This document shows, piece after piece, positions 1 to 64,000 of a DNA stretch of 64,000 nucleotides. The stretch is from the NCBI GenBank assembly GCA_951799405.1, contig OX637344.1, forward strand, positions 4,278,001 through 4,342,000. Reading direction: 5' to 3'. The position numbers and the translations under genes were made by a program. The stretch comes from Agapetus fuscipes. Its lineage: Eukaryota; Arthropoda; Insecta; Trichoptera; Glossosomatidae. The notes beneath the pieces were generated by a model. That model ran no database searches and was not told where the DNA came from. It was given only the letters and a program-made list of their open reading frames with translations. Every line of letters starts with the position of its first letter. Position 1 is the stretch's first letter.

Positions 1-117
1 TTGTAATATAGGAATATTCTGGAAAAAAATAAGGAGAGAATGAGGAGAAAAAAAAGGTAATAAATTTGAAAGAAGGATGAAAAAATAGAAATAGAAAAAA
101 GTGGAATGGTCTATCTA

Positions 118-356
118 GAATATAATCAAAGATATATTAACATTTAAAGTTGACATTAAATGCATGTCCACACACTGACACGAGTTATTTCGCGCTAACA
201 ATTGCTGCATGTGTATTTATAAATTAAAAACCAAACCTCAAATGAGCATAAGCCCTGCATTTTTGTCGACTTTCTCTGAAACAAGGTGGCATTGGCAAAG
301 TGAACCATTTTCTTACAGCATTGGTGGTCAGCTTCATACCAACCTATAAGTCAAAG
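118..356 (-). repeat. family R copy
   Basis: Read on the minus strand it runs from the CTTTGACTTATAGG end, through TGACATT/CCACC and TTTCAGAG blocks, to the TTTGATTATA end. It is diverged but nearly full length. No coding capacity. Confidence 0.8.
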
Positions 357-747
357 GATGATTGGAATAAGTCGTGATAAGAAAAATGTGAATAAATTTA
401 CACGAGTAGTAGGTTACCAGAAGATTTTTTTTCAAAGGTAGGTATTCCCTATTACAAAGAACTATACTTTCATACATTTCAAGGTGTTTGAAATACAACA
501 AAACATGATTGAACATGAAAATATTCAAGAGAGTTCACTGCTTTTGTCTATCTTTTATCAGTTGTATCTCAACTGCCAAGACTATCGGAACACCGCTAAG
601 CATGTCATCAAAGGTATAGACGAAACGTATAAAAATGATAACTTCGCGAGACTAGACATGCCAACCCACGATTGCTATTTGTGCAAAAATTGTTAACATG
701 ACGTCATTATAAATTATGGCCTCTGGTTATTATTAGTTTATTTTGTT
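357..747. other. unassigned, AT-rich
   Basis: Two overlapping frames of 64 and 70 codons on opposite strands look random. No repeat family of this window is recognised here. Confidence 0.6.
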
Positions 748-884
748 TCAATTTATAATTTTTGGATGAAATTTTTCAAGCAAAACACTGTTTATTTTCA
801 CTATAGACTTTATTTAAAAGATAAAATCTTTAAAACAAAATTACGAACGTTTTCGACCTAGAAGGTCATCATCAGGTATCATAT
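748..884 (-). mobile_element. Penelope-like end with hammerhead-like core
   Basis: On the minus strand a CTGATGA box is followed by a GACC/GGUC stem and then GAAA, at about 842-875. An AT-rich stretch leading to AATTTCATCC follows. The same right-hand sequence recurs on the plus strand at 9070-9190. Penelope-like retroelements are known to carry hammerhead ribozyme motifs at their ends; assignment here rests on that motif only, since no polymerase or GIY-YIG region is present. Confidence 0.6.
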
Positions 885-1484
885 ATTAGTTTATTTTGTT
901 TAATCAGAGTTTGTAGTTACCATTTGTAGTTAACAAACTACATATTCCCTTGTTAGTTAATGTGTATGCACACACATTGTTTATTCAGGCTTTGATTTAA
1001 CTAGCGCACAATATTGTGTACACGTATTAATTATTTGTGTTTCTGCTTCCCAATAATTATTCGATTATAGATAGAATGGAATTAACTTTTGACAGAAAAA
1101 ATAAGAACGTATATATACAAGAATGTTCTAAATTGCATTGACTGTGTTGTTTAACTGACCACATATACTGAAAAGGAAATGTTTCTCCTTTTCAACGGCG
1201 CTACTTTTTCAGGAAAATTCTGCGTGTATTGCCAAGCTTCCTTCATTTGAGGATATTTTGTGGAAACGCATGCAGCATGTGTAAAATGTATAAAATAATT
1301 ATTTATTTGGTCAGAGTTTTGATTGAAATCACCCTGCCAAGAGACCTCTGCCACCTTGGTTGCCGCTATATGAAGCGCCAATTACTCAAGCAACACCCAG
1401 TTGCTGTATTGAGTCCGTGCATGTGAAAGTAAATCTCAAATGTAGAAAATCTTTCCAACGTAGATAAAAAAATAAAATAAAATA
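885..1484. other. unassigned stretch
   Basis: AT-rich with TTTAT runs. Short opposite-strand frames at 1151-1426 show no recognisable protein. No repeat family assigned. Confidence 0.6.
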
Positions 1485-1723
1485 AAACGCAACTAAGCTA
1501 CACATAAAGTGTAACTTTTTGCCTGCCTTTTTGCGATTCGGGACCTATTTTTTTACGGGTAAGGGGGCTGGCCTCACACCAACCACTTTCAGTTGAAGTG
1601 GGGGTTTCCCAGCTCCCAGGGGAGCTGGTTTTTATTTCTTGTGAAGGCTGAGTAAAGCTTGAGATCGAACCCTTGCTCTCGGCATGGAAAGGAAGCATTC
1701 TACCAATTGAGCTATCGACCTTT
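1485..1723 (-). repeat. SINE-A copy, internally deleted
   Basis: Minus-strand order is a tRNA-like head (TCGATAGCTCAATTGGTAGA, then GGTTCGA B-box-like), then ACTCAGCCTTCAC, the AGCTCC/GGGAGCT hairpin, the CCACTTCAACTGAAAGTGG arm, and the TGTGTAGCTTAGTTGCG end. The block between head and body (TGATTTCCCGTTTCGG to CCGGTAT) seen at 46998 is missing. It abuts a SINE-B copy at 1724. Confidence 0.85.
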
Positions 1724-1954
1724 TTACGAGCTTGATCGTCGTCACTACAAAACGCCAATTCTCAAGCAAGACCCAGTTGCTGTAAGGCTGGATAGACCTT
1801 TGATGACCGGTCATTGGTAAAGGTTTATAAAATTTTCAACCCAGCGAAGAGCAAATTTGAAAATATAAATGGTATTTTTTTTGTGCTCCGCCGGGATTCG
1901 AACCCATAGCCTTCCACTCAGAGTCCGAATTGTTACCACTACTGCGGACCGGTC
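1724..1954 (-). repeat. SINE-B copy, tRNA-like part and body only
   Basis: Minus strand: GACCGGTCCGCAGTAGTGG A-box-like region, GGGTTCGAATCCC B box, CGGCGGAGCA, then the body to GACGATCAAGCTCG. The 5S-like head and both known tails are absent; the 3' end joins SINE-A directly. Confidence 0.85.
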
Positions 1955-2311
1955 AGTTAAAAGGAGTAAAATATTTTTCCAAGGTTTCTCATTTCTCTAT
2001 TTTTCCATATTTTTTCATGCTGGCAGATTCAGACAAATCTTCGCATGTTGTCGATTTACTATTTAATGTAAACTTCTACTATTTAAGTTGCGCAAATGCA
2101 ATTTAATTAAATTTCTTTGTGAGCGAAAATGGAAATGGAATAGTTGAGCAGAAAAATAATTTCCTTGCAACAATAAGGGAGGAAATATTTACGTCGTGCG
2201 ACCAGTCAAAGAGCTTTTTTCTGTAGAAATAATAGATTTATTCACTGAAAATGCAAAAATTCAATGCGGAAGCTTCTTGTTTTCAAATCCTGTATTTGAA
2301 TCTGAATTGAA
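1955..2311. other. unassigned stretch
   Basis: AT-rich DNA with no frame or repeat recognised. Confidence 0.55.
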
Positions 2312-2492
2312 AACTATCATATCGCCACCTTAAAGGTAAAACTGAATAAAAGCTGATTCACTGATTTGAGAAATCGTGGATAAAATATTTTACCGGGTGT
2401 AACTTCTCATCAAGTGAACAAATTTTGAAGAAGAGCTCGTGAAAAAATTTTAAACTACAGGATTTTCACACTTTTGTAGTGTTTTTTTCTGG
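2312..2492 (+). repeat. interspersed repeat shared with 16914-17088
   Basis: Both copies carry CATATCGCC, GGTAAAACTGAATAA, GATTCACTGATT, GAAATCGTGGAT and CACA.TTTGTAGTGTTTT in the same order. At 16.9 kb this unit lies between inverted GGACAT minisatellites. Origin unknown. Confidence 0.7.
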
Positions 2493-2585
2493 TATTTTTT
2501 ATTTTATTGTAAGTACACATGCAGCATTTAATATGAATTTAAAATGCAAATATATATATATATAAGGATAATTTATTTAAATGTA

Positions 2586-3442
2586 CACATAACTAAAGAG
2601 CGCCGTTTTTGTGTGTGTCACACCTCAAGGGCCCTCTCAAATCACGGATAAGATTTCTTGTAAAGATGTGTCTTTAGTGCTCCTTTAAAGACACCAACAG
2701 TCTTTGCCTTCCTCACATTAGGTGGCAGTCTGTTCCACTCCATTGGTCCCGCAAACCGGAAAGCACGGTCCCCAAAATTAGTGCGTGTCTGACGGTGTGG
2801 CTGAACCAAGTCCACCACGCCATCCCCTGCAGATCTGAGCGTTTGGCGCCTCAAATCCCTCTCAACGGGTGTAAACATGTCAGCCAAATATGAAGGAGCT
2901 GTACCATTTACAGCCTTATACACCATCAGACAAACACGGTAGACCACCCTCTCCGGAAAACGAAGCCAATGCAGTTTCCCTAACAATGGAGTAATGCGAG
3001 TAAATTTAGACATCCCGAATATGAGTCTTGCCGCTGAATTCAGCACAGACTGAAGACGGTTGAACTGCTTTTTCGGCTGACCTATGTACAGCGTTGAGCA
3101 ATAGTCAACTCGTGACATCACAAAGGCATTCACCAGGGTCCTGACTGCTCCCGACGGTAAACATCTCCTGATCGCCTTTATCTGGCGAAGTTCAAAAAAT
3201 GAGGAAGATACAGTCGAGTTCAATTGCTCTCCCATTGTGAGGTTCCGATCCAGTGTGACTCCTAGAAGTCTGACTGAGTCGGAGGGCTGAATCAGCTCTC
3301 CCCCAATAGAGAGTGGTACTCGACTTGTCAAAAGATGATCACGCCTGGTTGTAGCCGCCCACATCACTTCTGTCTTACCCATGTTAAGGATTAGGCCATT
3401 GCTTGTCATCCATTCACCAATCTCCGCAATGCAAGCTGCCAC
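2586..3442 (-). CDS. L2-like LINE: C-terminal reverse transcriptase fragment
   Basis: An intact 266-codon frame (2642-3442) for the part of a non-LTR retrotransposon polyprotein downstream of the catalytic box. Near the N-terminus is WM.SNGLILNMGKTEVMW, which in LINE reverse transcriptases follows the YADD motif; YADD itself is missing. Then come RVDYCSTLY.GQP...LNRLQSVLNSAARLI (about 110-142), ITPLLGKLHWLRFPERV (about 148-165), and FGDRAFRFAGPMEWNRLPPNVR (about 224-245). The apparent start is a GTG inside the truncated frame, so it is not a real start. After the stop the 3' UTR reads GAGAGGGCCCTTGAGGTGTG and AACGGCGCTC. The related copy at 5719 ends the same way. It is a 5'-truncated copy that cannot move on its own. 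Confidence 0.85.
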
Positions 3443-3454
3443 CCTGTTACAAAT

Positions 3455-3508
3455 GTATCTTTGGTATGATTAAAGATGGTTAGCCACATACCAACCTATA
3501 AGTTAAGA
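3455..3508 (-). repeat. family R fragment, 5' end only
   Basis: Minus strand TTAACTTATAGGTTGGTATG plus a few more bases, then homology stops. Confidence 0.55.
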
Positions 3509-3516
3509 AACTACTC

Positions 3517-3810
3517 AAAACGCAACACAACTAAGCTTCACATATAGAGCAACTTTTTGCTGCGTTATCCCCGAAAGGTTTCGCATGTGGCGAATGGAAC
3601 CTATTTATTTTTATATGTAAGAGGGCCGGTCTTACGTCTCACACTCAATTGAAGTGCGGATTTCCCAGCTCCCGAGCAGTCTGATACTCATTTCTTGCGA
3701 AGGCTGAGTAAAGCTTCATTTCAATTCATTTCTGACATCCTCGATGGGAACATCAAACCCGAGCTCTGGGCGTGGAACGCAAGCACTCTACCAACTGAGC
3801 TATCGACCAA
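3517..3810 (-). repeat. SINE-A copy, near full length
   Basis: Minus strand begins GGTCGATAGCTCAGTTGGTA (A box) with a degenerate B-box-like region, then the CCCGAG and TTCAATTGAGTG arms, CACATGCGAAACC and TGTGAAGCTTAGTTG. It keeps the central GATGTCAGAAATGA region missing from the 1485 copy. Confidence 0.85.
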
Positions 3811-4317
3811 CCTAGAAATAAAGGAAATAATTACATCTTGTTAACTATGAATGGACAGCAGGTCGCATTGACCTCCATTGTTTTGAGCTAATTTTGGTAC
3901 AAGGGTTGTGTGCGGTGTCCTTGTGTGTCAGGGGTGGGCAGAGGCTGATCCCTTTCAGCCCGTTACTCCGCCCCTGTCCTCGCCTCGGCACCAATATGAC
4001 GGATCACCCAAACATGAGACAGCCCGATACAGGAATTGCAAATTAAATCTACCGTCGGGTTCAAACCAGGGTAGTGTAAAACGGACAGAAGTTAAATTTA
4101 ATGCTAATAATTGATTCATGAAAAGTGTTTAGCAGTAAATATAGGTACATAATGCAGAAATATAAACAATAAAGAAAAAACAGATAAATTAAAAATCAAG
4201 ACAGATAGAAAAGAGTACTTTGACGAGTGCAGAAAATGCATATAGGTATATTTTTGTTATTATCTAGTTTGTAAAAATAATATTTTGTTTGATATGGTTA
4301 AATGACTTTTTTGTGTT
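3811..4317. other. unassigned stretch
   Basis: A moderately GC-rich patch (about 3900-4080) lies in AT-rich DNA. It holds one 68-codon frame with no recognisable protein. Confidence 0.5.
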
Positions 4318-4532
4318 CCTTGACTTATGGGTTGAGCGTGGCGTACCACCCAAACTGTAAAAAAATATTCACTTTCCCAATATCACCCCTGTTTCAGGGA
4401 AGGTCGTCAAAAGTTGATGGTTTATGTTCATTTGAGGTTTGGATTTTAGTTTGTAAAAGGTACACATGCAGGATTTGTGAGCACGAACTAACACGTGTCT
4501 GTTTGTGAGTATGCGTTTAATTTCAATCATTT
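4318..4532 (+). repeat. family R copy
   Basis: Starts CCTTGACTTATGGGTTG, keeps CCCCTGTTTCAGGGAAGGTCG and the ACACGTGTCTGTTTGTG block, and loses the AGATT tail. Confidence 0.8.
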
Positions 4533-5244
4533 TATTTTTTAATTGTATTTACTAACGAACATGATTGTCCATTTATGTAGTACATAACAAAATAATTCAC
4601 ACTGATTAAAATAGATTTTTAAATTAAAAGTAAGTATTACATCACAAAGCATAGTCAAATTAAAGTACCTGTACACTTTCCTAGACAAAAAAAAGCTCTA
4701 CGGAATTCAGACAGACTTACACCACAGAAATCTAAATGAGATGTAGAGTTTACAAGACGAGACATTCTGTTCATTGGAGAACAGTCACCTAAATAAGAAG
4801 GATAAAAATCGAGGAAGAACAATCCATTGGTTCGCAATCTACGGGTTGGAATATTTAATTTAATATTTTGTAATAGGGGAGGCTTACATGTAATATGTCT
4901 TTTCAACTTATATTAAAGATTGTGTATTTCATTGATTTGATTTATTTTGTTCAACTAAATTTTGGTATAAGTTAGTCTATGTCTCGCCATTTGAGGCAAC
5001 TTGCCACTAACCATTTAACAGATGTCCCGGTCTGTACCAGCTTTACCTGTCGGCAATTAGTTGAAGCGTGTTTGAATTATATGGATGATCTGAGGGTAGG
5101 TAAATTACCCTTGCTTGTACTGGGGGAGTGTATTTCCATAAATGTGCTAGCATAATTATTTAATTAATGATCATTTACACATTTCTAAAATAAACCATCT
5201 GGAATGTAACACGTTCTTAAATCTATACTGCGGTTTATTCATTT
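4533..5244. other. unassigned stretch
   Basis: AT-rich. The 83-codon minus frame at 4655-4906 resembles no family I know. Confidence 0.5.
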
Positions 5245-5315
5245 TAGCTACGGATCTAACGAACCCTAGCCCTATGGCTTTAAACGCAGACGCTCTAACA
5301 ACTGAAGACTACAGC
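5245..5315 (-). repeat. possible tRNA-like SINE head
   Basis: Minus strand shows TCAGTTGTTAGAGCGTCTGC followed by GGGTTCGTTAGATCC, spaced like A and B boxes. No body from SINE-A, B or C follows. Confidence 0.35.
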
Positions 5316-5718
5316 GGAAGAACAAGGAATGTCAGTTGAAGAACATTTTGAGTAAAACAAAAATATAAATTTGAAAGTCTGTATTTCTCATTGTTATTGC
5401 CTATCACAAAAAACCGCAAATACCGCCATATACTGTGGTTGCAAGTTGCAACTGTTGTTGCATTAGAAATTTTGCAAAGCTTTAGATACACACAGATGCC
5501 GCTAGAGCACATTTATAGTTGATTATTTTCTTATTTTTGCTGACGTTCCTTGCTTTTGCCCTGTTGTTTCAACTGAGCTTTCGACCGGAATTTAATCTTA
5601 TCTAATTTATGTTGCGAAGATATGTAACATTGGGGATTCACATTATATGTATACCGCCCACATATCTGAGGGAGTCCCCGACAGAAGCAGGATTCAGAAG
5701 AAGCCTCAAGACATCCCT
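5316..5718. other. unassigned stretch
   Basis: AT-rich DNA up to the L2-like copy. Two short minus frames are not recognisable. Confidence 0.5.
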
Positions 5719-6235
5719 GTGTGCTGAACTCTGCAGCAAGACTCATATTCGGGATGTCTAAATTTAACCATATAACTCCATTGTTGAAAAAACTGCATTG
5801 GCTTCGTTTTCCGGAGAGGGTGGTCTACCGTGTTTGTCTGATGGTTTACAAAGCTGTCAATGGTATGGCTCCTTCATACTTGTCTGACATGTTCTCACGT
5901 GTTGAGATAGATTTGAGACGCCAAACTCTCAGATCTGCGGAGTGTGGGGTGTTTGACTTAGTCCAGCCGTCACGTCAGACACGCACTAATTTTGGGGACC
6001 GTGCTTTCCGGTTTGTGGGCCCAATGGAGTGGAACAGACTACCACCTAATGTGAGGAAGGCAGAAACTGTTGGTGTCTTTAAAGGAGCACTAAAGACGCA
6101 TCTTTACAAAAAAAAATATCCGTGATTTGAGAGGGCCCTTGAGGTGTGACACACACAAAAACGGCGCTCTTTTATTATGTGTACCTTATAAATAAATTAT
6201 CCTTGTATTTATATATATATATCCCTATTTCAAGG
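5719..6235 (+). CDS. L2-like LINE: C-terminal fragment (5721-6125)
   Basis: A 134-codon frame closely matching the C-terminal half of the 2586-3442 element. It starts at LNSAARLIFGMSKF, then ITPLLKKLHWLRFPERVVY, FGDRAFRFVGPMEWNRLPPNVR, and the terminal FKGALKTHLYKKKYP. The stop is followed by GAGGTGTGACACACACAAAA, CGGCGCTC and ATAAATTATCC, then a (TA)n tract. The 5' end is truncated inside the coding region, the usual result of aborted target-primed reverse transcription. It shares no start codon or catalytic residues and is a remnant. Confidence 0.85.
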
Positions 6236-6261
6236 ATCATACTATGCCTCTTAGGAGAATA

Positions 6262-6345
6262 AATCCAATAAGTTAAGCACGAAGCGCCTTTGAGGTGACT
6301 AATGACTATAGTCAGGAAAAGGCGCTATAGAAAAATTGTATATTT
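6262..6345 (+). repeat. L2-like 3' tail fragment
   Basis: AGCGCCTTTGAGGTGACT...AAAAGGCGCTATAGAAAAA, the usual 3' end of L2/CR1-type elements, without coding sequence. Confidence 0.55.
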
Positions 6346-6350
6346 CATTT

Positions 6351-6440
6351 CATATGAATTATCACAAGCAGACACGTGTAAGTTCGCGCTTGCACATGGC
6401 GCATGTGAACCTATAACATAAAAACTCAATTATCTCAGGA
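6351..6440 (-). repeat. family R fragment
   Basis: Contains the ACACGTGTAAGTTCGCGCTT and CACATGGCGCATGTG blocks only. Confidence 0.7.
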
Positions 6441-7013
6441 ATGAAGAGACAATATTTCTGGTACCGACAAGTCGTTGTTGCATTTCATTAAATCTCACAT
6501 TCTACAAGATGGGTGAATCAATAAGTAAGTAACGATATGTTAAAAATATTTCGGTAAAAAAATAAATCCCTACAATTTATTTTACAATTTTATTATACAA
6601 CTTTTGGGACCTCTGTAATGCTTTCGTTTAAAGAGATATAAGAAGATTGCTTGAAAAAAAAAACACATTCTTCTTTTTTTTCTATATTTCATATGCAAAC
6701 AAATAACTGTTTCAAGTGAAAGAGATTATTTTTTAATTAATATATAAACGAACGATTGTGTAACAAAAAAGGAGACTGAAACCATCTGCAAGTCTAGCTA
6801 TATGGAGCGAGTTTTTTTCATTAAGTATCTACTGGTAGTATATTAAATATTTCATACCGTTAATGCTTGAAGCTTACACCAAACATTTCAAGGGAAAGCG
6901 AGACTCAAAAAGCTGTGGAAATTCTATTTTTGTTTGCAGTACAAGTAATAAATATTTTTTTCATATATATTTTTTTAAATTGAGTACTTTTCCAAGTAGG
7001 TATGCAAAATACA
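6441..7013. other. unassigned AT-rich stretch
   Basis: Long A and T runs; no repeat or frame recognised. Confidence 0.55.
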
Positions 7014-7215
7014 TAATGATGGTTCTCTTTGCCTATGTCAACCCTGTTTCAGAGAAGGTCGGCAAGAGTTGCAGGGCTTATGTTCATTTGAGATTGTGTT
7101 TTATATTTTAGGTTCACATGCAGCATGTTTAAGCGCGAACTTGAACGTGTCTGCTAGTGAGAATGCATTTAATGTGCATCTTAAATGATATATATCTTTG
7201 CAACTTAGATTTAGA
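7014..7215 (+). repeat. family R copy, 5'-truncated
   Basis: Begins within the TTTGCC.ATGTCA block and continues to TTTGCAACTTAGATT. It is followed at about 7249 by a short LINE-B-like tail fragment (GGCCACCCCTAGCGGAATA) and then an inverted family R copy. Confidence 0.8.
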
Positions 7216-7345
7216 TGCAATCTTAAATGAAACCGTGATACTTCAAGAACCCATGGCCACCCCTAGCGGAATAATAGCTGAATACAAGAACAAGTACAAA
7301 GCAGGAACGTGCATGCCATACAGGGGCATGCGCCTAATGGTTAGG

Positions 7346-7592
7346 CAATCTAAAACTAAGTTGCAAAGATATATATCATTTAAGATTCATATTAAACGCA
7401 TTCCCACAAACAGACATCCATAATTTCGTGCTAACACATGCATGTGGACCTACAAGATAAAAATCCAATCTCAAATGAACATAAGCCCTGCAACTCTTGC
7501 TGACCTTCCCTGAAGCAGGGGTGAAATTGGCAAAGTGAACCATTTTTTACAGTATGGGTGGTCAGCCGCATACCAACATATCAGTATAAAAA
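7346..7592 (-). repeat. family R copy
   Basis: Full-length inverted partner of the 7014 copy, ending TATGTTGGTATG on the minus strand. Confidence 0.85.
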
Positions 7593-8065
7593 ACCATTTA
7601 AGCTTGATAATTCAGATTTTGAATTCAAAAATAAAGTTCGTTAGGAGCCATTGTTAGCACTTGAATCAATTTCAAATGAGTTATTTAAAAGGAATGGAAG
7701 AAAATATTTATTCTAAGATGTATTTGCCTATGCCCTCTGCACGCGCATGGTACAAAGACAATCTGAAGGATTCGAGGAATCCAATTTACTGGTGTTTAAG
7801 TACAAAACAAAACTCAACTATGAAGTTGACCAAAAAAATGTATGTACACTTGAATAGCGCCCCTAGGGAATGTTTTAGTGTCCATACATATTTGGTTACA
7901 GATTTGCGGTACAGTTCTCGCTTTGACTGATTTGTGATTTGCGAGTGGGATTCCATTGGTAAAACAATTAATTAACTTTACTGAAGAATTTTAACACATT
8001 TCTTACAAAGATAATCGTTTAATTAAATACATTTATAGGTATATATTACCTCCAACAAAAATCTA
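7593..8065. other. unassigned stretch
   Basis: One 89-codon plus frame (7661-7930) without recognisable similarity; likely chance. Confidence 0.5.
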
Positions 8066-8183
8066 ACGGTGTTACGCACATACAGCAAATCCATGGCTCA
8101 GCCGCCACCTAACATGAATTTTCAGTACTAAAAATGATGATCTATGGATCAGCTATGGATCAAATGTGTTGTGAATAACCCTG
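8066..8183. mobile_element. MITE-T copy
   Basis: About 118 bp bounded by degenerate inverted ends (GGTGTTACGCAC / GTGAATAACCC). The interior has ATGGCTCAGCCGCCACCTAA and GATCAGCTATGGATCAAATG. Related copies lie at 37555, 52260, 62234 and 62418. Confidence 0.65.
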
Positions 8184-8209
8184 CAAGTTTATAGTTTGCA
8201 ATGCGAACT

Positions 8210-8335
8210 CATCGCAACTAAGCTACACATATATAATAATTTTTCGTGTTGCGTGTAGAAACTTTATATTTTCACATTGCTCATGTGAAATAACCTCTGA
8301 TGGGCATAAGACAAGCAAGCACTAAAGGGGACGAT
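8210..8335. repeat. SINE-A tail fragment plus a repeat shared with 42958-43022
   Basis: CGCAACTAAGCTACACATAT is the inverted SINE-A end. The following CATTGCTCATG...ATAAGAC..CAAGCAC recurs at 42958-43022. Confidence 0.55.
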
Positions 8336-8372
8336 GCATCCTTACTTCTTTGAGTTAGTTCCACGTACATTT

Positions 8373-8613
8373 ATAAAAGAGAGATCGGGCGGAGAGAGGG
8401 ATGACCGAGAAAAGCATGGAGTGATCAGATTGAGGAGATTGTGAAAGAATTTGATATACAAAGTGAGTGTAAAAGAAGAAAATGTATGCGAAAGGTGATG
8501 GGTATGAATGAATTGAAAGGGTTATGTAGGGATAGGAAGAAATGGAGGTAGCTCTGCATAGCCTGCGACAACCCCTAGCAGAATGGCGACAGAGTAACAG
8601 TTACAGTTACAGT
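8373..8613 (+). pseudogene. LINE-B 3' end, broken
   Basis: The nucleotide sequence matches the end of the 57775 element: AGAGGGATGACCGAGAAAAG, GAGTGATCAGATTGAGGAG, AGGAAGAAATGGAGG, CCCCTAGCAGAATGGCGACA and a (ACAGTT)n tail. The frame is broken, with a TAG replacing a sense codon after AGAAATGGAGG. It is 5'-truncated after GRPRK-type sequence. Confidence 0.8.
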
Positions 8614-8983
8614 ATATAAGAGAGAAAGGCGCATTCAACAATTCAGACGGCACAACTTAAAACTTTGTTCCCGCTCTCTGTTTTTCTTCCACAGAGTCTA
8701 ATTTTTAACACTCCGAGGAGTCGCCCCGTTCCCTCGTCTTCCTCACTTCTTCAAGACCAACTTAAACTCTCTCCAGTCAGACGTGATTACTCGGCTGAGG
8801 AAGTTTTGCCAGACTTTGGGCGGATTAATTCTCCAAAGCGCTGTTTCTCATGAGCCAGATCCCCTGTTAGATGGACCGCACCTACACTGTTCCAGCTTAA
8901 GATTATCTCTCATTTATGTCTTAATTATTTGCGGTTGACCACACAAACTGGATACCATTATTATTATATCAGGCTAATTTATT
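8614..8983. other. unassigned; weak promoter-like sequence
   Basis: TATATAAGAG is followed about 25 bp later by an ATTCAGAC initiator-like site and a CT-rich stretch (8670-8860). This could be part of a solo LTR or a chance match. Frame 8665-8853 is unrecognised. Confidence 0.3.
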
Positions 8984-9066
8984 TTAAATTAAAAATGATT
9001 AGTGAGCTCCGTTTTTGTGTGTGTCACACCTCAGGGGCCCTCTCCGATCATGGATAAGAATTTCTA
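8984..9066 (-). repeat. L2-like 3' tail fragment
   Basis: Minus strand ends with GAGAGGGCCCCTGAGGTGTG and the AACGGAGCTC block, as at 2586 and 5719. Confidence 0.75.
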
Positions 9067-9067
9067 A

Positions 9068-9190
9068 AAGGATGACCTACTAGATCGAAAACGCGTTAGT
9101 AATTTGTTTAAAGATTTCAATCTTTTTAAATAAACTTTATAGTGAAAATAAACAATGTTTTGTTTGAATTCATCCAAAAATTATAAACTT
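9068..9190 (+). mobile_element. Penelope-like end, core truncated
   Basis: GATGACCTACTAGATCGAAAACG matches the second half of the hammerhead-like core of 748-884. The following ATAAACTTTATAGTGAAAAT and AATTCATCCAAAAATTATAA also match. The CTG of the core is lost at the junction with the L2 tail. Confidence 0.6.
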
Positions 9191-9200
9191 TCTAAAAAGG

Positions 9201-9559
9201 TGTGTCTTGATATTGTTATGATTAATTTCGGGTTCGCTTTTAATACAATTTCAGTTGAATTAACTTTCAACACATTGATTACAAATGGTTCATTCTTCAA
9301 CTTCTGTATTGGCGGCTTCACGGCTCGGGCGTTAATACGCTCACTGGTGCTTTACAGGACCGCCGTTCGTATTTATATACGACCGACGCCTAGTCTCGCT
9401 GTTCCAGACGCTTCTCGAATGGATAATTAGAGAGTGTACGAGAAGTACCAACAGTGCAAAATATGAAAAACTTACGTCTATACACACATATAGCAAGTAA
9501 ATACGCCTAGACAAATAATCGTTAAAACACATAAATATGAATTTTTACATTTGTAACAA
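9201..9559 (-). mobile_element. possible solo LTR, shared with 16293-16540
   Basis: Minus strand: TTCGAGAAGCGTCTGG, a TATATAAATACGAAC box, GCCCGAGCCGTGAAGCC and TACAGAAGTTGAAG. The 16.3-kb copy has CTCGAAGCGTCTGTCC, CATAAATACGGATT and CCCGAGCCGTGAAGCCACCA in the same order. A TATA box inside a non-coding repeat suggests an LTR. Ends and target duplication were not resolved. Confidence 0.4.
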
Positions 9560-10517
9560 TATAATATTGCTACGAACATGTAGTCGTGTGTTGTTTTTGT
9601 CTGTGTTAGTTTATTATTCTAATTATAAAGTTTGTGAAGTCTCTCTAGAAATAAATAGATGTTAGGTACCTACTTCTAAGGATGATAATTTGTTCGAGAT
9701 TGTTCGAGTGTTTGGTTGGTTGTTCTAGTTAAGTCTTGCATGTAACGATTGTCAATCATCTTTATTCTTACTATAAAATAAGAAACAAAACTATCTGTAG
9801 AGAGAGAAATCAAACGACCGTTGTATGATGCAAGTGTTAATTGGAGTAGTTAAGAGGAAATGTAAAGTTCTACAAAATAAAAACCACTCCCACTGAACAA
9901 TTATTTTTGTGTCAAACTTACAAAGTATTTCTCCCGTCAGAATGGTTTCAAGTGTACTACATATTTTGTGCAGAGTATTTCTCAAAGATATCATAAGCCT
10001 TTGTTATGGAAAATTCTCTTGTCCGGTTTCCATAACAGAGATGTACACAAAAACTTCCTCCCAACAGCGCCGATCATTAATTCTGATCTCATATTTCGAG
10101 TCTGCTTCTCTTTGGGAATTTCACAGTGAGTTATGAAGAAAGACAAACGCCTTTAATGTAAATCATCCAGATATGTAAAATGCAAAAATACAATTGTTAA
10201 AAATAGTTCATTATCTTTGAGAATTTCACGGTGATTGTTAAAGTGCTTTAGAAGAGCCTCAAGTGTGCCGGCGATTTTTAAACATTGTCCAGCAATAGAT
10301 CTCTCGGTTTTGATTTTTAATATCTCCAGAGATACAAAACATTTCACCTATCCGTTTTTTAACTCAAAAGACAGTTTTTTTTTTAGTGAATAATTTAGAA
10401 AACTTGATGACTGACCAAATAAACGTCTAAAAATTTATGTTTACAAAAAAACATCGTGTTCTAAAAATAGACGTATCTCATTAGTGCGCATTGTCACGTA
10501 GAGGGGTAGGTAGGTTT
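9560..10517. other. unassigned stretch
   Basis: AT-rich. About 10137-10226 (AAAGACAAACGCCTTTAATG, ATATGTAAAATGCAAA) is repeated at about 11178-11262, so an unclassified repeat lies here. No frame recognised. Confidence 0.5.
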
Positions 10518-10954
10518 GTCAACGACGTTAGCCATGTTGAAAGCACCGGTTCCCATAGATCACCGAAGTTAAGCAACATTGGGCGCGGACAGTACTTGGA
10601 TGGGTTACCGCTCAGGTAGGTACACCGCGTGTCGTTGGCATCTTGGACCGGTCCGTAGTCCGTAGTGGCAACACTTCGGACTCGTAAACGGAAGGTTGTG
10701 GATTCGGATCCCGGCGCGGAGCAGAAAATATACCATTTATATTTCGAATGTGCTCTTCGCTGAGTTGAAAAATTCATACACCTTTACCAAAGACCGATCA
10801 CTGAAAGGTCCATCCAACCTTACAACAACTGGGTCTTGCTTGAGAATTGGCGCTTTCTACAGCGACGACCAAGCTCGCAGAGGGCTCTTGAGGTGTGATA
10901 CACACAAAAACAGCGCTCACCAAATAAATCACCCTAATATTATTATTATTATTA
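10518..10954 (+). mobile_element. SINE-B, full length: 5S head + tRNA-like segment + L2-like tail
   Basis: Positions 10518-10640 resemble 5S rRNA, including GATCACCGAAGTTAAGCAAC (A-box region), GGGCGCGG, GATGGGTTACCGCTC (C-box region) and ACACCGCGTGTCGTTGGC. From 10645 comes a tRNA-like segment: GGTCCGTAGTCCGTAGTGG, ACACTTCGGACTCGTAAACG and a B-box-like GGATTCGGATCCC, then CGGCGCGGAGCA. A body of about 130 bp follows. The tail AGAGGGCTCTTGAGGTGTGA, ACACACAAAAACAGCGCTC and AATAAATCACCCT matches the L2-like 3' UTRs at 2586 and 5719, and ends in (ATT)n. It is transcribed, if at all, by RNA polymerase III and moved by an L2-like LINE (inference). Confidence 0.88.
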
Positions 10955-11522
10955 GGTGCATACATGTTATGGAGTAGTGACCTTTGTAAAGTAAAACAAT
11001 TTCTTTGTTGTGCGTGTGTACTAAATAAATAAATGTCCTCTTCCACGAAAACTCATTTCCGTAAAAACCTCGAAAAAAAATTTTCACACCAAATCAATAC
11101 TTTCTTTATATCCTTCAGCTATTGCAAGAAAGTAAAAATGAGTTCTGCTGAAAAATCTCATACAAAAATAAAATAAAAAGACAAACGCTTTGCAGTGAAT
11201 AATGTAGATATGTAAAATACAAATACACATTTGTTAAAAATAGATCCTTATTGCTCTTTGCAGAAGCAAAAAAATAAATCAAATAATTCGTTTTTTCTGT
11301 TGTAACATGTATATGTAAAGTAGGCAGTTTAGATTACATAAATCAAAGGCATAAGATGCCTTGTACATCTGAAGACAGTTTAACAGTCATTTAGGACAGT
11401 TGATAAGTCAAAAGTTGCCAAGTTGACAGATCTGTCGTGTAGTTGTTAACTCTAGTGTATCGTAATCGAATTAAAATTACCTGCTATTTACAGACATATC
11501 CTCCATAAACCATTTTGCTAAA
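10955..11522. other. unassigned stretch
   Basis: AT-rich; contains the second copy of the 10137 repeat. No gene. Confidence 0.5.
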
Positions 11523-11531
11523 ATAGTTATT

Positions 11532-11653
11532 TATGCCACTGCCAAGTAATGATAGTCTTTTTAACACGAGTGCTAGTTTGTGCCATGAGGCGCAGCCGAA
11601 TGGCACAATAGAAAGCACGAGTGTTACAAAGACTAATTACGTGCAGTGGCATA
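11532..11653. mobile_element. fold-back element
   Basis: TATGCCACTGC...AACACGAGTGCT...TTGTGCCAT is mirrored by ATGGCACAA...AGCACGAGTGTTACAAA...GCAGTGGCATA around a GAGGCGCAGCCGA loop. The copy at 50476-50596 is part of the duplicated block. Confidence 0.75.
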
Positions 11654-11787
11654 CAATACTTTTTCTACGACCATGAGAGAATTAACAAAATAGTGAATAA
11701 TAGTCATTATAATGTACTCGTCCATTTGAAGCAATTAAAACCTTACCTTTGTCAAAACGTGTGATTTATCATTCCCTTCGATTATCT

Positions 11788-12012
11788 AATCTAACCTAAG
11801 TTGTAAAAATAAATTATATTTAGGTTTCATATTGAATTCATGCCCACAAGCCGACACATATGTATAAGGTCACGCTTTTACATCCTGCATATAAGCTTAA
11901 ACATTCAAACCCAAAACTCAAATAAACATAATTATTATGCCCTGCAGTTGTATTGGCAGGTGAACCAAATTTGTACAGCATAGGTGATCAACCTCATACT
12001 CACCTATTAACC
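11788..12012 (-). repeat. family R copy, diverged
   Basis: Retains CCCACAAGCCGACACAT, TACAGCATAGGTGATCAACC and a CTAATCTAACC tail. It lies inside the duplicated block. Confidence 0.75.
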
Positions 12013-12212
12013 AAGTAACTTTTTGAGTTTGTTTATTTTTTGCGGTGAAATTTTTTATATTGTTTTCCTTTCAAGCCTTTTATTTTCCATTGAAAAAAGG
12101 AAAGCTTTATTTGGAGCAATCCGATAAATAAATTCGATAAATTTTAGCACTATTAACAATTTTTATTTGACTCTACACATAAAATATACTTATTTATTTT
12201 CATCTGAACAGG

Positions 12213-12335
12213 GCTGAAAGTCTCATCACCACGGTAATTCCTACCTACCGAATATCACTAATATTGTATGAAGCCTAATCAGCTGATCGCTTGCGGCCAT
12301 CTTGGATTGACAGGTCTTCATACCCCCATACAAGG
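12213..12335. repeat. segment inverted relative to 12869-12980
   Basis: GCTGAAAGTCTCATCACCAC, GGCCATCTTGGATTGACAGG and TCTTCATAC recur in inverted order at 12869-12980, inside the next fold-back element. Confidence 0.7.
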
Positions 12336-12599
12336 TTGACATTTGAAATTAAAAAATGGTTCCAATTCTGACAATGCGCATGCGCACATGTTCATTTTAA
12401 CACGGTTACCGGTTGCATAATGTAACATTATGCAACGGGTGTAGAAATGTATGGCATTGTGATTGCGTTAGCCGTTTTGTAATTAGTAAATTACCAAATG
12501 GGAGTAGAAAAAAACAATTTAAGCACGGGCTATCCATACAAAATTGAGACAATATAGTGCGAGTTGCAAAAACTTGAGTTGCGACAAAAATCTAAGAAC

Positions 12600-12795
12600 G
12601 GTTCCTAGTCACATTTTACTAAATGTGCATGAGACGAGTTTTAGTCAAAATGTGCAATTTAAAACATCATAGCTTCTACACTAGCTGAGATATTTTTGAT
12701 CTGTAAAGACTGTTTCTCTTCTTTTATCAATATTTCTTTTTTTTTTTTTTTTACCCTTTTCTACTTTAAAATACAAATAAAATGGACTTCCGTGT
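12600..12795. repeat. fragment of the TIR element at 54003-54380
   Basis: CTAGTCACATTTTACTAAAT, GAGACGAGTTTTAGT, GAGATATTTTTGATCTGTAA and GGACTTCCGT appear in inverse orientation in the 54-kb element. Confidence 0.65.
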
Positions 12796-12810
12796 CTTAT
12801 CCTCTGGTGC

Positions 12811-13034
12811 TATTCTTATACATTTTAGTCGCCCGTTGAGCCCACGCTTTGACAAACTAATGATGCATTTGTATGAAGACCTGTCAATCCAAGATGGCCG
12901 CAAGTCAACAGCTACATACAAATATTACCAAAATTCGGTAGATAAGAATGACCGTGGTGATGAGACTTTCAGCCCAGGCATCATTAGTTTGTCAAAGCGG
13001 GGGATCAACCGACGACTAAAATGTCTAAGAATAG
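12811..13034. mobile_element. fold-back element with 60-bp arms
   Basis: Left arm TATTCTTATACATTTTAGTC...GCTTTGACAAACTAATGATGC pairs with right arm GCATCATTAGTTTGTCAAAGC...GACTAAAATGTCTAAGAATA. A 114-codon frame across it is a by-product and resembles no protein. Confidence 0.7.
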
Positions 13035-13598
13035 CCCCGTGTAGTCAGATAAAAAATGCTTATAGTATAAATAACGGCAGTCCATCTTATTCAAAGGTTT
13101 CAGTAAGCTTGCGGAGTATCCAATAATTTATTTGTTGTAAATCTTTTTTAGTTTGTCAACTATATTTTTAGTGATTCAACTATTGCGCCGTATTACTAGC
13201 ACTGTCAGGACGGCCTGCAAGTTTGCAAAGCGAGATGACGTCACCAGGACGGATCCAGAACGGGCTTTTGTCCCGCAAATTAATTAAACAACCCTGCAAA
13301 CGAACTAACCCCTTAAATTGAATTCCGAGCGACATATTGTAAACAAGGTAATTACGTAAGGAAGCCACCACACGACATTACTGGCTCCATAAGAGTTATG
13401 ACATCCACAATACATCAACAAGAAAATTTCATGTTTACACTCAAAAATGTGTGACAACTAAAACACTCACTAGAGACACTGCTTTAGTTTCAAAGCATTT
13501 TTCTGGTAAACGCGATTGCTGAGTTTTAACACTTGGGATATTGAAAACAATATCGCTTACTATTGCAGGTTATGTCGGGTTGACATGCAAACAGATAT
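13035..13598. other. unassigned stretch
   Basis: 13190-13290 is somewhat GC-rich (includes GATGACGTCACC) with a 63-codon frame of no known similarity. Confidence 0.5.
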
Positions 13599-14545
13599 GT
13601 GTCGCACGATTCAGGTCAAATTATTCTAAAGCAAATGGTTGTATCTTCTACTTCTGGTTACTCCTCGTGGAATGGGGATAATGCAACAAGTACAGTCACG
13701 AAACAACAAAAAAACCAGAACAGTCTAATAACATCCATTTCACATCGTCTGATGCTCAACCCCAACAAAACGGAGATTATGTGGTTAACCACGGCCATAA
13801 GAGCGTACCTAATGGATCATTCTCCAGTAGGCGGATCTATGCCGCTAACATTGTCTAGAGTCCATCTAGACAGCTCCCTTTGCCTGGACAAACAAATTAG
13901 CAGTACTGTCAGCTCTTGCTTTTATGGTCTCAGGCAGCTGAAACGAGCAAGAAACTGCCTACCACCTGATGCCATGAAAGCTCTGGTAAATGCCTTCGTC
14001 ATCTCTAAGGTAGACTACTGCAACGGAATCTATGCTGCACAACCAAAATGCCAGCTAAACAGACTGCAGTCTGTAATGAACGCCAGTGCCCGCCTGATTT
14101 ATGGTCAGAGCAAGTACTGCCATATTACCCCACTCCTGCAGAAGCTTCACTGGTTGAGGATCCCAGAAAGGATCAAATTCAAGCTGGGCCTCACGGTACA
14201 CAAAGCGCTGCATGGAGTGGCGCCAGAGTACTTGCAGGAGCTGATATTACCGAGGAGTCTGAGCGAGAGGGGGCTCACTCTGAGATCTGCCGACAGTGCT
14301 CTTACATCTGTCAGCACACTATGCCGAAAAACAAGCACAGTGTTCGGAAACCGCGCTTTTGCCGTTGCGGGACCGTCCACTTGGAACCAGCTGCCTCCTG
14401 AAGTGCGCGCCTAGGAAGGGATCGAGAGCTTCAAGAAGGGAATGAAGACCCATTTCTTCACCGCCGCGTCAAGCCTGAAAGCGCCCTTGCAGTGACAGTT
14501 GTCACGAAACGGCGCTATAAAAATCATCATCATCATCATCACCAT
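13599..14545 (+). CDS. L2-like LINE: C-terminal reverse transcriptase fragment with premature stop
   Basis: A 271-codon frame (13599-14414), opened by a GTG that is not a true start. The first 45 or so residues are unrelated flank. LINE homology begins near HRLMLNPNKTEIMWLTT (after the lost YADD box). It continues through ALVNAFVISKVDYCNGIY, NRLQSVMNASARLIYG, ITPLLQKLHWLRIPER, and FGNRAFAVAGPSTWNQLPPEVRA. A TAG at 14412 interrupts it; the same frame goes on with GMKTHFFTAASSLKAPLQ to about 14492. The sister fragment at 62507-62842 reads through the equivalent position. The tail has AAACGGCGCTATAAAAATC and (ATC)n. It differs in sequence from the 2586 family. Confidence 0.85.
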
Positions 14546-14754
14546 TTCATCATGAAACTAGCTGTTTGACGTCATACCGGCGTACTGCTAATCCATAGTT
14601 CGTAACAGTATTGAATAAGTGTACCTAAAATATATTTACTGCCACTTCGACGGAACAGGGCCGGGCTTTTAGTTCAGACAGGGCTTTTAGTTCGGCTGGT
14701 CCATCCTGCTGAAATAGTATACCTCTTGAGTTGAGAACAGAGACCAGTGTTGTT
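14546..14754. other. unassigned, short direct repeat
   Basis: GGGCTTTTAGTTC occurs twice in tandem near 14663-14695. Nothing else recognised. Confidence 0.45.
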
Positions 14755-14838
14755 TAACAGAAGAATAGGTTCAACTCGCCACATGCGACCCCTTCGGGGA
14801 TAACACTATATGTGTAGCTTAGTTGCGTTGCGTTTGCG
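14755..14838 (+). repeat. SINE-A 3' end fragment
   Basis: AGGTTCAACTCGCCACATGC, GACCCCTTCGGGGATAAC and TATATGTGTAGCTTAGTTGC match the end of the 46998 copy. Confidence 0.8.
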
Positions 14839-14841
14839 TTC

Positions 14842-14920
14842 AACACATAAAAGCGCCCTTGGAGTGGCTAGTGCCACTAAACGGCGCTGTAAAAAAACTG
14901 GCCAATTATTATTATTATAT
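14842..14920 (+). repeat. L2-like 3' tail fragment
   Basis: AAAGCGCCCTTGGAGTGGCT...CTAAACGGCGCTGTAAAAA followed by (ATT)n; like the tails at 14480 and 61200. Confidence 0.75.
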
Positions 14921-15190
14921 CGAGAAAAATACAACTCCATTTACCATAGTATCCCAGCGCTTCTGAAACTCTTATCTCCGGCGGTTTCACGACCACCTTG
15001 TCTGGGGAAGGGGCCGGACTTCCCTTCTCGCTGCCCTGGGCGCCGCACTTGAGGGTGCTGCTCCACGACCAACAGCAGAACGGCATGGCGACAGGAAGGA
15101 GAAGAAGAACAAGCGCGAAGTATCACTGTGAGCCACTGCACCACTCAGCGGCATTGATGAGTAGCACTGCACAAAGTTTGAGGATCACTG
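14921..15190. other. GC-rich island of unknown origin
   Basis: About 200 bp clearly richer in G+C than its surroundings, with overlapping frames of 60-80 codons on both strands. A minus frame (14877-15086) includes EKGSPAPSPDKVVVKPPEIR, which I cannot assign. It is bounded by an L2 tail with (ATT)n on the left. Confidence 0.45.
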
Positions 15191-15420
15191 GAGTTTATTT
15201 GAATTAAAAAAAAATTAAAACATGGATTTATGTACAAAAAGTTTGAGAGACACTGAATTTATTTTGACACTTTGAATTATTTACACGAATCACTTTTTTT
15301 GTTTATTAATTGAAAATAAAACTCTCTATTGGTAACTGAAAAATAACATATTATGTAGTTCCTTTTATTATTTCAAATTCAGTACCTACAGGTATATTTA
15401 TACGATATAGAAAATTTCCC
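15191..15420. other. unassigned AT-rich
   Basis: No feature seen. Confidence 0.5.
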
Positions 15421-15628
15421 AACCTGTAACCTAAGTTGCAAAGATATATCACATTTAAGATTCATATTATATGCATTCACTTAAGCAGCCACGTATAAAT
15501 TCGCGCTTACAAAAGTGGACTGCCAACATTACGACATAAAAACCCACAAGCCCTGCAACTCTTATCGACCTTCGTTGAAACAGGGGTCTAATTGGCAAAA
15601 GGAACCATTTTTTTACAGTATAGAACCA
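15421..15628 (-). repeat. family R copy, truncated at its 5' side
   Basis: Contains the CTAAGTTGCAAAGATATATC end and the GAAACAGGGGT block, stopping near TTTTTTTACAGTATAGA. Confidence 0.8.
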
Positions 15629-15949
15629 AGAACGCATCGAAAACAGGATAACTCACGTAATCAATTGCAATAGAGTTCAAGGAAAATATAAATAAAGAAT
15701 GTGTCTGCGATGAAATACCTCATTTCCAAGTTAAATCAATCCTCAATAGTTTGTATTCCAGGCGGATGAATTCATAAATTTAAATATACGGGGGGCGCCA
15801 ATGTCTGACGACATTGCGAAATAACGCGGGAAAATGAATTGAAATCGATTCGCGAAAATAAAAAAAATAAACATAAAAAAAAACTCGATCGGATAATACG
15901 GAAACCGTTATTGTATGAATAGACTGTTTTAATTTTTTTATTGATTTAT
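15629..15949. other. unassigned stretch
   Basis: No repeat or protein recognised. Confidence 0.5.
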
Positions 15950-16292
15950 AGGTTGGTATAAGGCTGACCACCCATACTGCAAAAAAAATGGTTCGCTTTG
16001 CCAATGTCACCCCCGTTTCAGGGAAGGTGGGCAAGAGTTGCAGGGCTTTTGTTAATTTGAGATTGGGTTTTTTATATTGTAGGTCCACATGCGGCATGTG
16101 TGAGCGCGAAATTATGCGTGTCTGCTTATGGGAATGCATTTAATATTAATTTTAAATGATACATATCTTTGCAACTTAGATTTAGATTTAGGTTGGTATG
16201 AGGCTGCCCACCCATACTGCAAAAAATGGTTCACTTTGCCAATGTCACCCCCGTTTCAGGAAAGGTCGGCAAGAGTTGCAGGGTTTATGGTC
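15950..16292 (+). repeat. two family R copies in tandem
   Basis: A complete copy (15950-16187) ends TTTGCAACTTAGATTTAGA. It is followed at once by a second unit starting TTAGGTTGGTATGAGGCTG that stops after GTTGCAGGGTTTATGG. The junction is head-to-tail. Confidence 0.85.
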
Positions 16293-16540
16293 TGTAGACG
16301 TAAGTATTTGATAGTGGTATCTACTTGTGTTTACTCGAAGCGTCTGTCCGAGATCATTCTAGCATAGGCTGGTCTACGATAGACTAGTCTTTAGTCACTC
16401 CATAAATACGGATTGCAGTGCTTTAAAGGACGCAGTACCCCATTAATACCCGAGCCGTGAAGCCACCAGTACAGAAGTTTAAGTGTGAGCCATATGTGAG
16501 CAAATTCGAAAATAAATTGTGTAAAATAAAATCTTAAGAA
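16293..16540 (+). mobile_element. possible solo LTR, second copy
   Basis: See the 9201-9559 partner: CTCGAAGCGTCTGTCC, CATAAATACGGATT, CCCGAGCCGTGAAGCC and ACAGAAGTTTAAGTGTGAGC. It directly follows the truncated family R unit. Confidence 0.4.
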
Positions 16541-16794
16541 TACATTCAATTGCCCCTATCTCTTGAAAAATGTAGTACGATTCATTTACCATTTATCAAA
16601 TCATTCTCTTCACGAACCTCCTTTTATATATTTCTACTTTTCTCATTCCCTCTGTGACAAACATTTCCAAGAAAATGGAAAGGAATCGGTTCGTGACAAT
16701 GGGAAAGCGTGAGTGAAAATTTCTGTGGAAAAATTGGAATCGATTTAAACGCCAATCAAGATGAAATATGTGATTCAGCTGGTGGAATGGCCCG
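16541..16794. other. unassigned stretch
   Basis: AT-rich; nothing recognised. Confidence 0.5.
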
Positions 16795-16880
16795 CTCCGT
16801 ATCACGACAAAATGTCCACCGACAAAACGCCCGCCGACATAATGTCTATCGGCAAAATATCCACCGACATAATGTTCACT
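16795..16880 (-). repeat. 15-bp GGACAT minisatellite, inverted arm
   Basis: Units of the type CGACAAAATGTCCAC / CGACATAATGTCTAT repeat with a period near 15 bp. They are the reverse complement of the longer array at 17228-17520. Confidence 0.8.
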
Positions 16881-16913
16881 CAAAAAAAAGGCCATCGAAA
16901 AATGGTTTCAAAA

Positions 16914-17170
16914 TCATATCGCCCCTTTAACGGTAAAACTGAATAAGTGCAGATTCACTGATTACAGAAATCGTGGATTAAACCTCTTATTGCGAGTAAC
17001 TTCTCAAAGTAAGTGAACTAATTATAAAGCAGTGCTCATGAAAAACGTCTAGACTACAGGATTCTCACACATTTGTAGTGTTTTAGCTCTCGTAGAAAAT
17101 AGGAAAAAAGGTGCGCATTTATTTGAGAAATCCATGTTAGCTTGATATGTCACTTATTCAGTTTTACCTT
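16914..17170 (+). repeat. spacer repeat shared with 2312-2492
   Basis: Carries the GGTAAAACTGAATAAGTG block, mirrored at about 17148 by CACTTATTCAGTTTTACC. So the spacer between the minisatellite arms is itself partly inverted. Confidence 0.65.
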
Positions 17171-17227
17171 GAAGGTATATAATATAGAAATAGCTTATAA
17201 TATTTAAAAAAATGAAAGTGTAATAAA

Positions 17228-17520
17228 TACTTCGGTGGATTTTTGTCGGTAGACATTACATTGTTGGACATCTCGTCGGCGGACATTATGTCGGCTGGAC
17301 ATTTTGTCAATAGACATTGGGTCGTTGGACATTATGTCGCGTGGATACTTTGTCGGGTGGACATATTGCCAGTGGACATTTTGTTGGTGGACATTTTGCC
17401 GGTGGACATTTTTTCGGTGAACATTATGTCGCGTGGATATTTTGTCGGGTGGATGATTTGTGACATGGGCATTTTATCAGGTTGACATTTTGTTGATGGA
17501 CATTGTGGCCGAATTTGCCA
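17228..17520 (+). repeat. 15-bp GGACAT minisatellite array
   Basis: About 19 degenerate units of the GGTGGACATTTTGTC type. Frames read VDILPVDILLVDI-like peptides because 15 is a multiple of three; this is not evidence of a protein. A stray pair of units lies at 17815-17866. Confidence 0.85.
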
Positions 17521-18026
17521 TTCTGTAAAATAGGCGCTGGGTTTTGGAGGAATTATCCAAAAAATGTCTGCAACACTGTTATACCATTGTTCATAATATT
17601 TATTCAACACATTAAGTCACAATTAGCACACGATTACATTTTATTATATTGGATGAACGCAAGCGGACATGTTGCGAGCACAAAGGTTCGAGAGACAGAG
17701 AGAGAGGTACAGCTGTCGAAAACACTGATATAAAGTTGGCAGCAAACACCACCATAGACAAGAAACGAATGCTTCTTGGTAGGTATGTTAACATTATTTA
17801 ATGTTAAATTTTTAACACATTGTGTCGTTGGACATTCTGTCAGTGGACGTGTTGTCGTGGAACTGGCCCTCTCCCTGGCATCCATCATCTAGGTGCGACC
17901 CACGCTCCGGGGTCTGTTTGCTGTAGGTCGGCAGGGAGCAGTTTTATTCAGCCAGCATCCCCTGCCCACACTACCTAAAAGCTGGGGCAGGCATTTACAG
18001 CGTTCATTTGGGTTGACAATAATCTA
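17521..18026. other. unassigned stretch
   Basis: Includes the minisatellite remnant at 17815-17866 and a GC-richer piece at 17865-18010. No frame recognised. Confidence 0.5.
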
Positions 18027-18243
18027 TAACCTAAGTTGCAAAGATATACCAACATTCAAAGCTCATATCCAATGCATGCCCACAAACAAACACGTGTAAG
18101 TTCGCGCTTACAAATGCTGAATGTGTACTTACAAATTAAAATCCAAATCTCAAATTAACATAAGCCCTGCAACTTTTACAGACCTTCACTGGAACAGGGG
18201 TGACATTGGCAAAGTGACCCATTTTTTACTCTATAAGTCAAGG
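18027..18243 (-). repeat. family R copy
   Basis: AACCTAAGTTGCAAAGATAT to CTATAAGTCAAGG, with a small deletion before the 5' end. Confidence 0.85.
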
Positions 18244-18254
18244 TTTTTTCAGGG

Positions 18255-18685
18255 ATGTTTCACTTTTTTTTCTTGTCGATTCAAATTCCTTTTTATTTGC
18301 TCATCGCAAAACGTCTTGAAAATTTTTTTATTTGCTTTTTTAACAAAGTTATTTATGTTCAAAAAATAAAGTTTGAATTTACGCGCCAAAACGCTCTTTG
18401 GATTGAATTGTCGTATGTGACGTCATTTTCTTTATTTATCTTGTAGCCATCGCAATACTAGCAGCGTTGTCGATACAAGAAAATTACGTCACGAAGGCTG
18501 CGAATTCCGTTGACGGATCGCATATCCGTTTCGAAACCGGTCAAAATTTCCGAAAGTTCTTTTTCAAATGTAAAATTGTTTAATTTTATTCTGGACTTGA
18601 AATCAGGGCCTTGTTAATATGCTTATCGTAATCCATCAAAATTATACACTTTTTAGCCAATTCCTCACTAGCAAATACACTATGA
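18255..18685. repeat. 430-bp repeat shared with 54586-54990
   Basis: Both copies include TTTACGCGCCAAAA, TGGATTGAATTGTCGTATGT, GACGTCATTTTCTTTATT, a CAGCGTTGTC block, TTCCGTTGACGGATCGCATA and TGCTTATCGTAAT. No coding frame and no clear terminal repeats. Confidence 0.8.
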
Positions 18686-18885
18686 GACAAAGATTATTCA
18701 ACGTGAATTGATTGAAAGTAAACATACATATTCATTACGAATTTTTGACATGTAAATACACACATTCGTAAAAAGTAAACAAAAAACCATAAGGTAGTTA
18801 CAATATTTGATAACCTAAAATATTTTTCTTTTCAATTATTTTTCAACCAAACGCTCTTTCTACATACGATCTATAATATATTCTA

Positions 18886-19122
18886 TAATCTAAGTTGCAA
18901 GGATATATTCATTTAAAGCTCTCAGATGTATGCCCACAAACCAACAAGTGTAGTTCGCGCTTACAAATGCTGAATGTGTACTTACAAATAAAATCCAAAC
19001 CTCAAATGAACATAAGCCCCACAACTTTTGCCGACCTTCCCTGAAACAGGGGTGACATTGGCAAAGTGAACCATTTTTTACAGTATGGGTGGTCAGCCTC
19101 ATACCAACCTATAAGTCAAGGA
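18886..19122 (-). repeat. family R copy, young subfamily
   Basis: By eye identical over about 240 bp to 55703-55948. It has the diagnostic GCTCTCAGATGTATGCCC block also seen at 23092 and 58515. The minus-strand 5' end is exactly at TTCCTTGACTTATAGG. Confidence 0.92.
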
Positions 19123-19604
19123 AACGATGATTATTAAAAAGACCGCATGAGATGACATACTGGAGGAATTGATTTACTTAACGAGTCATCCACTTTGAAC
19201 AAGAAAGAAAACGTACACAATTATTCAGTCCACTGAATATTCATCTCAGTGACTCGTCTGATATCGTCTTTAGCAGCTGAACGAGTGTGTGGGGGAAATC
19301 GCCCTTATTTTGGAAGGAAACAAACACTTAGTTGTACGTTTACACTAAACCATAGTGTACAGTAAAAGATTTGAAACCTAAAACGTCTACATGAGCGCTG
19401 TTTAAATGGCGGGATATTTTTTTTAAGTAAACGCAATAGTTTAGTTTTTAAGCTTATAGTACTTGGATAAACTAGATCAAACGGTGCGAGGTTTCAGTAG
19501 AATTTTTAGACCATAATAATGTAAAAAACCGCAGTGACGAGGGACAGACATTGCTAGAAGGATTAAGTGAACTTTTAATTCCTGAAACCTACATGTATAA
19601 TTTA
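19123..19604. other. unassigned stretch
   Basis: No repeat or protein recognised. Confidence 0.5.
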
Positions 19605-19835
19605 TAATCTAAATTGCATACATATATTAAATAAATGAAATTCATATTAAATGCATGCCCACAGACAAGTATAATGTCGCGCTTACATATAAAAACTTAC
19701 AACATAAAAACCCAATCTCAAATGAACGTAAGCCTTGCAACTCTTACTGAACATCCCTGAAACAGTGGTGGCATTGGCAAAGTGCTATGATTGACAGTAG
19801 GTATGGGTGGTCAGCCTCATACCAACCTATAAATC
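19605..19835 (-). repeat. family R copy
   Basis: TAATCTAAATTGCATACATA to TGAGGCTGACC...ATAGGTTGGTATG on the minus strand; moderately diverged. Confidence 0.82.
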
Positions 19836-20085
19836 TAGGAGTTGACTTGCAGTTTGGTTACTTTTCTGTGAAAATGTAGTATGAGTAGGAATGGATGAAA
19901 GAAAGGGATTGAGAAAGGATTTGACATACATCACTCTTGATAATGATCTGAATATTGAAGGTCGAAAGTACTTGAGGTAGAAAATATTATTGTGAAAATA
20001 AAACTACGTTTTTGAAAAAAAATAGTTTTATTTTAAATAAAATGAATTTTCACTGTGTGAATACACGGACCCTACAAAATCTAAA

Positions 20086-20605
20086 GAATGGATGATGAAA
20101 GACTGACCATTTGTATATACAGAGAAAATTTTAAAGGAAAAAGAGGGAGAGGAAGACCGAGAAAAGTAAGGCTTGATCAGATTGGGGAAATTAAATGAAA
20201 GGGGAGTTACTCTGAGGTCAGCTGGGTCATGCACAGTCTTCGGGAACCACTCTTTTCGTGTTGCCGGGCCGGTGGCATGGAATGCTCTCCCAGAGAGGCT
20301 GAGAGTCCAGGAAGATGAGACAGCCTTCAGGAAGATGCTCAAAGCATTCTTGTTTTCCCGCTAGAGCCCACATGCGCCTTAGTAGTGATGTAAATCACAA
20401 AAAGGCGCATATAAATCTAGTTATCTATAACTATTATTATTATTATTAAATTGTTAAAGAATGGGATAAGCAGAGTGAATATAAAAGAAGGGCGTGTATG
20501 AAAAAGGTGATGGATATGAAGGAATTGAAAAAGGAATAGCAAAATTGGGAAAAAATTGAGCCAACTCTGCGGAAGCCGCCCCTAGTGAAATGGTGACTTT
20601 TTTTT
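20086..20605 (+). pseudogene. LINE-B remnant split by an L2-like insertion
   Basis: Left part (to about 20192) encodes the RLT.CIYRENFKGKRGRGRPRKV region. The right part (from about 20448) resumes with TGTTAAAGAATGGGATAAGC and continues to CCCCTAGTGAAATGGTGAC. Joined conceptually they match 58100-58330 in order, so the copy was complete here before the 20193-20447 insertion. Frames are broken. Its 3' tail is cut by the poly(T) of the next element. Confidence 0.8.
20189..20447 (+). mobile_element. L2-like LINE 3' fragment nested in LINE-B
   Basis: Frame 20173-20364 reads RGVTLRSAGSCTVFGNHSFR then VAGPVAWNALPERLR and FRKMLKAFLFSR, the C-terminal signature of L2/CR1 elements. The tail AAAAAGGCGCATATAAATC ends in (ATT)n. 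AAATT occurs on both sides (20188-20192 and 20448-20452) as a possible target duplication. Confidence 0.8.
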
Positions 20606-21290
20606 TTTTTTTTTTTTTTTTTTAAGGAATCCTGTGCGGGAGGCTCCCCAATTCTTGTGAGTCTTGGGGGTCTATGTCACCCTGGAAGGGTGCCGCAGAG
20701 GTGTTGCTTGAGTTCTTGGTTCTGTCGTGAGGCGCTGCAAGGAAGTGGTGATTGATGTTGGTTTGAATAAAACCGGATTAAATTGGGAAGGGAACACAGA
20801 TACTGGTAGACCATTCCATAAACGGGCAGTTTGGCAAAGGAATGAGTCATGAAAACGCCAAGTTCTCATAGTTTTGAGATCGACTGCAAAGGGATGAATG
20901 AGAGTCGTACTACGAGTTTCCCTTTCTGAAATGCGAGGGGGAGGGATTAATGAATGGAGCTCATTAGAACAAGCTCCGTGATAATATCGATAAAAAAGAC
21001 TGAGCATTCCAACTTTTCTTCTGTGCTGGAGCGGCTGCAGATCGGATGTCAGAGAAGGATCATTGATCAACCTCACTGCCCTCCTTTGCACAGAATCAAG
21101 TTGGTCACTCAACTTCTTGGACATACCACACCAGAGATGGCTGCCATATTCGATAATGGGGCGGATTTGGGATTTATACAGAGTCAATAACTGGGCTGAA
21201 GTAAAAACTGGACTGAGTAAAGGTTACAGACTCTTATTAACAAGACTCCTAGATTTCCGTGTTTGGTTATATGAGACCCATTTATTAAAG
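20598..21290 (-). CDS. Jockey/CR1-like LINE: C-terminal reverse transcriptase fragment (20672-21187)
   Basis: A 171-codon minus frame starting MTLYKSQIRPIIEYGSHLW, then LDSVQRRAVRLINDPSL, LSLFYRYYHGACSNELHSLI, FLCQTARLWNGLPVSVFPS and a short polar end. This is the region after the reverse transcriptase core in Jockey and related insect LINEs; YADD is absent. The 3' UTR reads CACCTCTGCGGCACCCTTCC, ATAGACCCCCAAGACTC and CTCCCGCACAGGATTCCTT, then a 26-base poly(A). That tail recurs on SINE-B copies at 23711 and 40753. The fragment is 5'-truncated near 21290. Confidence 0.85.
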
Positions 21291-21527
21291 ATCGTCAGTA
21301 ATATTAATTTATTATGAATATCACAGAATTTTTTTTCTAAAAATAATTGTGTAATGAAATACTGCAAATATTTGAGCTTTCGAGAGAGGAATACTTTTAA
21401 TTTAATTTATTTCAGTACAAAATTCATTACTTTCCGTTTGTTTGTATTTGTTCATCTTTTTAAAAAAATCCTGAGAATATAAAAAAAAAAAAAAAACCTA
21501 GAATACGTACTTGTTTTGACTTTGAGA
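21291..21527. other. unassigned AT-rich
   Basis: Only A/T runs seen. Confidence 0.5.
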
Positions 21528-21665
21528 CGCAAACATTCAAAACCGGCAATCTAGGAGTTTTATTTATAAGGTAAATACACGGACACACTTTCTGTGTTTC
21601 TATACATTAATTTCATTTTAGGAAAACAGCCTAGATTGCCGTTTTTGATTCTTTATGACCCGTTG
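21528..21665. mobile_element. small inverted-repeat element
   Basis: CAAAACCGGCAATCTAGG is mirrored by CCTAGATTGCCGTTTTTG about 90 bp on. A third CTAGATTGCCGGGTTTGG occurs near 22112-22130. Confidence 0.5.
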
Positions 21666-22487
21666 AAAAGTGCAAACTCTACTAATAGAGCTTTCTATAG
21701 AAACTATAATATGTAAATAATCGTAAAAAAATATTTTCGTCTAATTCCATAAATAGATCATACAGAATCAATATAAAGTTTTATAATACCTCGTTACGAA
21801 ATTTTAATATCAAGTTCTTCTATCAATATAAAGTGGAATGAATTTCTTGCACAATATTGCATTTATTGGCCTCTATTGACTGCTCGCTCCTGGCACAAGG
21901 AAATTACAGCTCCTATTCGATTCGCGGTAACTTCGATCAAATTAAATTCATTGAATTCTAGACAGTTCGAAGACGGAATACTATAAATATCATAATAGTG
22001 CAAACCAAAGTCGGCAATGTAAGAATTTTTCCGAAAATTAAATAAATATACAGAAACAGAGGAAAATTTATTCTCATCATTTTTGCACAGATATCTGATT
22101 TTTTTAAAAGTGCTAGATTGCCGGGTTTGGTTCTATATGATGCACGCGAAACGGAACTTCTGGTCAATTTAATATTCTAGAGACGAGGCGTCAGAAACTG
22201 AGAGAGACAGATGTACAGACTCCGCGATAGACAGAGATAGAATATATTACGGGATAGAAAGAGAGAGATGCATCTGATAAAGTGACGTATGCAGAAATAG
22301 AGTTTTACCTCAATGTACGAATTTTATTCGCTTTTAATAAATCTGCTCGTATAATCTAAGTAACAGAAATAAATTAACAAGCATAGTCCATCATTCATGG
22401 ACATCGACAGCAGAATCGTGCAATTTTATTTTAGATTTAAATAGATCTTTGACATTTCTTTTCTTTTAAATCGTTGTACAAGTAAAT
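21666..22487. other. unassigned stretch
   Basis: AT-rich with a GAGAGA-rich patch near 22190-22270. No frame recognised. Confidence 0.5.
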
Positions 22488-22970
22488 CTATAATCTAAGT
22501 TGCAAAGATGTATTACATTTAAGATTCATATTACATGTATTCGTACTATTCACGTTTACACATGCCGCATATGGGCTAACAACATTAAAACCCAATCTCA
22601 AATGAACATAACCTGCAACTCTTGCCGACTTCCCCTGAAATATTGGCAAAGTAAACCATGTTTTTTCAGTAATGGTGGTCAGCATGATCTAAGCTGTATA
22701 AGATAAAACGTATAAGTTCGCGCTTACACGTGCCGCATGTAGACTTAACCCAATCTTAAATGATCATATTATATGCATTCTCAGAAGCACACACATATAA
22801 GTGCGCGCTTGCACATGCTGCATGTGAACCTACAACATTAAAACCTAAACTTCAAATGCTCATACACGCTGCAACATTCGCCGACTTTCCCCGAAACAGG
22901 TAACATTGGAAAAGTGAACCATTTTTTAAAGCATTGTGTGGTCAGCCTCATACCAACCTATAAGTCAAAA
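22488..22970 (-). repeat. two family R copies in the same orientation
   Basis: The first (22488-22690) runs from CTAAGTTGCAAAGATGTATT to the GTGGTCAGC block. The second (22700-22970) has a repeated GTATAAGTTCGCGCTTACAC block, then ends CCTATAAGTCAAAAG. Confidence 0.82.
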
Positions 22971-23091
22971 GATCAAATATAATAACATCAAGTCAATCCA
23001 AATCTGTAATTCTGATCTATTTTCTGAAAAAAAATGTTGTTCGTAGACTGGACAGGGAGTAACTCACTTTTGCAGGTTGATTATTATTTTC

Positions 23092-23340
23092 CTTGACTTA
23101 TAGATTGGTATGAGGCTGACCACCCATACTGTAAAAAATAGTTCACTTTGCCAATGTCACCCCTGTTTCAGGGAATGTCGGCAGGAGTTGCAGGGCTTAT
23201 GTTCATTTGAGTTTGGATTTTATTTGTAAGTACACAATCAGCATTTGTAAGCGCGAACTACACGTGTTTGTTTGTGGGCATACATCTGAGAGCTTTAAAT
23301 GAATATATCCTTGCAACTTAGATTATAGATTATAGATTAT
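23092..23340 (+). repeat. family R copy, young subfamily
   Basis: TTCCTTGACTTATAGATTGG to a (ATAGATT)n tail. GATTATTA lies on both sides, a possible target duplication partly merged with the tail. Confidence 0.88.
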
Positions 23341-23710
23341 TACAAGAAGAGGTGGAGGCAGTAGTTATAGGAGGTTAAGGATTAAAGAAGTTTGGCTGCA
23401 GTATCATTAAAGATAAAGAAGAATTGAGAAAATAATATTTTTGTCGTAAAGCGAATCGCTCCAACACACGTAATTCGAGTTTCAAAAACCGTATAAAAAC
23501 GAATACCGAGTTACACGACTGTTCTGAAGTTGTGCATATACTATGTGGGTTAGTAGTTAAGTGTGTGTTAGGGTATTTCCAAGTGCACTTGCAGCATTTG
23601 AATGCAAAGCCTTCACGAGGCCGCATGCATAATATCATTATTATTACCCACAGTCTACGTGCTCGTGCATTTAGTTATAATATGGAGGTGTAGAAACTAA
23701 CTAACAATTC
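23341..23710. other. unassigned stretch
   Basis: No gene. The GGTGTAGAAACTAACTAAC at 23686-23705 resembles GGGGTAGAAACTAACATACG near 59836, so SINE-B may have inserted into an older repeat. Confidence 0.45.
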
Positions 23711-24153
23711 GTCAACGACGTTAGCCATGTTAAAAGCACCGGTTCCCATAGATCACCGAAGTTAAGCAACATGGGGCGCGGTCAGTGCTTGGATGGGTAA
23801 CCGCTCAGGTACACCGCGTATCGTTGGCATCTTGGACCGGTCCGTAGTCCGTAGTGGCAACACTTCGGACTCGTAAATGGAAGGTTGTGGATTCGGATCC
23901 CGGCGGAGCACAAAAATATACCATTTATATTTCGAATGTGCTCTTCGCTGGGTTGAAAAATTCATACACCTTTACCAATGACCGGTCACCAAAGGTCCAT
24001 CCAGCCTTACAGCAACTGGGTCTTGCTTGAGTATAGGCGCTTTGTAGCGACGACCAAGCTCGTACACCTCTGCGGCACTACAACAACATAGACCCCTAGA
24101 GTCTTTAGAATCTAGGGAGTCTCCCGCACAGGATTTCTTAAAAAGAAAAAAAA
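23711..24153 (+). mobile_element. SINE-B, full length, Jockey-like tail
   Basis: A 5S-like head (GTTAAGCAACATGGGGCGCG) is followed by the tRNA-like segment (GTAGTCCGTAGTGGCAACAC, GGATTCGGATCCC) and the body. After CCAAGCTCG the tail is TACACCTCTGCGGCACTAC, ATAGACCCCTAGAGTC and CTCCCGCACAGGATTTCTTA with an A-rich end. This matches the Jockey-like 3' UTR at 20623-20720, not the L2-like tail of the 10518 copy. Confidence 0.88.
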
Positions 24154-24237
24154 TGTTCTATAGGGCGCAGTTGTCCTTAATCCTGTCAAACACAGCAGTG
24201 GTGTAGTCATACAAAACATGTCCAACAAAAAAAAATA
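24154..24237. repeat. short repeat shared with about 59870-59920
   Basis: GCGCAGTTGTCCTTAATCCT and CAAACACAGCA resemble GCACAGTTGTCCCCAGTCCT and CAAAAACAACA at 59 kb. Confidence 0.5.
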
Positions 24238-24525
24238 GGTTGATTTATTTGGTGAGCGCTGTTTTTGTGTGTATCACACCTCAAGAGCCCTCTGCGAGCT
24301 TGGTCGTCACTGTAAAAAGCGCCAATTCTCAAGCAAGACCCAGTTGTTGTAAGGCTGGATGGGCATTTTGATGAGCGGTCTTTGGTAAAGGTTTATGAAT
24401 TTTTCAACCTAGCGATGAGCAAATTTGAAAATATAAATGGTATATTTTTTGTGCTCTGCCGGGATTCAAACCCACAACCTTCCATTTACGAGTCCGAAGT
24501 GTTACCACTGGACTACGGACTGCTC
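24238..24525 (-). mobile_element. SINE-B copy without 5S head, L2-like tail
   Basis: Minus strand starts at the tRNA-like segment (CCGTAGTCCAGTGGTAACAC, GGGTTTGAATCCC) and ends AGAGGGCTCTTGAGGTGTGA. It lacks the 5S part. Confidence 0.85.
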
Positions 24526-24875
24526 AATGAAATCCTATGTTTTATTGCACAGTTTTAATTCGCTTTTAATACTTTTTTTCTCTCGATCGCTTTTAAAGGC
24601 ATTTTCAGGGGCATAATTAATTGTTACACAATATATGGTCGTTTTCCCTACATTTCGTAATTAATTTTAAAAAGCTATTTTTGAGATTTCTCTGTGAGTG
24701 CTGGGCACACAACAATGGGAGTGAAATTTTGAACATCCATACAAAAAATCGTCCTCGATGGTCAAATAATCCAACACGTCAAAATTTTAAAATGTAACAA
24801 AAATCTCATTTTAGATACTAGATACTCAAAACTAGGAGTTTTAATATCAGATACAAGTATCTACTACTTTATAAG
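24526..24875. other. unassigned; contains a repeat shared with 36530-36600
   Basis: TTTTCCCTACATTTCGTAAT...TATTTTTGAGATTTCTCTGT is found inverted at 36530-36600. Rest unrecognised. Confidence 0.5.
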
Positions 24876-25095
24876 AACGTCGGTGTTATGGCCGAGGGAG
24901 TCAAGTCGCTATTCCTGTCTAGCGTATTTGGAACAGAATAACGTTGGTTCGAATCACGTCTGGCCCTTTTGACCATAACTTCGACCCTGGTTCAACAGTT
25001 GCCATTGCATACACACAAGCTTCCGCTTTCGCATAAAGACAACTGGCCAGGCAAAAACTGCATTCCAAAAGAATGGCATTCCTCTTCACAAATCT
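24876..25095 (+). repeat. SINE-C copy
   Basis: GTTATGGCCGAGGGAGTCAA then GGTTCGAATCACG, a tRNA-like head of the long-variable-arm kind. The body ACAGTTGCCATTGCATACAC, AAGCTTCCGCTTTCGCAT, ACTGGCCAGG and TTCCTCTTCACAAATCTAC follows. The other main copy is at 33407. Confidence 0.75.
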
Positions 25096-25660
25096 ACTAA
25101 AAAGAAAAACATTTCTAACGGAAGTCGCAAGGTGTATTTTTTAGTCTATGCCTCTCTATTTGTCACTCGTTTTATAAATGCATATGTGATCTACATTCAC
25201 ACAAAATATGCAAACGCCTTTACACTTCTTACTTCACAAAAAAAAAAAAGACTACAAAAGAAAGGAAACCCGTTACTCTGCGACGGGAATTTAAATGAAA
25301 AATTCTTTAAATTCTCCGAGTGAGTTCTTGCAAGAATGAAACGCTTAAATGTGAAGAGATTTTTTTTCTCGTCTTGACAGTAATGTAAATAATAAGAGGA
25401 ACCGCAGTGGAGTCGTTAAACTTTAAAAAGACGGACCCGAGTCGTTGCCGCACGATAAAAGACCAAAATTTAATCGCTTCTGAGAGTGGAAGCTCTCTTG
25501 AAAGTTGTAACTTTTTTTTCAAATTTTATTTTCAAACTTGAATGCCGAAAGAATGAATGAATTTATAGAATGGCACTTACATATATTTCATTCCTATCTA
25601 TTTTTTTATACATATAATTTAATGAATAACATAATAATATAATAAATAAAAAACATATAA
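25096..25660. other. unassigned stretch
   Basis: AT-rich with short unrecognised frames. Confidence 0.5.
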
Positions 25661-25945
25661 TTTAGTGTCGGTAATGAAATCAAGAAGACTCCAGTGGGCC
25701 GGACATGTAGCACGTGCAGAGGACTCCAGGATCATCAGAACAGTCTTGGATGGTGCCCCCTCAGGTGTTAGACCACTCGGACGTCCCAGGATGCGGTGGG
25801 CAGACAACGTTGAAGCCGATGCCGAAGTTCTGGGAGTGAGAGGACCATGGAGGGAAGCTGCACAAGACAGAGAGTCCTGGAGGATTGTGGTGCGGGAGGC
25901 CCTGAGCCTTCAAGGCTTATGAGCCGAAGAAAGTAAAGTAAGTAT
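25661..25945 (+). CDS. LINE C-terminal fragment of a third type (25665-25922)
   Basis: An 85-codon frame reading SRRLQWAGHVARAEDSRIIR, then GVRPLGRPRMRWADNVEADA and DRESWRIVVREALSLQGL. This zinc-knuckle-free basic C-terminus (WAGHVAR...GRPR.RW.DNV) is common at the end of insect non-LTR retrotransposon proteins. It is distinct from LINE-A/B (RWFGH). The stop is followed by GAGCCGAAGAAAGTAAAGTA, an AAGT-type tail. Only the last part remains. Confidence 0.75.
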
Positions 25946-26763
25946 AATTTAATGAAAAAATATATTCAAGGATCGAGTACCTACATAAATTTGAATTATA
26001 AATAAGTATTGCTACGTTTACTGCTGGATTCTATTTTTAATTAAAATGACAGAATTTATTTTTACAGAATTTACTTTTCACAATTTACAATTTATTTCAC
26101 AACTTGACAATCACTGTTATAGGTGTTACTTAGTGAATTGCTCTCTTGCGACTCTCGGTACGCACCATTTCGATCTCTTTTATAATGAACCAGAGAGGTC
26201 TTTCTCGCACTTACTAGATCATTCCAACACCAGCACATTATGTACACACACAATCAATAGAACGTCATTCCAATGCACGACTACCCGTACGTGCATAGGT
26301 GTATGCGTGTATAAGCGCACGTACTTCAAGTTCGCGACATTATAAACACTAAATTCCAGAGCACTCAGAGGCTTATCTGCATACTCTGAGATGGCAGACC
26401 ACTGCATTGATAAAGTCCATACTTTTGATATTACCAATGTTGAGGTAATGCACTCTGAGTGTGAAGTGAGGAGACTGATGGCTCTGGAAGCGCTATAAAT
26501 CTATAAAAATATAAATGAAGACTTGGTGAATGTGCAGATTCCTTATGTTTCTCCAATTTTTAAATAACTTGTTTTTTATTTCGTTATTATTATTATTATT
26601 ATTAAACTTAAAAATTCTATTTTATTTGATTAAAAATGTTAATTTCAGTATACCTAACTATAATACATTTTGAATCTTATATTTCTGTTAAATTTTGTCT
26701 ATGAATTTATGTTTTTGTTTTTGTTTTGAAAAAAACTGTTTTGAAAATTATTTTTATATAAAA
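25946..26763. other. unassigned stretch
   Basis: Includes (TTA)n at 26584-26605, and an AAGCGCTATAAATCTATAAA end at about 26490 that resembles an L2-type tail. 26240-26345 weakly resembles 63100-63175. No gene. Confidence 0.45.
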
Positions 26764-26870
26764 ATATTTTTAACCAATCTGCTCCTGAAGATGCCTCATT
26801 AGGCGAAAATGTTCGAGCACAAAAAATAAATTAATAATAAAATTAAAACTTTGTTTTCATTTGATTTTTA
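26764..26870 (+). mobile_element. Penelope-like end with hammerhead-like core
   Basis: CTGAAGA, a GCCU/AGGC stem with a CAUU loop, then GAAA at 26785-26807, followed by AT-rich sequence. Same architecture as 842-875 and 43673. Confidence 0.55.
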
Positions 26871-28179
26871 TATATAACTAAACTCTGCTTCTCTTGCCGC
26901 CTTTCCCTGAAACATGGGTGTATGAAAATGTGAATTCCATTTAGGTAAATAATTAATGATATTTTCTCGCGGATAATCTTTCTCTTTTATTAAATGGAAT
27001 ATTCAGATAATTAAAGGGGCCTGTCAAATGACGGCCATTTTTCTCTCAAGAGGATCCCGTAATACAAAATTGTATAATTTTATTTATTAAGAAGATAATG
27101 ATGGGAAGTTTTGGAAGATGAGTCAAGCAGGATTTAATTAATTTTTATCTCATTAAAACAAAAAAAGATTGGATTTTAGGGAAACGTTCAAGAATATAAG
27201 AGATTGTAATTATAGATACTACGGAAATAATAAATGTGAAATATTTAAGTTCTAAATATAAGTTTAATTGTTTGACAACATTGAAGTAAAGTTTATAATT
27301 TAATAAAAACAATATATTAAAAAGATCAATGTATAATGATGTGTTAATTTTAAATGTGTTTTTTAAAATAAGTTTGTACATCAGAAAGAATGTATTTAAG
27401 TATGTTATTTGTTCTTTTAAATGTGTAGATTGAAAATTTAAGAGAACTTTTATAAATACCTCAATTAATTTAATAACATTTATTATTAAATTATTTTTTC
27501 ATTAAAAATATATTGTAAATGTAGAATAAAAAATATAACTATTTTTAATATGTACATCTGATAAAAGACTTCATAAATAAAATTGTTTTCAAATAATTTA
27601 ATCCATAGAGTAATAAACGAAATTTGACGCTTTTGAAAATTGTTTCCTTTTAAGCAAAGGTGTAGAGTGATTTATCAGAATAAGAATAATTAAGACATTT
27701 TAATTATGTTTATACATGACTTAAATATTAAAAAAAAGGAAAATTAGATAAAAGATTTGTAAAAAAATTAGGAACAATTAAAATGGGTCAGGTAGCAAAA
27801 AGCTTTCAAAATTTCTCGTGATAAAAAAAAAAATCTCTCTCAGAAAAAAGCGTTGAATAAAAAGGACAGCGGTTTCGAAGTTTTAATTTTTTGAATAAGC
27901 TCTGCGCTTACCAAAGTCTAAAGTACATTTCGGTATTTAAAAAGTTAAATGGCCCACAGAGATAGGAGAGGTTAAAAACAACAATTCAACGAATTTTCCC
28001 ATATTTTCATAATCATGTAGGTAAACAAAAACTTGTATGCGTGGTTTTAAAATGAACATCAGTTTTTATTTTATGGGTTTTGTTATATGTAGGTACCCCG
28101 AGTACAATGCATTACATAAACTTCCCTCGATAGCGTATTTAGAAAAAAAAATGTGTTGAAATTAAGGTAACAAGGTAGC
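26871..28179. other. unassigned AT-rich stretch
   Basis: Very AT-rich. A family R scrap (CTTGCCGCCTTTCCCTGAAA) lies at 26893-26915. No gene or other repeat seen. Confidence 0.5.
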
Positions 28180-28600
28180 ACAGTGATAAAACAAGACATG
28201 ACAAAATTCACACATGAATTTACATCACATGACATAACATCGAAATGACAGTAAATCACAATGACAGAACAGCACAAGGAAGAAAACATCACATGACAAA
28301 ACATCACACATCTAAAACAGAACATACCAAAAACGGCACATGAAAAAATATCACATGACAATGTATCACAAACAACCACATAATATACACACCGTTTACA
28401 CATGGTATTTTCAGTTTAGACATGTTTTGTCAATATCAGATGACAAAAATCGAATGACATTACATCACAATGTACTTTCCTGTGATGTTTTGTCATTGAA
28501 ATATTTTGCCATGTGATGTATTGCCATTGTGATGTAATTTCATGTGATGTTCTGTCATGTGATGTTAAGCCATATGACGACAATGTCCCGTGCTGCTTTA
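28180..28600. repeat. TGATGTTTTGTCAT minisatellite, two opposed arrays
   Basis: 28180-28400 reads as CACATGACAAAACATCACA-type units, while 28435-28600 reads in the opposite sense as GTGATGTTTTGTCAT. The period is near 15 bp and units are degenerate. Similar arrays lie at 30525-30660, 35850-35930 and 40078-40300. Confidence 0.8.
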
Positions 28601-28611
28601 TTTTTTTATTT

Positions 28612-28822
28612 TGCAAAATTGTTCCAACTTGCTAATGTCACCCTGTTTCAGGGAAGGCCTGCAAAAGTTGCAAGGTTCATATTTATTAAAGGATTGTATT
28701 TTTTTTTGTAAATAAACGTGCAGAATTTTTAAGCGCGAACTTACACGTGTCTGTTTATGGGCATACATTAAAATATGAATTTTCAATGTTATTACACCTT
28801 TGCAACAGAGATTATAGTTTAT
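28612..28822 (+). repeat. family R copy, 5'-truncated
   Basis: From CTAATGTCACCCTGTTTCAG to TTTGCAACAGAGATTATAG. Confidence 0.82.
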
Positions 28823-29174
28823 ATGTATATAGTGAATATTTGCTTGGCCTATTTACATGTTCAAGAAAACAGGTCAACACTTTGATCACTATCTTTTGAT
28901 GTTTTTCTCTATTCCCCCTTCCTTCCCTCCCTTCATTCCCTCTTCCCGCCCTTTCACCGCACACGGCACTACATTTTGGCGCCAATTTTTCAGGCTCTCG
29001 GGGGGGAACGCGCTGAATCATAAGCAGGAAGGGAATAAAAGGGCGCCAAATATATTAAAAAACTAAAACCTCCCGAGACGGCTGCCGCGAGGATATGAAA
29101 AAAAAATACATGGGTTCTTAAAAAATATTATTTTCGGATTTTAAGGTTTTTTCATTCATATTTTACTAAAGCCT
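28823..29174. other. unassigned stretch
   Basis: A CCTTCCCTCCCTTC-type pyrimidine patch and GGCGCCAA pairs; no gene. Confidence 0.5.
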
Positions 29175-29410
29175 TAGAATAATCTATAATCTAAGTTTCA
29201 AAGATATATTAATATTTAAAATTCATATTGAATGCATGCCCACATACACGAGTAAGTTCGCTCTTACAAATGGCGCATGTGTACTCTCAAATTTAAATCC
29301 AAACCTCAAATGAACATAAGCCCTGTAACTTTTGCCGAACTTCCCTGAAACATTGGTGGGGTGACATTGGCAAAGTGAAACATTTTTTACAGTACCATAC
29401 CAACTTACGT
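29175..29410 (-). repeat. family R copy
   Basis: ATAATCTAAGTTTCAAAGAT to CAGTACCATACCAACTTA; 5' end slightly deleted. Confidence 0.82.
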
Positions 29411-29444
29411 ATAATTGAGAGTTGAGAATAAAAATAATGATTTT

Positions 29445-29614
29445 AGGATGATTTTATTTGGTGTACGCTGTTTTTCTGTGAATCACACCTCAAGAGCCCT
29501 GTGCAAGCTTGGTCGTCGCTATAGAAAACGCCAATTCTCTAGGAAGACCCAGTTGCTTTGACACTGGATGGACCTTTGGTGACTGGTCTTTGGTAAAGAT
29601 ATATGAGTTTTTCT
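29445..29614 (-). mobile_element. SINE-B fragment, body and L2-like tail
   Basis: Minus strand ends AGGGCTCTTGAGGTGTGATT and ACAGCGTACACC; head and tRNA-like parts missing. Confidence 0.8.
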
Positions 29615-30204
29615 GTACAGAAGAGAAGAACTGTTCTTTTAATAATGGTGTGATAACATCAAAAGAGCTCTAGAAAATAAAGCAACTCTTGAAGAAAAAC
29701 TCTGTGTTTATTTTAACATTATGAATTTAAGCCTGCCAGTATTATTATTTGTTACGCCTCTAAAAGGTTTCCACTTCAAACTTTTCCTAAGAACGCCATC
29801 AAAGTTTATAATATGAAATACGGAAAAGTTATAGCCGAGGTATAAAATTGATGAATCAAATATCGACGTCATATTTTTGGTATAAAAGCGTGAATCAGCT
29901 AAACAGAAAGGCTCCATTTGTAGGTCAACCCTTTGTACGTCAATTCCTCAATAGATCCGCCATCATCAAAAACTCTCCCGATCAAACATTTCCAGATTAA
30001 ATGTAAAGATCATATTTCTTACAAATGATCTTTCTTTTATCTAGAGCAGAGGTCTCCAAACTTTAATTCGTGGACCAAATCCTACCAGCGATGGACAATT
30101 AATTATTTAAGTAATTAAATTGTATCTTTAGGCTTTGACGGAAGGTAGTTGATACATGAAGATTGTTTTCCAGGATTAAAAAATATATATTTAATTTTCA
30201 AAGT
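29615..30204. other. unassigned; hAT-like end at about 30045
   Basis: CAGAGGTCTCCAAACTTTAAT resembles the left end of some hAT elements. No clear right end; GTTTGTAAATCCCTGATC at 31349-31366 is a weak candidate. Confidence 0.3.
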
Positions 30205-30465
30205 TTCTTGACTTATAGGTTGGTATGCGGCTGACCACCCATGCTGTAAAAATGGTTCACTTTGCCAATGTCACCCCTGTCTCAGGGAAGGACGGCAAGA
30301 GTTGCAGGGTGTATGTTCATTTGAGATTTGGTTTTTATGTTGTAGGTTCACATGAGGCATGTGCAAGCGCGAACTTGTATGTGCCTGGTTGTGAGAATGC
30401 GTGTAATGTGAATCTCCAATGTAACATATCTTTGCAACTTAGATTAGATTAGATTAGATAGTATG
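30205..30465 (+). repeat. family R copy, full length
   Basis: TTCTTGACTTATAGGTTGG to GCAACTTAGATTAGATTAGA. The CCCCTGTCTCAGGGAAGG stem is intact. Confidence 0.88.
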
Positions 30466-30524
30466 CTCTTTGGAGGGGTTGAAAATTTCATTTGCATTTA
30501 CCAACGTTCTGTTTTAGGAATGTT

Positions 30525-30660
30525 CTGTTTTTTCTTGTGATGTTTAGTAATTGCAATGTTTTGCCATGTGATGTATTATCATTGTGATGTTATGTCATCT
30601 GATGTAAATTCATGTGACGTTATGTCATGTGTTGTTTTGTCACTGTGGCGTTATTTCATT
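30525..30660 (+). repeat. TGATGT minisatellite
   Basis: Degenerate units such as TGTGATGTATTATCAT and TGTGATGTTATGTCAT. Confidence 0.75.
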
Positions 30661-30724
30661 TTCATAGTTTGCTCTTTGTTGAGATGAAAATATAATTTGC
30701 CTTTATCAACCGGAAAACAGCATT

Positions 30725-30925
30725 CTATCTATAATCTAAGTTGGAAAGATATATTAATATTTAACTCAGAGCACGACAACAAGCAGACACGTGCCAGTTC
30801 ACGTTTACAAATGCTGCATGTGCACCTATAAAAAAAATAAAACAAACCTCATATGAAAAGAAACCTTGTATCTCCTGCCGCCCTTCCCTGAAACGGGGTG
30901 GCATTGGCAAAAGTGAACCAAAACA
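30725..30925 (-). repeat. family R copy
   Basis: TAATCTAAGTTGGAAAGATA to GGCATTGGCAAAAGTGAACC. Confidence 0.8.
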
Positions 30926-31029
30926 AAAAAATCATTTGCTATTATTGTTTCTGTGATAAATCATAGCAAAAGCATTTGAAAATGACACGGACGAAAGCAT
31001 GATATTTCATGTAGATTTTGGCATTTGGC

Positions 31030-31322
31030 ATTTATTCTGTAACTGTAAATGTAACTCTGTCGCCATTCCGCTAGGGGTGGCCAGAGCCTCTGCAGAGCTG
31101 CCTCCATTTTTTCCGATCCTTACATACCTCTTTCAATTAATTCATATCCATCACCTTTTTCATGCATTTTCTTCTTTTATGCTCACTTTGTATACACCAT
31201 TCTTTTACAATCTCCTCAATCTGATTACTCTATATACTTTTCTCGGTCGTCCCTTTCCTCTTTTTCCTTTCACATTCATTCTTTCCACATGCCCAAACCA
31301 TCTCATTACATTCTCAATTAAT
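31030..31322 (-). pseudogene. LINE-B 3' end
   Basis: Minus strand matches 58080-58370 of the best LINE-B copy: the GRPRKV region, KCMKKVMDMN-like codons, GGCCACCCCTAGCGGAATGG, CGACAGAGTT and the TACAGT tail. It is 5'-truncated and has frame breaks near GTATACA. Confidence 0.85.
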
Positions 31323-33078
31323 TAATACAACCCTGAGTTTGAGAGAAAGTTTGTAAATCCCTGATCTAATAAAGGGTAAAGTATGAAATTGAATATCCAA
31401 TACGAATCGGAAGACCCACCTTGTCTTCACAATCATTAATTTCTCCAGATATCTCGTAATTAAACCTTTTGAAATACAACGAAGCCTAAACGTAATCTGA
31501 AATGTAGCCTTTTCTGCGGAAATAAAGAAACTTAATCCCGGGTTTTTACGATCGCGAAAAGGAAATTATACCAAGGCGAAAAAAAGAGATTTTTAGCCTT
31601 ATTTTTCCAGGGGTTCACTTTACACAGGTTCAGTGGTAATCTATAGGTTTGGCTGGAACTTACTTGTGAGAGTTTATTTCACGGGCGAGTCTATAAAATT
31701 TCAAGAATTTCATCCAGCTGAGAGCTTGGAGGCGAACAAAGGAACTATCCGACTTACAAAGAAAGTTTATGTTTTTTAGAAGTGACTACACAAACAGGTT
31801 GATTCACTACAAAATAGTTTCACATTTTCAGCAGTTTGTAATCATGAAAATGTTGATTCAAAATCCAGTGTCTTCTATGATAGTATTTATTTACAGTGAT
31901 GTAACAGATTTTAAGTAAATTTGTATTTTGGAAACATTTATTCGTGGAAATTCGTAAAAATTCAAGTTTTGTTTTTTGATTATAACTATTAAAGAAAATC
32001 ATCTAACGAAAAAGTGAGTAGGTTTTTTCGGGCAGGTTAGTAGGGAAGAAAATTGGGTTTTTATTTTACAATATTATTTTCTAAATCTTTGTGAATTTCT
32101 AGGGTTTCAAGGGCAATAAGTTGTCTGCCTTCGCACCCTGAGTATAGAACCTTTACTCCTTTTGTGTTAAAAGAATGATCGTTTTCTACGCAGTGGTTTA
32201 TTTTTTAAATTTATTGTTTTGAAATTAATTTTCCCTCCGTGAATGTGCAAGCCATGGAAAAAATAGATTACTTATGTACACCTCAAAAATATACTGATAA
32301 GTTATTTTGGATCAACTCATGTTTAATTGAAATAACAATAAAATACGTCACAAAATAATCTTGATAGATAGCTTTAATAAGAGACTATTTTAGTATGTAG
32401 GTACATTTGTACGGATTTAAGGATTATTTAAGTAGACAAACTCTCCATGTCTGAGACACAGGTTTTTCTAGTTCAGGCACACGTATTTTCCTCAGTTAAT
32501 AAGTTTAATTCTAAGTTAATGTGCTCTTTCCTGTAAAAAACACATTTTGTGAATACACATTAATTATTTTTATTTGAAGCCGTTGACAGTTTTATTACAA
32601 AACTCTTGTAAAGCAGCTATAAACCTTTCGGCAAGATACTTTTGCGCCCTCCACGAGGAAATTGACGGATATTTTGTGTAATCCGAGTGTCGGAAAGACT
32701 GACGACGATAACAGATCGATCCCGACAAGGACCAGTAACCTGTAAAGTGAATATCACTTGAAAACCCCGAATGTTTGACCTTTTCCGGTCCATTGAGCCT
32801 TTTAATATAAGGACCCCTCTCGCTGGAGAGAGATATCGCCTTGTTTTCGGATCTGTGGAATAATCTATCGTCGGAATAAAAATGAAAGAATTCGTGGACT
32901 TATCAAAGAGCAGTTTTTTATACGTGGAATAATATGAATTGAATATATTGGAGACTAAAACCTACATGATTCACTTTTTATTGACTGTAATAATATGATT
33001 TTTGTGCTCTTTGATGGGAGAAATAACAAGGTATTCCTTCTATTAATTTGTAAAGAGAAATATGCACAATTCAAAGCA
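31323..33078. other. unassigned stretch
   Basis: The longest stretch without an assigned element. AT-rich with short frames only. TTTTCAGCAGTTTGTAATCA at about 31826 resembles TTTTCAACAGTTTGTGATCC at 33839, an unclassified repeat. No gene seen. Confidence 0.5.
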
Positions 33079-33170
33079 CAGACCGGACAAAGCTCAGTTG
33101 GTAGAATGCTTTCGTTTCATGCCAGAAGGCTGGAGGTCGATCCCCACCAAATTTGTATGAAATGATTTGC
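33079..33170 (+). repeat. SINE-A head
   Basis: GACAAAGCTCAGTTGGTAGA and GGAGGTCGATCCCC are A- and B-box-like. Opposite in orientation to the body that follows. Confidence 0.7.
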
Positions 33171-33186
33171 ATTTCTGTGTTTACTT

Positions 33187-33690
33187 AAAGCGCTACACAT
33201 ATGGTGTAACATCCTGCCGCGTTCTCTCCGAAGTGGTTGAATGCAGCTAGCGAACCTATTTAATTTCTCAGGGAGTCGGCCTTACGTCAACCACTTCAGT
33301 TGAAGTGGGGATTTACATTTCTTTTTTGAAGGCTGAGGAAACCTTGCCAGTATTTTATTTTGGGTTTGGAATAAACACCGAAACGGAAAATCATTTCAAC
33401 ATTCAAACAGTCGGTGTAATAGCCGCGGGAATCAAGACCGGAACCGGATAACGCTGGTTCGAATCCCGCGACGATAACTTCGACCCAGGTTCAACAGATG
33501 CCGTTGCATGCACACAAGCTTCTGCTTTCGCATGAAGTCAACTGGCCAGGTAAAATAGGTTGGTGGACTGCATTCCTTTCCACAAATCTATTTAAAAAAA
33601 AAAAATCTGACACCCTCGGTGGACTTCGAACCCGAACACTCGGCATGTAATGCAAGCACTCTAGCAACTGAGCTATCGACCGGACTTCTT
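33187..33690 (-). repeat. SINE-A copy interrupted by SINE-C
   Basis: Body and 3' end lie at 33187-33405, the tRNA-like head (CGGTCGATAGCTCAGTTGCT, GGGTTCGAAGTCC) at 33609-33690. The interruption falls inside the GAAATGATTT...GTGTCAGA region, which is continuous at 46998 and 60184. Confidence 0.85.
33407..33606 (+). repeat. SINE-C nested in SINE-A
   Basis: GTGTAATAGCCGCGGGAATC, GGTTCGAATCCCGCG, ACAGATGCCGTTGCATGCAC, ACTGGCCAGG and TCCACAAATCTATT, with a terminal A-run. Confidence 0.82.
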
Positions 33691-33728
33691 CAAATAAAAA
33701 ATACTTTCACATGCAAAAAAAATATTGG

Positions 33729-33832
33729 TTTACTCAGTCTTCTCAAGAAATGAGAATCAACCCATCAAAAGCTGGAAAGCCTCCACTGAAAGTGAAATGA
33801 TTGGCGTAAGGCCGGCCCCCTCACCTGTATAG
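33729..33832 (+). repeat. SINE-A body fragment
   Basis: GGTTTACTCAGTC, AAGAAATGAGAATC and TGATTGGCGTAAGGCCGGCC, then CCTGTA; head and end missing. Confidence 0.75.
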
Positions 33833-34359
33833 CTGAACATTTTCAACAGTTTGTGATCCAGAAAATTGTGGTTTAAAATCCCAATGCCACAAAATATTTT
33901 ATGAATTAATTATCATTATTATTGAAAGGCTAAATAGATAGTTTTAACACGTCACATCTCCCCTTCGGAGAGAAAATCGGATTTAAAAAAATACAATAAA
34001 ATCAGAGAAAACATTTTCATATTCTTTATTAATTGTTTTAGATCCCTCCTCCCTTGAATTAATAAATTATTCAACTTTTTAATGGAGAGCGAATGATGGG
34101 AGGGTGTACATTTTGGCGATAATTGAATTTGCCTACAAAATCAATCCAGAATCACAAATTCACAATCAGAATATTAGATTTGGTCGATTGTCATTTCTTT
34201 TCTTTGGCACAAATTCTATACAAAAACAGGAACCCATTTACAAATTGTTTTTTTTTGTTAATCAATATTTTCTTGAAGATTTTTCAGGAATCAAATGATT
34301 TTAATTAGAATTCCCTATAGACATAATTTTATACATTAAAAATATTAATTTTAATTTAT
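33833..34359. other. unassigned AT-rich
   Basis: Overlapping 60-codon frames at 34104-34308 show no recognisable protein. Confidence 0.5.
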
Positions 34360-34410
34360 AACACTTACCGACGCTCCGTGAAACAGGGGTGGCATTGGAA
34401 AAGTAAATAA
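34360..34410 (-). repeat. family R fragment
   Basis: GAAACAGGGGTGGCATTGG only. Confidence 0.6.
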
Positions 34411-34503
34411 ATTATTTCAGTAATTTATGAAATGTTTCAACGGAAACTTTGTAGAACGCCGTTGAAAAAATAAATAAACATGAAAACAAAACACTGGTTT
34501 ATT

Positions 34504-34812
34504 CTACTGTAACTGTAACTCTGTCGCCATTCCGCTAGGGGTGCCTCTGCAGAGTTGCCTCCATTTTTTCCTATCCTTACATACCTCTTTCAATTCATTC
34601 ATATCCATCACCTTTTTCATGCATTTTCTTCTTTTACGCTCACTTTGTATATCCCATTCTTTCACAATCTCCTCAATCTGATCACTCCATACTTTTCTCG
34701 GTCGTCCCTTCCCTCTTTTTCCTTTCACACTTTCTTTGTATACATACTTTGTCAGTCTATCATCATTCATTCTTTCCACATGCCCAAACCATCTCATCAC
34801 ATTATTTTGTAC
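34504..34812 (-). pseudogene. LINE-B 3' end, open frame of 98 codons
   Basis: Minus frame starts MMRWFGHVERMNDDRLTKYV, then KGKRGKGRPRKVW, KEWDIQSERKRRKCMKKVMD and DRKKWRQLCRG. A small deletion in GGCTCTGGCCACC shifts the last codons. The frame opens at a truncation, so it is a remnant of the reverse transcriptase protein C-terminus. Confidence 0.85.
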
Positions 34813-34857
34813 CTTACCTTTTGAACCTACTGATATTTATATTGCGTCAGAAGAATA

Positions 34858-34932
34858 AAACAGTGCGACCCCTTCAGAGAGGGTGCGCCAAAAAGTTGCA
34901 CTGTGTGTGAAGCTTATTTGCGTCTATTATTT
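34858..34932 (+). repeat. SINE-A 3' end fragment
   Basis: GTGCGACCCCTTCAGAGAGG...AAAAGTTGCACTGTGTGTGA. Confidence 0.65.
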
Positions 34933-35216
34933 AATTCATTGAAAATGTAAACAAAACAACCAGAATCATGAAAATATATTATGTCGGTCATATGGTGAAG
35001 CAAAGTTTGCGCTAGTTGTAGATTTGAGAGCCCTGGATGTTGGGGCCGCTAGATTGAGGTCCCTGGAAGGACCGCGGACCGCTTCTTCACAGACAAACAA
35101 GCCCCTGGCGCTCGCAAGTCTCCCAGAATAAACATTGCCAAGCTTTCAACAATAAAGAAAACACAGCAGAAGTACACAACGTATGTTCCTTGACAATTTG
35201 CCCTCTTAGGGACTTG
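34933..35216. other. unassigned stretch
   Basis: Frame 35049-35249 (minus) is unrecognised. Confidence 0.45.
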
Positions 35217-35600
35217 TACACCTAGTATAAAGCATTGCGCAAATCTCACTTCGATTGCGTAAATCGGAAATGTATGGAATATACAACAGCACTCCTGGTG
35301 AGTGAAATAGTTTTCATAAATTTTTGTATATACACGATCGAGGAGAGTTAACGTAATGTTTTATACAGGTAGTGTACCCAAAGAACACAATGTTTAGTTT
35401 GATTCAATGTATTGAAACTGAAGCGGCGCCTCTAGTGAGTGAATTAGTTTTAATACATTTTTCCATCTCCACGATCTAAGGGAGTTTACAAGATGTTAAA
35501 TACTTTAGGTAGTGTACCAAGAGAATTAAATTTATTGTATTGAAGCTGAAGCAGCGCCTCTGGTGAGTGTTTTAGTTTCCACACATTTTTTTGTGAAACG
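35217..35600 (+). repeat. three degenerate tandem units of about 135 bp
   Basis: Each unit has GCGCCTCTGGTGAGTGAATTA-like sequence (near 35290, 35425 and 35555), an ATACATTTTT..ATC segment and GGTAGTGTACC. Related single units lie at 40330-40490 and 61820-61990. Confidence 0.65.
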
Positions 35601-35849
35601 CTAAGGTCGAGTTGAGAAGGGAAGTTTAGTACCTACTCGGGGCGTGGGACGTTGTTTGTTTGCTGGAGTACAGCGGGGAATTACTATGTAAGTTTGTTTG
35701 CTCAGTTGGAAAGTGATATATGAGAGGACTCCGTAACAAGGAGAATGAGAAATTGGAATAATATGTGACTCTGGTCGGTGTTTGGCTGAGCTGTCAGAGG
35801 TGATGTCCCCAAAGACATCACTGGTTCTCATCCACGATGGTGACAGGAT

Positions 35850-35932
35850 AGACACAGTGACAAAACAACACAGACAATACATCACTATGTCAAAACAAGT
35901 CCAGACAAAACATCAAATACCTAATACAGAAG
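35850..35932. repeat. TGACAAAACA-type minisatellite remnant
   Basis: ACAGTGACAAAACAACACAG, ATGTCAAAACAAGTC and GACAAAACATC units resemble the 28.2-kb array. Confidence 0.55.
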
Positions 35933-36033
35933 AAAACCTAATACAAAAGAAAAGGATGTTAGATAGTGAACTTGAATTTAGTTAGGTTTAAGTTAGAATT
36001 ACGGTCGTTTGACATTTTGACAATTAGGTATAT

Positions 36034-36335
36034 TAATTTTTTTTAAAACTTAATTTAAATCGGATATTTAGCGAACCGTTCGGTGAGAACTTACATTATT
36101 CTCTACGTTTCGTCAGCGACGTAGCCGACGTCTTCAGGAGAACATCCTCTCTGTACGGCGACTGAGGATGAACTGAAGTGTTTTTCAAATTCAGTTCATC
36201 CTCAGTCGCCGTACAGAGAGGATGTTTTCCTGAAGACGTCGGCTACGTCGCTGACGAAACGTAGAGAATAATGTAAGTTCTCACCGAACGGTTCGCTAAA
36301 TATCCGATTTAAATTAAGTTTTAAAATTGTTCAGT
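36034..36335. mobile_element. Penelope-like fold-back with two opposed hammerhead-like cores
   Basis: Left arm (about 36040-36176) and right arm (about 36190-36330) are nearly exact inverted copies around a TTTTTCAAATTC spacer. Each arm carries CCTGAAGACGTCGGCTACGT then GACGAAACG. The same unit recurs at 46600-46990. Confidence 0.7.
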
Positions 36336-36380
36336 TTTAAAAAAAAAAAAAATATACCTAATTGTCAACTTGAATTTAGT

Positions 36381-36526
36381 TGAATCACACCTCAAGAGTC
36401 CTCTGCGAGCTTGGTCATCGCCATAGAAAGCGCCTATTCTCAAGCAAGACACAGTTTCTGTAAGTCTGGATGGACCTCAAGTGACCGTAAAGGTATATGA
36501 ATTGTTCAACACAGCGAGCAAAATAT
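36381..36526 (-). mobile_element. SINE-B fragment
   Basis: Minus strand body through AGAGGACTCTTGAGGTGTGA; head absent. Confidence 0.75.
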
Positions 36527-37554
36527 ATCTCACAGAAAAATCTCAAAAATAGCCTACCAAAATTAATTATAAAATGTAGGGAAACCGATGTTTTCGTACT
36601 GGTATACTAGGGCGATTAAAATAAACAACTGTGAAGGAGAACGAATGTTTGTGATTGTTTTCTTGAAAATTATGTAAGATATTGTCGCTGCAAGGTAATT
36701 TTATACACTTAAAAATATACATTTTAACGCGCATCACTTGCACATGACTTCATTTTTGTTTTTTGACGCAAAGGTTATGTTAATTGGTCATAGCACCACC
36801 GCCAACCCTCACTGTCGATGCTATCTGTAACCGATTGTTCTCCTTTTCTACCAAACTCGTACCTACACGCGAAAGCAATAAACAATTCTTATTACTTACC
36901 CTTTTGTTATCTATCTCCATCACACATGCATACTTTACATACATCCATCCCCCTTCCATGCGATAAAATAATGGCTAAAGTGGCAGTCGATTAAATGTCA
37001 TCCCTGTATTCTTAAAAATGTGAAAATATCCAAATTACAACATTGCTTTTTTGTTCGATGAAATCTCGAGCAAGAAAGCAAAACCAAAATGTTTCATAGA
37101 AAGAAAATCACGTAGCATGCAAAGCAAATATGATTCACAGAAAGTCTTATGATTCCTACAAAATCCTACAGAATTCCTACAGAATCCTACAAAAGCAAAG
37201 CAATAAAAGAATCTTGCGACTCTTGAAGCAGCTACAGATGAATATTTGCTTTCGTAACAAGTGCTCGACTTTAATATGAATACATATTGATGTTACGCGA
37301 GACAGAATAAATAAAACAATGTCAGAGAAAGTTGAAAGACAATCAAAGGAGGAGGCAGCCACCTGGAAGATGCTGAAGAGTGATGGCATCCAAGGACCTT
37401 CAGTGGAATCTCAGCAGACGGGGAAAATTCCCGAAACTATTTCCTTTATTCCCAAAAAAATGTAAGACCTTTTATGAGCAGTAATATTACAGGCAGCTAG
37501 AGATTCTGAAACAATATGTTTTTCAAGTAAGTAGAATACTTTCGGTGCTATTTT
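36527..37554. other. unassigned stretch
   Basis: Has a short repeat shared with 24.6 kb at 36530-36600, and ATTCCTACAGAATCCTACA in short tandem at about 37150-37195. No gene. Confidence 0.5.
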
Positions 37555-37661
37555 CAGACAGCAAAGCCACGGCTCATCCGTAGCCTATGGGGAATTTTTC
37601 ATACAAAAATACTATGATCCGTAGATCAGCCGTGGAATCAAATGATTTGTGAATAACACTG
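37555..37661. mobile_element. MITE-T copy
   Basis: GGGGAATTTTTCATACAAAA and ATCAGCCGTGGAATCAAATG, ending TGTGAATAACACTG. Confidence 0.65.
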
Positions 37662-37750
37662 TTTGCGTATTCTTATGGAATGAGTAAAATGCTAAAATTT
37701 ATAGATGTGCGACCGGTTTTCATTTTGAAGACGAAAACAAAAGTAAAATA

Positions 37751-37910
37751 GCCGGTATGTAGTCAAGTGGTTAACGAAAAGGACCTTAAAATAAATGTAC
37801 TTTTACCAAGACCTGTCACCATTGGTGCATCTAGCCTTATATCAACTGGGTCTTGCTTGAGAATTGTCGCTTTCTATAGCGACTACTCACCTTGCTGAGG
37901 ACTCTTGTAA
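37751..37910 (+). mobile_element. SINE-B fragment, diverged
   Basis: A-box-like GTAGTCAAGTGGTTAACG, a deletion of the B-box part, then TTTACCAAGACCTGTCACC and ACTGGGTCTTGCTTGAGAAT. Tail lost. Confidence 0.7.
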
Positions 37911-38447
37911 GCTCCTGTCTTAGAAACATATTAAAAGGAAAAATCTTGGAAAGACAAACACGAGGTCCCCCAAGAACTTTATACTTCCGGTATTTTAAGT
38001 GGCTCAGGATATCTCCTCCTATTCGCAACTCAAGAAGATGGCAACCAGCAGAGACAGCTGATGGCTGGCATAACAAGATACTGCCTAATAAGATGATAGT
38101 TATGAGGAAAGTTAGACGTTATATACTTACAATCCATAAGTTTGAAGATAATGTTGTGTTTTTACACGGTTTCTATTTAATTAAAACTGAGGTGATTTAT
38201 TTTACACAATCAATTTCAGATTCAGTTCGGATGCAGAGTCGCTTTACACTTGCACAATAAAACGTTTGGTTGATTTCTGAAGCTCCAGCTCAAACTAAAG
38301 CTTCCACAGCATTTTGGTCCCTATTTTATATGAAAAATAAACATCATTCTCGAAACATTGAGAATCGTTAAATATGTACTAGATTTTTCTAGAACATTCA
38401 ATTCAACCAATCTCGAATTCAACAATAGCAATTTCTTATAAGTACCT
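37911..38447. other. unassigned stretch
   Basis: A 122-codon plus frame (37892-38260) begins inside SINE-B and resembles no protein. Confidence 0.5.
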
Positions 38448-38878
38448 GTAACTGTAACTCTGTCGCCATTCCGCTAAGGGTGGCCAGAGCCTCTGCAGAG
38501 CTGCCTCCATTTTTTCCTATCCTTACATCCCTCTTTCAATTCATTCATATCCATCACCTTTTTCATGCATTTTCTTCTTTTACGCTCACTTTGTATATCC
38601 CATTCTTCCACAATCTCCTCAATCTGATCACTCCATACTTTTCTCGGTCGTCCCTTCCCTCTTTTTCCTTTCACACTTTCTTTGTATACATACTTTGTCA
38701 GTCTATCATCATTCATTCTTTCCACATGGCCAAACCATCTCATCACATGCTTTTGTACCTTAACTTTCACATCCTCTTTCAAATTACATTATTTTTTTAC
38801 CCATTCATTCCTAACTCTATCCCTCAGAGTTTTTCCTGTCGTGCTTCTCAAATGCTTCATTTCCACCGTACATACTTT
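38448..38878 (-). pseudogene. LINE-B 3' half, frames 38474-38782 and upstream
   Basis: The minus frame of 102 codons gives VKVQKHVMRWFGHVERMND to DRKKWRQLCRGSGHP, almost identical to the 57775 copy. Further upstream codons for KVCTVEMKHLRS and LRDRVRNEWV are visible at 38800-38878 but separated by a frame break near ATTATTTTTTTACCC. The (ACAGTT)n tail is short. Reverse transcriptase core absent. Confidence 0.87.
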
Positions 38879-39439
38879 CCAACATCTATTTATTTATTTA
38901 TTGAGAGACTTATATATACACTAACACAAACAATCCACAACACGCAACAACATATTCGTAACTATATGATCAAAGACGCCTCACCTAATTTTTAAATCAA
39001 TTCGCAAACAGCATTCCTCTTTCTAAATTGATTGAAAAAGAAGAAACGGCGCAAAGTTCCCGCCTTAGCGACGCCATTTTCCATTATTAGCACATACTCA
39101 TTATACACTTAGGTATCTCTCAAACAGAGTATTAAGAAAATAAATACGGAACCCGCCGAGCAAACAGCATATTATTGTGCGTCAACATCTGTAGATCACG
39201 TACAAAACCGTAAAGCTTTCGCAAAAATGTATCAAAAATAAAACGATCAGTAATGGCGCTGTTTTAGTAAGCATACATTTTTTAGTGAAGGGTATTTTTG
39301 AGTTTACATAAAATAAGTTTTTACTCGGGAAAGCGGGGTAAACAAGAGCATTCGCTTTCTAGAAATGGTTCCATGTTAGAACGACACAGTGATAAAACAA
39401 CACATGACAGAAAGACGCATTACAGAACGACGCTCACAA
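38879..39439. other. unassigned stretch
   Basis: (TTTA)n at about 38888-38902. A TGACAGAAAGACGCATTACA-type minisatellite scrap lies at 39385-39435. No gene. Confidence 0.45.
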
Positions 39440-39672
39440 GACCGGTCTGTTGTCTAGTACTTGACACTTCTTCTTTCTCGTAAATGGAAGGTTGTGGGTT
39501 CAAATCCCGGCGGAGCATAACAAATATACCATTGATATTTTCAAATACGCTCTTCGCTGGGTGAAAAATTCATATTCCTTTACCAAAGACCGGTCACTAA
39601 AGGTCCATCCAGCCTTATGACAATTGAATCAGCGCTCACCAAATAAATCATCCTTATAGTATTATTATTATT
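39440..39672 (+). mobile_element. SINE-B copy without 5S head, internally deleted
   Basis: CTCGTAAATGGAAGGTTGTG, GGGTTCAAATCCC and the body, then a jump from TCCAGCCTTATGACAATTG to AATCAGCGCTCACCAAATAA with (ATT)n. Confidence 0.82.
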
Positions 39673-39712
39673 GACAGAACCACACATTATTGAACGACAC
39701 ATGAAATAAATG

Positions 39713-40077
39713 CCACAGAGGTGTACGAGCTTGGTCGTCGCTACAAAGCGCCAATACTCAAGCAAGACCCAGTTGCTGTAAGGCTGGATGGACCTTTGGT
39801 GACCGGTCATTGGTAAAGGTTTATGAATTTTTCAACCCAGCGAAGAGCACATTCGAAATATAAATGGTATAGTTTTGTGCTCCGCCGGGATCCGAATCCA
39901 CAACCTTCCATTCAAGAGTCCGAAGTGTTGCCACTACGGACTACGGACCGGTCCAAGATGCCAACGACACGCAGTGTACCTGAGCGGTTACCCATCCAAG
40001 CACTGACCACGCCCAATGTTGCTTAACTTCGGTGATCTATGGGAACCGGTGCTTTCAACATGGCTAACGTCGTTGAC
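39713..40077 (-). mobile_element. SINE-B, full 5S and tRNA-like parts, truncated Jockey-like tail
   Basis: Minus strand starts GTCAACGACGTTAGCCATGT, has GTTAAGCAACATTGGGCG, then GGTCCGTAGTCC and GGATTCGGATCCC. It ends CGTACACCTCTGTGGCA, the first bases of the Jockey-like tail. Confidence 0.86.
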
Positions 40078-40300
40078 AGTGATAGTGATGTTTTGCCATT
40101 GACGTTGATAGTGATGTTTTGCCATGTGATTTTCTGTCATTGTGATGACATAGTGATGTATTTTCTATGTTTTTTGTCATGGTGATGTCTTGACATGTGA
40201 TGTACTGTCATTGTGATGTTCTGTTATGTGATGTTCTGTCATGTGTTGCTCTGTCATGTGTCATTATGTCATGAGTTGTTTTGCCACTGTGCCGTTCTAA
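40078..40300 (+). repeat. TGATGTTTTGCCAT minisatellite
   Basis: Units such as GTGATGTTTTGCCATTG, GTGATGTACTGTCATTG and GTGATGTTCTGTCATGTG, abutting the SINE-B 5' end. Confidence 0.8.
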
Positions 40301-40329
40301 CCCATCACCTCTAGAAAGATGTCAAAGTT

Positions 40330-40490
40330 TATCGCGGGGAATATAATATTACCTCAAACCTACAATCAGTATACCGAGTATAAAGCGTTGCGTGTATCTC
40401 ACTTTGATTTCATTAATGGCAAAAAATGTATGGAAGATACAACAGCAATCCTGGTGAGTGAATTAGTTTTCATACATTTTCATCCACACC
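40330..40490 (+). repeat. single unit of the 35.2-kb repeat
   Basis: TATAAAGCGTTGCGTGTATC, TGTATGGAAGATACAACAGC and TCCTGGTGAGTGAATTAGTT. Confidence 0.6.
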
Positions 40491-40575
40491 AGGGGACTCC
40501 AAACTACGACCCGCTAACCAAATGCGGCCCGCGAAAGGATTTGGTCCGGCACGCAGACGCAAATAAAAAAAGTTC
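40491..40575 (+). mobile_element. possible hAT-like end
   Basis: CAGGGGACTCCAAACTACGA and AAATGCGGCCCGCGAAAGG resemble the ends of widespread hAT-derived repeats. No transposase. Confidence 0.4.
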
Positions 40576-40614
40576 AAAAGGCCAGTGTTGTTATTGTTGG
40601 ACAGTTTTTGTTAT

Positions 40615-40740
40615 TAAAATCAGTTCATCCTCAGTCATCGTGCAGAGAGGGTGTCTTCTGAAGACGTTAACTACGACGCTAACTTTTGTTAGCGTCGTAG
40701 TTAACGTCGAGAATAATGTAAGTTCTCTTATAACGGTTTT
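40615..40740 (+). mobile_element. Penelope-like fragment related to 36190-36330
   Basis: CAGTTCATCCTCAGTCATCG, CTGAAGACGTTAACTACGAC, and AATAATGTAAGTTCTC. A short GTCGTAGTTAACGTC hairpin partly replaces the core. Confidence 0.55.
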
Positions 40741-40752
40741 TTCAGAAATAAT

Positions 40753-41054
40753 GTGAGGGAGACTCCATAGATTTCACAGATTCCAGGGGTCTATGGCACT
40801 TGTTGTAGTGCCGCAGAAGTATTTACGAGCTAAGTCGTCGCTTCAAATAGCCAATACTCAAGCAAGACCAAGTTGCTGTAAGGCTGGATGGACCTTTTAG
40901 TGACCGGTCTTTGGTAAAGGTTTATGAATTTTTCAACCCAGCAAAGAGCAAATTTGAATATATAAATGGTATATTTTTGGTGCTCCACCGGGATTCGAAC
41001 CCACAACCTTCCATTTACGAGTCCGAAGTGTTACCACTGGACTACGGACCGGTC
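40753..41054 (-). mobile_element. SINE-B copy without 5S head, Jockey-like tail
   Basis: Minus strand: CCGTAGTCCAGTGGTAACAC, GGGTTCGAATCCC and the body, then TACTTCTGCGGCACTACAAC and ATAGACCCCTGGAATC, TGGAGTCTCCCTCAC. Confidence 0.85.
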
Positions 41055-41529
41055 GAAAACGGCTCATCTATTATCCGTTTATTTTTTTACGGTGTAGTTA
41101 TTATTATTGCAAATATTTCAAACGACCGTCACTCCAAAATAAACTTAACAAATATGAATTTGTCCAATATCGAAATTTAGCAGGTCATATTTATTCACAG
41201 CGCTCCCTCTACGATATTTTCTGTTAGGGGTGGGTCCGTCCGTTTGTACCAACACCGAGCCACCCCAGTTTGACAATTTTCCCAGAGACAGGGTTTTCCT
41301 TTGAAAATTGTTTTTACAGCATTACCTTCGACTCTCTGATGTACAGTATATTATACTGTTCACGTGCATTGTGGACTCGCCTAACAATGTCATGCTACAA
41401 AGAAAACACGAGTGATTTCATGCGAAAGGTAAATTACAATTTAACCCAAATATATTCTTGGGTTTTTATTATTTTTTTATTGTCTTTTTACTTTGTTGTT
41501 CGTTGTATATTAATATTTTATCTCTGTAA
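41055..41529. other. unassigned stretch
   Basis: Frame 41270-41665 is AT-driven and hydrophobic because of the adjoining tandem repeat; no recognisable protein. Confidence 0.5.
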
Positions 41530-42260
41530 ATCGTGTTTCAGATTGTTGTTGTATATTGGATATTCTTTTGTAGTTTTATGTACATTGTGTATTGCTTTAT
41601 TGTTGTACATGTTTTATTATTGTACTGCTGTACACTGTGTATTACTTAATTGCTGTACATTGTAGATTCTTTTGTTGTTGTATGTACATTGGGTATTACT
41701 GTATTGTTGTACATTGTATATTTTGTTTTTGTTGTACATTGTATAATATTTTTTTTGTTGTTGTTAAGAAGTATTACCTTTTTGTTGTACATTATGTATT
41801 ACTTTATTGTTATATGTTGCATATTTTTGTTATTGTTGTACATTATGTATTTCTTTATTGTTGTACATTTTGAATTATTTTATTGTTTACACAGTTTATT
41901 ATTTTATTGCTGAACACTGTGTACTACTTAATTGTTGTACATATTATATTCCTTTATTGTAGTAAATGTATAATATTCTTTCCTTGTTTGTCATTGAGTG
42001 TAAAGTACTTTCTTCTTGTGCATTGTATATTGCTTTATATTCAAACGTTTAAATTACTTTATTCTTCTACATTGTAAATTTATTCCTTTATTCCTTTCCA
42101 ATCCATTCTTCATTTGTGTACATTGCATGTTGCTTTATTCCTATCAATTGTACTTTAATTAATGAAGTCTGTCTAACCGTGTATTCCAGTAGGTACATTC
42201 TGTATTACATTCCTCTTTCACATTGTTTATTACTTTACTCTGATGTATTTTCATCATTTA
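41530..42260 (+). repeat. 25-bp degenerate minisatellite, about 700 bp
   Basis: Units like TTGTTGTACATTGTGTATTA plus CTTTA, decaying toward the right end. The array generates overlapping hydrophobic frames (Tyr, Cys, Leu, Val rich). Confidence 0.8.
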
Positions 42261-42640
42261 CACAGAAATGAAAGCCAGAAACAAAGCAAGCAATAAAAAA
42301 AGCGTTTTTTTACTCGTCCCGTTTCATTTGTTTACATCGTTAAATTGCGAATCAGAAACGTCAAATGGGCCGTAAATAATTCTTTGATAATGAACCGTAA
42401 ATTGGATTGTAAACGAAAACAAATGTTATTACGAAGACAGCGTGAAAAGTAATGCCTAAAAAATTTGTACAACACAAATAAAATGTCCTTCAGGAATACA
42501 ACATATGGCATTTGAAAGTCATATTTTTTTCTAAGCGCAGATTTCAGGTCGTAACTTTAAAAATGCACATTTAAATATAAATCTGTACAGAGTTCAAGAT
42601 TTCAAATTATCGGCGAGTTGACGTTTCAGTAGGTACCCTT
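42261..42640. other. unassigned stretch
   Basis: AT-rich; nothing recognised. Confidence 0.5.
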
Positions 42641-42868
42641 AGTACGAGTAGCAAAACTTGAGTAATGTAAAGTTTACGGCAATTATTAAAGAGTGATTTC
42701 CCCCAAAATCTGCCGTTTTTGTTTGTTTGAACTTGATTTTCTTCATCACTGTAACTCTTTTGCTAAGACCACAAAGTGTAAGAAATAAAAACGGCAGATT
42801 TTGGGAGAAATCACGCTTTAATATTTTCCGTAAACTTTACTTTTCTCAAGTTTTGTAACTCGTACTAA
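42641..42868. mobile_element. fold-back MITE, copy at 61636
   Basis: AGTACGAGTAGCAAAACTTG...GTGATTTCCCCCAAAATCTG is mirrored by CAGATTTTGGGAGAAATCAC...CAAGTTTTGTAACTCGTACT. Arms are about 85 bp. Confidence 0.78.
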
Positions 42869-43233
42869 GTGTAACGTGGCTTAAATCTTTAAGAACCAAC
42901 AAACATGTATAAGTGTATAAGTTAAATTTCTCAGACACATAGGTCCGGTACACGTGCAAACATTGCTCATGCGAAATTACCTCTGATGGACATAAGACCA
43001 ACAAGCACATAAGGGGTGAAAAGTCTATTGAAATACATAGAACTGTTTGATGTCTGGCATAAGCTTCAAATTGAACACGTTTAATCCTAAACTAAGAGCA
43101 AAGGCAGCAGATAGCACTACATATGTATGGAGCTAGCCAAGGGGAACAAGCACTCCCAGTACATGAGCTCTCCAGTCTCCATATGCCATTTAATGCACTA
43201 CGAAATGTGCATCAAATTTACATGAACTATTCT
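42869..43233. other. unassigned; repeat shared with 8272-8335
   Basis: CATTGCTCATGCGAAATTAC and CATAAGACCAACAAGCAC at 42958-43022. Otherwise nothing. Confidence 0.5.
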
Positions 43234-43485
43234 TAAATCTAAGTTGCAAAGATATATGAACATTTGAAATTCGTATTAAATGCTTGCTCACAAACTGCCA
43301 CGTGTAAAATTGCGCTTACAAATGCTGCATGTGCACTTACAAATTTAAATCCAAACCTCAAATGAACATAAGCCCTGCAATTTTTACCGACCTGCCTTGA
43401 AACGGGGGGGGGGGGACATTGAAAAAGTGAACTATTTTTCACAGTTTGGTTGGTGATTCTCATACCAACCTATAAGTCAAGAAAT
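43234..43485 (-). repeat. family R copy with a G-run
   Basis: AATCTAAGTTGCAAAGATAT to CCTATAAGTCAAGAAA. At 43394-43405 a run of 12 G replaces the usual AGGGGTG. Confidence 0.87.
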
Positions 43486-43539
43486 ATCTAATGTACAATT
43501 TAAGTTATGTATAATATTTTTAAGGGTTTGGTGGTTTAC

Positions 43540-43755
43540 ACAGGGAAAGTCCATTGTATATTAATCAAATTAACAAAGTTCCAATTGACTTTTAATAATT
43601 TTATTTCTGTCTAGCACTTTCGCGTACAAGGCATCATCAGGACAATCTAAAAAAAAAAATTAAATCATTGTCCTGATGATGCCTTGTAGGCGAAAGTACT
43701 AGGCAGAAATAAAATCATAAAAAGTGAATTGGAACTTTGTTTATTTGATTAATAT
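43540..43755. mobile_element. Penelope-like fold-back, two hammerhead-like cores
   Basis: Right core at 43673-43706: CTGATGA, GCCUUGUAGGC stem-loop, GAAA, GTACTAGGCAG. Left core on the minus strand at about 43613-43640 with the same order and one extra base pair region. Arms extend through AATAAAATCAT and AATTGGAACTTTGTT on both sides. Confidence 0.7.
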
Positions 43756-43826
43756 GTACTGTACTGTATACTGTACTGTATATATATGTACTGTACCTGG
43801 AGCTATATACGTAAGTTATGTTACAT

Positions 43827-43880
43827 CAAAGACCGGTACGTTGTCTAGTGATTAACGCTTCGACTAGTGATTGGAAGGTA
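43827..43880 (+). repeat. SINE-B-like tRNA segment scrap
   Basis: AAGACCGGTACGTTGTCTAG and ATTGGAAGGT only. Confidence 0.4.
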
Positions 43881-44568
43881 AAACGCTACGCTACGATAAA
43901 AAGATACGAAGCTACACATACTCATGAAGAAACAGCTTGTTTATTTTATCAAAACATTTTTAAATTAAAATATTTATTGATACTGCGAAAATTCGGATTT
44001 ATTAGCATAAAAAATGCATGAAAACCTTTTTTTAACGAGGTATATTTTTACTCAAAAAGCGGTTGGTTTATTAATGAGTGAAGGGGTTATACTCTTTTCC
44101 CAGAGGTACGGATTCTCATTGCTTTTCTAAAAATAATTATGTTAAAATATTGGCTTATTCATAGAAAGGTTGTTTACTCCACTTTAGGGTTGTTATGGGC
44201 CGTATAGGGCGTCTACAGTACGTTTAAACCATAGCTTTTACCAGAAATGTGAGGAAAGTAAAACGGTCAATAAAAGCGCTGCTCTTATTGCAGTACGTTT
44301 TAGGGAAAATACTGTGGTTGAGTTTAGGGGTAGGGATTTAAGCTTGGGGTGCAGATGGCTGGACTGAATAAATTAGAGCAACGTTTCAGGAGAGAGCGTG
44401 CTATGCAAAGACGAGGTTTACTGACACACTTACACCAGAGTGGTCCACACTAAAACTAACTACTCGTATTAAAACAGAGAAATACGGTGTAACAAATCTC
44501 GTATGTGCTGTGGAAATACAGATGTGAGTTTCTTAGGTCAAGCAACATTAAAACTTATACGTATGTAT
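43881..44568. other. unassigned stretch
   Basis: No recognisable repeat or frame. Confidence 0.5.
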
Positions 44569-45175
44569 CTAATCTAATCTAATCTAATCTAAGCTGCAAA
44601 GATATATATCATTTAAGATTTATATTAAATGCATTCCCACAAGCAGATATGTATAATTTCGCGCTAACACATGCCGCATGTGGACCTACAATATAAAAAT
44701 CCAATCTCAAATGAACATAAGCCTTGCAACTCTTGCCGTCCTTCCCTGAAACAGGGGTGACATTGGCAAAGTGAACCAATTTTTTACAGTATGGGTGGTC
44801 AGCCGCATAACAACCCATAATTTAAGGAACATACATGACAAATTACATTTTTTTTAAATCAATAAATAACAATATATACATGGACATAAAAAACTAAATC
44901 ATAAAACCAATTTTACTTTACCAAACCCCAGCCGCCAACATCACAGATCAACCGCCATTTCTTTCTATCCTTACATACTTTTTTCATTTCCTCCAGAGTC
45001 ATAACCTTCTTCATACAAGCTCTTCTTTTATTATGACTCTGGATATTCCATTCATTCGCAATTTCGGATATTTGGTCCATCCATACCTTTCTCGGTCTTC
45101 CTCTACCACGACATCCATCTATTCTACCAACATATACTTTCTTCGTCAGTCTTTCCTCATTCATTCTCAACAGAG
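44569..45175 (-). pseudogene. LINE-A 3' end: protein C-terminus (44913-45170) plus family R terminus
   Basis: The minus frame of 85 codons starts RMNEERLTKKVYVGRIDGCR, then GRGRPRKVWMDQI, EWNIQSHNKRRACMKKVMTL and CKDRKKWRLICDVG. After the stop come about 80 bp of AT-rich UTR, then directly TTCCTTAAATTATGGGTTG and the whole family R unit (44830-44569). The tail is a (AGATT)n run. This shows family R as the 3' end of a LINE. The copy is truncated 5' of RWFGH. Confidence 0.87.
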
Positions 45176-45566
45176 GTCAACAACGAATGTCTTTAAAAAA
45201 TACATTATTTTAATTTTAAATAGATTTGTGAAGACGAATGCAATTCAACAGACCATTTTACGTGGCTATAATAAGGTATTCACATTATCAATTCATAATT
45301 CATTGTTTGCGATATTTTAATGAATTATTATTTAGCAGTTACGCCTATTGAATAAGGATCAAAGTTATAATACGACGCAGGCGGGATTGGAACTTGCGAT
45401 TGTCTCAATAACGCGAAATTGAGTGTCGACGATGAAAAATAATCGATGTAGACAAGCTTAGTAAAAAGATTATTAATAAAATTAGGGGCACATTGTTTTA
45501 AAACCAAACTGAAATTATAGTTCGAGACCATGTGTGATTGTTCAAAACATGAACTGAAATCATCCA
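45176..45566. other. unassigned stretch
   Basis: Nothing recognised. Confidence 0.5.
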
Positions 45567-45781
45567 ATAATAATAATAATAATGAGTTTATTTGTATGGC
45601 GCCTTTTCATGACCCTTGGTCATTCCAAAGGCTTGGGTTGTGGAGGTGGGAAGAGGTGGATCGTCAGCTGCCTCCTGTGCACCGCCTCACTATCTATGGT
45701 CCGCAGCCTGCCAGGCAGCGAGTTCCAGGCCGCGGGCGCAGCGACATGGAAGGCGCGCTCCCCGAACACCGTGTCCATACA
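45567..45781 (-). pseudogene. L2-like LINE C-terminal fragment, GC-rich
   Basis: The minus strand translates to DTVFGERAFHVAAPAAWNSL then PGRLRTIDSEAVHRRQLTIH and LFPPPQPKPLE, stop. The tail has AAAAGGCGCCATACAAATAA and (ATT)n. FGERAF...WNSLP is the L2/CR1 C-terminal signature. It is markedly GC-richer than its surroundings and than the other L2-like copies here, suggesting a different family or later arrival. Minus-strand end truncated. Confidence 0.82.
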
Positions 45782-45798
45782 AAATTAAACTATACAAG

Positions 45799-45932
45799 CT
45801 AATCTAATCTCATCTAAGTTGCAAAGATATTTCACATTATATGCATTCTCATGGGGCTTCCACACGCTTGCCAACCCATCTCAAGTCAAGCGCACAGTGT
45901 GTCGTCCGCATACCAACTTATAAGTCAAGGAA
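45799..45932 (-). repeat. family R copy with internal deletion
   Basis: (CTAAT)n end, CTAAGTTGCAAAGATATTTC, then a jump to GTCCGCATACCAACTTATAA. Confidence 0.78.
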
Positions 45933-46044
45933 CAAGCTCATATCCGCTTATTAAAAAAAACATTTAAAACTATTCAAGCCCTTTTTTTCGTGGTTCGAAA
46001 ACAAACTGAAACTGTCCAAGCCCATTTACGGTATGTATTAGAAA

Positions 46045-46135
46045 GAGATATGCAAGGATACGAAAAAATTGAGGCAAATATGCAGAGACTCTGGCCGCCC
46101 GTAGCGGAATGGTAACAGGGCTACAGTTACAGCTA
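46045..46135 (+). repeat. LINE-B 3' terminus
   Basis: TATGCAAGGATACGAAAAAA, CTCTGGCCGCCCGTAGCGGA and TACAGTTACAGC. Confidence 0.72.
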
Positions 46136-46599
46136 CTATTTTGTATTTTTAAACTGGGTTCAAAAATTAAAACATTATTTTCAATAAAGATTAGATTAGA
46201 TTAGATTTTTAATAAAGGGGTTAAAAGAAAAATCGTGCGAGTCGTTTATAAATAGTTTCAGTGTAATTCCACCTATATAAGCTATTGTTATAATAACCAG
46301 TTTTAAGATAATGGCACATTGTATGTTTTAGCTATTTTAATCCTTGGTACAAGATAATATTATCTCATCTCGCTAGTCCATGCCACAACAGCTCTGCACT
46401 ATTAGCATGTAGTCCGTAGTTTAGTTAAATAACTTGTATGCCGTGTAAGCCGGCAAGATACAACGCTACCGCCAGATGTATCTCGAGAAAATTATAAAGT
46501 CATCCTATCTTGATGAAAGTCAAGACCCCAATATATAGTTAGGTTTAAGTTAGAATTAGAAAATGTCGCTTGACATTTTGACAATTATATTAATTTTTA
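46136..46599. other. unassigned stretch
   Basis: An isolated (GATTA)n run at 46190-46206, as in family R tails. No gene. Confidence 0.45.
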
Positions 46600-46990
46600 A
46601 ACTGAACAATTTCACAACTTAATTTAAATCGGATATTTAAAACGAACCGTTTAGAGAGAATTTACATCATTCTCGACGTTTCGTCCGCGACGTAGCCGAC
46701 GTCTTCAGGAGAATATCCTCTCTGTACGTGGTATGTGTAACAGACCAAAAGTGGTATGTGTAACAGACCAAAACATAATTACTACCTTCGTTCGAAGGTA
46801 GGCAGTGATTTGTGACAAAGTGTTTTTCAAATTCAGTTTATCCTCAGTCGCCGTACAGAGAGGATGTTCTCCTGAAGACGTCGGCTACGTCACTGACGAA
46901 GCGTCGAGAATGATGTAAGTTCTCTCTAAACGGTTCGTTAAATATCTGATTTAAATTAAGCTTTGAAATTGTTCAGTTTTAAAAATTAAT
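46600..46990. mobile_element. Penelope-like fold-back with inserted spacer
   Basis: Same arms as 36034-36335 (AGCCGACGTCTTCAGGAGAA / CTCCTGAAGACGTCGGCTAC). The spacer is about 95 bp longer and begins with two tandem copies of GTGGTATGTGTAACAGACC. Confidence 0.72.
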
Positions 46991-46997
46991 ATAATAG

Positions 46998-47343
46998 TCC
47001 GGTCGATAGCTCAGGTGGTAGAGTGCTTGCATTCCATGCCGTGAGCTCGGGTTCGAATCCCACCGAGCGCGAGGGTGTCAGAAATGATTTCCCGTTTCGG
47101 TGTTTATTTCAAACCCCAAAATAAAAATACCGGCAAGGTTTACTCAGCCTTCACAAGAAATGAGTACCAGCTCTCTCGGGAGCTGGGAAACCCCCACTTC
47201 AACTGAAGTGGTTGGCGTAAGGCCGGCCCCCTTACCTGTAAAAATAAATAGGTTCAACTCGCCACATGCGACCCCTTCGGGGATAACGGGCAAGAAGTTA
47301 CACTATATGTGTAGCTTAGTTGCGTTTTTTTTTTTTTTTTTTT
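46998..47343 (+). mobile_element. SINE-A, complete reference copy
   Basis: tRNA-like head at 46998-47070 (GTCGATAGCTCAGGTGG A box, GGGTTCGAATCCC B box), then TGTCAGAAATGATTTCCCG, CCCCAAAATAAAAATACCGG and ACTCAGCCTTCAC. Next are the CCAGCTC/GAGCTGG and CCACTTCA/TGAAGTGG hairpins and GGCCGGCCCCCTTACCTG. The 3' end is GCCACATGCGACCCCTTCGG, TATATGTGTAGCTTAGTTGC and a T-run. The 3' end matches none of the LINE tails seen here. Confidence 0.88.
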
Positions 47344-47805
47344 GCGTCAAAACCCCAATATATCACAGCAGATGCTTGAGAAGAACCAAAATAATAAATT
47401 AGAAGACAAGTATGTTCTTATCTTCTACGGTAAATCGATCTTTGTAATTTAATCGCTTTCGAAGTAAGTTTCTTCTTAATTTCTACATTTTAGTTGGCAA
47501 CTCTTTGCCGTCATTATAAAATAAATAGCAACACTTTTCACAGGCAATTTTCCTACACTAAAAAGTGGTTTTAAGTCTGGTTTTGGGATCTAAAAATCTA
47601 CTGAACAAGGTCGGATATGTTTATCAAGATAGAATTTCAAAAATATAATTAACTTGTGAATCAATCAAAAATGACATCAGTAATCCATTTTTGAAAAAGC
47701 TATGATCTTTGTATGTTTACATAATATTACATTATTTAACCGATTCAATGTCGCGTTTTGATGGATGCGAATTCCCTCCCGTCTTACAAAACATTTTCTA
47801 TCACA
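47344..47805. other. unassigned stretch
   Basis: Nothing recognised. Confidence 0.5.
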
Positions 47806-48237
47806 TAATAATAATAATAATATTAGGATGATTTATTTGGTGAGCGCTGTTTTTGTGTGTATCACACCTCAAGAGCCCTCTGCGAGCTTGGTCGTCGCTG
47901 TAGAAAGCGCCAATTCTCAAGCAAGACCCAGTTGTTGTAAGGTTGGATGGACCTTTCAGTGACCGGTCTTTGGTAAAGGTTTATGAATTTTTCAACTCAG
48001 CGAAGAACACATTCGAAATATAAATGGTATATTTTTGTGCTCCGCCGGGATCCGAATCCACAACCTTCCATTTACGAGTCCGAAGTGTTGCCACTACGGA
48101 CTACGGACCGGTCCAAGATGCCAACGACACGCGGTGTACCTGAGAGGTCACCCATCCAAGTAATGTCCGCGCCCAATGTTGCTTAACTCCGGTGACCTAT
48201 GGGAACCGGTGCTTTCAACATGGCTAACGTCGTTGAC
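47806..48237 (-). mobile_element. SINE-B, full length, L2-like tail
   Basis: Minus strand: GTCAACGACGTTAGCCATGT, GAGTTAAGCAACATTGGGCG, ACACCGCGTGTCGTTGGCAT, GGATTCGGATCCC, the body, AGAGGGCTCTTGAGGTGTGA and (ATT)n. Same arrangement as 10518-10954. Confidence 0.9.
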
Positions 48238-49310
48238 ATGTAATAACTTTCTTTGTTTATTTTTTGTTTGCTTTTAAGTCTTGCGGTGTAATTCACAGAG
48301 ATCCCTAAGTGGACCAACCCATTCATTCTTTTCCCTTTTACAGCACCCTCTTCATTTATAACCAGTGTTATTCACAGTCATTCATACACTAAGCTAATTT
48401 AAAGAGAAAATTTTGTACGAAAAATCTGTAGCTGGTTGATTTTAGGAGACGTCACACGTCAAGGGACCTCGACGAACGTGGTTGCTGCTATATTGGTACT
48501 AAAAACTTCTACGATTTTTTATTTGAAAAATAATCAAAATGAGGAATCACCACACACAAGAGTTTAGTCTCTTTTTGGTGAGGTATGCGTAACAACGATT
48601 TTATAGATTTAAGATTACATACAGATAATAGATTTCAGGAGAAAAATGCACTACAAATTTATTTCAAATAATTAAAAAAAAAACACCACCAGTGAAAATT
48701 GAACTCTAGTCCTTTGATGTTGAATGCAAGCATCCTGGATTACACTAAAAATGTAAATCTTCGTACGAAACGGTATTTTTATGCCTTCAGGATGGTATTT
48801 CTATGCCTCAAGGCCGGACTCTGAATAGCAGTTTAAGGATTTACCTTGGATTGAGATTTCCTCTTGGCTTTAAGGGCGCCACATAAATTTATTAAGGTTG
48901 ACCGTTAGCGTTAGCATTCCAGCGCTGACTGAGCCCGAGGAGCTAATAAAGCAGACGCGGAATGCAAGGGGTTAACGGGTCACAATTTATGGCTACTTAT
49001 TTAGGAGGCGAGCCTTAAATCTAGCGCCAAATTAAGCGCTAGCCTTAAGTAAAGAAAAAATCGAGATCAGAGGAAATTGCGTTCAAAGTCAGTTCACATT
49101 ACTTTTACTTGTGTGTGCCTGAATAGAGGTGGAGGAGGGTCCTAAAAACGCGGTATCCATAGGCTACCCTTTTTTTAATTCTGATAAAAACCGTCTTTTA
49201 ATAGTTGAAAATAAGCCTTTTTTTTTTAAATATACAAGCTAAGTGCTAGTAGTTTTTTTTGTACCCATTGTTAAATTATTCATTAACAATGTTATACCTG
49301 TTTCTGGCTA
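48238..49310. other. unassigned stretch
   Basis: No gene or assigned repeat. A tRNA-like scrap (TTGAACTCTAGTCC, GAATGCAAGCATCC) near 48695-48735 is weak. Confidence 0.45.
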
Positions 49311-49475
49311 GACGAAAAAAATTGGTGGATCGCATTCCTCTTCACAAATCCATTTATAAAAAAAAGCATTTACGGTCAGCGTGTTCCTTGACTCATAAGA
49401 TGGTATGAGGCTCCCCTCCTCCCCATTCTGGTTCACTTTTGCCAATGCCATCCTGTTTTCAAGGATTTTTTTTAA
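49311..49475 (+). repeat. SINE-C end plus family R 5' fragment
   Basis: ATTGGTGGATCGCATTCCTC and TTCACAAATCCATTTATAAA (SINE-C end), then TTGACTCATAAGATGGTATG and TTTTGCCAATGCCATCC (family R). Confidence 0.65.
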
Positions 49476-49524
49476 CTTTCTGTATTTTGAAACATTGATC
49501 GTTATTTCGTGAATTCTCAAATAA

Positions 49525-49702
49525 AAACGCAAAACGCAACTAAGCTACACATATAGTGCAACTTTATACCGCCTTATAACCGAAGAGTATCGCATGTGGC
49601 GAGTGGAAATTTCTTAGTTTTACAGGTAAGGGGGCTGGGATTCGAACCCAAGCTCACGGCATGGAATACAAGCACTACATCTGAGCTATTGCCATGACCT
49701 GA
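49525..49702 (-). repeat. SINE-A copy, internally deleted
   Basis: Minus strand head (GGTTCGAATCCCAG) joins directly to CCCCCTTACCTGTAAAA, skipping both body hairpins, then TATATGTGTAGCTTAGTTGC. Confidence 0.8.
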
Positions 49703-50084
49703 GAGTTTAAATTTTAAAAAACTGCAATAGGATTGATATGTTGGTGGCTTTTGTGATTAAGATAATATAATCTATGTGACCATTTTACTTTCTAGTTATA
49801 AGTTATTTCGGTTTACACCTTCGCTAAGTGAAAGTTAACCATTCCTTGGGGACAGGTGTAATGCTGAAGTTTATAAGTAACTTCTTGTCCAAATATTTGT
49901 CCTTTGTTCTTGTTATAAACTTGGCAGAAGCGCTTATTTAGCTTTCCTTAAAATATTTCAAGATGGCCGCCGTGCAAAAGTTTGTTCCGCACGGCCTTAA
50001 TTTGATTCAGAAAGTTATGATATTTATAGAATTCCCAATTTATAAATGATCAATATGTGGAAGCATCCACATATACTGAGTCAT
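49703..50084. other. unassigned stretch
   Basis: Nothing recognised. Confidence 0.5.
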
Positions 50085-50466
50085 TATAAAAGGAGAGCTT
50101 GCATGAAAAGGTTAAGACTCTGGATGAAATGAGAGAAATATGCAAGGACCAAAAAAATGACCGTTAATCTGCAATGCTAGCAGCTAAGGCTTTAAAATTT
50201 TAAATGTTCATTTTAATTGTTAAATTGGCTTTCATAGACTTTTTTCTGTCTCATAATATTGTTTATTTTGTATGGTTAAATGTACGCTATAATTTTTGCT
50301 CCTTTACTTAGAGGTTGGTGTGAGACTGACCACCGTTGAAAAATAAATTCAGTTTGCCAATATCACCACTGTTTCAGGGAAAGGCTCGCAGGGTCTATGT
50401 TCATATAAGGTGTGCGTATTTATTTAGTAAATGCAACCTGTCTGTGTCTGTTTGTGGGCATGGACA
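50085..50466 (+). pseudogene. LINE-A 3' end with family R terminus
   Basis: GCTTGCATGAAAAGGTTAAG, CTCTGGATGAAATGAGAGAA and ATATGCAAGGACC correspond to CMKKVMTLDEMKEVCKD codons. An AT-rich UTR of about 150 bp leads to TTACTTAGAGGTTGGTGTGA and a family R unit that ends near GTGGGCATGGAC. A fourth LINE/family R junction; frame broken. Confidence 0.75.
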
Positions 50467-51488
50467 ATAGTTATTTATGCCACTGCCAAGTAATTATAGT
50501 GTTTGTAACACGAGTGCTAGTTTGTGCCATGAGGCGCAGCCGAATGGCACAATAGACAGCAAGAGTGTTACAAAGACTAATTACGTGCAGTGGCATATAA
50601 TACTTTTTCTACGACCATTAAATAATAACAAAATAGTAAATAATAGTCATTATAATGTACTAGCCCATTTGAAGTAATTAAAACCTTACCTTTGTCCAAC
50701 CGTGTAATTTATCATTTCCTTCGATTATCTAATCTAATCTAAGTTGCAAAGATATATTAGATCCATTTAGGATTAATTTTAAATTTATGCCCACAAGCAG
50801 ACACATATAAGGTCACGCTTTTACATGCAGCATATAAGGTTAAACATTCAAACCCAAAACTCAAATAAACATAAGCCCTGCAACTACTGAAGCAGGGGTG
50901 GCATTGGCAAAGTGAGCTAAGTTTTTACAGCATAGGTGGTCAACGTCATACCGACCTATTAGCCAAGTAAGTTTTTAAGTTTGTTTATTTTTTGCGGTGA
51001 AAACATCTTGCATTATTTTCCTTTCAAGCCTTCTGCTTTCCTTCGAAAAAAGGAAGGCTACAATTTGAAGTACCTACTCGTATTTTGATAAATAAATTTG
51101 ATGATTTTTTACACTATTATGAATTTTTATTTGACTCTTCACATAAAATATATTTATTTTCATTTGAAAAAGGATTGAACGTAGTGGGGAGGAACTATCA
51201 ATAAGATGAAAGTACCTATTCATGTACTATGACTGACGTTGAACGTGGTTGCTATGGAAACGGCAAATAATAGTCTGTTACCGGTCGCTTAGAAGGATAG
51301 CCCCATACAAAGTTGATATTCGAAATTCAAAAATAGTTCCATTTCTGACAATGCGCATGCGCACATTTTCATTTCAACACGGTTACCCGTTGCGTAATGT
51401 TACATTACGCAACGGGTGTAGAAATGTATGTCATTGTGATTGCGTTAGCCGTTTAGTAATTAGTAAATTACCAAATGGGAGTAGAAAA
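50467..51488. repeat. second copy of the 1-kb block at 11523-12511
   Basis: Contains the fold-back (50476-50596), an inverted family R copy with (CTAAT)n tail (50727-50968), and a perfect palindrome at 51385-51417. Confidence 0.85.
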
Positions 51489-52259
51489 AATTATATATGG
51501 GTGTTGAAAAAATAAACCAAGTTAAATAATACAGTAGAATTTATCATAAGCAATAACGAATAATGGTGGTTTTTTTTCAAAAATAGCATATCGACTCTGT
51601 ACTGCACGAAAAAGACGCACTAATAGCAATTATGTTGGTTGTTTATTTATCAGTTTAAAGTCACATTGCTCACGTTGAAAATATCGGGCCTACGACGTTA
51701 GATTATTATTTATTTGATTGACGTTATATTACAACAAAATTTAGTTATTTTATTATTAATTAGTTAACATTCAATAAACATGAATTTTCACAGTTTTAAT
51801 ACACAAACCATATAAAATATAAGATTAAGTTAAGTTGTAGGATAGGGTTCAGTTAGTTAAAATTAATGACAGATATAAATCGTTAAAATATTTTGACATT
51901 TTTGTACAATGTTTTCATACAATTTACTTGACTTCAGCATGGTACAAAATTGCTTATCCAATAAACGTGTCCTTTAGAGAAATTTCTAAGTTCAAAAACC
52001 TGAAATAACTCCATTAATTTAGTCGGAAGACGCCAATTTAACATTGTGCCTCAAAGTAAGCGAGACAAAGGCAAAATACAGCTATTTGTTTGGCTTAAAA
52101 TAAGGTTATTTGGATTTAATTGTCGTTTAATATTCCCTTCAGAGTTTAAGTAAAGATTTTTGTATTTCCTAAAAACAACTTTTCATTTATTTTTCGTATT
52201 ATATTGGATGCACAAGTTAATTCAAACTTTTTTGAACCATAAATCGTAGATAGTACTAT
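51489..52259. other. unassigned AT-rich
   Basis: Nothing recognised. Confidence 0.5.
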
Positions 52260-52377
52260 CGATGTTATTCACACACATCAAATGCATGGCTCAACCGCCA
52301 CCTTACGCGAATTTTCCATACAAAAAAACGATGATCCACGAACCAGCTATGGATCAAATGTGTTGTGAATAACCCTG
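52260..52377. mobile_element. MITE-T copy
   Basis: ATGGCTCAACCGCCACCTTA, AATTTTCCATACAAAAAAAC and ATCAAATGTGTTGTGAATAA. Confidence 0.7.
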
Positions 52378-52554
52378 TAGGGGTATTGAAGAAAATTTTC
52401 GTTACTCGGGCTTGGAATTCTCAAACTTAGCTAAGTGACTTCACACTGAATGGCATAACCAAACTTTTGAGAACCGCGAAGGTAGTTTTTTTCAGTCTGA
52501 AGTCACAAAAGTCATGTTTGAAATACTATTAATTTATTTGTGTAGGTAGGAAAA

Positions 52555-52622
52555 ATCCAAAAAAAGTGAAGCATTTTTTACAGTACGGCTGGTCAGTCTC
52601 ATACCAGCCTATAAGTCAAACA
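52555..52622 (-). repeat. family R fragment, 5' end
   Basis: TTTACAGTACGGCTGGTCAG to CAGCCTATAAGTCAAAC. Confidence 0.75.
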
Positions 52623-52734
52623 GCTAGATTCAGCATTCCAAGACCAAGAGGTGAAAACTCTCTAAAAGTAAAGCATTCGGTACATATTATCTAGATTTTC
52701 AGCAGTAACTGTGTGAAAGTTCATTTTAATAGAT

Positions 52735-52935
52735 TAAAATAAATATCGCTTTGTTTTAATTCACATGAGTTTATTTTTGTACACGACCAGTTTCGGAAGA
52801 AGCAGTACCTCATCTTCAGGTGTAAAAAGAAAAAGTTTTTATTTACACCTGAAGATGGGAGGTACTGCTTCTCCCTAAACTGGTCGTGTACAAAAATAAC
52901 TCATTCGAATTAAAACAAAGCAATTTTTATTTTAA
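52735..52935. mobile_element. Penelope-like fold-back, third sequence type
   Basis: TTGTACACGACCAGTTTCGG...CTCATCTTCAGGTGTAAA is mirrored by TTTACACCTGAAGATGGGAG...AAACTGGTCGTGTACAA. The left core keeps CGAAAC; the right core reads CTAAAC, so only one keeps GAAA. Confidence 0.65.
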
Positions 52936-53146
52936 TCCATTCGGTACATTCTCCTCCCGTCTACGCAAAAAATAAGAAATATTGACGATTTAGACGAAGA
53001 AAGTTTTCTTGTAGGTACTTGTTTTCTTATCTTTTCTCGGCGTACAAACGTCACACTCATATGGCACTACGGTCCTTAGCAATAAAAAAACAAAATATTT
53101 TATTTTGTCTTTTCCGTAGCAACCTGGCCGTGCGACGACACTGAAA

Positions 53147-53288
53147 CTGTAACTGTAACTCTGTCGTCATAAAACTAGAGGTGGCCGTCTGCAGAGCTGC
53201 CTCGATTTCTTCCTGTCCTTACAAGCCTCTTTCAATTCAGTCATATCCATCACATTTTTCATACATTTTCTTCTTTAACACTCAAATT
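53147..53288 (-). pseudogene. LINE-B 3' terminus
   Basis: Minus strand: MKNVMDMTELKEACKDRKK-like codons with substitutions, GGCCACCTCTAGTTTTATGA and the (ACAGTT)n tail. Confidence 0.75.
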
Positions 53289-53611
53289 TTTGTCAATGTG
53301 CAGACATAATTAAGTTAATCATTTTCCAAGCTCCCTCTTTCAAATTGGGTTTATATGAAGTCTGTCTGAAATAAGAATATTATTTACTGAGATATGAAGT
53401 ACGGTTACTTTAAAGTGCAAGAAATTTCATCTCTTTCGCGTCTCAAAAAGGAGTTGGTAGAGTTAAAACTAGTATACGCGGACTCCCAGCAAACAGGGAG
53501 GGCCTTAAAAACGGGAAGAGACTAACAACGATAGCGTGCATGTTTGAGCAAAGCAAAAGCGAAAAAAAAAAATTCAATATATTTTTATGTTTTTACGCGG
53601 GTCAGCGGGTA
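53289..53611. other. unassigned stretch
   Basis: Nothing recognised. Confidence 0.45.
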
Positions 53612-53925
53612 CCTAGGTCTTCCCCTTCCACGCTTACCTATTACATTCATTTTATGCACTTTTTTGTCCTGTCTTTATTCATCCTTTCATCACACTTCTT
53701 TGAGCTTTCACTCTCACGGTTTTTTTTACTCCACATTCATTCCAAACCCATTCGTTTCTCACTCTATCTTTCAGTGTTTTTCCTGTCATACTTCTCAAAT
53801 GAGCGATTTCCACGGTGCATACCTTATACTTCTCTTTCATTCAGCGTCCACGACTCGCTTCCATACATCAGGGTCGGCAACAATATACAATTGTGTATCG
53901 CCATTTTCATTTTAGTTGTTTTAAA
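53612..53925 (-). pseudogene. LINE-A/B-type protein remnant
   Basis: Minus strand reads MKMAIHNCILLPTLMYGSES and WTLNEREV, then a broken region with VRNEWV-like codons near 53750 and KRGRGRPR at about 53612-53635. It is a third sequence variant of the same reverse transcriptase C-terminal region. The 134-codon plus frame across it is a shadow. Confidence 0.7.
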
Positions 53926-54002
53926 AAATGCACACATATATACAATCGCCGCAACGTAAGTGATATTTGTTACCTGCCGCTTTGAGCATCCTGTACATTT
54001 CT

Positions 54003-54380
54003 GTACCTTAGAGCATAAACAACGGAAGTCCACTTTTTTGTGTTTTTGAGTTAATGATGCAGAAATTATTATAATTAGCTGTTCTATAAGTGGTAAAAAT
54101 ATTGGAGTCCTCGGACTCATAGTTACTGAGATATCAAGTGTAATAAATATGGGATGCACATATAAATGCGAGCATAAACCACGGAAGTTCCACATACGTT
54201 GTTCACATTACTTCATATTAAATAAATATCGATAAAAGAAGATAAACAGTTTTTACAGATCAAAAATATCTCGTCCAGTTTAGAAGTTATGATGGTTTTA
54301 TAAAAGTGCACATTTTCACTAAAACTCGTCTCCTGCACATTTTACTAAATGTGACTACCGTTGTTTATGCTCTAAGGTAC
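54003..54380. mobile_element. TIR element of about 378 bp
   Basis: Ends GTACCTTAGAGCATAAACAA and TTGTTTATGCTCTAAGGTAC are exact inverted repeats. A second GAGCATAAACCACGGAAGTT sits inside at about 54170. Non-coding; related to 12600-12795. Confidence 0.8.
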
Positions 54381-54585
54381 AGATTTTCTACCCTACTGTA
54401 CTCCACCCCCATCCACTAGTGACTAGCAGAAGAGACTCTCCCAGCGTGAATAGACCACGGAGACTTCATCAGCTTCAAAGCCCTCCATCCCCAGCGTCTC
54501 CGCGGCTTTCATTTATTAAGTATCTAATGGGGCGATGCACACGGTGCGAGTCCTAGTAGCTAGTAATGAGTGGAGAGTAAAAGGG

Positions 54586-54990
54586 AAATTTCACTGTTTT
54601 TTTTTTCTTGTCGATTAAATTCGTTTTTATTTGCTTATCACTAAACTTCTTGAATTTAATTTTTTGTAGTTTTTTTAACAGAGTTATTTAAGTATGTTAA
54701 AAAATGAAGATTGAATTTACGCGCCAAAATGATCTTTGGATTGAATTGTCGTATGTGACGTCATTTTCTTTATTCATCTTATAGCCAGCGACTAGCAGCG
54801 TTGTCAATACAAGAAAATGACGTCACGTGGGCTACAAATTCCGTTGACGGATCGCATATATCCGTTTCGAAGTTCTTTTTCAAATGTAAAATCATACTAC
54901 TTTATTTGGACTTGAAATTAGGACCTTGTTAAGATGCTTATCGTAATCTATGAAAATTATGCACTTTTTACCGAACTCCTCACTATTGCG
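54586..54990. repeat. second copy of the 18255-18685 repeat
   Basis: Same block order; TGACGTCA-type sites at both GTGACGTCATTTTC and AATGACGTCACG. Confidence 0.8.
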
Positions 54991-55439
54991 AATACCCTAT
55001 TCAGGTAGAGATATGATCCTTATTTTATACCAATGTAATATTAAAAATTAAAAACATTGTCTAAAGTTTGTATGTATTTACGGAGTGAAAAATATTTTTT
55101 AAACATAAATTAAAAATAAGTTGAATAAACAAAGCATACTCTTTATTTTCACTATTTTTGAGTCTTGAGTTTTGAAATGTCTACAGGCTTTTAGATTTTA
55201 TCATAATTACACTTTCTCTTTCCTGCCTAGACTTTCAATCTTTTTGTTGCTTTCTACCTCAGTAAGCCTTAAAGATGGACGGATAAAGTCCAATAGTGCT
55301 TAGGCGTTTAGACTCAAAAACAGGGAAAATAAAAGGAATGTTAAAAATGTTTACAAACTAGCTTAAAGTTTTAAACTATGTTAAAAAACTAACTAGAAAG
55401 TCTTTTAAAAACTTCTCAAAACCCAAGACTTCGTCCCGA
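54991..55439. other. unassigned stretch
   Basis: AT-rich; nothing recognised. Confidence 0.5.
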
Positions 55440-55503
55440 AAACATAGCAAGCCCCCTTGAAGTAACAATTGATCACAAAACCGCGCTACAAGTCATCATC
55501 ATG
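55440..55503 (+). repeat. L2-like 3' tail fragment
   Basis: CAAGCCCCCTTGAAGTAACA...AAAACCGCGCTACAAGTC and (ATC)n. Confidence 0.6.
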
Positions 55504-55695
55504 TTTTTTTTTTTTCATAAAAAAAGTTATTTTTTATTAATGTTCAAAAAAATGTTTGAAAAATCAATACATTTAAAGTTGAAAATTGAATCTAAAATTG
55601 ACTCCGCAAATTTTTTGTACTCTTTTCCTAGCGGACCAACATAGTGAGCTGATCATGAAGATCATTGCCAATTTAAGTACAATTCGTTAAATTAT

Positions 55696-56525
55696 ATCTA
55701 TAATAATCTATAATCTAAGTTGCAAGGATATATTCATTTAAAGCTCTCAGATGTATGCCCACAAACCAACAAGTGTAGTTCGCGCTTACAAATGCTGAAT
55801 GTGTACTTACAAATAAAATCCAAACCTCAAATGAACATAAGCCCCACAACTTTTGCCGACCTTCCCTGAAACAGGGGTGACATTGGCAAAGTGAACCATT
55901 TTTTACAGTATGGGTGGTCAGCCTCATACCAACCTATAAGTCAAGGAATATGAATAATAAATTACATTTAAATATAAAAAAGAACAAAACCTTACAAAGA
56001 AATCTATACAAAAAAAGTCAAAAATTTCCTATGCAAAAAATGTAGCAAAGAATACACCAACATTAGAAATCAACATTGCAGATTAGCCGCCACTTCTTCC
56101 TGTCCTTGCATACTTCTTTCATTTCATCCAGAGTCATAACCTTTTTCATACAAGTCCTCCTTTTATTATGACTCTGGATATCCCATTCATTCGCTATTTC
56201 AGAGATTTGATCCTTCCATACTTTTCTCGGTCTTCCTCTACCACGACATCCATCTATTCTAGCAACATATACTTTCTTCGTCAATCTTTCATCACTCATT
56301 CTCTCCAAATGCCCGAACCATCTTAACATACTTCTTTTTTAATCTTCACTTTCACACTTTCCCTTACACCACATTCTTCTCTTACAAAATCATCCCTCAC
56401 CCTGTCACTTCGTTTTTTCCCAATCATACTTCTTAGATAGTCCATCTCTACTGTATGGACTTTACTAATTTCCCTTTCACTCACCGTCCAGGCTTCACTT
56501 CCATACATCAAGGTTGACCAATATG
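55696..56525 (-). pseudogene. LINE-A 3' end, longest copy, with family R terminus
   Basis: The minus strand from about 56522 encodes STLMYGSEAWTVSEREISKV, HTVEMDYLRSMIGKKRSDRV and REECGVRESVKVKIKKEV. After a frame shift near 56330 it continues MLRWFGHLERMSDERLTKKV, GCRGRGRPRKVWKDQISEIA and CKDRKKWRLICNVDF (56063-56329). The UTR (56062-55949) runs straight into CCTTGACTTATAGG and a complete young-subfamily family R unit ending in (ATAGATT)n at 55696. The protein is the reverse transcriptase C-terminus; catalytic core missing. Confidence 0.88.
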
Positions 56526-56974
56526 ACCAGAAATATAAATTATTTACGGCATTCATCACTAAATACGTATTTTCAGCGCGATATAAATGTGAAACATCAC
56601 TTTTTGTGTTAAACAATGGCAACACCTTACACGCCTCAAAAACAGATTAACTTGTATGCACTTGCTACTAGCGTGGTCGGAACGGATCCGCAGTCTCAAT
56701 GTGTCGCCGGACAAAGAAAACAACATCGAGACGCAGAACTAACTAGCGAGCAAGTTACTGGAACCGTGTGTATACACATAACGAGTACACCATTATTGCG
56801 CAACTCAAAGAAAATAATAATTGCTTTTGAGAATGCACAAAACTAGGTGAGACGATCGTTCCTTTGACATATTATTCAAACGCAAAATTTCTAACTTTTT
56901 CTCTTATTGTCGAAAGGTTAGTATTGGCATATTTTATTTCAAGTGACTTTTTTCATGCTCTCGAAGGAGTATCG
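56526..56974. other. unassigned stretch
   Basis: A 76-codon frame (56616-56846) with neutral composition resembles no family I know; could be chance. Confidence 0.4.
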
Positions 56975-57215
56975 TCTGTACTCTAAGTTGCAAATATTAA
57001 TTAAATTTAAGATTCATATTATATGCATTCCATAAGCTATGACGTATAAGTTCGCGCTCACACATGGCGCGTGTGGAACATAAAAAACAAATCTTAAATG
57101 AGCATAAGCCTTGCAACTCTTGCCGCATTCCCTGAAACAGGGGTGGCATTGTAAAAGTAAACTTTTTTTTACAGTATGGGTAGTCAGCCTCATACTAAAC
57201 TATCAGTCAAGGTAG
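56975..57215 (-). repeat. family R copy
   Basis: ACTCTAAGTTGCAAATATTA to ACTAAACTATCAGTCAAGG. Confidence 0.83.
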
Positions 57216-57257
57216 GTAGATTCTGTATTTATTTTGGTATTAGTCAATGAAGGTAGT

Positions 57258-57420
57258 TTTTGTTTTTTTCGAAGCTTGAGTAAACCTTGCTAGTGGTATG
57301 ATTTTGATTTGGTAGACAACACCAAAACGAGAAATCATTTCGGACATTCTTTGTAGGAATCAAACCCTAACCTTCTAGTTTTGGAAGCAAACGTTTTACT
57401 ACATGAGCTATCGAGCGGAC
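57258..57420 (-). repeat. SINE-A 5' part
   Basis: Minus strand: GCTCGATAGCTCATGTAGTA, GGGTTTGATTCC, GAAATGATTTCTCGTTTTGG, GCAAGGTTTACTCAAGCTTC. Confidence 0.72.
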
Positions 57421-57452
57421 TTTGTAGACTTTTTTTTGCTGTTGACAATTTC

Positions 57453-57648
57453 AGGATAATTTATTTGGTAAGCGCTGTTTTGTGTGAATCATGCCTCAAG
57501 AGCCCTCAACATACTAGGTGTTTGATATTCAGCAAGACCAAATTCCTACAAAGCAGAATGCGCCTTTTTTGAAAGGCCCATAGTGTAAATGCAGATATTT
57601 TTTTCAACCTAGCGACGTGCATGTTTGAAAAATAACAAACACCTTTTT
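57453..57648 (-). mobile_element. SINE-B fragment, diverged
   Basis: GGATAATTTATTTGGTAAGC and TGCCTCAAGAGCCCTC mark the L2-like tail; the body is degraded. Confidence 0.65.
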
Positions 57649-57697
57649 TAGTTGACCACAGATAAGTTAATAATTTTGGTAGAAAATAATTAGATTT

Positions 57698-57779
57698 AAT
57701 AAAATACGTAGAATAGGATGTAGTACGTATGTAGTATGTAGTAAAATACGTAGAATAGGACGTAGTAGAATAGGATGTG
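57698..57779 (+). repeat. GTAGAATAGGATGTAGTA tandem repeat
   Basis: Alternating GTAGTATGTAGTAAAATAC and GTAGAATAGGATGTAGTA-like units just before the LINE-B frame. Confidence 0.65.
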
Positions 57780-58375
57780 TAAGGGCAAGCAAGTGGTCGG
57801 TGCAATAGGAAGAATAGCAAAGAACAAGCGATTGACGATGGATCTGAGAATGGCGGTACACAATGGCATATTGTTACCGACTTTGATGTATGGAAGTGAA
57901 GCATGGACAGTGAATGATAGCGAAATGAGTAAAGTATGTACGGTGGAAATGAAGCATTTGAGAAGCATGACAGGAAAAACTCTGAGGGATAGAGTTAGGA
58001 ATGAATGGGTAAAAAAAGAATGTAATTTGAAAGAGGATGTGAAGGTTAAGGTACAAAAGAATGTGATGAGATGGTTTGGGCATGTGGAAAGAATGAACGA
58101 TGATAGACTGACAAAGTATGTATACAAAGAAAGTGTGAAAGGAAAAAGAGGGAAGGGACGACCGAGAAAAGTATGGAGTGATCAGATTGAGGAGATTGTG
58201 AAAGAATGGGATATACAAAGTGAGCGTAAAAGAAGAAAATGCATGAAAATGGTGATGGATATGAATGAATTGAAAGAGGTATGTAAGGATAGGAAAAAAT
58301 GGAGGCAACTCTGCAGAGGCTCTGGCCACCCCTAGCGGAATGGCGACAGAGTTACAGTTACAGTTACAGTAAAAC
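57775..58375 (+). CDS. LINE-B: C-terminal part of reverse transcriptase protein (57775-58335)
   Basis: The best-preserved LINE frame of this type, 186 codons and uninterrupted. Residues about 31-45 are GILLPTLMYGSEAWT; about 56-75 TVEMKHLRSMTGKTLRDRVR; about 99-107 RWFGHVERM; about 118-134 the KESVKGKRGKGRPRKVW basic stretch. It ends DRKKWRQLCRGSGHP. In the insect LINEs I know with this signature, the segment lies downstream of the reverse transcriptase core and YADD box, absent here. The apparent ATG is a chance codon beyond a tandem repeat. The 3' end is GGCCACCCCTAGCGGAATGG, CGACAGAG and (TTACAG)n. Clade not assigned. Seven or more shorter copies lie in the window. Confidence 0.88.
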
Positions 58376-58514
58376 AAATGTTTAATTAATTTGCAGCACC
58401 TATTTCAATTAATTAATTCGACTTTTAATGAAAACCGATTTTAGGGGCCCGCTTTTCACAATTTTACGATCAAATTCATTTTAAATTAATTTTGATTAAA
58501 TCCAGCTTTTGTTA

Positions 58515-59095
58515 TCTATATAATCTATAATCTAAGTTGCAAGGATATATTCATTCAAAGCTCTCAGATGTATGCCCACAAACAAACACGTGTAGTTCGC
58601 GCTTACAAATGCTGATTATGTACTTACAAATAAAATCCAAACCTCAAATGAACATAAGCCCTGCAACTCTTGCCGACATTCCCTGAAACAGGGGTGACAT
58701 TGGCAAAGTGAACCATTTTTTACAGTATGGGTGGTCAGCCTCATACCAACCTATAAGTCAAGGAATACGAGTAAAAAATAACATTTAAGTATAAGAAAAC
58801 AACAAAACCTTAAAAATAAATCTATACAAAAAAAGTAAAAAAAAAGAAATGTCTTATGCAAAAAATGTAGCAAGCCAATAAACCAACATTAAAAATCAGC
58901 ATTGCAGATTAGCCGCCACTTCTTCCTGTCCTTGCATACTTCTTTCATTTCATCCAGAGTCATAACCTTTTTCATACAAGTCCTCCTTTTATTATGACTC
59001 TGGATATCCCATTCATTCGCTATTTCAGAGATTTGATCCTTCCATACTTTTCTCGGTCTTCCTCTACCACGACATCCATCTATTCTATTCTATTC
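58515..59095 (-). pseudogene. LINE-A 3' end with family R terminus
   Basis: The minus strand from 59085 encodes DGCRGRGRPRKVWKDQISEI to the C-terminus (about 58906), with the same codons as 56063. The UTR joins CCTTGACTTATAGG at 58762 and a full young-subfamily family R unit with (ATAGATT)n. The 5' truncation is at a (TATTC)n run. Confidence 0.87.
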
Positions 59096-59267
59096 TATTG
59101 TTATGATTATAAATTAACAGAGAAATTAACACAATGACACGAAAAATTGTTCTTCTTTATTTTTTTTAATATTGCTCAAAGGTTGAAAAGCATAGGAAAA
59201 TTGATAAAGTAATTTTATGTATATACATATTTTGTTTTTCATTTTAAATTATTGACACTAATATGCC

Positions 59268-59520
59268 TTTATTTATAGTTGTTTTGAAGCTGACCATCTT
59301 TTAAGTAAAAAAATGTTCACTTTTCCAATGCCATCCTTTCAGGAAAGATCGGCAAAAGTTGCAGGGTGTATGTTCATTTAAGGTTTAGATTTTAATTTGT
59401 AAGTACACGTGCAGCATTTGTCAACACTAACTTTAAGCTTACACTGTCTATTTATGGGCATGCACTAAATATGAATTTCAAATGTTGATATTGATATATC
59501 TTTGCAACTTAGATTATTAT
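59268..59520 (+). repeat. family R copy, diverged
   Basis: TTTATAGTTGTTTTGAAGCT to GCAACTTAGATTATTATTAT. Confidence 0.8.
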
Positions 59521-60183
59521 TATTACACTGTCTTGCTTAATTTTTGTCAATAACGTTTAATTTGCGAAATTATGACATTCTTAAATGATTTTCTTTGGAC
59601 ATAATATATTTTTTTGTCAATTTTAAATGTAGGTAGTATATGTAAACTTTAAAATTCTCTGTACTTTGTTCAAGAATATTCAGTGGCGTCTTTTTTTACC
59701 TGTCAGTTTTTTTTAAGGTACTAAATGTCAGCCTTTATGTATCAAAGAGAGTTTTTTCAGCTTTTAAATGTACTTTTGTTAATATAAGACAAGAACGAAA
59801 AAAATGCTGTCCTAAGCAATGAGCTATAAAATAGAGGGGTAGAAACTAACATACGGCATTGATACATACTTTGGGGCACAGTTGTCCCCAGTCCTGTCAA
59901 AAACAACAATTTAAAAATCATGTTCTTACATGTTGAATTCTGTGTTTTCTTGTTTTATTGTGTTTCGACACCCAATAATTACACATGCCACAATGTCTTC
60001 AAATAATGCCTTTTACGTTGACAAAAAAAATGACAAATTACCGATCAAAAGAAGCCATTAATTCGCAATGTTGCCAATTTTCTAGAAATATTCTTACATT
60101 CACCCCAGATTTTTCGTACACATGGAAATGCAACTGTGAAGTTATATGTTCTCCTTCTTACTAAGGACCTTTTTCGTAAAAAA
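59521..60183. other. unassigned stretch
   Basis: CTGTCAGTTTTTTTTAAGG...TAAATGTCAG at 59700 resembles 60655-60690. 59836-59920 shares short blocks with 23686 and 24160. No gene. Confidence 0.45.
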
Positions 60184-60511
60184 ACCTAAGTAAGCAACAC
60201 ATTTAGTGTAATTTCTTGCCGCTTTATCCCAGAAGAGTTTCGTATGTGGCAAGTGGAACCTATTATTTTAACAGGTAAGGGGGCCAGCCTTTCGCCTACT
60301 ACTTCAATTGAAGTGGGGGCTTCCCAGTTCCCGAGGGGGCTGGTACTCATTTCTTGTGAAGGCTGAGTAAACCTTACCGGTATTTTATTTTGGGGTTTGA
60401 AATGAACACCGAAACGGGAAATCATTTCTGACACCCTCGCCTCGGTGGGATTCGAACCCGGGCTCATGGCATGGAATGCAAGCCCTCTACCAACTGAGCT
60501 ATCGACCGGAC
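60184..60511 (-). mobile_element. SINE-A, near complete
   Basis: Minus strand: CCGGTCGATAGCTCAGTTGG, GGGTTCGAATCCCACCGAGG, GAAATGATTTCCCGTTTCGG, both body hairpins (second arm CCACTTCAATTGAAGTAG) and the AAACTCTTCTGGGATAAAGC end. Confidence 0.88.
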
Positions 60512-60936
60512 GTTAGTAAGTTGAGACAAATATATAATGTATATTTTCTTTAAAATAATTTTTAGTCCATATCATAAGTCAATGGTTCAAATAATGTATT
60601 CTTTTGGTTTTTTGTTTCATAAAATTAGAACCTGCGGCGCATTCGTGACTGAATTTTTTTCAGCTGTCAGTTTTTTTTGTATTAAATGTCAGAAAATGTA
60701 GATCGAAAAACACGTCAAGAGGATGGAAAACAAAGTAATAAAGCAACATAATAATAATCCGGGGAGAAATGTATGCTCGCGGGTCGTATATTTCGATTCT
60801 GTCATTCACCATTTTATCTAGACAGCCAAATGAGAAATGTTTCCAAATAAAGGGTTGATGTGTACATCCTTTACAGCACAGCCTGGGTAAAATACGTGTT
60901 TGATTCTCAAGGTTTTTTCATGGTGGTACTACAATC
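60512..60936. other. unassigned stretch
   Basis: Nothing recognised beyond the short CTGTCAGTTTTTTTT repeat. Confidence 0.45.
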
Positions 60937-61075
60937 TATTATTTAAGTTGCAAAGATCCGACACGTGTTAGTTGCTGAATGCCGACCTTCCCTGAAACAG
61001 GGGGGCATTAACAAAGTGAACAATTTTTTTTACAGTATGGGTGGTCAGCCTCATACCTACCTATTAGTTAACACA
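60937..61075 (-). repeat. family R copy with deletion
   Basis: ATTTAAGTTGCAAAGATCCG, a deletion, then CCTTCCCTGAAACAGGGGGG to CATACCTACCTATTAG. Confidence 0.78.
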
Positions 61076-61260
61076 ATGTTTGGAGAGCATGCATTTGCAG
61101 TTGCTGGTCCTCTGGCCTGGAACCACCTGTCACATCATGTGAGAGAGCTAGAGGACCATGGAAAGTTCCGGAATGCACTGAAGAGTTGTACAAGCACAAG
61201 CGCCCTTGGAGTGACTGCATCACAAAACGGCGCTATAAAATAATCATCAACTCATCATCA
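61076..61260 (+). pseudogene. L2-like LINE C-terminal fragment
   Basis: NTMFGEHAFAVAGPLAWNHL then SHHVRELEDHGKFRNALKS, with a shift before the end. Tail AGCGCCCTTGGAGTGACTGC, AACGGCGCTATAAAATAATC and (ATC)n. It closely follows a family R 5' end. Confidence 0.8.
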
Positions 61261-61284
61261 TCATTACTTAAGAAATACAAACAA

Positions 61285-61400
61285 TTAATAGGAAAATTGC
61301 AATGACAAAAAAATGGTTGTTGATGTGCAATGTTGGCGGCTATGGCCTATAGATTTTAAATGTTTATTTTAATTTGAAAATTATTTCTTGGTATATATTT
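61285..61400 (+). repeat. LINE-A UTR fragment without family R
   Basis: AAAAAATGGTTGTTGATGTG, CAATGTTGGCGGCTATGGC and AATGTTTATTTTAATTTGAA match the 50150-50230 region. Confidence 0.55.
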
Positions 61401-61635
61401 TTTGTTTTGGTGAATTTCAGTGAAGCCGAAAACACTGAAATTCTCTAACAAACGATTCATATAAATATCCGGTTATTTTTATTATTTAAGTTATTTTACA
61501 AAAAAACATATCTCTTTACTAAAAAAACCTTAGTCCTCAATCTAATTATGAAACAAGCATTTAATATTAAGGCTTTTTTTTGAGGGATTTCTTACATTGC
61601 ACGGTTGATTGTAACACCTTCGAGAGGTGTACCCT

Positions 61636-61809
61636 AAGTACGAGTTGCAAAACTTGAGTAAAGTTTACGGAAATTGAACTTGATTTTCTTCATCAACTCT
61701 TTTGCTAAGACATAAAGTGTAAGAAACAAAAACGGCAGATTTTGGGAGAAATCACTCTTTAATATTTTCCGTAAACTTTACTTTTCTCAAGTTTTGTAAC
61801 TCGTACTAA
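61636..61809. mobile_element. fold-back MITE, second copy
   Basis: As 42641-42868, but the left arm is shortened after TTTACGGAAATTGAAC. Confidence 0.75.
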
Positions 61810-61819
61810 AGGGTAAAGT

Positions 61820-61990
61820 GCCCCGATGTATACAACTTTGCTATAATTCTCCTCGATTGCGTACCTTAATAGAAGAATGTAGGGAAATTGCAACAGCACA
61901 CCTATTCATTGATATAGTTTTATTTTTTTCCATTTTCGCGATCTAGAGAAGGTTTTTAACGCTACCCCTAGTTTGAGAAACTCAAATATC
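61820..61990. repeat. diverged unit of the 35.2-kb repeat
   Basis: GATTGCGTACC, GGGAAATTGCAACAGCACAC and CGCGATCTAGAGAAGGTTTT match blocks at 35250-35350. Confidence 0.45.
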
Positions 61991-62233
61991 GCAAGAGAAC
62001 GATCTGTGATAAAAGTGTAGGCGCCAGAGGGTGCGTTAGGTAAGGAACTACCCATCATACTGGCCATAATATAATCTTTCTACCCTAAATATTATTATAC
62101 TTTTATGATTACTAGCTAGATATAAAGTTATATAGGTAGTAGACATAAAAATAATATAATTAATAAACAGAACAGTTCGTGCCTGAAAAACCTCACCCAC
62201 TTTCGCTTCCCTGCCTTGAATTTTAATCCTTTT
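61991..62233. other. unassigned stretch
   Basis: Nothing recognised. Confidence 0.5.
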
Positions 62234-62351
62234 CAGTGTGATTCACAAAACATTTGATCTACGCTGATCCATAAACCATCTTTTTTTTTGTATGGAAAAT
62301 TCACGTTAGTTGGCGTTTGAGCCATGGATTTTCTGTGTGTGAATAAAACTG
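62234..62351. mobile_element. MITE-T copy, best-preserved ends
   Basis: CAGTGTGATTCACA...TGTGTGAATAAAACTG. The interior is inverted relative to 52260 (GGAAAATTCACGTTAGTTGG). TTT flanks both ends. Confidence 0.7.
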
Positions 62352-62417
62352 TTTGTTTCTTCCACAGTTATCCTCTGAAGAAAAACAGATTAAGTCCGAT
62401 AGCGCTAAGGAATTTAC

Positions 62418-62477
62418 GGTGTTATTCATATACACATAAAGCCCATAGCTCAACCGCCACCTAACGTGAATTTTCCA
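62418..62477. mobile_element. MITE-T fragment
   Basis: GGTGTTATTCATATACACAT and GCTCAACCGCCACCTAACGT; the right half is replaced by other sequence. Confidence 0.6.
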
Positions 62478-62506
62478 ATTCCAACTTTCAAGTAGACATA
62501 GACGCA

Positions 62507-62878
62507 ATGGCCGGTAGCTTCAGTTCCCACAGACCACAGCAAAATATCCCGGAAAACATCTCTCCAGCATCATCAGTAGCGCCGGAGTACCTGCAGGAAC
62601 TGATAATCCGGAAGAGTCTGAGAGTTAGGGAGCTCACTTTGCAATCTGCCGACAGAGCACTAACCACTCTAAGCGTATCATACAGAAAAAGTAGCGCTTT
62701 CGCCATTGCAGGACCGTCCACTTGGAATCAGCTGCCCCCAGAAGTGCGCACCATGGAAGGAAGTGAGAGCTTCAAGAGGGGAATGAAGACTCACTTCTTC
62801 ACCGCCGCGTCAAGGCTGAAAGCGCCCTTGCAGGGGCAGTAGTCGCGAAACAGCGCTCTATAAATCATCATTATCATC
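62507..62878 (+). CDS. L2-like LINE C-terminal fragment (62507-62842)
   Basis: A 111-codon frame. The first 25 or so residues are flank. Then APEYLQELIIRKSLRVRELT, LQSADRALTTLS, AFAIAGPSTWNQLPPEVRTM and SFKRGMKTHFFTAASRLKAP. It belongs with the 13599 copy (shared STWNQLPPEVR and GMKTHFFTAAS) but lacks that copy's premature TAG. A small deletion removes the usual FGN before RAF. The tail has GCGCCCTTGCAGGGGCAGTA, AACAGCGCTCTATAAATC and (ATC)n. No catalytic core. Confidence 0.83.
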
Positions 62879-63374
62879 AGCCGACCATGTAAGCCTAAAC
62901 GGCTGAATGTTTAATGGACACTCTCCCTGCTGCCCTATTGCAGTCCTCTAATATAGGTGCAACAGAGATCTTCCTTGCATATTCCAGATCATTTTTCAAT
63001 TTCTTACTCATATCAGAATGCCATTCTACGCACTACCACCATCATGGACTACTTATGTATGGGTACTTTTATTTCGTAGTTTAACACCATCATCATCATA
63101 CTAGTGCCAGACTGTTCTGTGTATGCATGTACAGTCGCACGTACTCCAAGTTTGCGACACTCTTATATACATTTGGTAGCTTTTTACGTAGAAAAAAGTA
63201 ATAACATCGCTGTCTTTTAAGCAGATTCTGAATTATGATTTTGTTTCTTAGTTTTGACATCTTCTTCCACCTCTAGGGTGTAGATAAGAGCATGAATAAG
63301 TAAGAAAAGGCATAAAGGGCAGCGGTCAAACGCATAAAGCACCACAATATATCGTCGAGGGAGTTCACCCTTGA
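62879..63374. other. unassigned stretch
   Basis: 63100-63175 weakly resembles 26240-26345 (GCACGTACTCCAAGTTTGCG). No gene. Confidence 0.45.
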
Positions 63375-63500
63375 CGGTCTGCTCTATCTGATTTGGGAAA
63401 TATTATTTGTGGGAGTACGAAAAGGCGCGTCGCACATTTATTGTATCTGACATACAGAGGAAGTGTGAAAAGAAAAAGAGGTAAGAGGCATGCTTGGTTC
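63375..63500 (+). pseudogene. LINE-B-like fragment
   Basis: Codons for YRGSVKRKRGKRHAW correspond to YKESVKGKRGKGRPRKVW, degraded. Family R follows directly. Confidence 0.5.
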
Positions 63501-63504
63501 TTGG

Positions 63505-63912
63505 ATCACTTTTTCCAATGCCACCCCGGTTACAGGGAAACGCGGCAGGAGTTACAAGGTTTATGTTCATGTGATGTTTGGTTTATTTTGTGTGTACACA
63601 TGCAGCATATATATGCGCGAACTAACATGCACCTACTTTAAATGTCAATTTATTATTGCAACTTAGATTAAAGATTATCACCTTGACTTATGGTTTGATA
63701 TGAGAATGACCACCCGTACTTTAAAAAAAGGTTCACTTTGCCAATATCACCCCTGTTCTAGCGAAGGTCGGCAAGAGTTGCAGGGCTTATATTCATTCCA
63801 CCTGTCAACATGCGGCATGCGTGAGCGTGAACTTATACGTCTCTGCTTATGGGCATGCATTTCATATGAATTGTAAATGTTAATATATCTTTGCAACTTT
63901 GATTATAGATTA
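63505..63912 (+). repeat. two family R copies in tandem
   Basis: The first (63505-63668) starts in TTTTCCAATGCCACCCCGGT and ends ATTGCAACTTAGATTAAAGA. The second (63680-63912) runs CCTTGACTTATGGTTTGATA to TTTGCAACTTTGATTATAGA. Confidence 0.85.
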
Positions 63913-64000
63913 TAGATTCCCACCTTCATGCTGCTACGGAGATTTCAGAACAATTATTTGCATAATCGTGCTCACTAACGAGGCTACGTCCACAGATAAT

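Follow-up and report, generated by a model that had tools for sequence, protein, structure and literature searches.

The window, a stretch of 64,000 nucleotides from the genome of Agapetus fuscipes, carries copies of one family of short interspersed elements (SINEs) together with the LINEs that match their 3' ends (Table 1). With the copy at 23711 as query, blastn against the window detected the body at 40077-39711 (97.0% identity), 48237-47883 (93.5%), 10518-10877 (92.5%), 41057-40738 (87.3%) and 24520-24295 (88.2%), as well as older pieces. As the earlier note proposed, this is one SINE family with the 3' ends of two different LINEs: the body is joined after CCAAGCTCG to either tail, and both LINE partners are represented in the window, as pieces. 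Two of its tail assignments need qualification. The copy that it placed at 24238 has the L2-like tail but no clear (ATT)n end, and the one at 39713 is Jockey-tailed but retains just 15 nt of that tail.

Table 1. SINE copies, LINE pieces and the CCAAGCTCG motif in the window.
Feature	Position	Strand	Details
SINE copy	1490..1954	-	body fused at CTCGTAAAA to a second, tRNA-headed SINE
L2-like LINE	2598..3469	-	275-aa open frame 2642-3469; SINE-matching 3' UTR 2598-2637
L2-like LINE	5670..6169	+	151-aa open frame 5670-6125; SINE-matching 3' UTR 6130-6169
SINE copy	10518..10954 (end approximate)	+	5S head, tRNA-like part, body, L2-like tail with (ATT)n (Rfam, blastn)
CCAAGCTCG in 10518 copy	10869-10877	+	
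Jockey-like LINE, 5'-truncated	20598..21223	-	183-aa frame 20672-21223; poly(A); tail homology 20610-20704
SINE copy	23711..24153	+	locus L005; 5S head, tRNA-like part, body, Jockey-like tail, A-rich end
CCAAGCTCG in 23711 copy	24054-24062	+	
SINE copy without 5S	24228..24520 (ends approximate)	-	tRNA-like head, body, L2-like tail
Older tRNA-headed copy	39440..39672	+	internal deletion into L2-like tail
SINE copy	39711..40077	-	5S head, tRNA-like part, body, initial 15 nt of Jockey-like tail
SINE copy without 5S	40738..41057	-	tRNA-like head, body, Jockey-like tail (older tJ1 type)
SINE copy	47806..48237 (tail end approximate)	-	5S head, tRNA-like part, body, L2-like tail with (ATT)n

The earlier description of the SINE left out the 5S rRNA head. 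Rfam detects this head (RF00001, 68-74 bits) on four window copies, those at 10518, 23711, 40077 and 48237, and at the loci L033 (81.9 bits) and L006 (76.6 bits). The copies at 24520 and 41057 have a tRNA-like head alone, and RF00001 has no match in the tRNA-headed loci L072 and L058. The 5S-derived head is confined to the 5S-bearing subfamilies, which we take to belong to the SINE3 class (5S rRNA-derived SINEs); both tail types are found with and without it. We refer to the 5S-L2 subfamily as 5SL, to the young and older 5S-Jockey subfamilies as 5SJ and 5SJ0, and to the tRNA-headed Jockey SINE as tJ2. In the tJ2 consensus, TAGCTCAGTGG and GGTTCGAATCC match what are presumably the box A and box B motifs of a tRNA-derived SINE (SINE2 class). 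ARAGORN predicted no tRNA genes across 18 loci.

The 3' ends of the SINE are LINE-derived. The Jockey-like tail of the 23711 copy aligns with 20704-20610 of the Jockey-like LINE (78% over 96 nt, E 7.5e-15) and with 40820-40738 at 82%. The LINE piece at 20598 thus matches the SINE tail, but an older copy at L020:5077-5164 is a closer relative (91-92% versus 79-80%). The L2-like tail of the 10518 copy aligns with 47899-47802 (98%), 24311-24228 (94%) and the LINE 3' ends 2637-2598 and 6130-6169 (92.5% over 40 nt each). This homology starts one base past CTCG and four bases past the stop codon of the 275-aa frame. The earlier note had placed L2-like 3' UTRs at 2586 and 5719; the second match lies at 6130-6169, not at 5719 itself.

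The names Jockey-like and L2-like are labels from the initial sequence reading, not from a phylogeny with named references. For the Jockey-like LINE, the 150 matches scored, out of 10002 candidates, mostly share 97-98% identity with the query across its residues 6-156; four of the 150 carry 1106-aa frames. The frame at L073 contains Exo_endo_phos (2.2e-13) and RVT_1 (1.3e-29) domains and is accompanied by poly(A); the combination of endonuclease, reverse transcriptase and poly(A) fits a Jockey-like LINE and is not specific to the Jockey clade. Five fetched copies show no difference over the final 208 nt compared. The two partners, earlier called unrelated, belong to different lineages, but their proteins are still 25% identical over 268 aa. 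The Jockey-like frame has 27 protein relatives, and those named are all from Callosobruchus chinensis (42-54% identity). The L2-like frame has 253; among the 120 listed, the species-named one is from Lates calcarifer (40%), and many carry RVT_1 (PF00078). Another endonuclease-RT-like frame has 21 protein relatives, none of them with a species name, and Pfam found no families in five truncated frames.

The copy at 23711 belongs to 5SJ, and this subfamily is a recombinant, not the product of a tail swap at CTCG. Diagnostic sites were defined as the 26 columns that differ between the 5SL and tJ2 consensus sequences. All 14 similarity-ranked 5SJ copies, the 23711 copy included and the window copy at 40077 with its cut tail left out, match 5SL at the first 15 sites and tJ2 at the last 11. 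To the left of the crossover 5SJ is identical to 5SL at 104/105 positions and to tJ2 at 90/106; to the right, in the body before CTCG, the values are 115/127 and 123/124. The crossover maps 83-124 nt upstream of the CTCG end. Of the 5358 Jockey junctions, 100 were listed and 60 of these sampled in order of position. Judged by the left-half sites only, 27 of the 60 are 5SJ; every one of the 11 right sites is tJ2-type in 24 of these copies, and the other three deviate by a single base each.

Phylogenetic analysis of the two halves, with two short fused copies (L024 and L025) left out, gives the same picture. The left-half tree contains an exclusive 5SL+5SJ clade with support 98, and supports in the right-half trees are low (13-53). 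The AU test rejects a 5SL+5SJ clade for the right half (p 0.0091) and 5SJ+tJ2 for the left half (p 0.0176), so one common history for the two halves is rejected. In the tree of 5S heads, 23 of 24 5SJ copies group within a paraphyletic 5SL with modest supports of 72-75; the remaining copy, L118, lies outside the group. A GT insertion is present in all 14 5SJ copies and absent from 8 of 16 5SL copies. This pattern, together with the nesting of 5SJ in 5SL, gives the direction of change as 5SL to 5SJ.

These data are best accommodated by a SINE family built of modules, with reassortment of head, body and 3' end, and with 5SJ arising by template switching during reverse transcription, a reading to which we assign a probability of roughly 0.75. 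A tRNA-headed SINE would have gained the 3' ends of two LINEs at a single CTCG boundary, where fusions with another SINE also took place. One such SINE would then have acquired, on a single occasion, a 5S rRNA head, and the box B of its tRNA part would have decayed afterwards. The 5S head would next have come to lie on the Jockey-tailed 5SJ0, the L2-tailed 5SL and again a Jockey-tailed form, 5SJ, with 5SJ0 and 5SL in either order. The last step is the recombination shown above, with the left part from 5SL, the right part from tJ2 and one crossover in the common body.

The main alternative places the origin of 5SJ at the DNA level, where genomic copies would have recombined or undergone gene conversion. 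Body copies are dense, 33 in 264 kb, and a single homologous crossover is compatible with either route. Nothing decisive stands against it: a mosaic in which one parent supplies the 5' part and the second parent the 3' part is expected of reverse transcription and equally of a DNA crossover. We consider this origin unlikely, though it is the most serious competitor. Under template switching, the enzyme of the Jockey-like LINE would begin at the Jockey tail of tJ2 RNA, copy the tail and the right half of the body, and then shift within the homologous body onto 5SL RNA, of which it would copy the 5S promoter. An element made in this way could draw on the second LINE, with 5SL presumably still relying on the first.

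Another proposal, made in the earlier note, is a single tail switch at a fixed point just after CCAAGCTCG, with everything upstream being the same SINE. The tails do start there, and three kinds of 3' module begin at or near its CTCG end, the third being the second tRNA-headed SINE of the fused copy. The joins at CTCG are observed as structure; acquisition of the tails by a tRNA-headed SINE is the probable way in which they formed. The crossover of the young 5SJ, however, lies well upstream of this point; 5SJ and 5SL differ at 12 of 127 columns on the right and 1 of 105 on the left, and there are two distinct 5S-Jockey classes. Nor are the bodies quite identical up to CCAAGCTCG, as had been claimed: in position-ordered samples, tail-linked bases occur 17-30 nt before the CTCG end, and in the 5S subfamilies also farther upstream. 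The six body sites nearest the junction are all Jockey-type in 56 of the 60 Jockey junctions, with deviations at 1-2 sites in the other four, and the final five sites are L2-type in 9 of 12 L2 junctions, with a single odd base in three. The tail and the neighbouring body stretch therefore travel together. A fixed-point switch is improbable as a full account, and may describe the first divergence of the older tL and tJ1 forms.

The existence of two 5S-Jockey classes could also mean that 5S heads were gained twice independently, once per tail lineage. Yet 5SL and 5SJ have one common 5S/tRNA joint, which recurs slightly altered in the old-class copies L085, L098 and L132. Both box B changes are present in 30/30 5SL and 5SJ copies and in 0/32 copies without 5S; box B is likewise changed in L085, L088, L123, L126 and L132. 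A double capture is thus highly improbable and was dropped. The common joint and the altered box B fit the single capture proposed above, in which decay of box B would probably have come second.

The idea that the Jockey-like tail was inserted afterwards, on its own, beside the SINE has practically no chance of being correct; we found no support for it, and 5358 identical 25-mer junctions, in whole units with different flanks and ~1-2% divergence, contradict it. Exact genome-wide searches with junction 25-mers returned 9443 L2-like and 5358 Jockey-like occurrences and none for the reversed controls, which excludes chance. Because both junctions exist in thousands of genomic copies, neither tail is a separate insertion, and the loci with the same junction in differing flanks indicate that the tail moves together with the body. 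The refuting condition set in the earlier note, a Jockey-like tail inserted later by itself, is thereby not borne out. The signature of retroposition is incomplete, since long target-site duplications are lacking: at 48 loci, one match of at least 7 nt was found, within a CAT repeat. Flank matching at 33 Jockey-typed loci averages 2.24, compared with 1.54 for shuffled pairs (reached by 3/300), and at 15 L2-typed loci, one of which (L070) is truly Jockey-tailed, 3.27 compared with 2.63 (13/300). Duplications of a few bases remain compatible with these values. A SINE 18-mer had no match in viral_contigs; its matches in four bacterial contigs of genome_contigs extend over only 18-24 nt and were attributed to chance.

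How often did the SINE change its partner? The second Jockey class, 5SJ0, comprises four copies that split from the rest on the head tree with support 99. By parsimony, it implies at least two tail changes in the 5S lineage, in place of the single change of LINE partner suggested earlier. The class counts are those of a rule that misassigned some rows: L130, old 5S-Jockey by rule, reads tJ2-like, and of those that the rule left unclear, L099 reads old 5S-Jockey and L106 and L135 young 5S-Jockey. Divergence is about equal, 0.018, in 5SL (n=5, position-ordered) and 5SJ (n=27); the position-ordered samples come from contig C1 alone and, by requiring an exact 25-mer, are weighted towards young copies, and the low divergence of those sets that were similarity-ranked is biased. 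Replacement of the L2-tailed by the Jockey-tailed form was dropped, given the similar divergence. Instead, the young 5SL and 5SJ look contemporaneous, apparently with two LINE partners at once. This suggests that a SINE may gain a second helper without giving up its first. More broadly, and with somewhat less than even confidence, one SINE lineage may exchange 3' halves with its sister SINEs again and again (Jockey, L2, Jockey) through a homologous body zone. Its promoter would then evolve independently of the module that partner LINEs recognise, two LINE clades would be used at once, and the Jockey tail would be a copied piece of LINE coding sequence acting as an RNA hairpin.

The gain of a new LINE helper by a SINE is, as a rule, deduced by comparing distant relatives. 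In this single genome, young Jockey-like LINEs occur alongside the recombinant and both of its parents, all little diverged, and each junction is present in thousands of copies; the exchange can therefore be timed, counted and assayed. Among the closest known cases, as far as the available parts of the report describe it, is Plutella xylostella PxSE4/PxSE5 (PMC8010984), two 5S rRNA-derived SINEs of one genome with a common 5' end of ~250 bp and different 3' ends, one tail matching a LINE; tail exchange is discussed there. By that description, the LINE of the other tail was not found, breakpoint and parents were not mapped, and a tRNA-like second head is not described. Helicoverpa armigera HaSE1/HaSE3 (PMC3272025) have a 5S head on a tRNA SINE body and a LINE tail, for which template switching was invoked. 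In the portions of that account available to us a single RTE tail is common to both, whereas in the Agapetus SINE the 5S head precedes the tRNA-like part and the tails differ. New hagfish families are reported to arise by inter-SINE recombination and replacement of the 3' part (Kojima 2020, PMC7245038); relative to what is accessible of that work, the Agapetus SINE offers both parents and the recombinant at low divergence, with the crossover within ~40 nt. The CORE-, V- and Deu-SINE superfamilies carry different LINE tails and are tabulated by host (PMC3747384); in the parts at hand their shared parts span mostly different hosts, unlike the Agapetus SINE, whose recombining family resides in a single genome. 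Different 3' tails on a common 5' half are also mentioned for SINEs in PMC2653535, as cited there, and the available part of a butterfly SINE report (PMC6685494) contains no case of one body with two tails. Judged against these partial sources, shared 5' parts with varied 3' ends (Plutella) and recombined SINEs (hagfish) are known, and the Agapetus case is unusually clear. The exact SINE family was not found in the literature searched, which is weak evidence.

The Jockey tail suggests that a protein-coding LINE end may double as a signal copied by its parasites. Pairs changed on both sides number 4 of 18 in its hairpin, a count reached by 28/500 shuffles, compared with five in a control with the partner slid one column; the number of further pair types was reached by 500/500 shuffles. 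The ten tails are related to each other, which makes this control weak either way. The hairpin is kept in both LINE and SINE, with 92.8% of cells paired versus 89.0% in shuffled tails, a value that 0/500 shuffles reach.

The SINE family claimed by the earlier note is present and repeated in the window. We found 33 copies of its body in 264 kb of the 618-Mb genome (148 contigs), a sample made up of the window (C12:4278001-4342000; 14 copies) and 20 random 10-kb stretches from known parts of 21 large contigs (19 copies). The longest form, about 430-450 nt, consists of a 5S rRNA head, identified by its match to Rfam RF00001, a tRNA-like part, a body running to CCAAGCTCG, and a 3' module. Heads with or without the 5S part are joined to L2-like or Jockey-like tails, the latter with an A-rich end, in all four combinations among the window copies. 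Read by eye, the 19 bodies from random stretches divide into 10 with an L2-type tail, 4 joined to another SINE and 5 that end before the junction; none carries a Jockey tail.

Positions of SINE copies and additional LINE-like frames
Feature	Location	Strand
5S head, L2 tail	window 10518 and 48237	
5S head, Jockey tail	window 23711 and 40077	
No 5S, L2 tail	window 24520	
No 5S, Jockey tail	window 41057	
Other SINE fused behind body at CTCGTAAAA	window 1490-1954	-
Other SINE fused behind body at CTCGTAAAA	L018:9401-9956	-
Other SINE fused behind body at CTCGTAAAA	L024:2391-2723	+
LINE frame, 276 aa	window 13584-14414	+
Endonuclease/reverse-transcriptase-like frame, repeated end	window 57769-58335	+
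Endonuclease/reverse-transcriptase-like frame, repeated end	window 34504-34836	-
Endonuclease/reverse-transcriptase-like frame, repeated end	window 38474-38788	-

Six sets of copies were compared. The 5S-headed, L2-tailed set (5SL, 16 copies) contains 14 of the 39 matches listed outside the window copy and the two window copies; the young 5S-headed, Jockey-tailed set (5SJ) contains 14 of 40 listed matches, including window 23711. The tRNA-headed, Jockey-tailed sets tJ1 (16) and tJ2 (5) come from 20 of the Jockey-tailed copies listed and window 41057, and the tRNA-headed sets tL (L2-tailed, 6) and tA (fused to the other SINE, 5) were chosen among copies in the window and the random stretches. 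All 30 copies of 5SL and 5SJ show both changes in box B (GGATTCGGATCC against GGTTCGAATCC); none of the other 32 copies does.

Up to CTCG, the end of the body, 26 diagnostic columns separate the consensus sequences of 5SL and tJ2. In all 14 5SJ copies, the first 15 of these are 5SL-type and the last 11 tJ2-type. Column 242 is variable among 5SL copies (3 of 16), so the crossover can safely be placed in columns 229-270, 83-124 nt upstream of the CTCG end. Trees of the two halves of the body (60 rows each) conflict in the way expected of a recombinant: 5SL and 5SJ form an exclusive clade on the left half (support 98) and no such clade on the right half, where supports are low (13-53). Forcing one history on both halves is rejected by AU tests (p = 0.0091 and 0.0176). 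The 5SJ form may have arisen by template switching or by DNA recombination, the data being compatible with both.

In a 44-copy tree built on the 5S head plus left half, the older 5S-Jockey class, 5SJ0 (4 copies), is set apart with a support of 99. Of the 24 5SJ copies, 23 group together (75) and then join one 5SL copy (72) within a paraphyletic 5SL; the remaining copy, L118, lies outside. A GT insertion is carried by 14 of 14 5SJ copies and missing from 8 of 16 5SL copies. With tails arranged on this tree as Jockey, (L2, Jockey), at least two tail changes within the 5S lineage are required. Two 5S-Jockey copies, L091 and L118, have 5SL-like bases in head or body and may represent further exchanges.

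Exact junction 25-mers occur 5358 times in the genome for the Jockey tail and 9443 times for the L2 tail, and reversed controls 0 times. For a sample free of similarity ranking, we took sites from the top of each 100-site listing, 60 for Jockey and 12 for L2, all on contig C1. By rule, the Jockey junctions fall into 27 young 5SJ, 13 tJ2, 7 5SJ0, 3 tJ1-like and 10 unclear, with four calls differing on reading by eye. The 27 5SJ were called from the left half only; across the 11 right sites, 24 of them are tJ2-type throughout and the other 3 each deviate by a single base. The L2 copies, read by eye, are 5 5SL, 1 intermediate (L144) and 6 tL or older. Copies diverge from their class consensus by 0.018 on average in 5SJ (n=27), 0.033 in tJ2 (n=13) and 0.041 in 5SJ0 (n=7, of which one is miscalled). 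Measured against the 5SL consensus built from the similarity-ranked copies, the five sampled 5SL diverge by 0.008-0.024 (mean 0.018), and with such similar divergence 5SL and 5SJ look contemporaneous.

This kind of phenomenon, shared SINE parts with exchanged tails, is already known, since passages in the literature describe comparable cases: Plutella PxSE4 and PxSE5, with a common 5S-bearing 5' part, different 3' ends and a discussion of tail exchange (PMC8010984); a tRNA-SINE body with a 5S head in Helicoverpa (PMC3272025); hagfish SINEs whose origin is put down to recombination and 3' replacement (PMC7245038); template switching and shared 5' halves with different tails (PMC2653535); and a review table of superfamilies whose LINE tails and hosts differ (PMC3747384). 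Our literature search found no case in which both parents and the recombinant are present and the crossover is mapped, and no single SINE lineage that carries tails from two LINE clades at the same time.

The proteins of the L2-like and Jockey-like partner LINEs are 25% identical over 268 aa. In the window, two LINE pieces have 3' UTRs that are 92.5% identical to the L2 tail over 40 nt, the homology starting one base past CTCG. The Jockey tail is 79-80% identical to a young LINE family and 91-92% to an older copy, L020. In L073 (L073:655-3972), a young Jockey-like LINE that looks intact, a single 1106-aa frame runs from stop to stop and encodes both an endonuclease and a reverse transcriptase domain. 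The frame closes with a stop codon that runs into the start of the poly(A), leaving practically no 3' UTR; thus, the Jockey tail of the SINE corresponds to the last LINE codons and is coding rather than untranslated sequence. This LINE is abundant: 150 of 10002 candidate matches were scored, most 97-98% identical (residues 6-156), and four of these have the 1106-aa frame. At the 3' end, five fetched copies show no difference over 208 nt. A hairpin fold is common to ten LINE and SINE tails: 92.8% of cells are paired, compared with 89.0% in shuffles (reached by 0 of 500), and both sides are changed in 4 of 18 pairs (reached by 28 of 500). Further pair types show no excess, as 500 of 500 shuffles reach the observed number, so the pairing tests lend the hairpin moderate support. 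Among the additional frames in the window, the 276-aa one is 36-51% identical to relatives of the L2-like LINE protein, and the plus-strand copy of the endonuclease/reverse-transcriptase-like frame is 98% identical to a public protein, P0149, over 68% of the frame.

The body is followed by a third 3' module in window 1954, L018 and L024, and probably in L025 and L027: a further tRNA-headed SINE, itself abundant, joined after CTCGTAAAA or close to it. This very abundant second SINE makes a third use of the CTCGTAAAA boundary; a segment of about 60 nt found in many of its free copies is missing from the fused ones.

The textbook picture of retroposition is incomplete for these insertions. Apart from one in a CAT repeat, no target-site duplication reaches 7 nt. 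For both tails the flanks match slightly better on average than shuffled pairs do, which leaves room for duplications of a few bases. Matches that bridge the two flanks were obtained for 12 of 48 loci, and only those for L011 (97.8%) and L008 (91.8%) are readable as empty sites; both elements were inserted without duplication, with an extra T at the 5' end of L011. A T run directly precedes the 5S start in L011 and is missing from the matching empty repeat site (98% identity); the same is seen, less surely, in L038 and L039 (83% and 74%). Two young 5S-Jockey copies on different contigs, L009 (C12) and L048 (C26), have an identical 30-base 5' flank and different 3' flanks. In the 5' flank of L006 the element's first bases are repeated, with ACGTTAGCCATGTT ahead of GTCAACGACGTTAGCC, resembling a 5' end copied twice.
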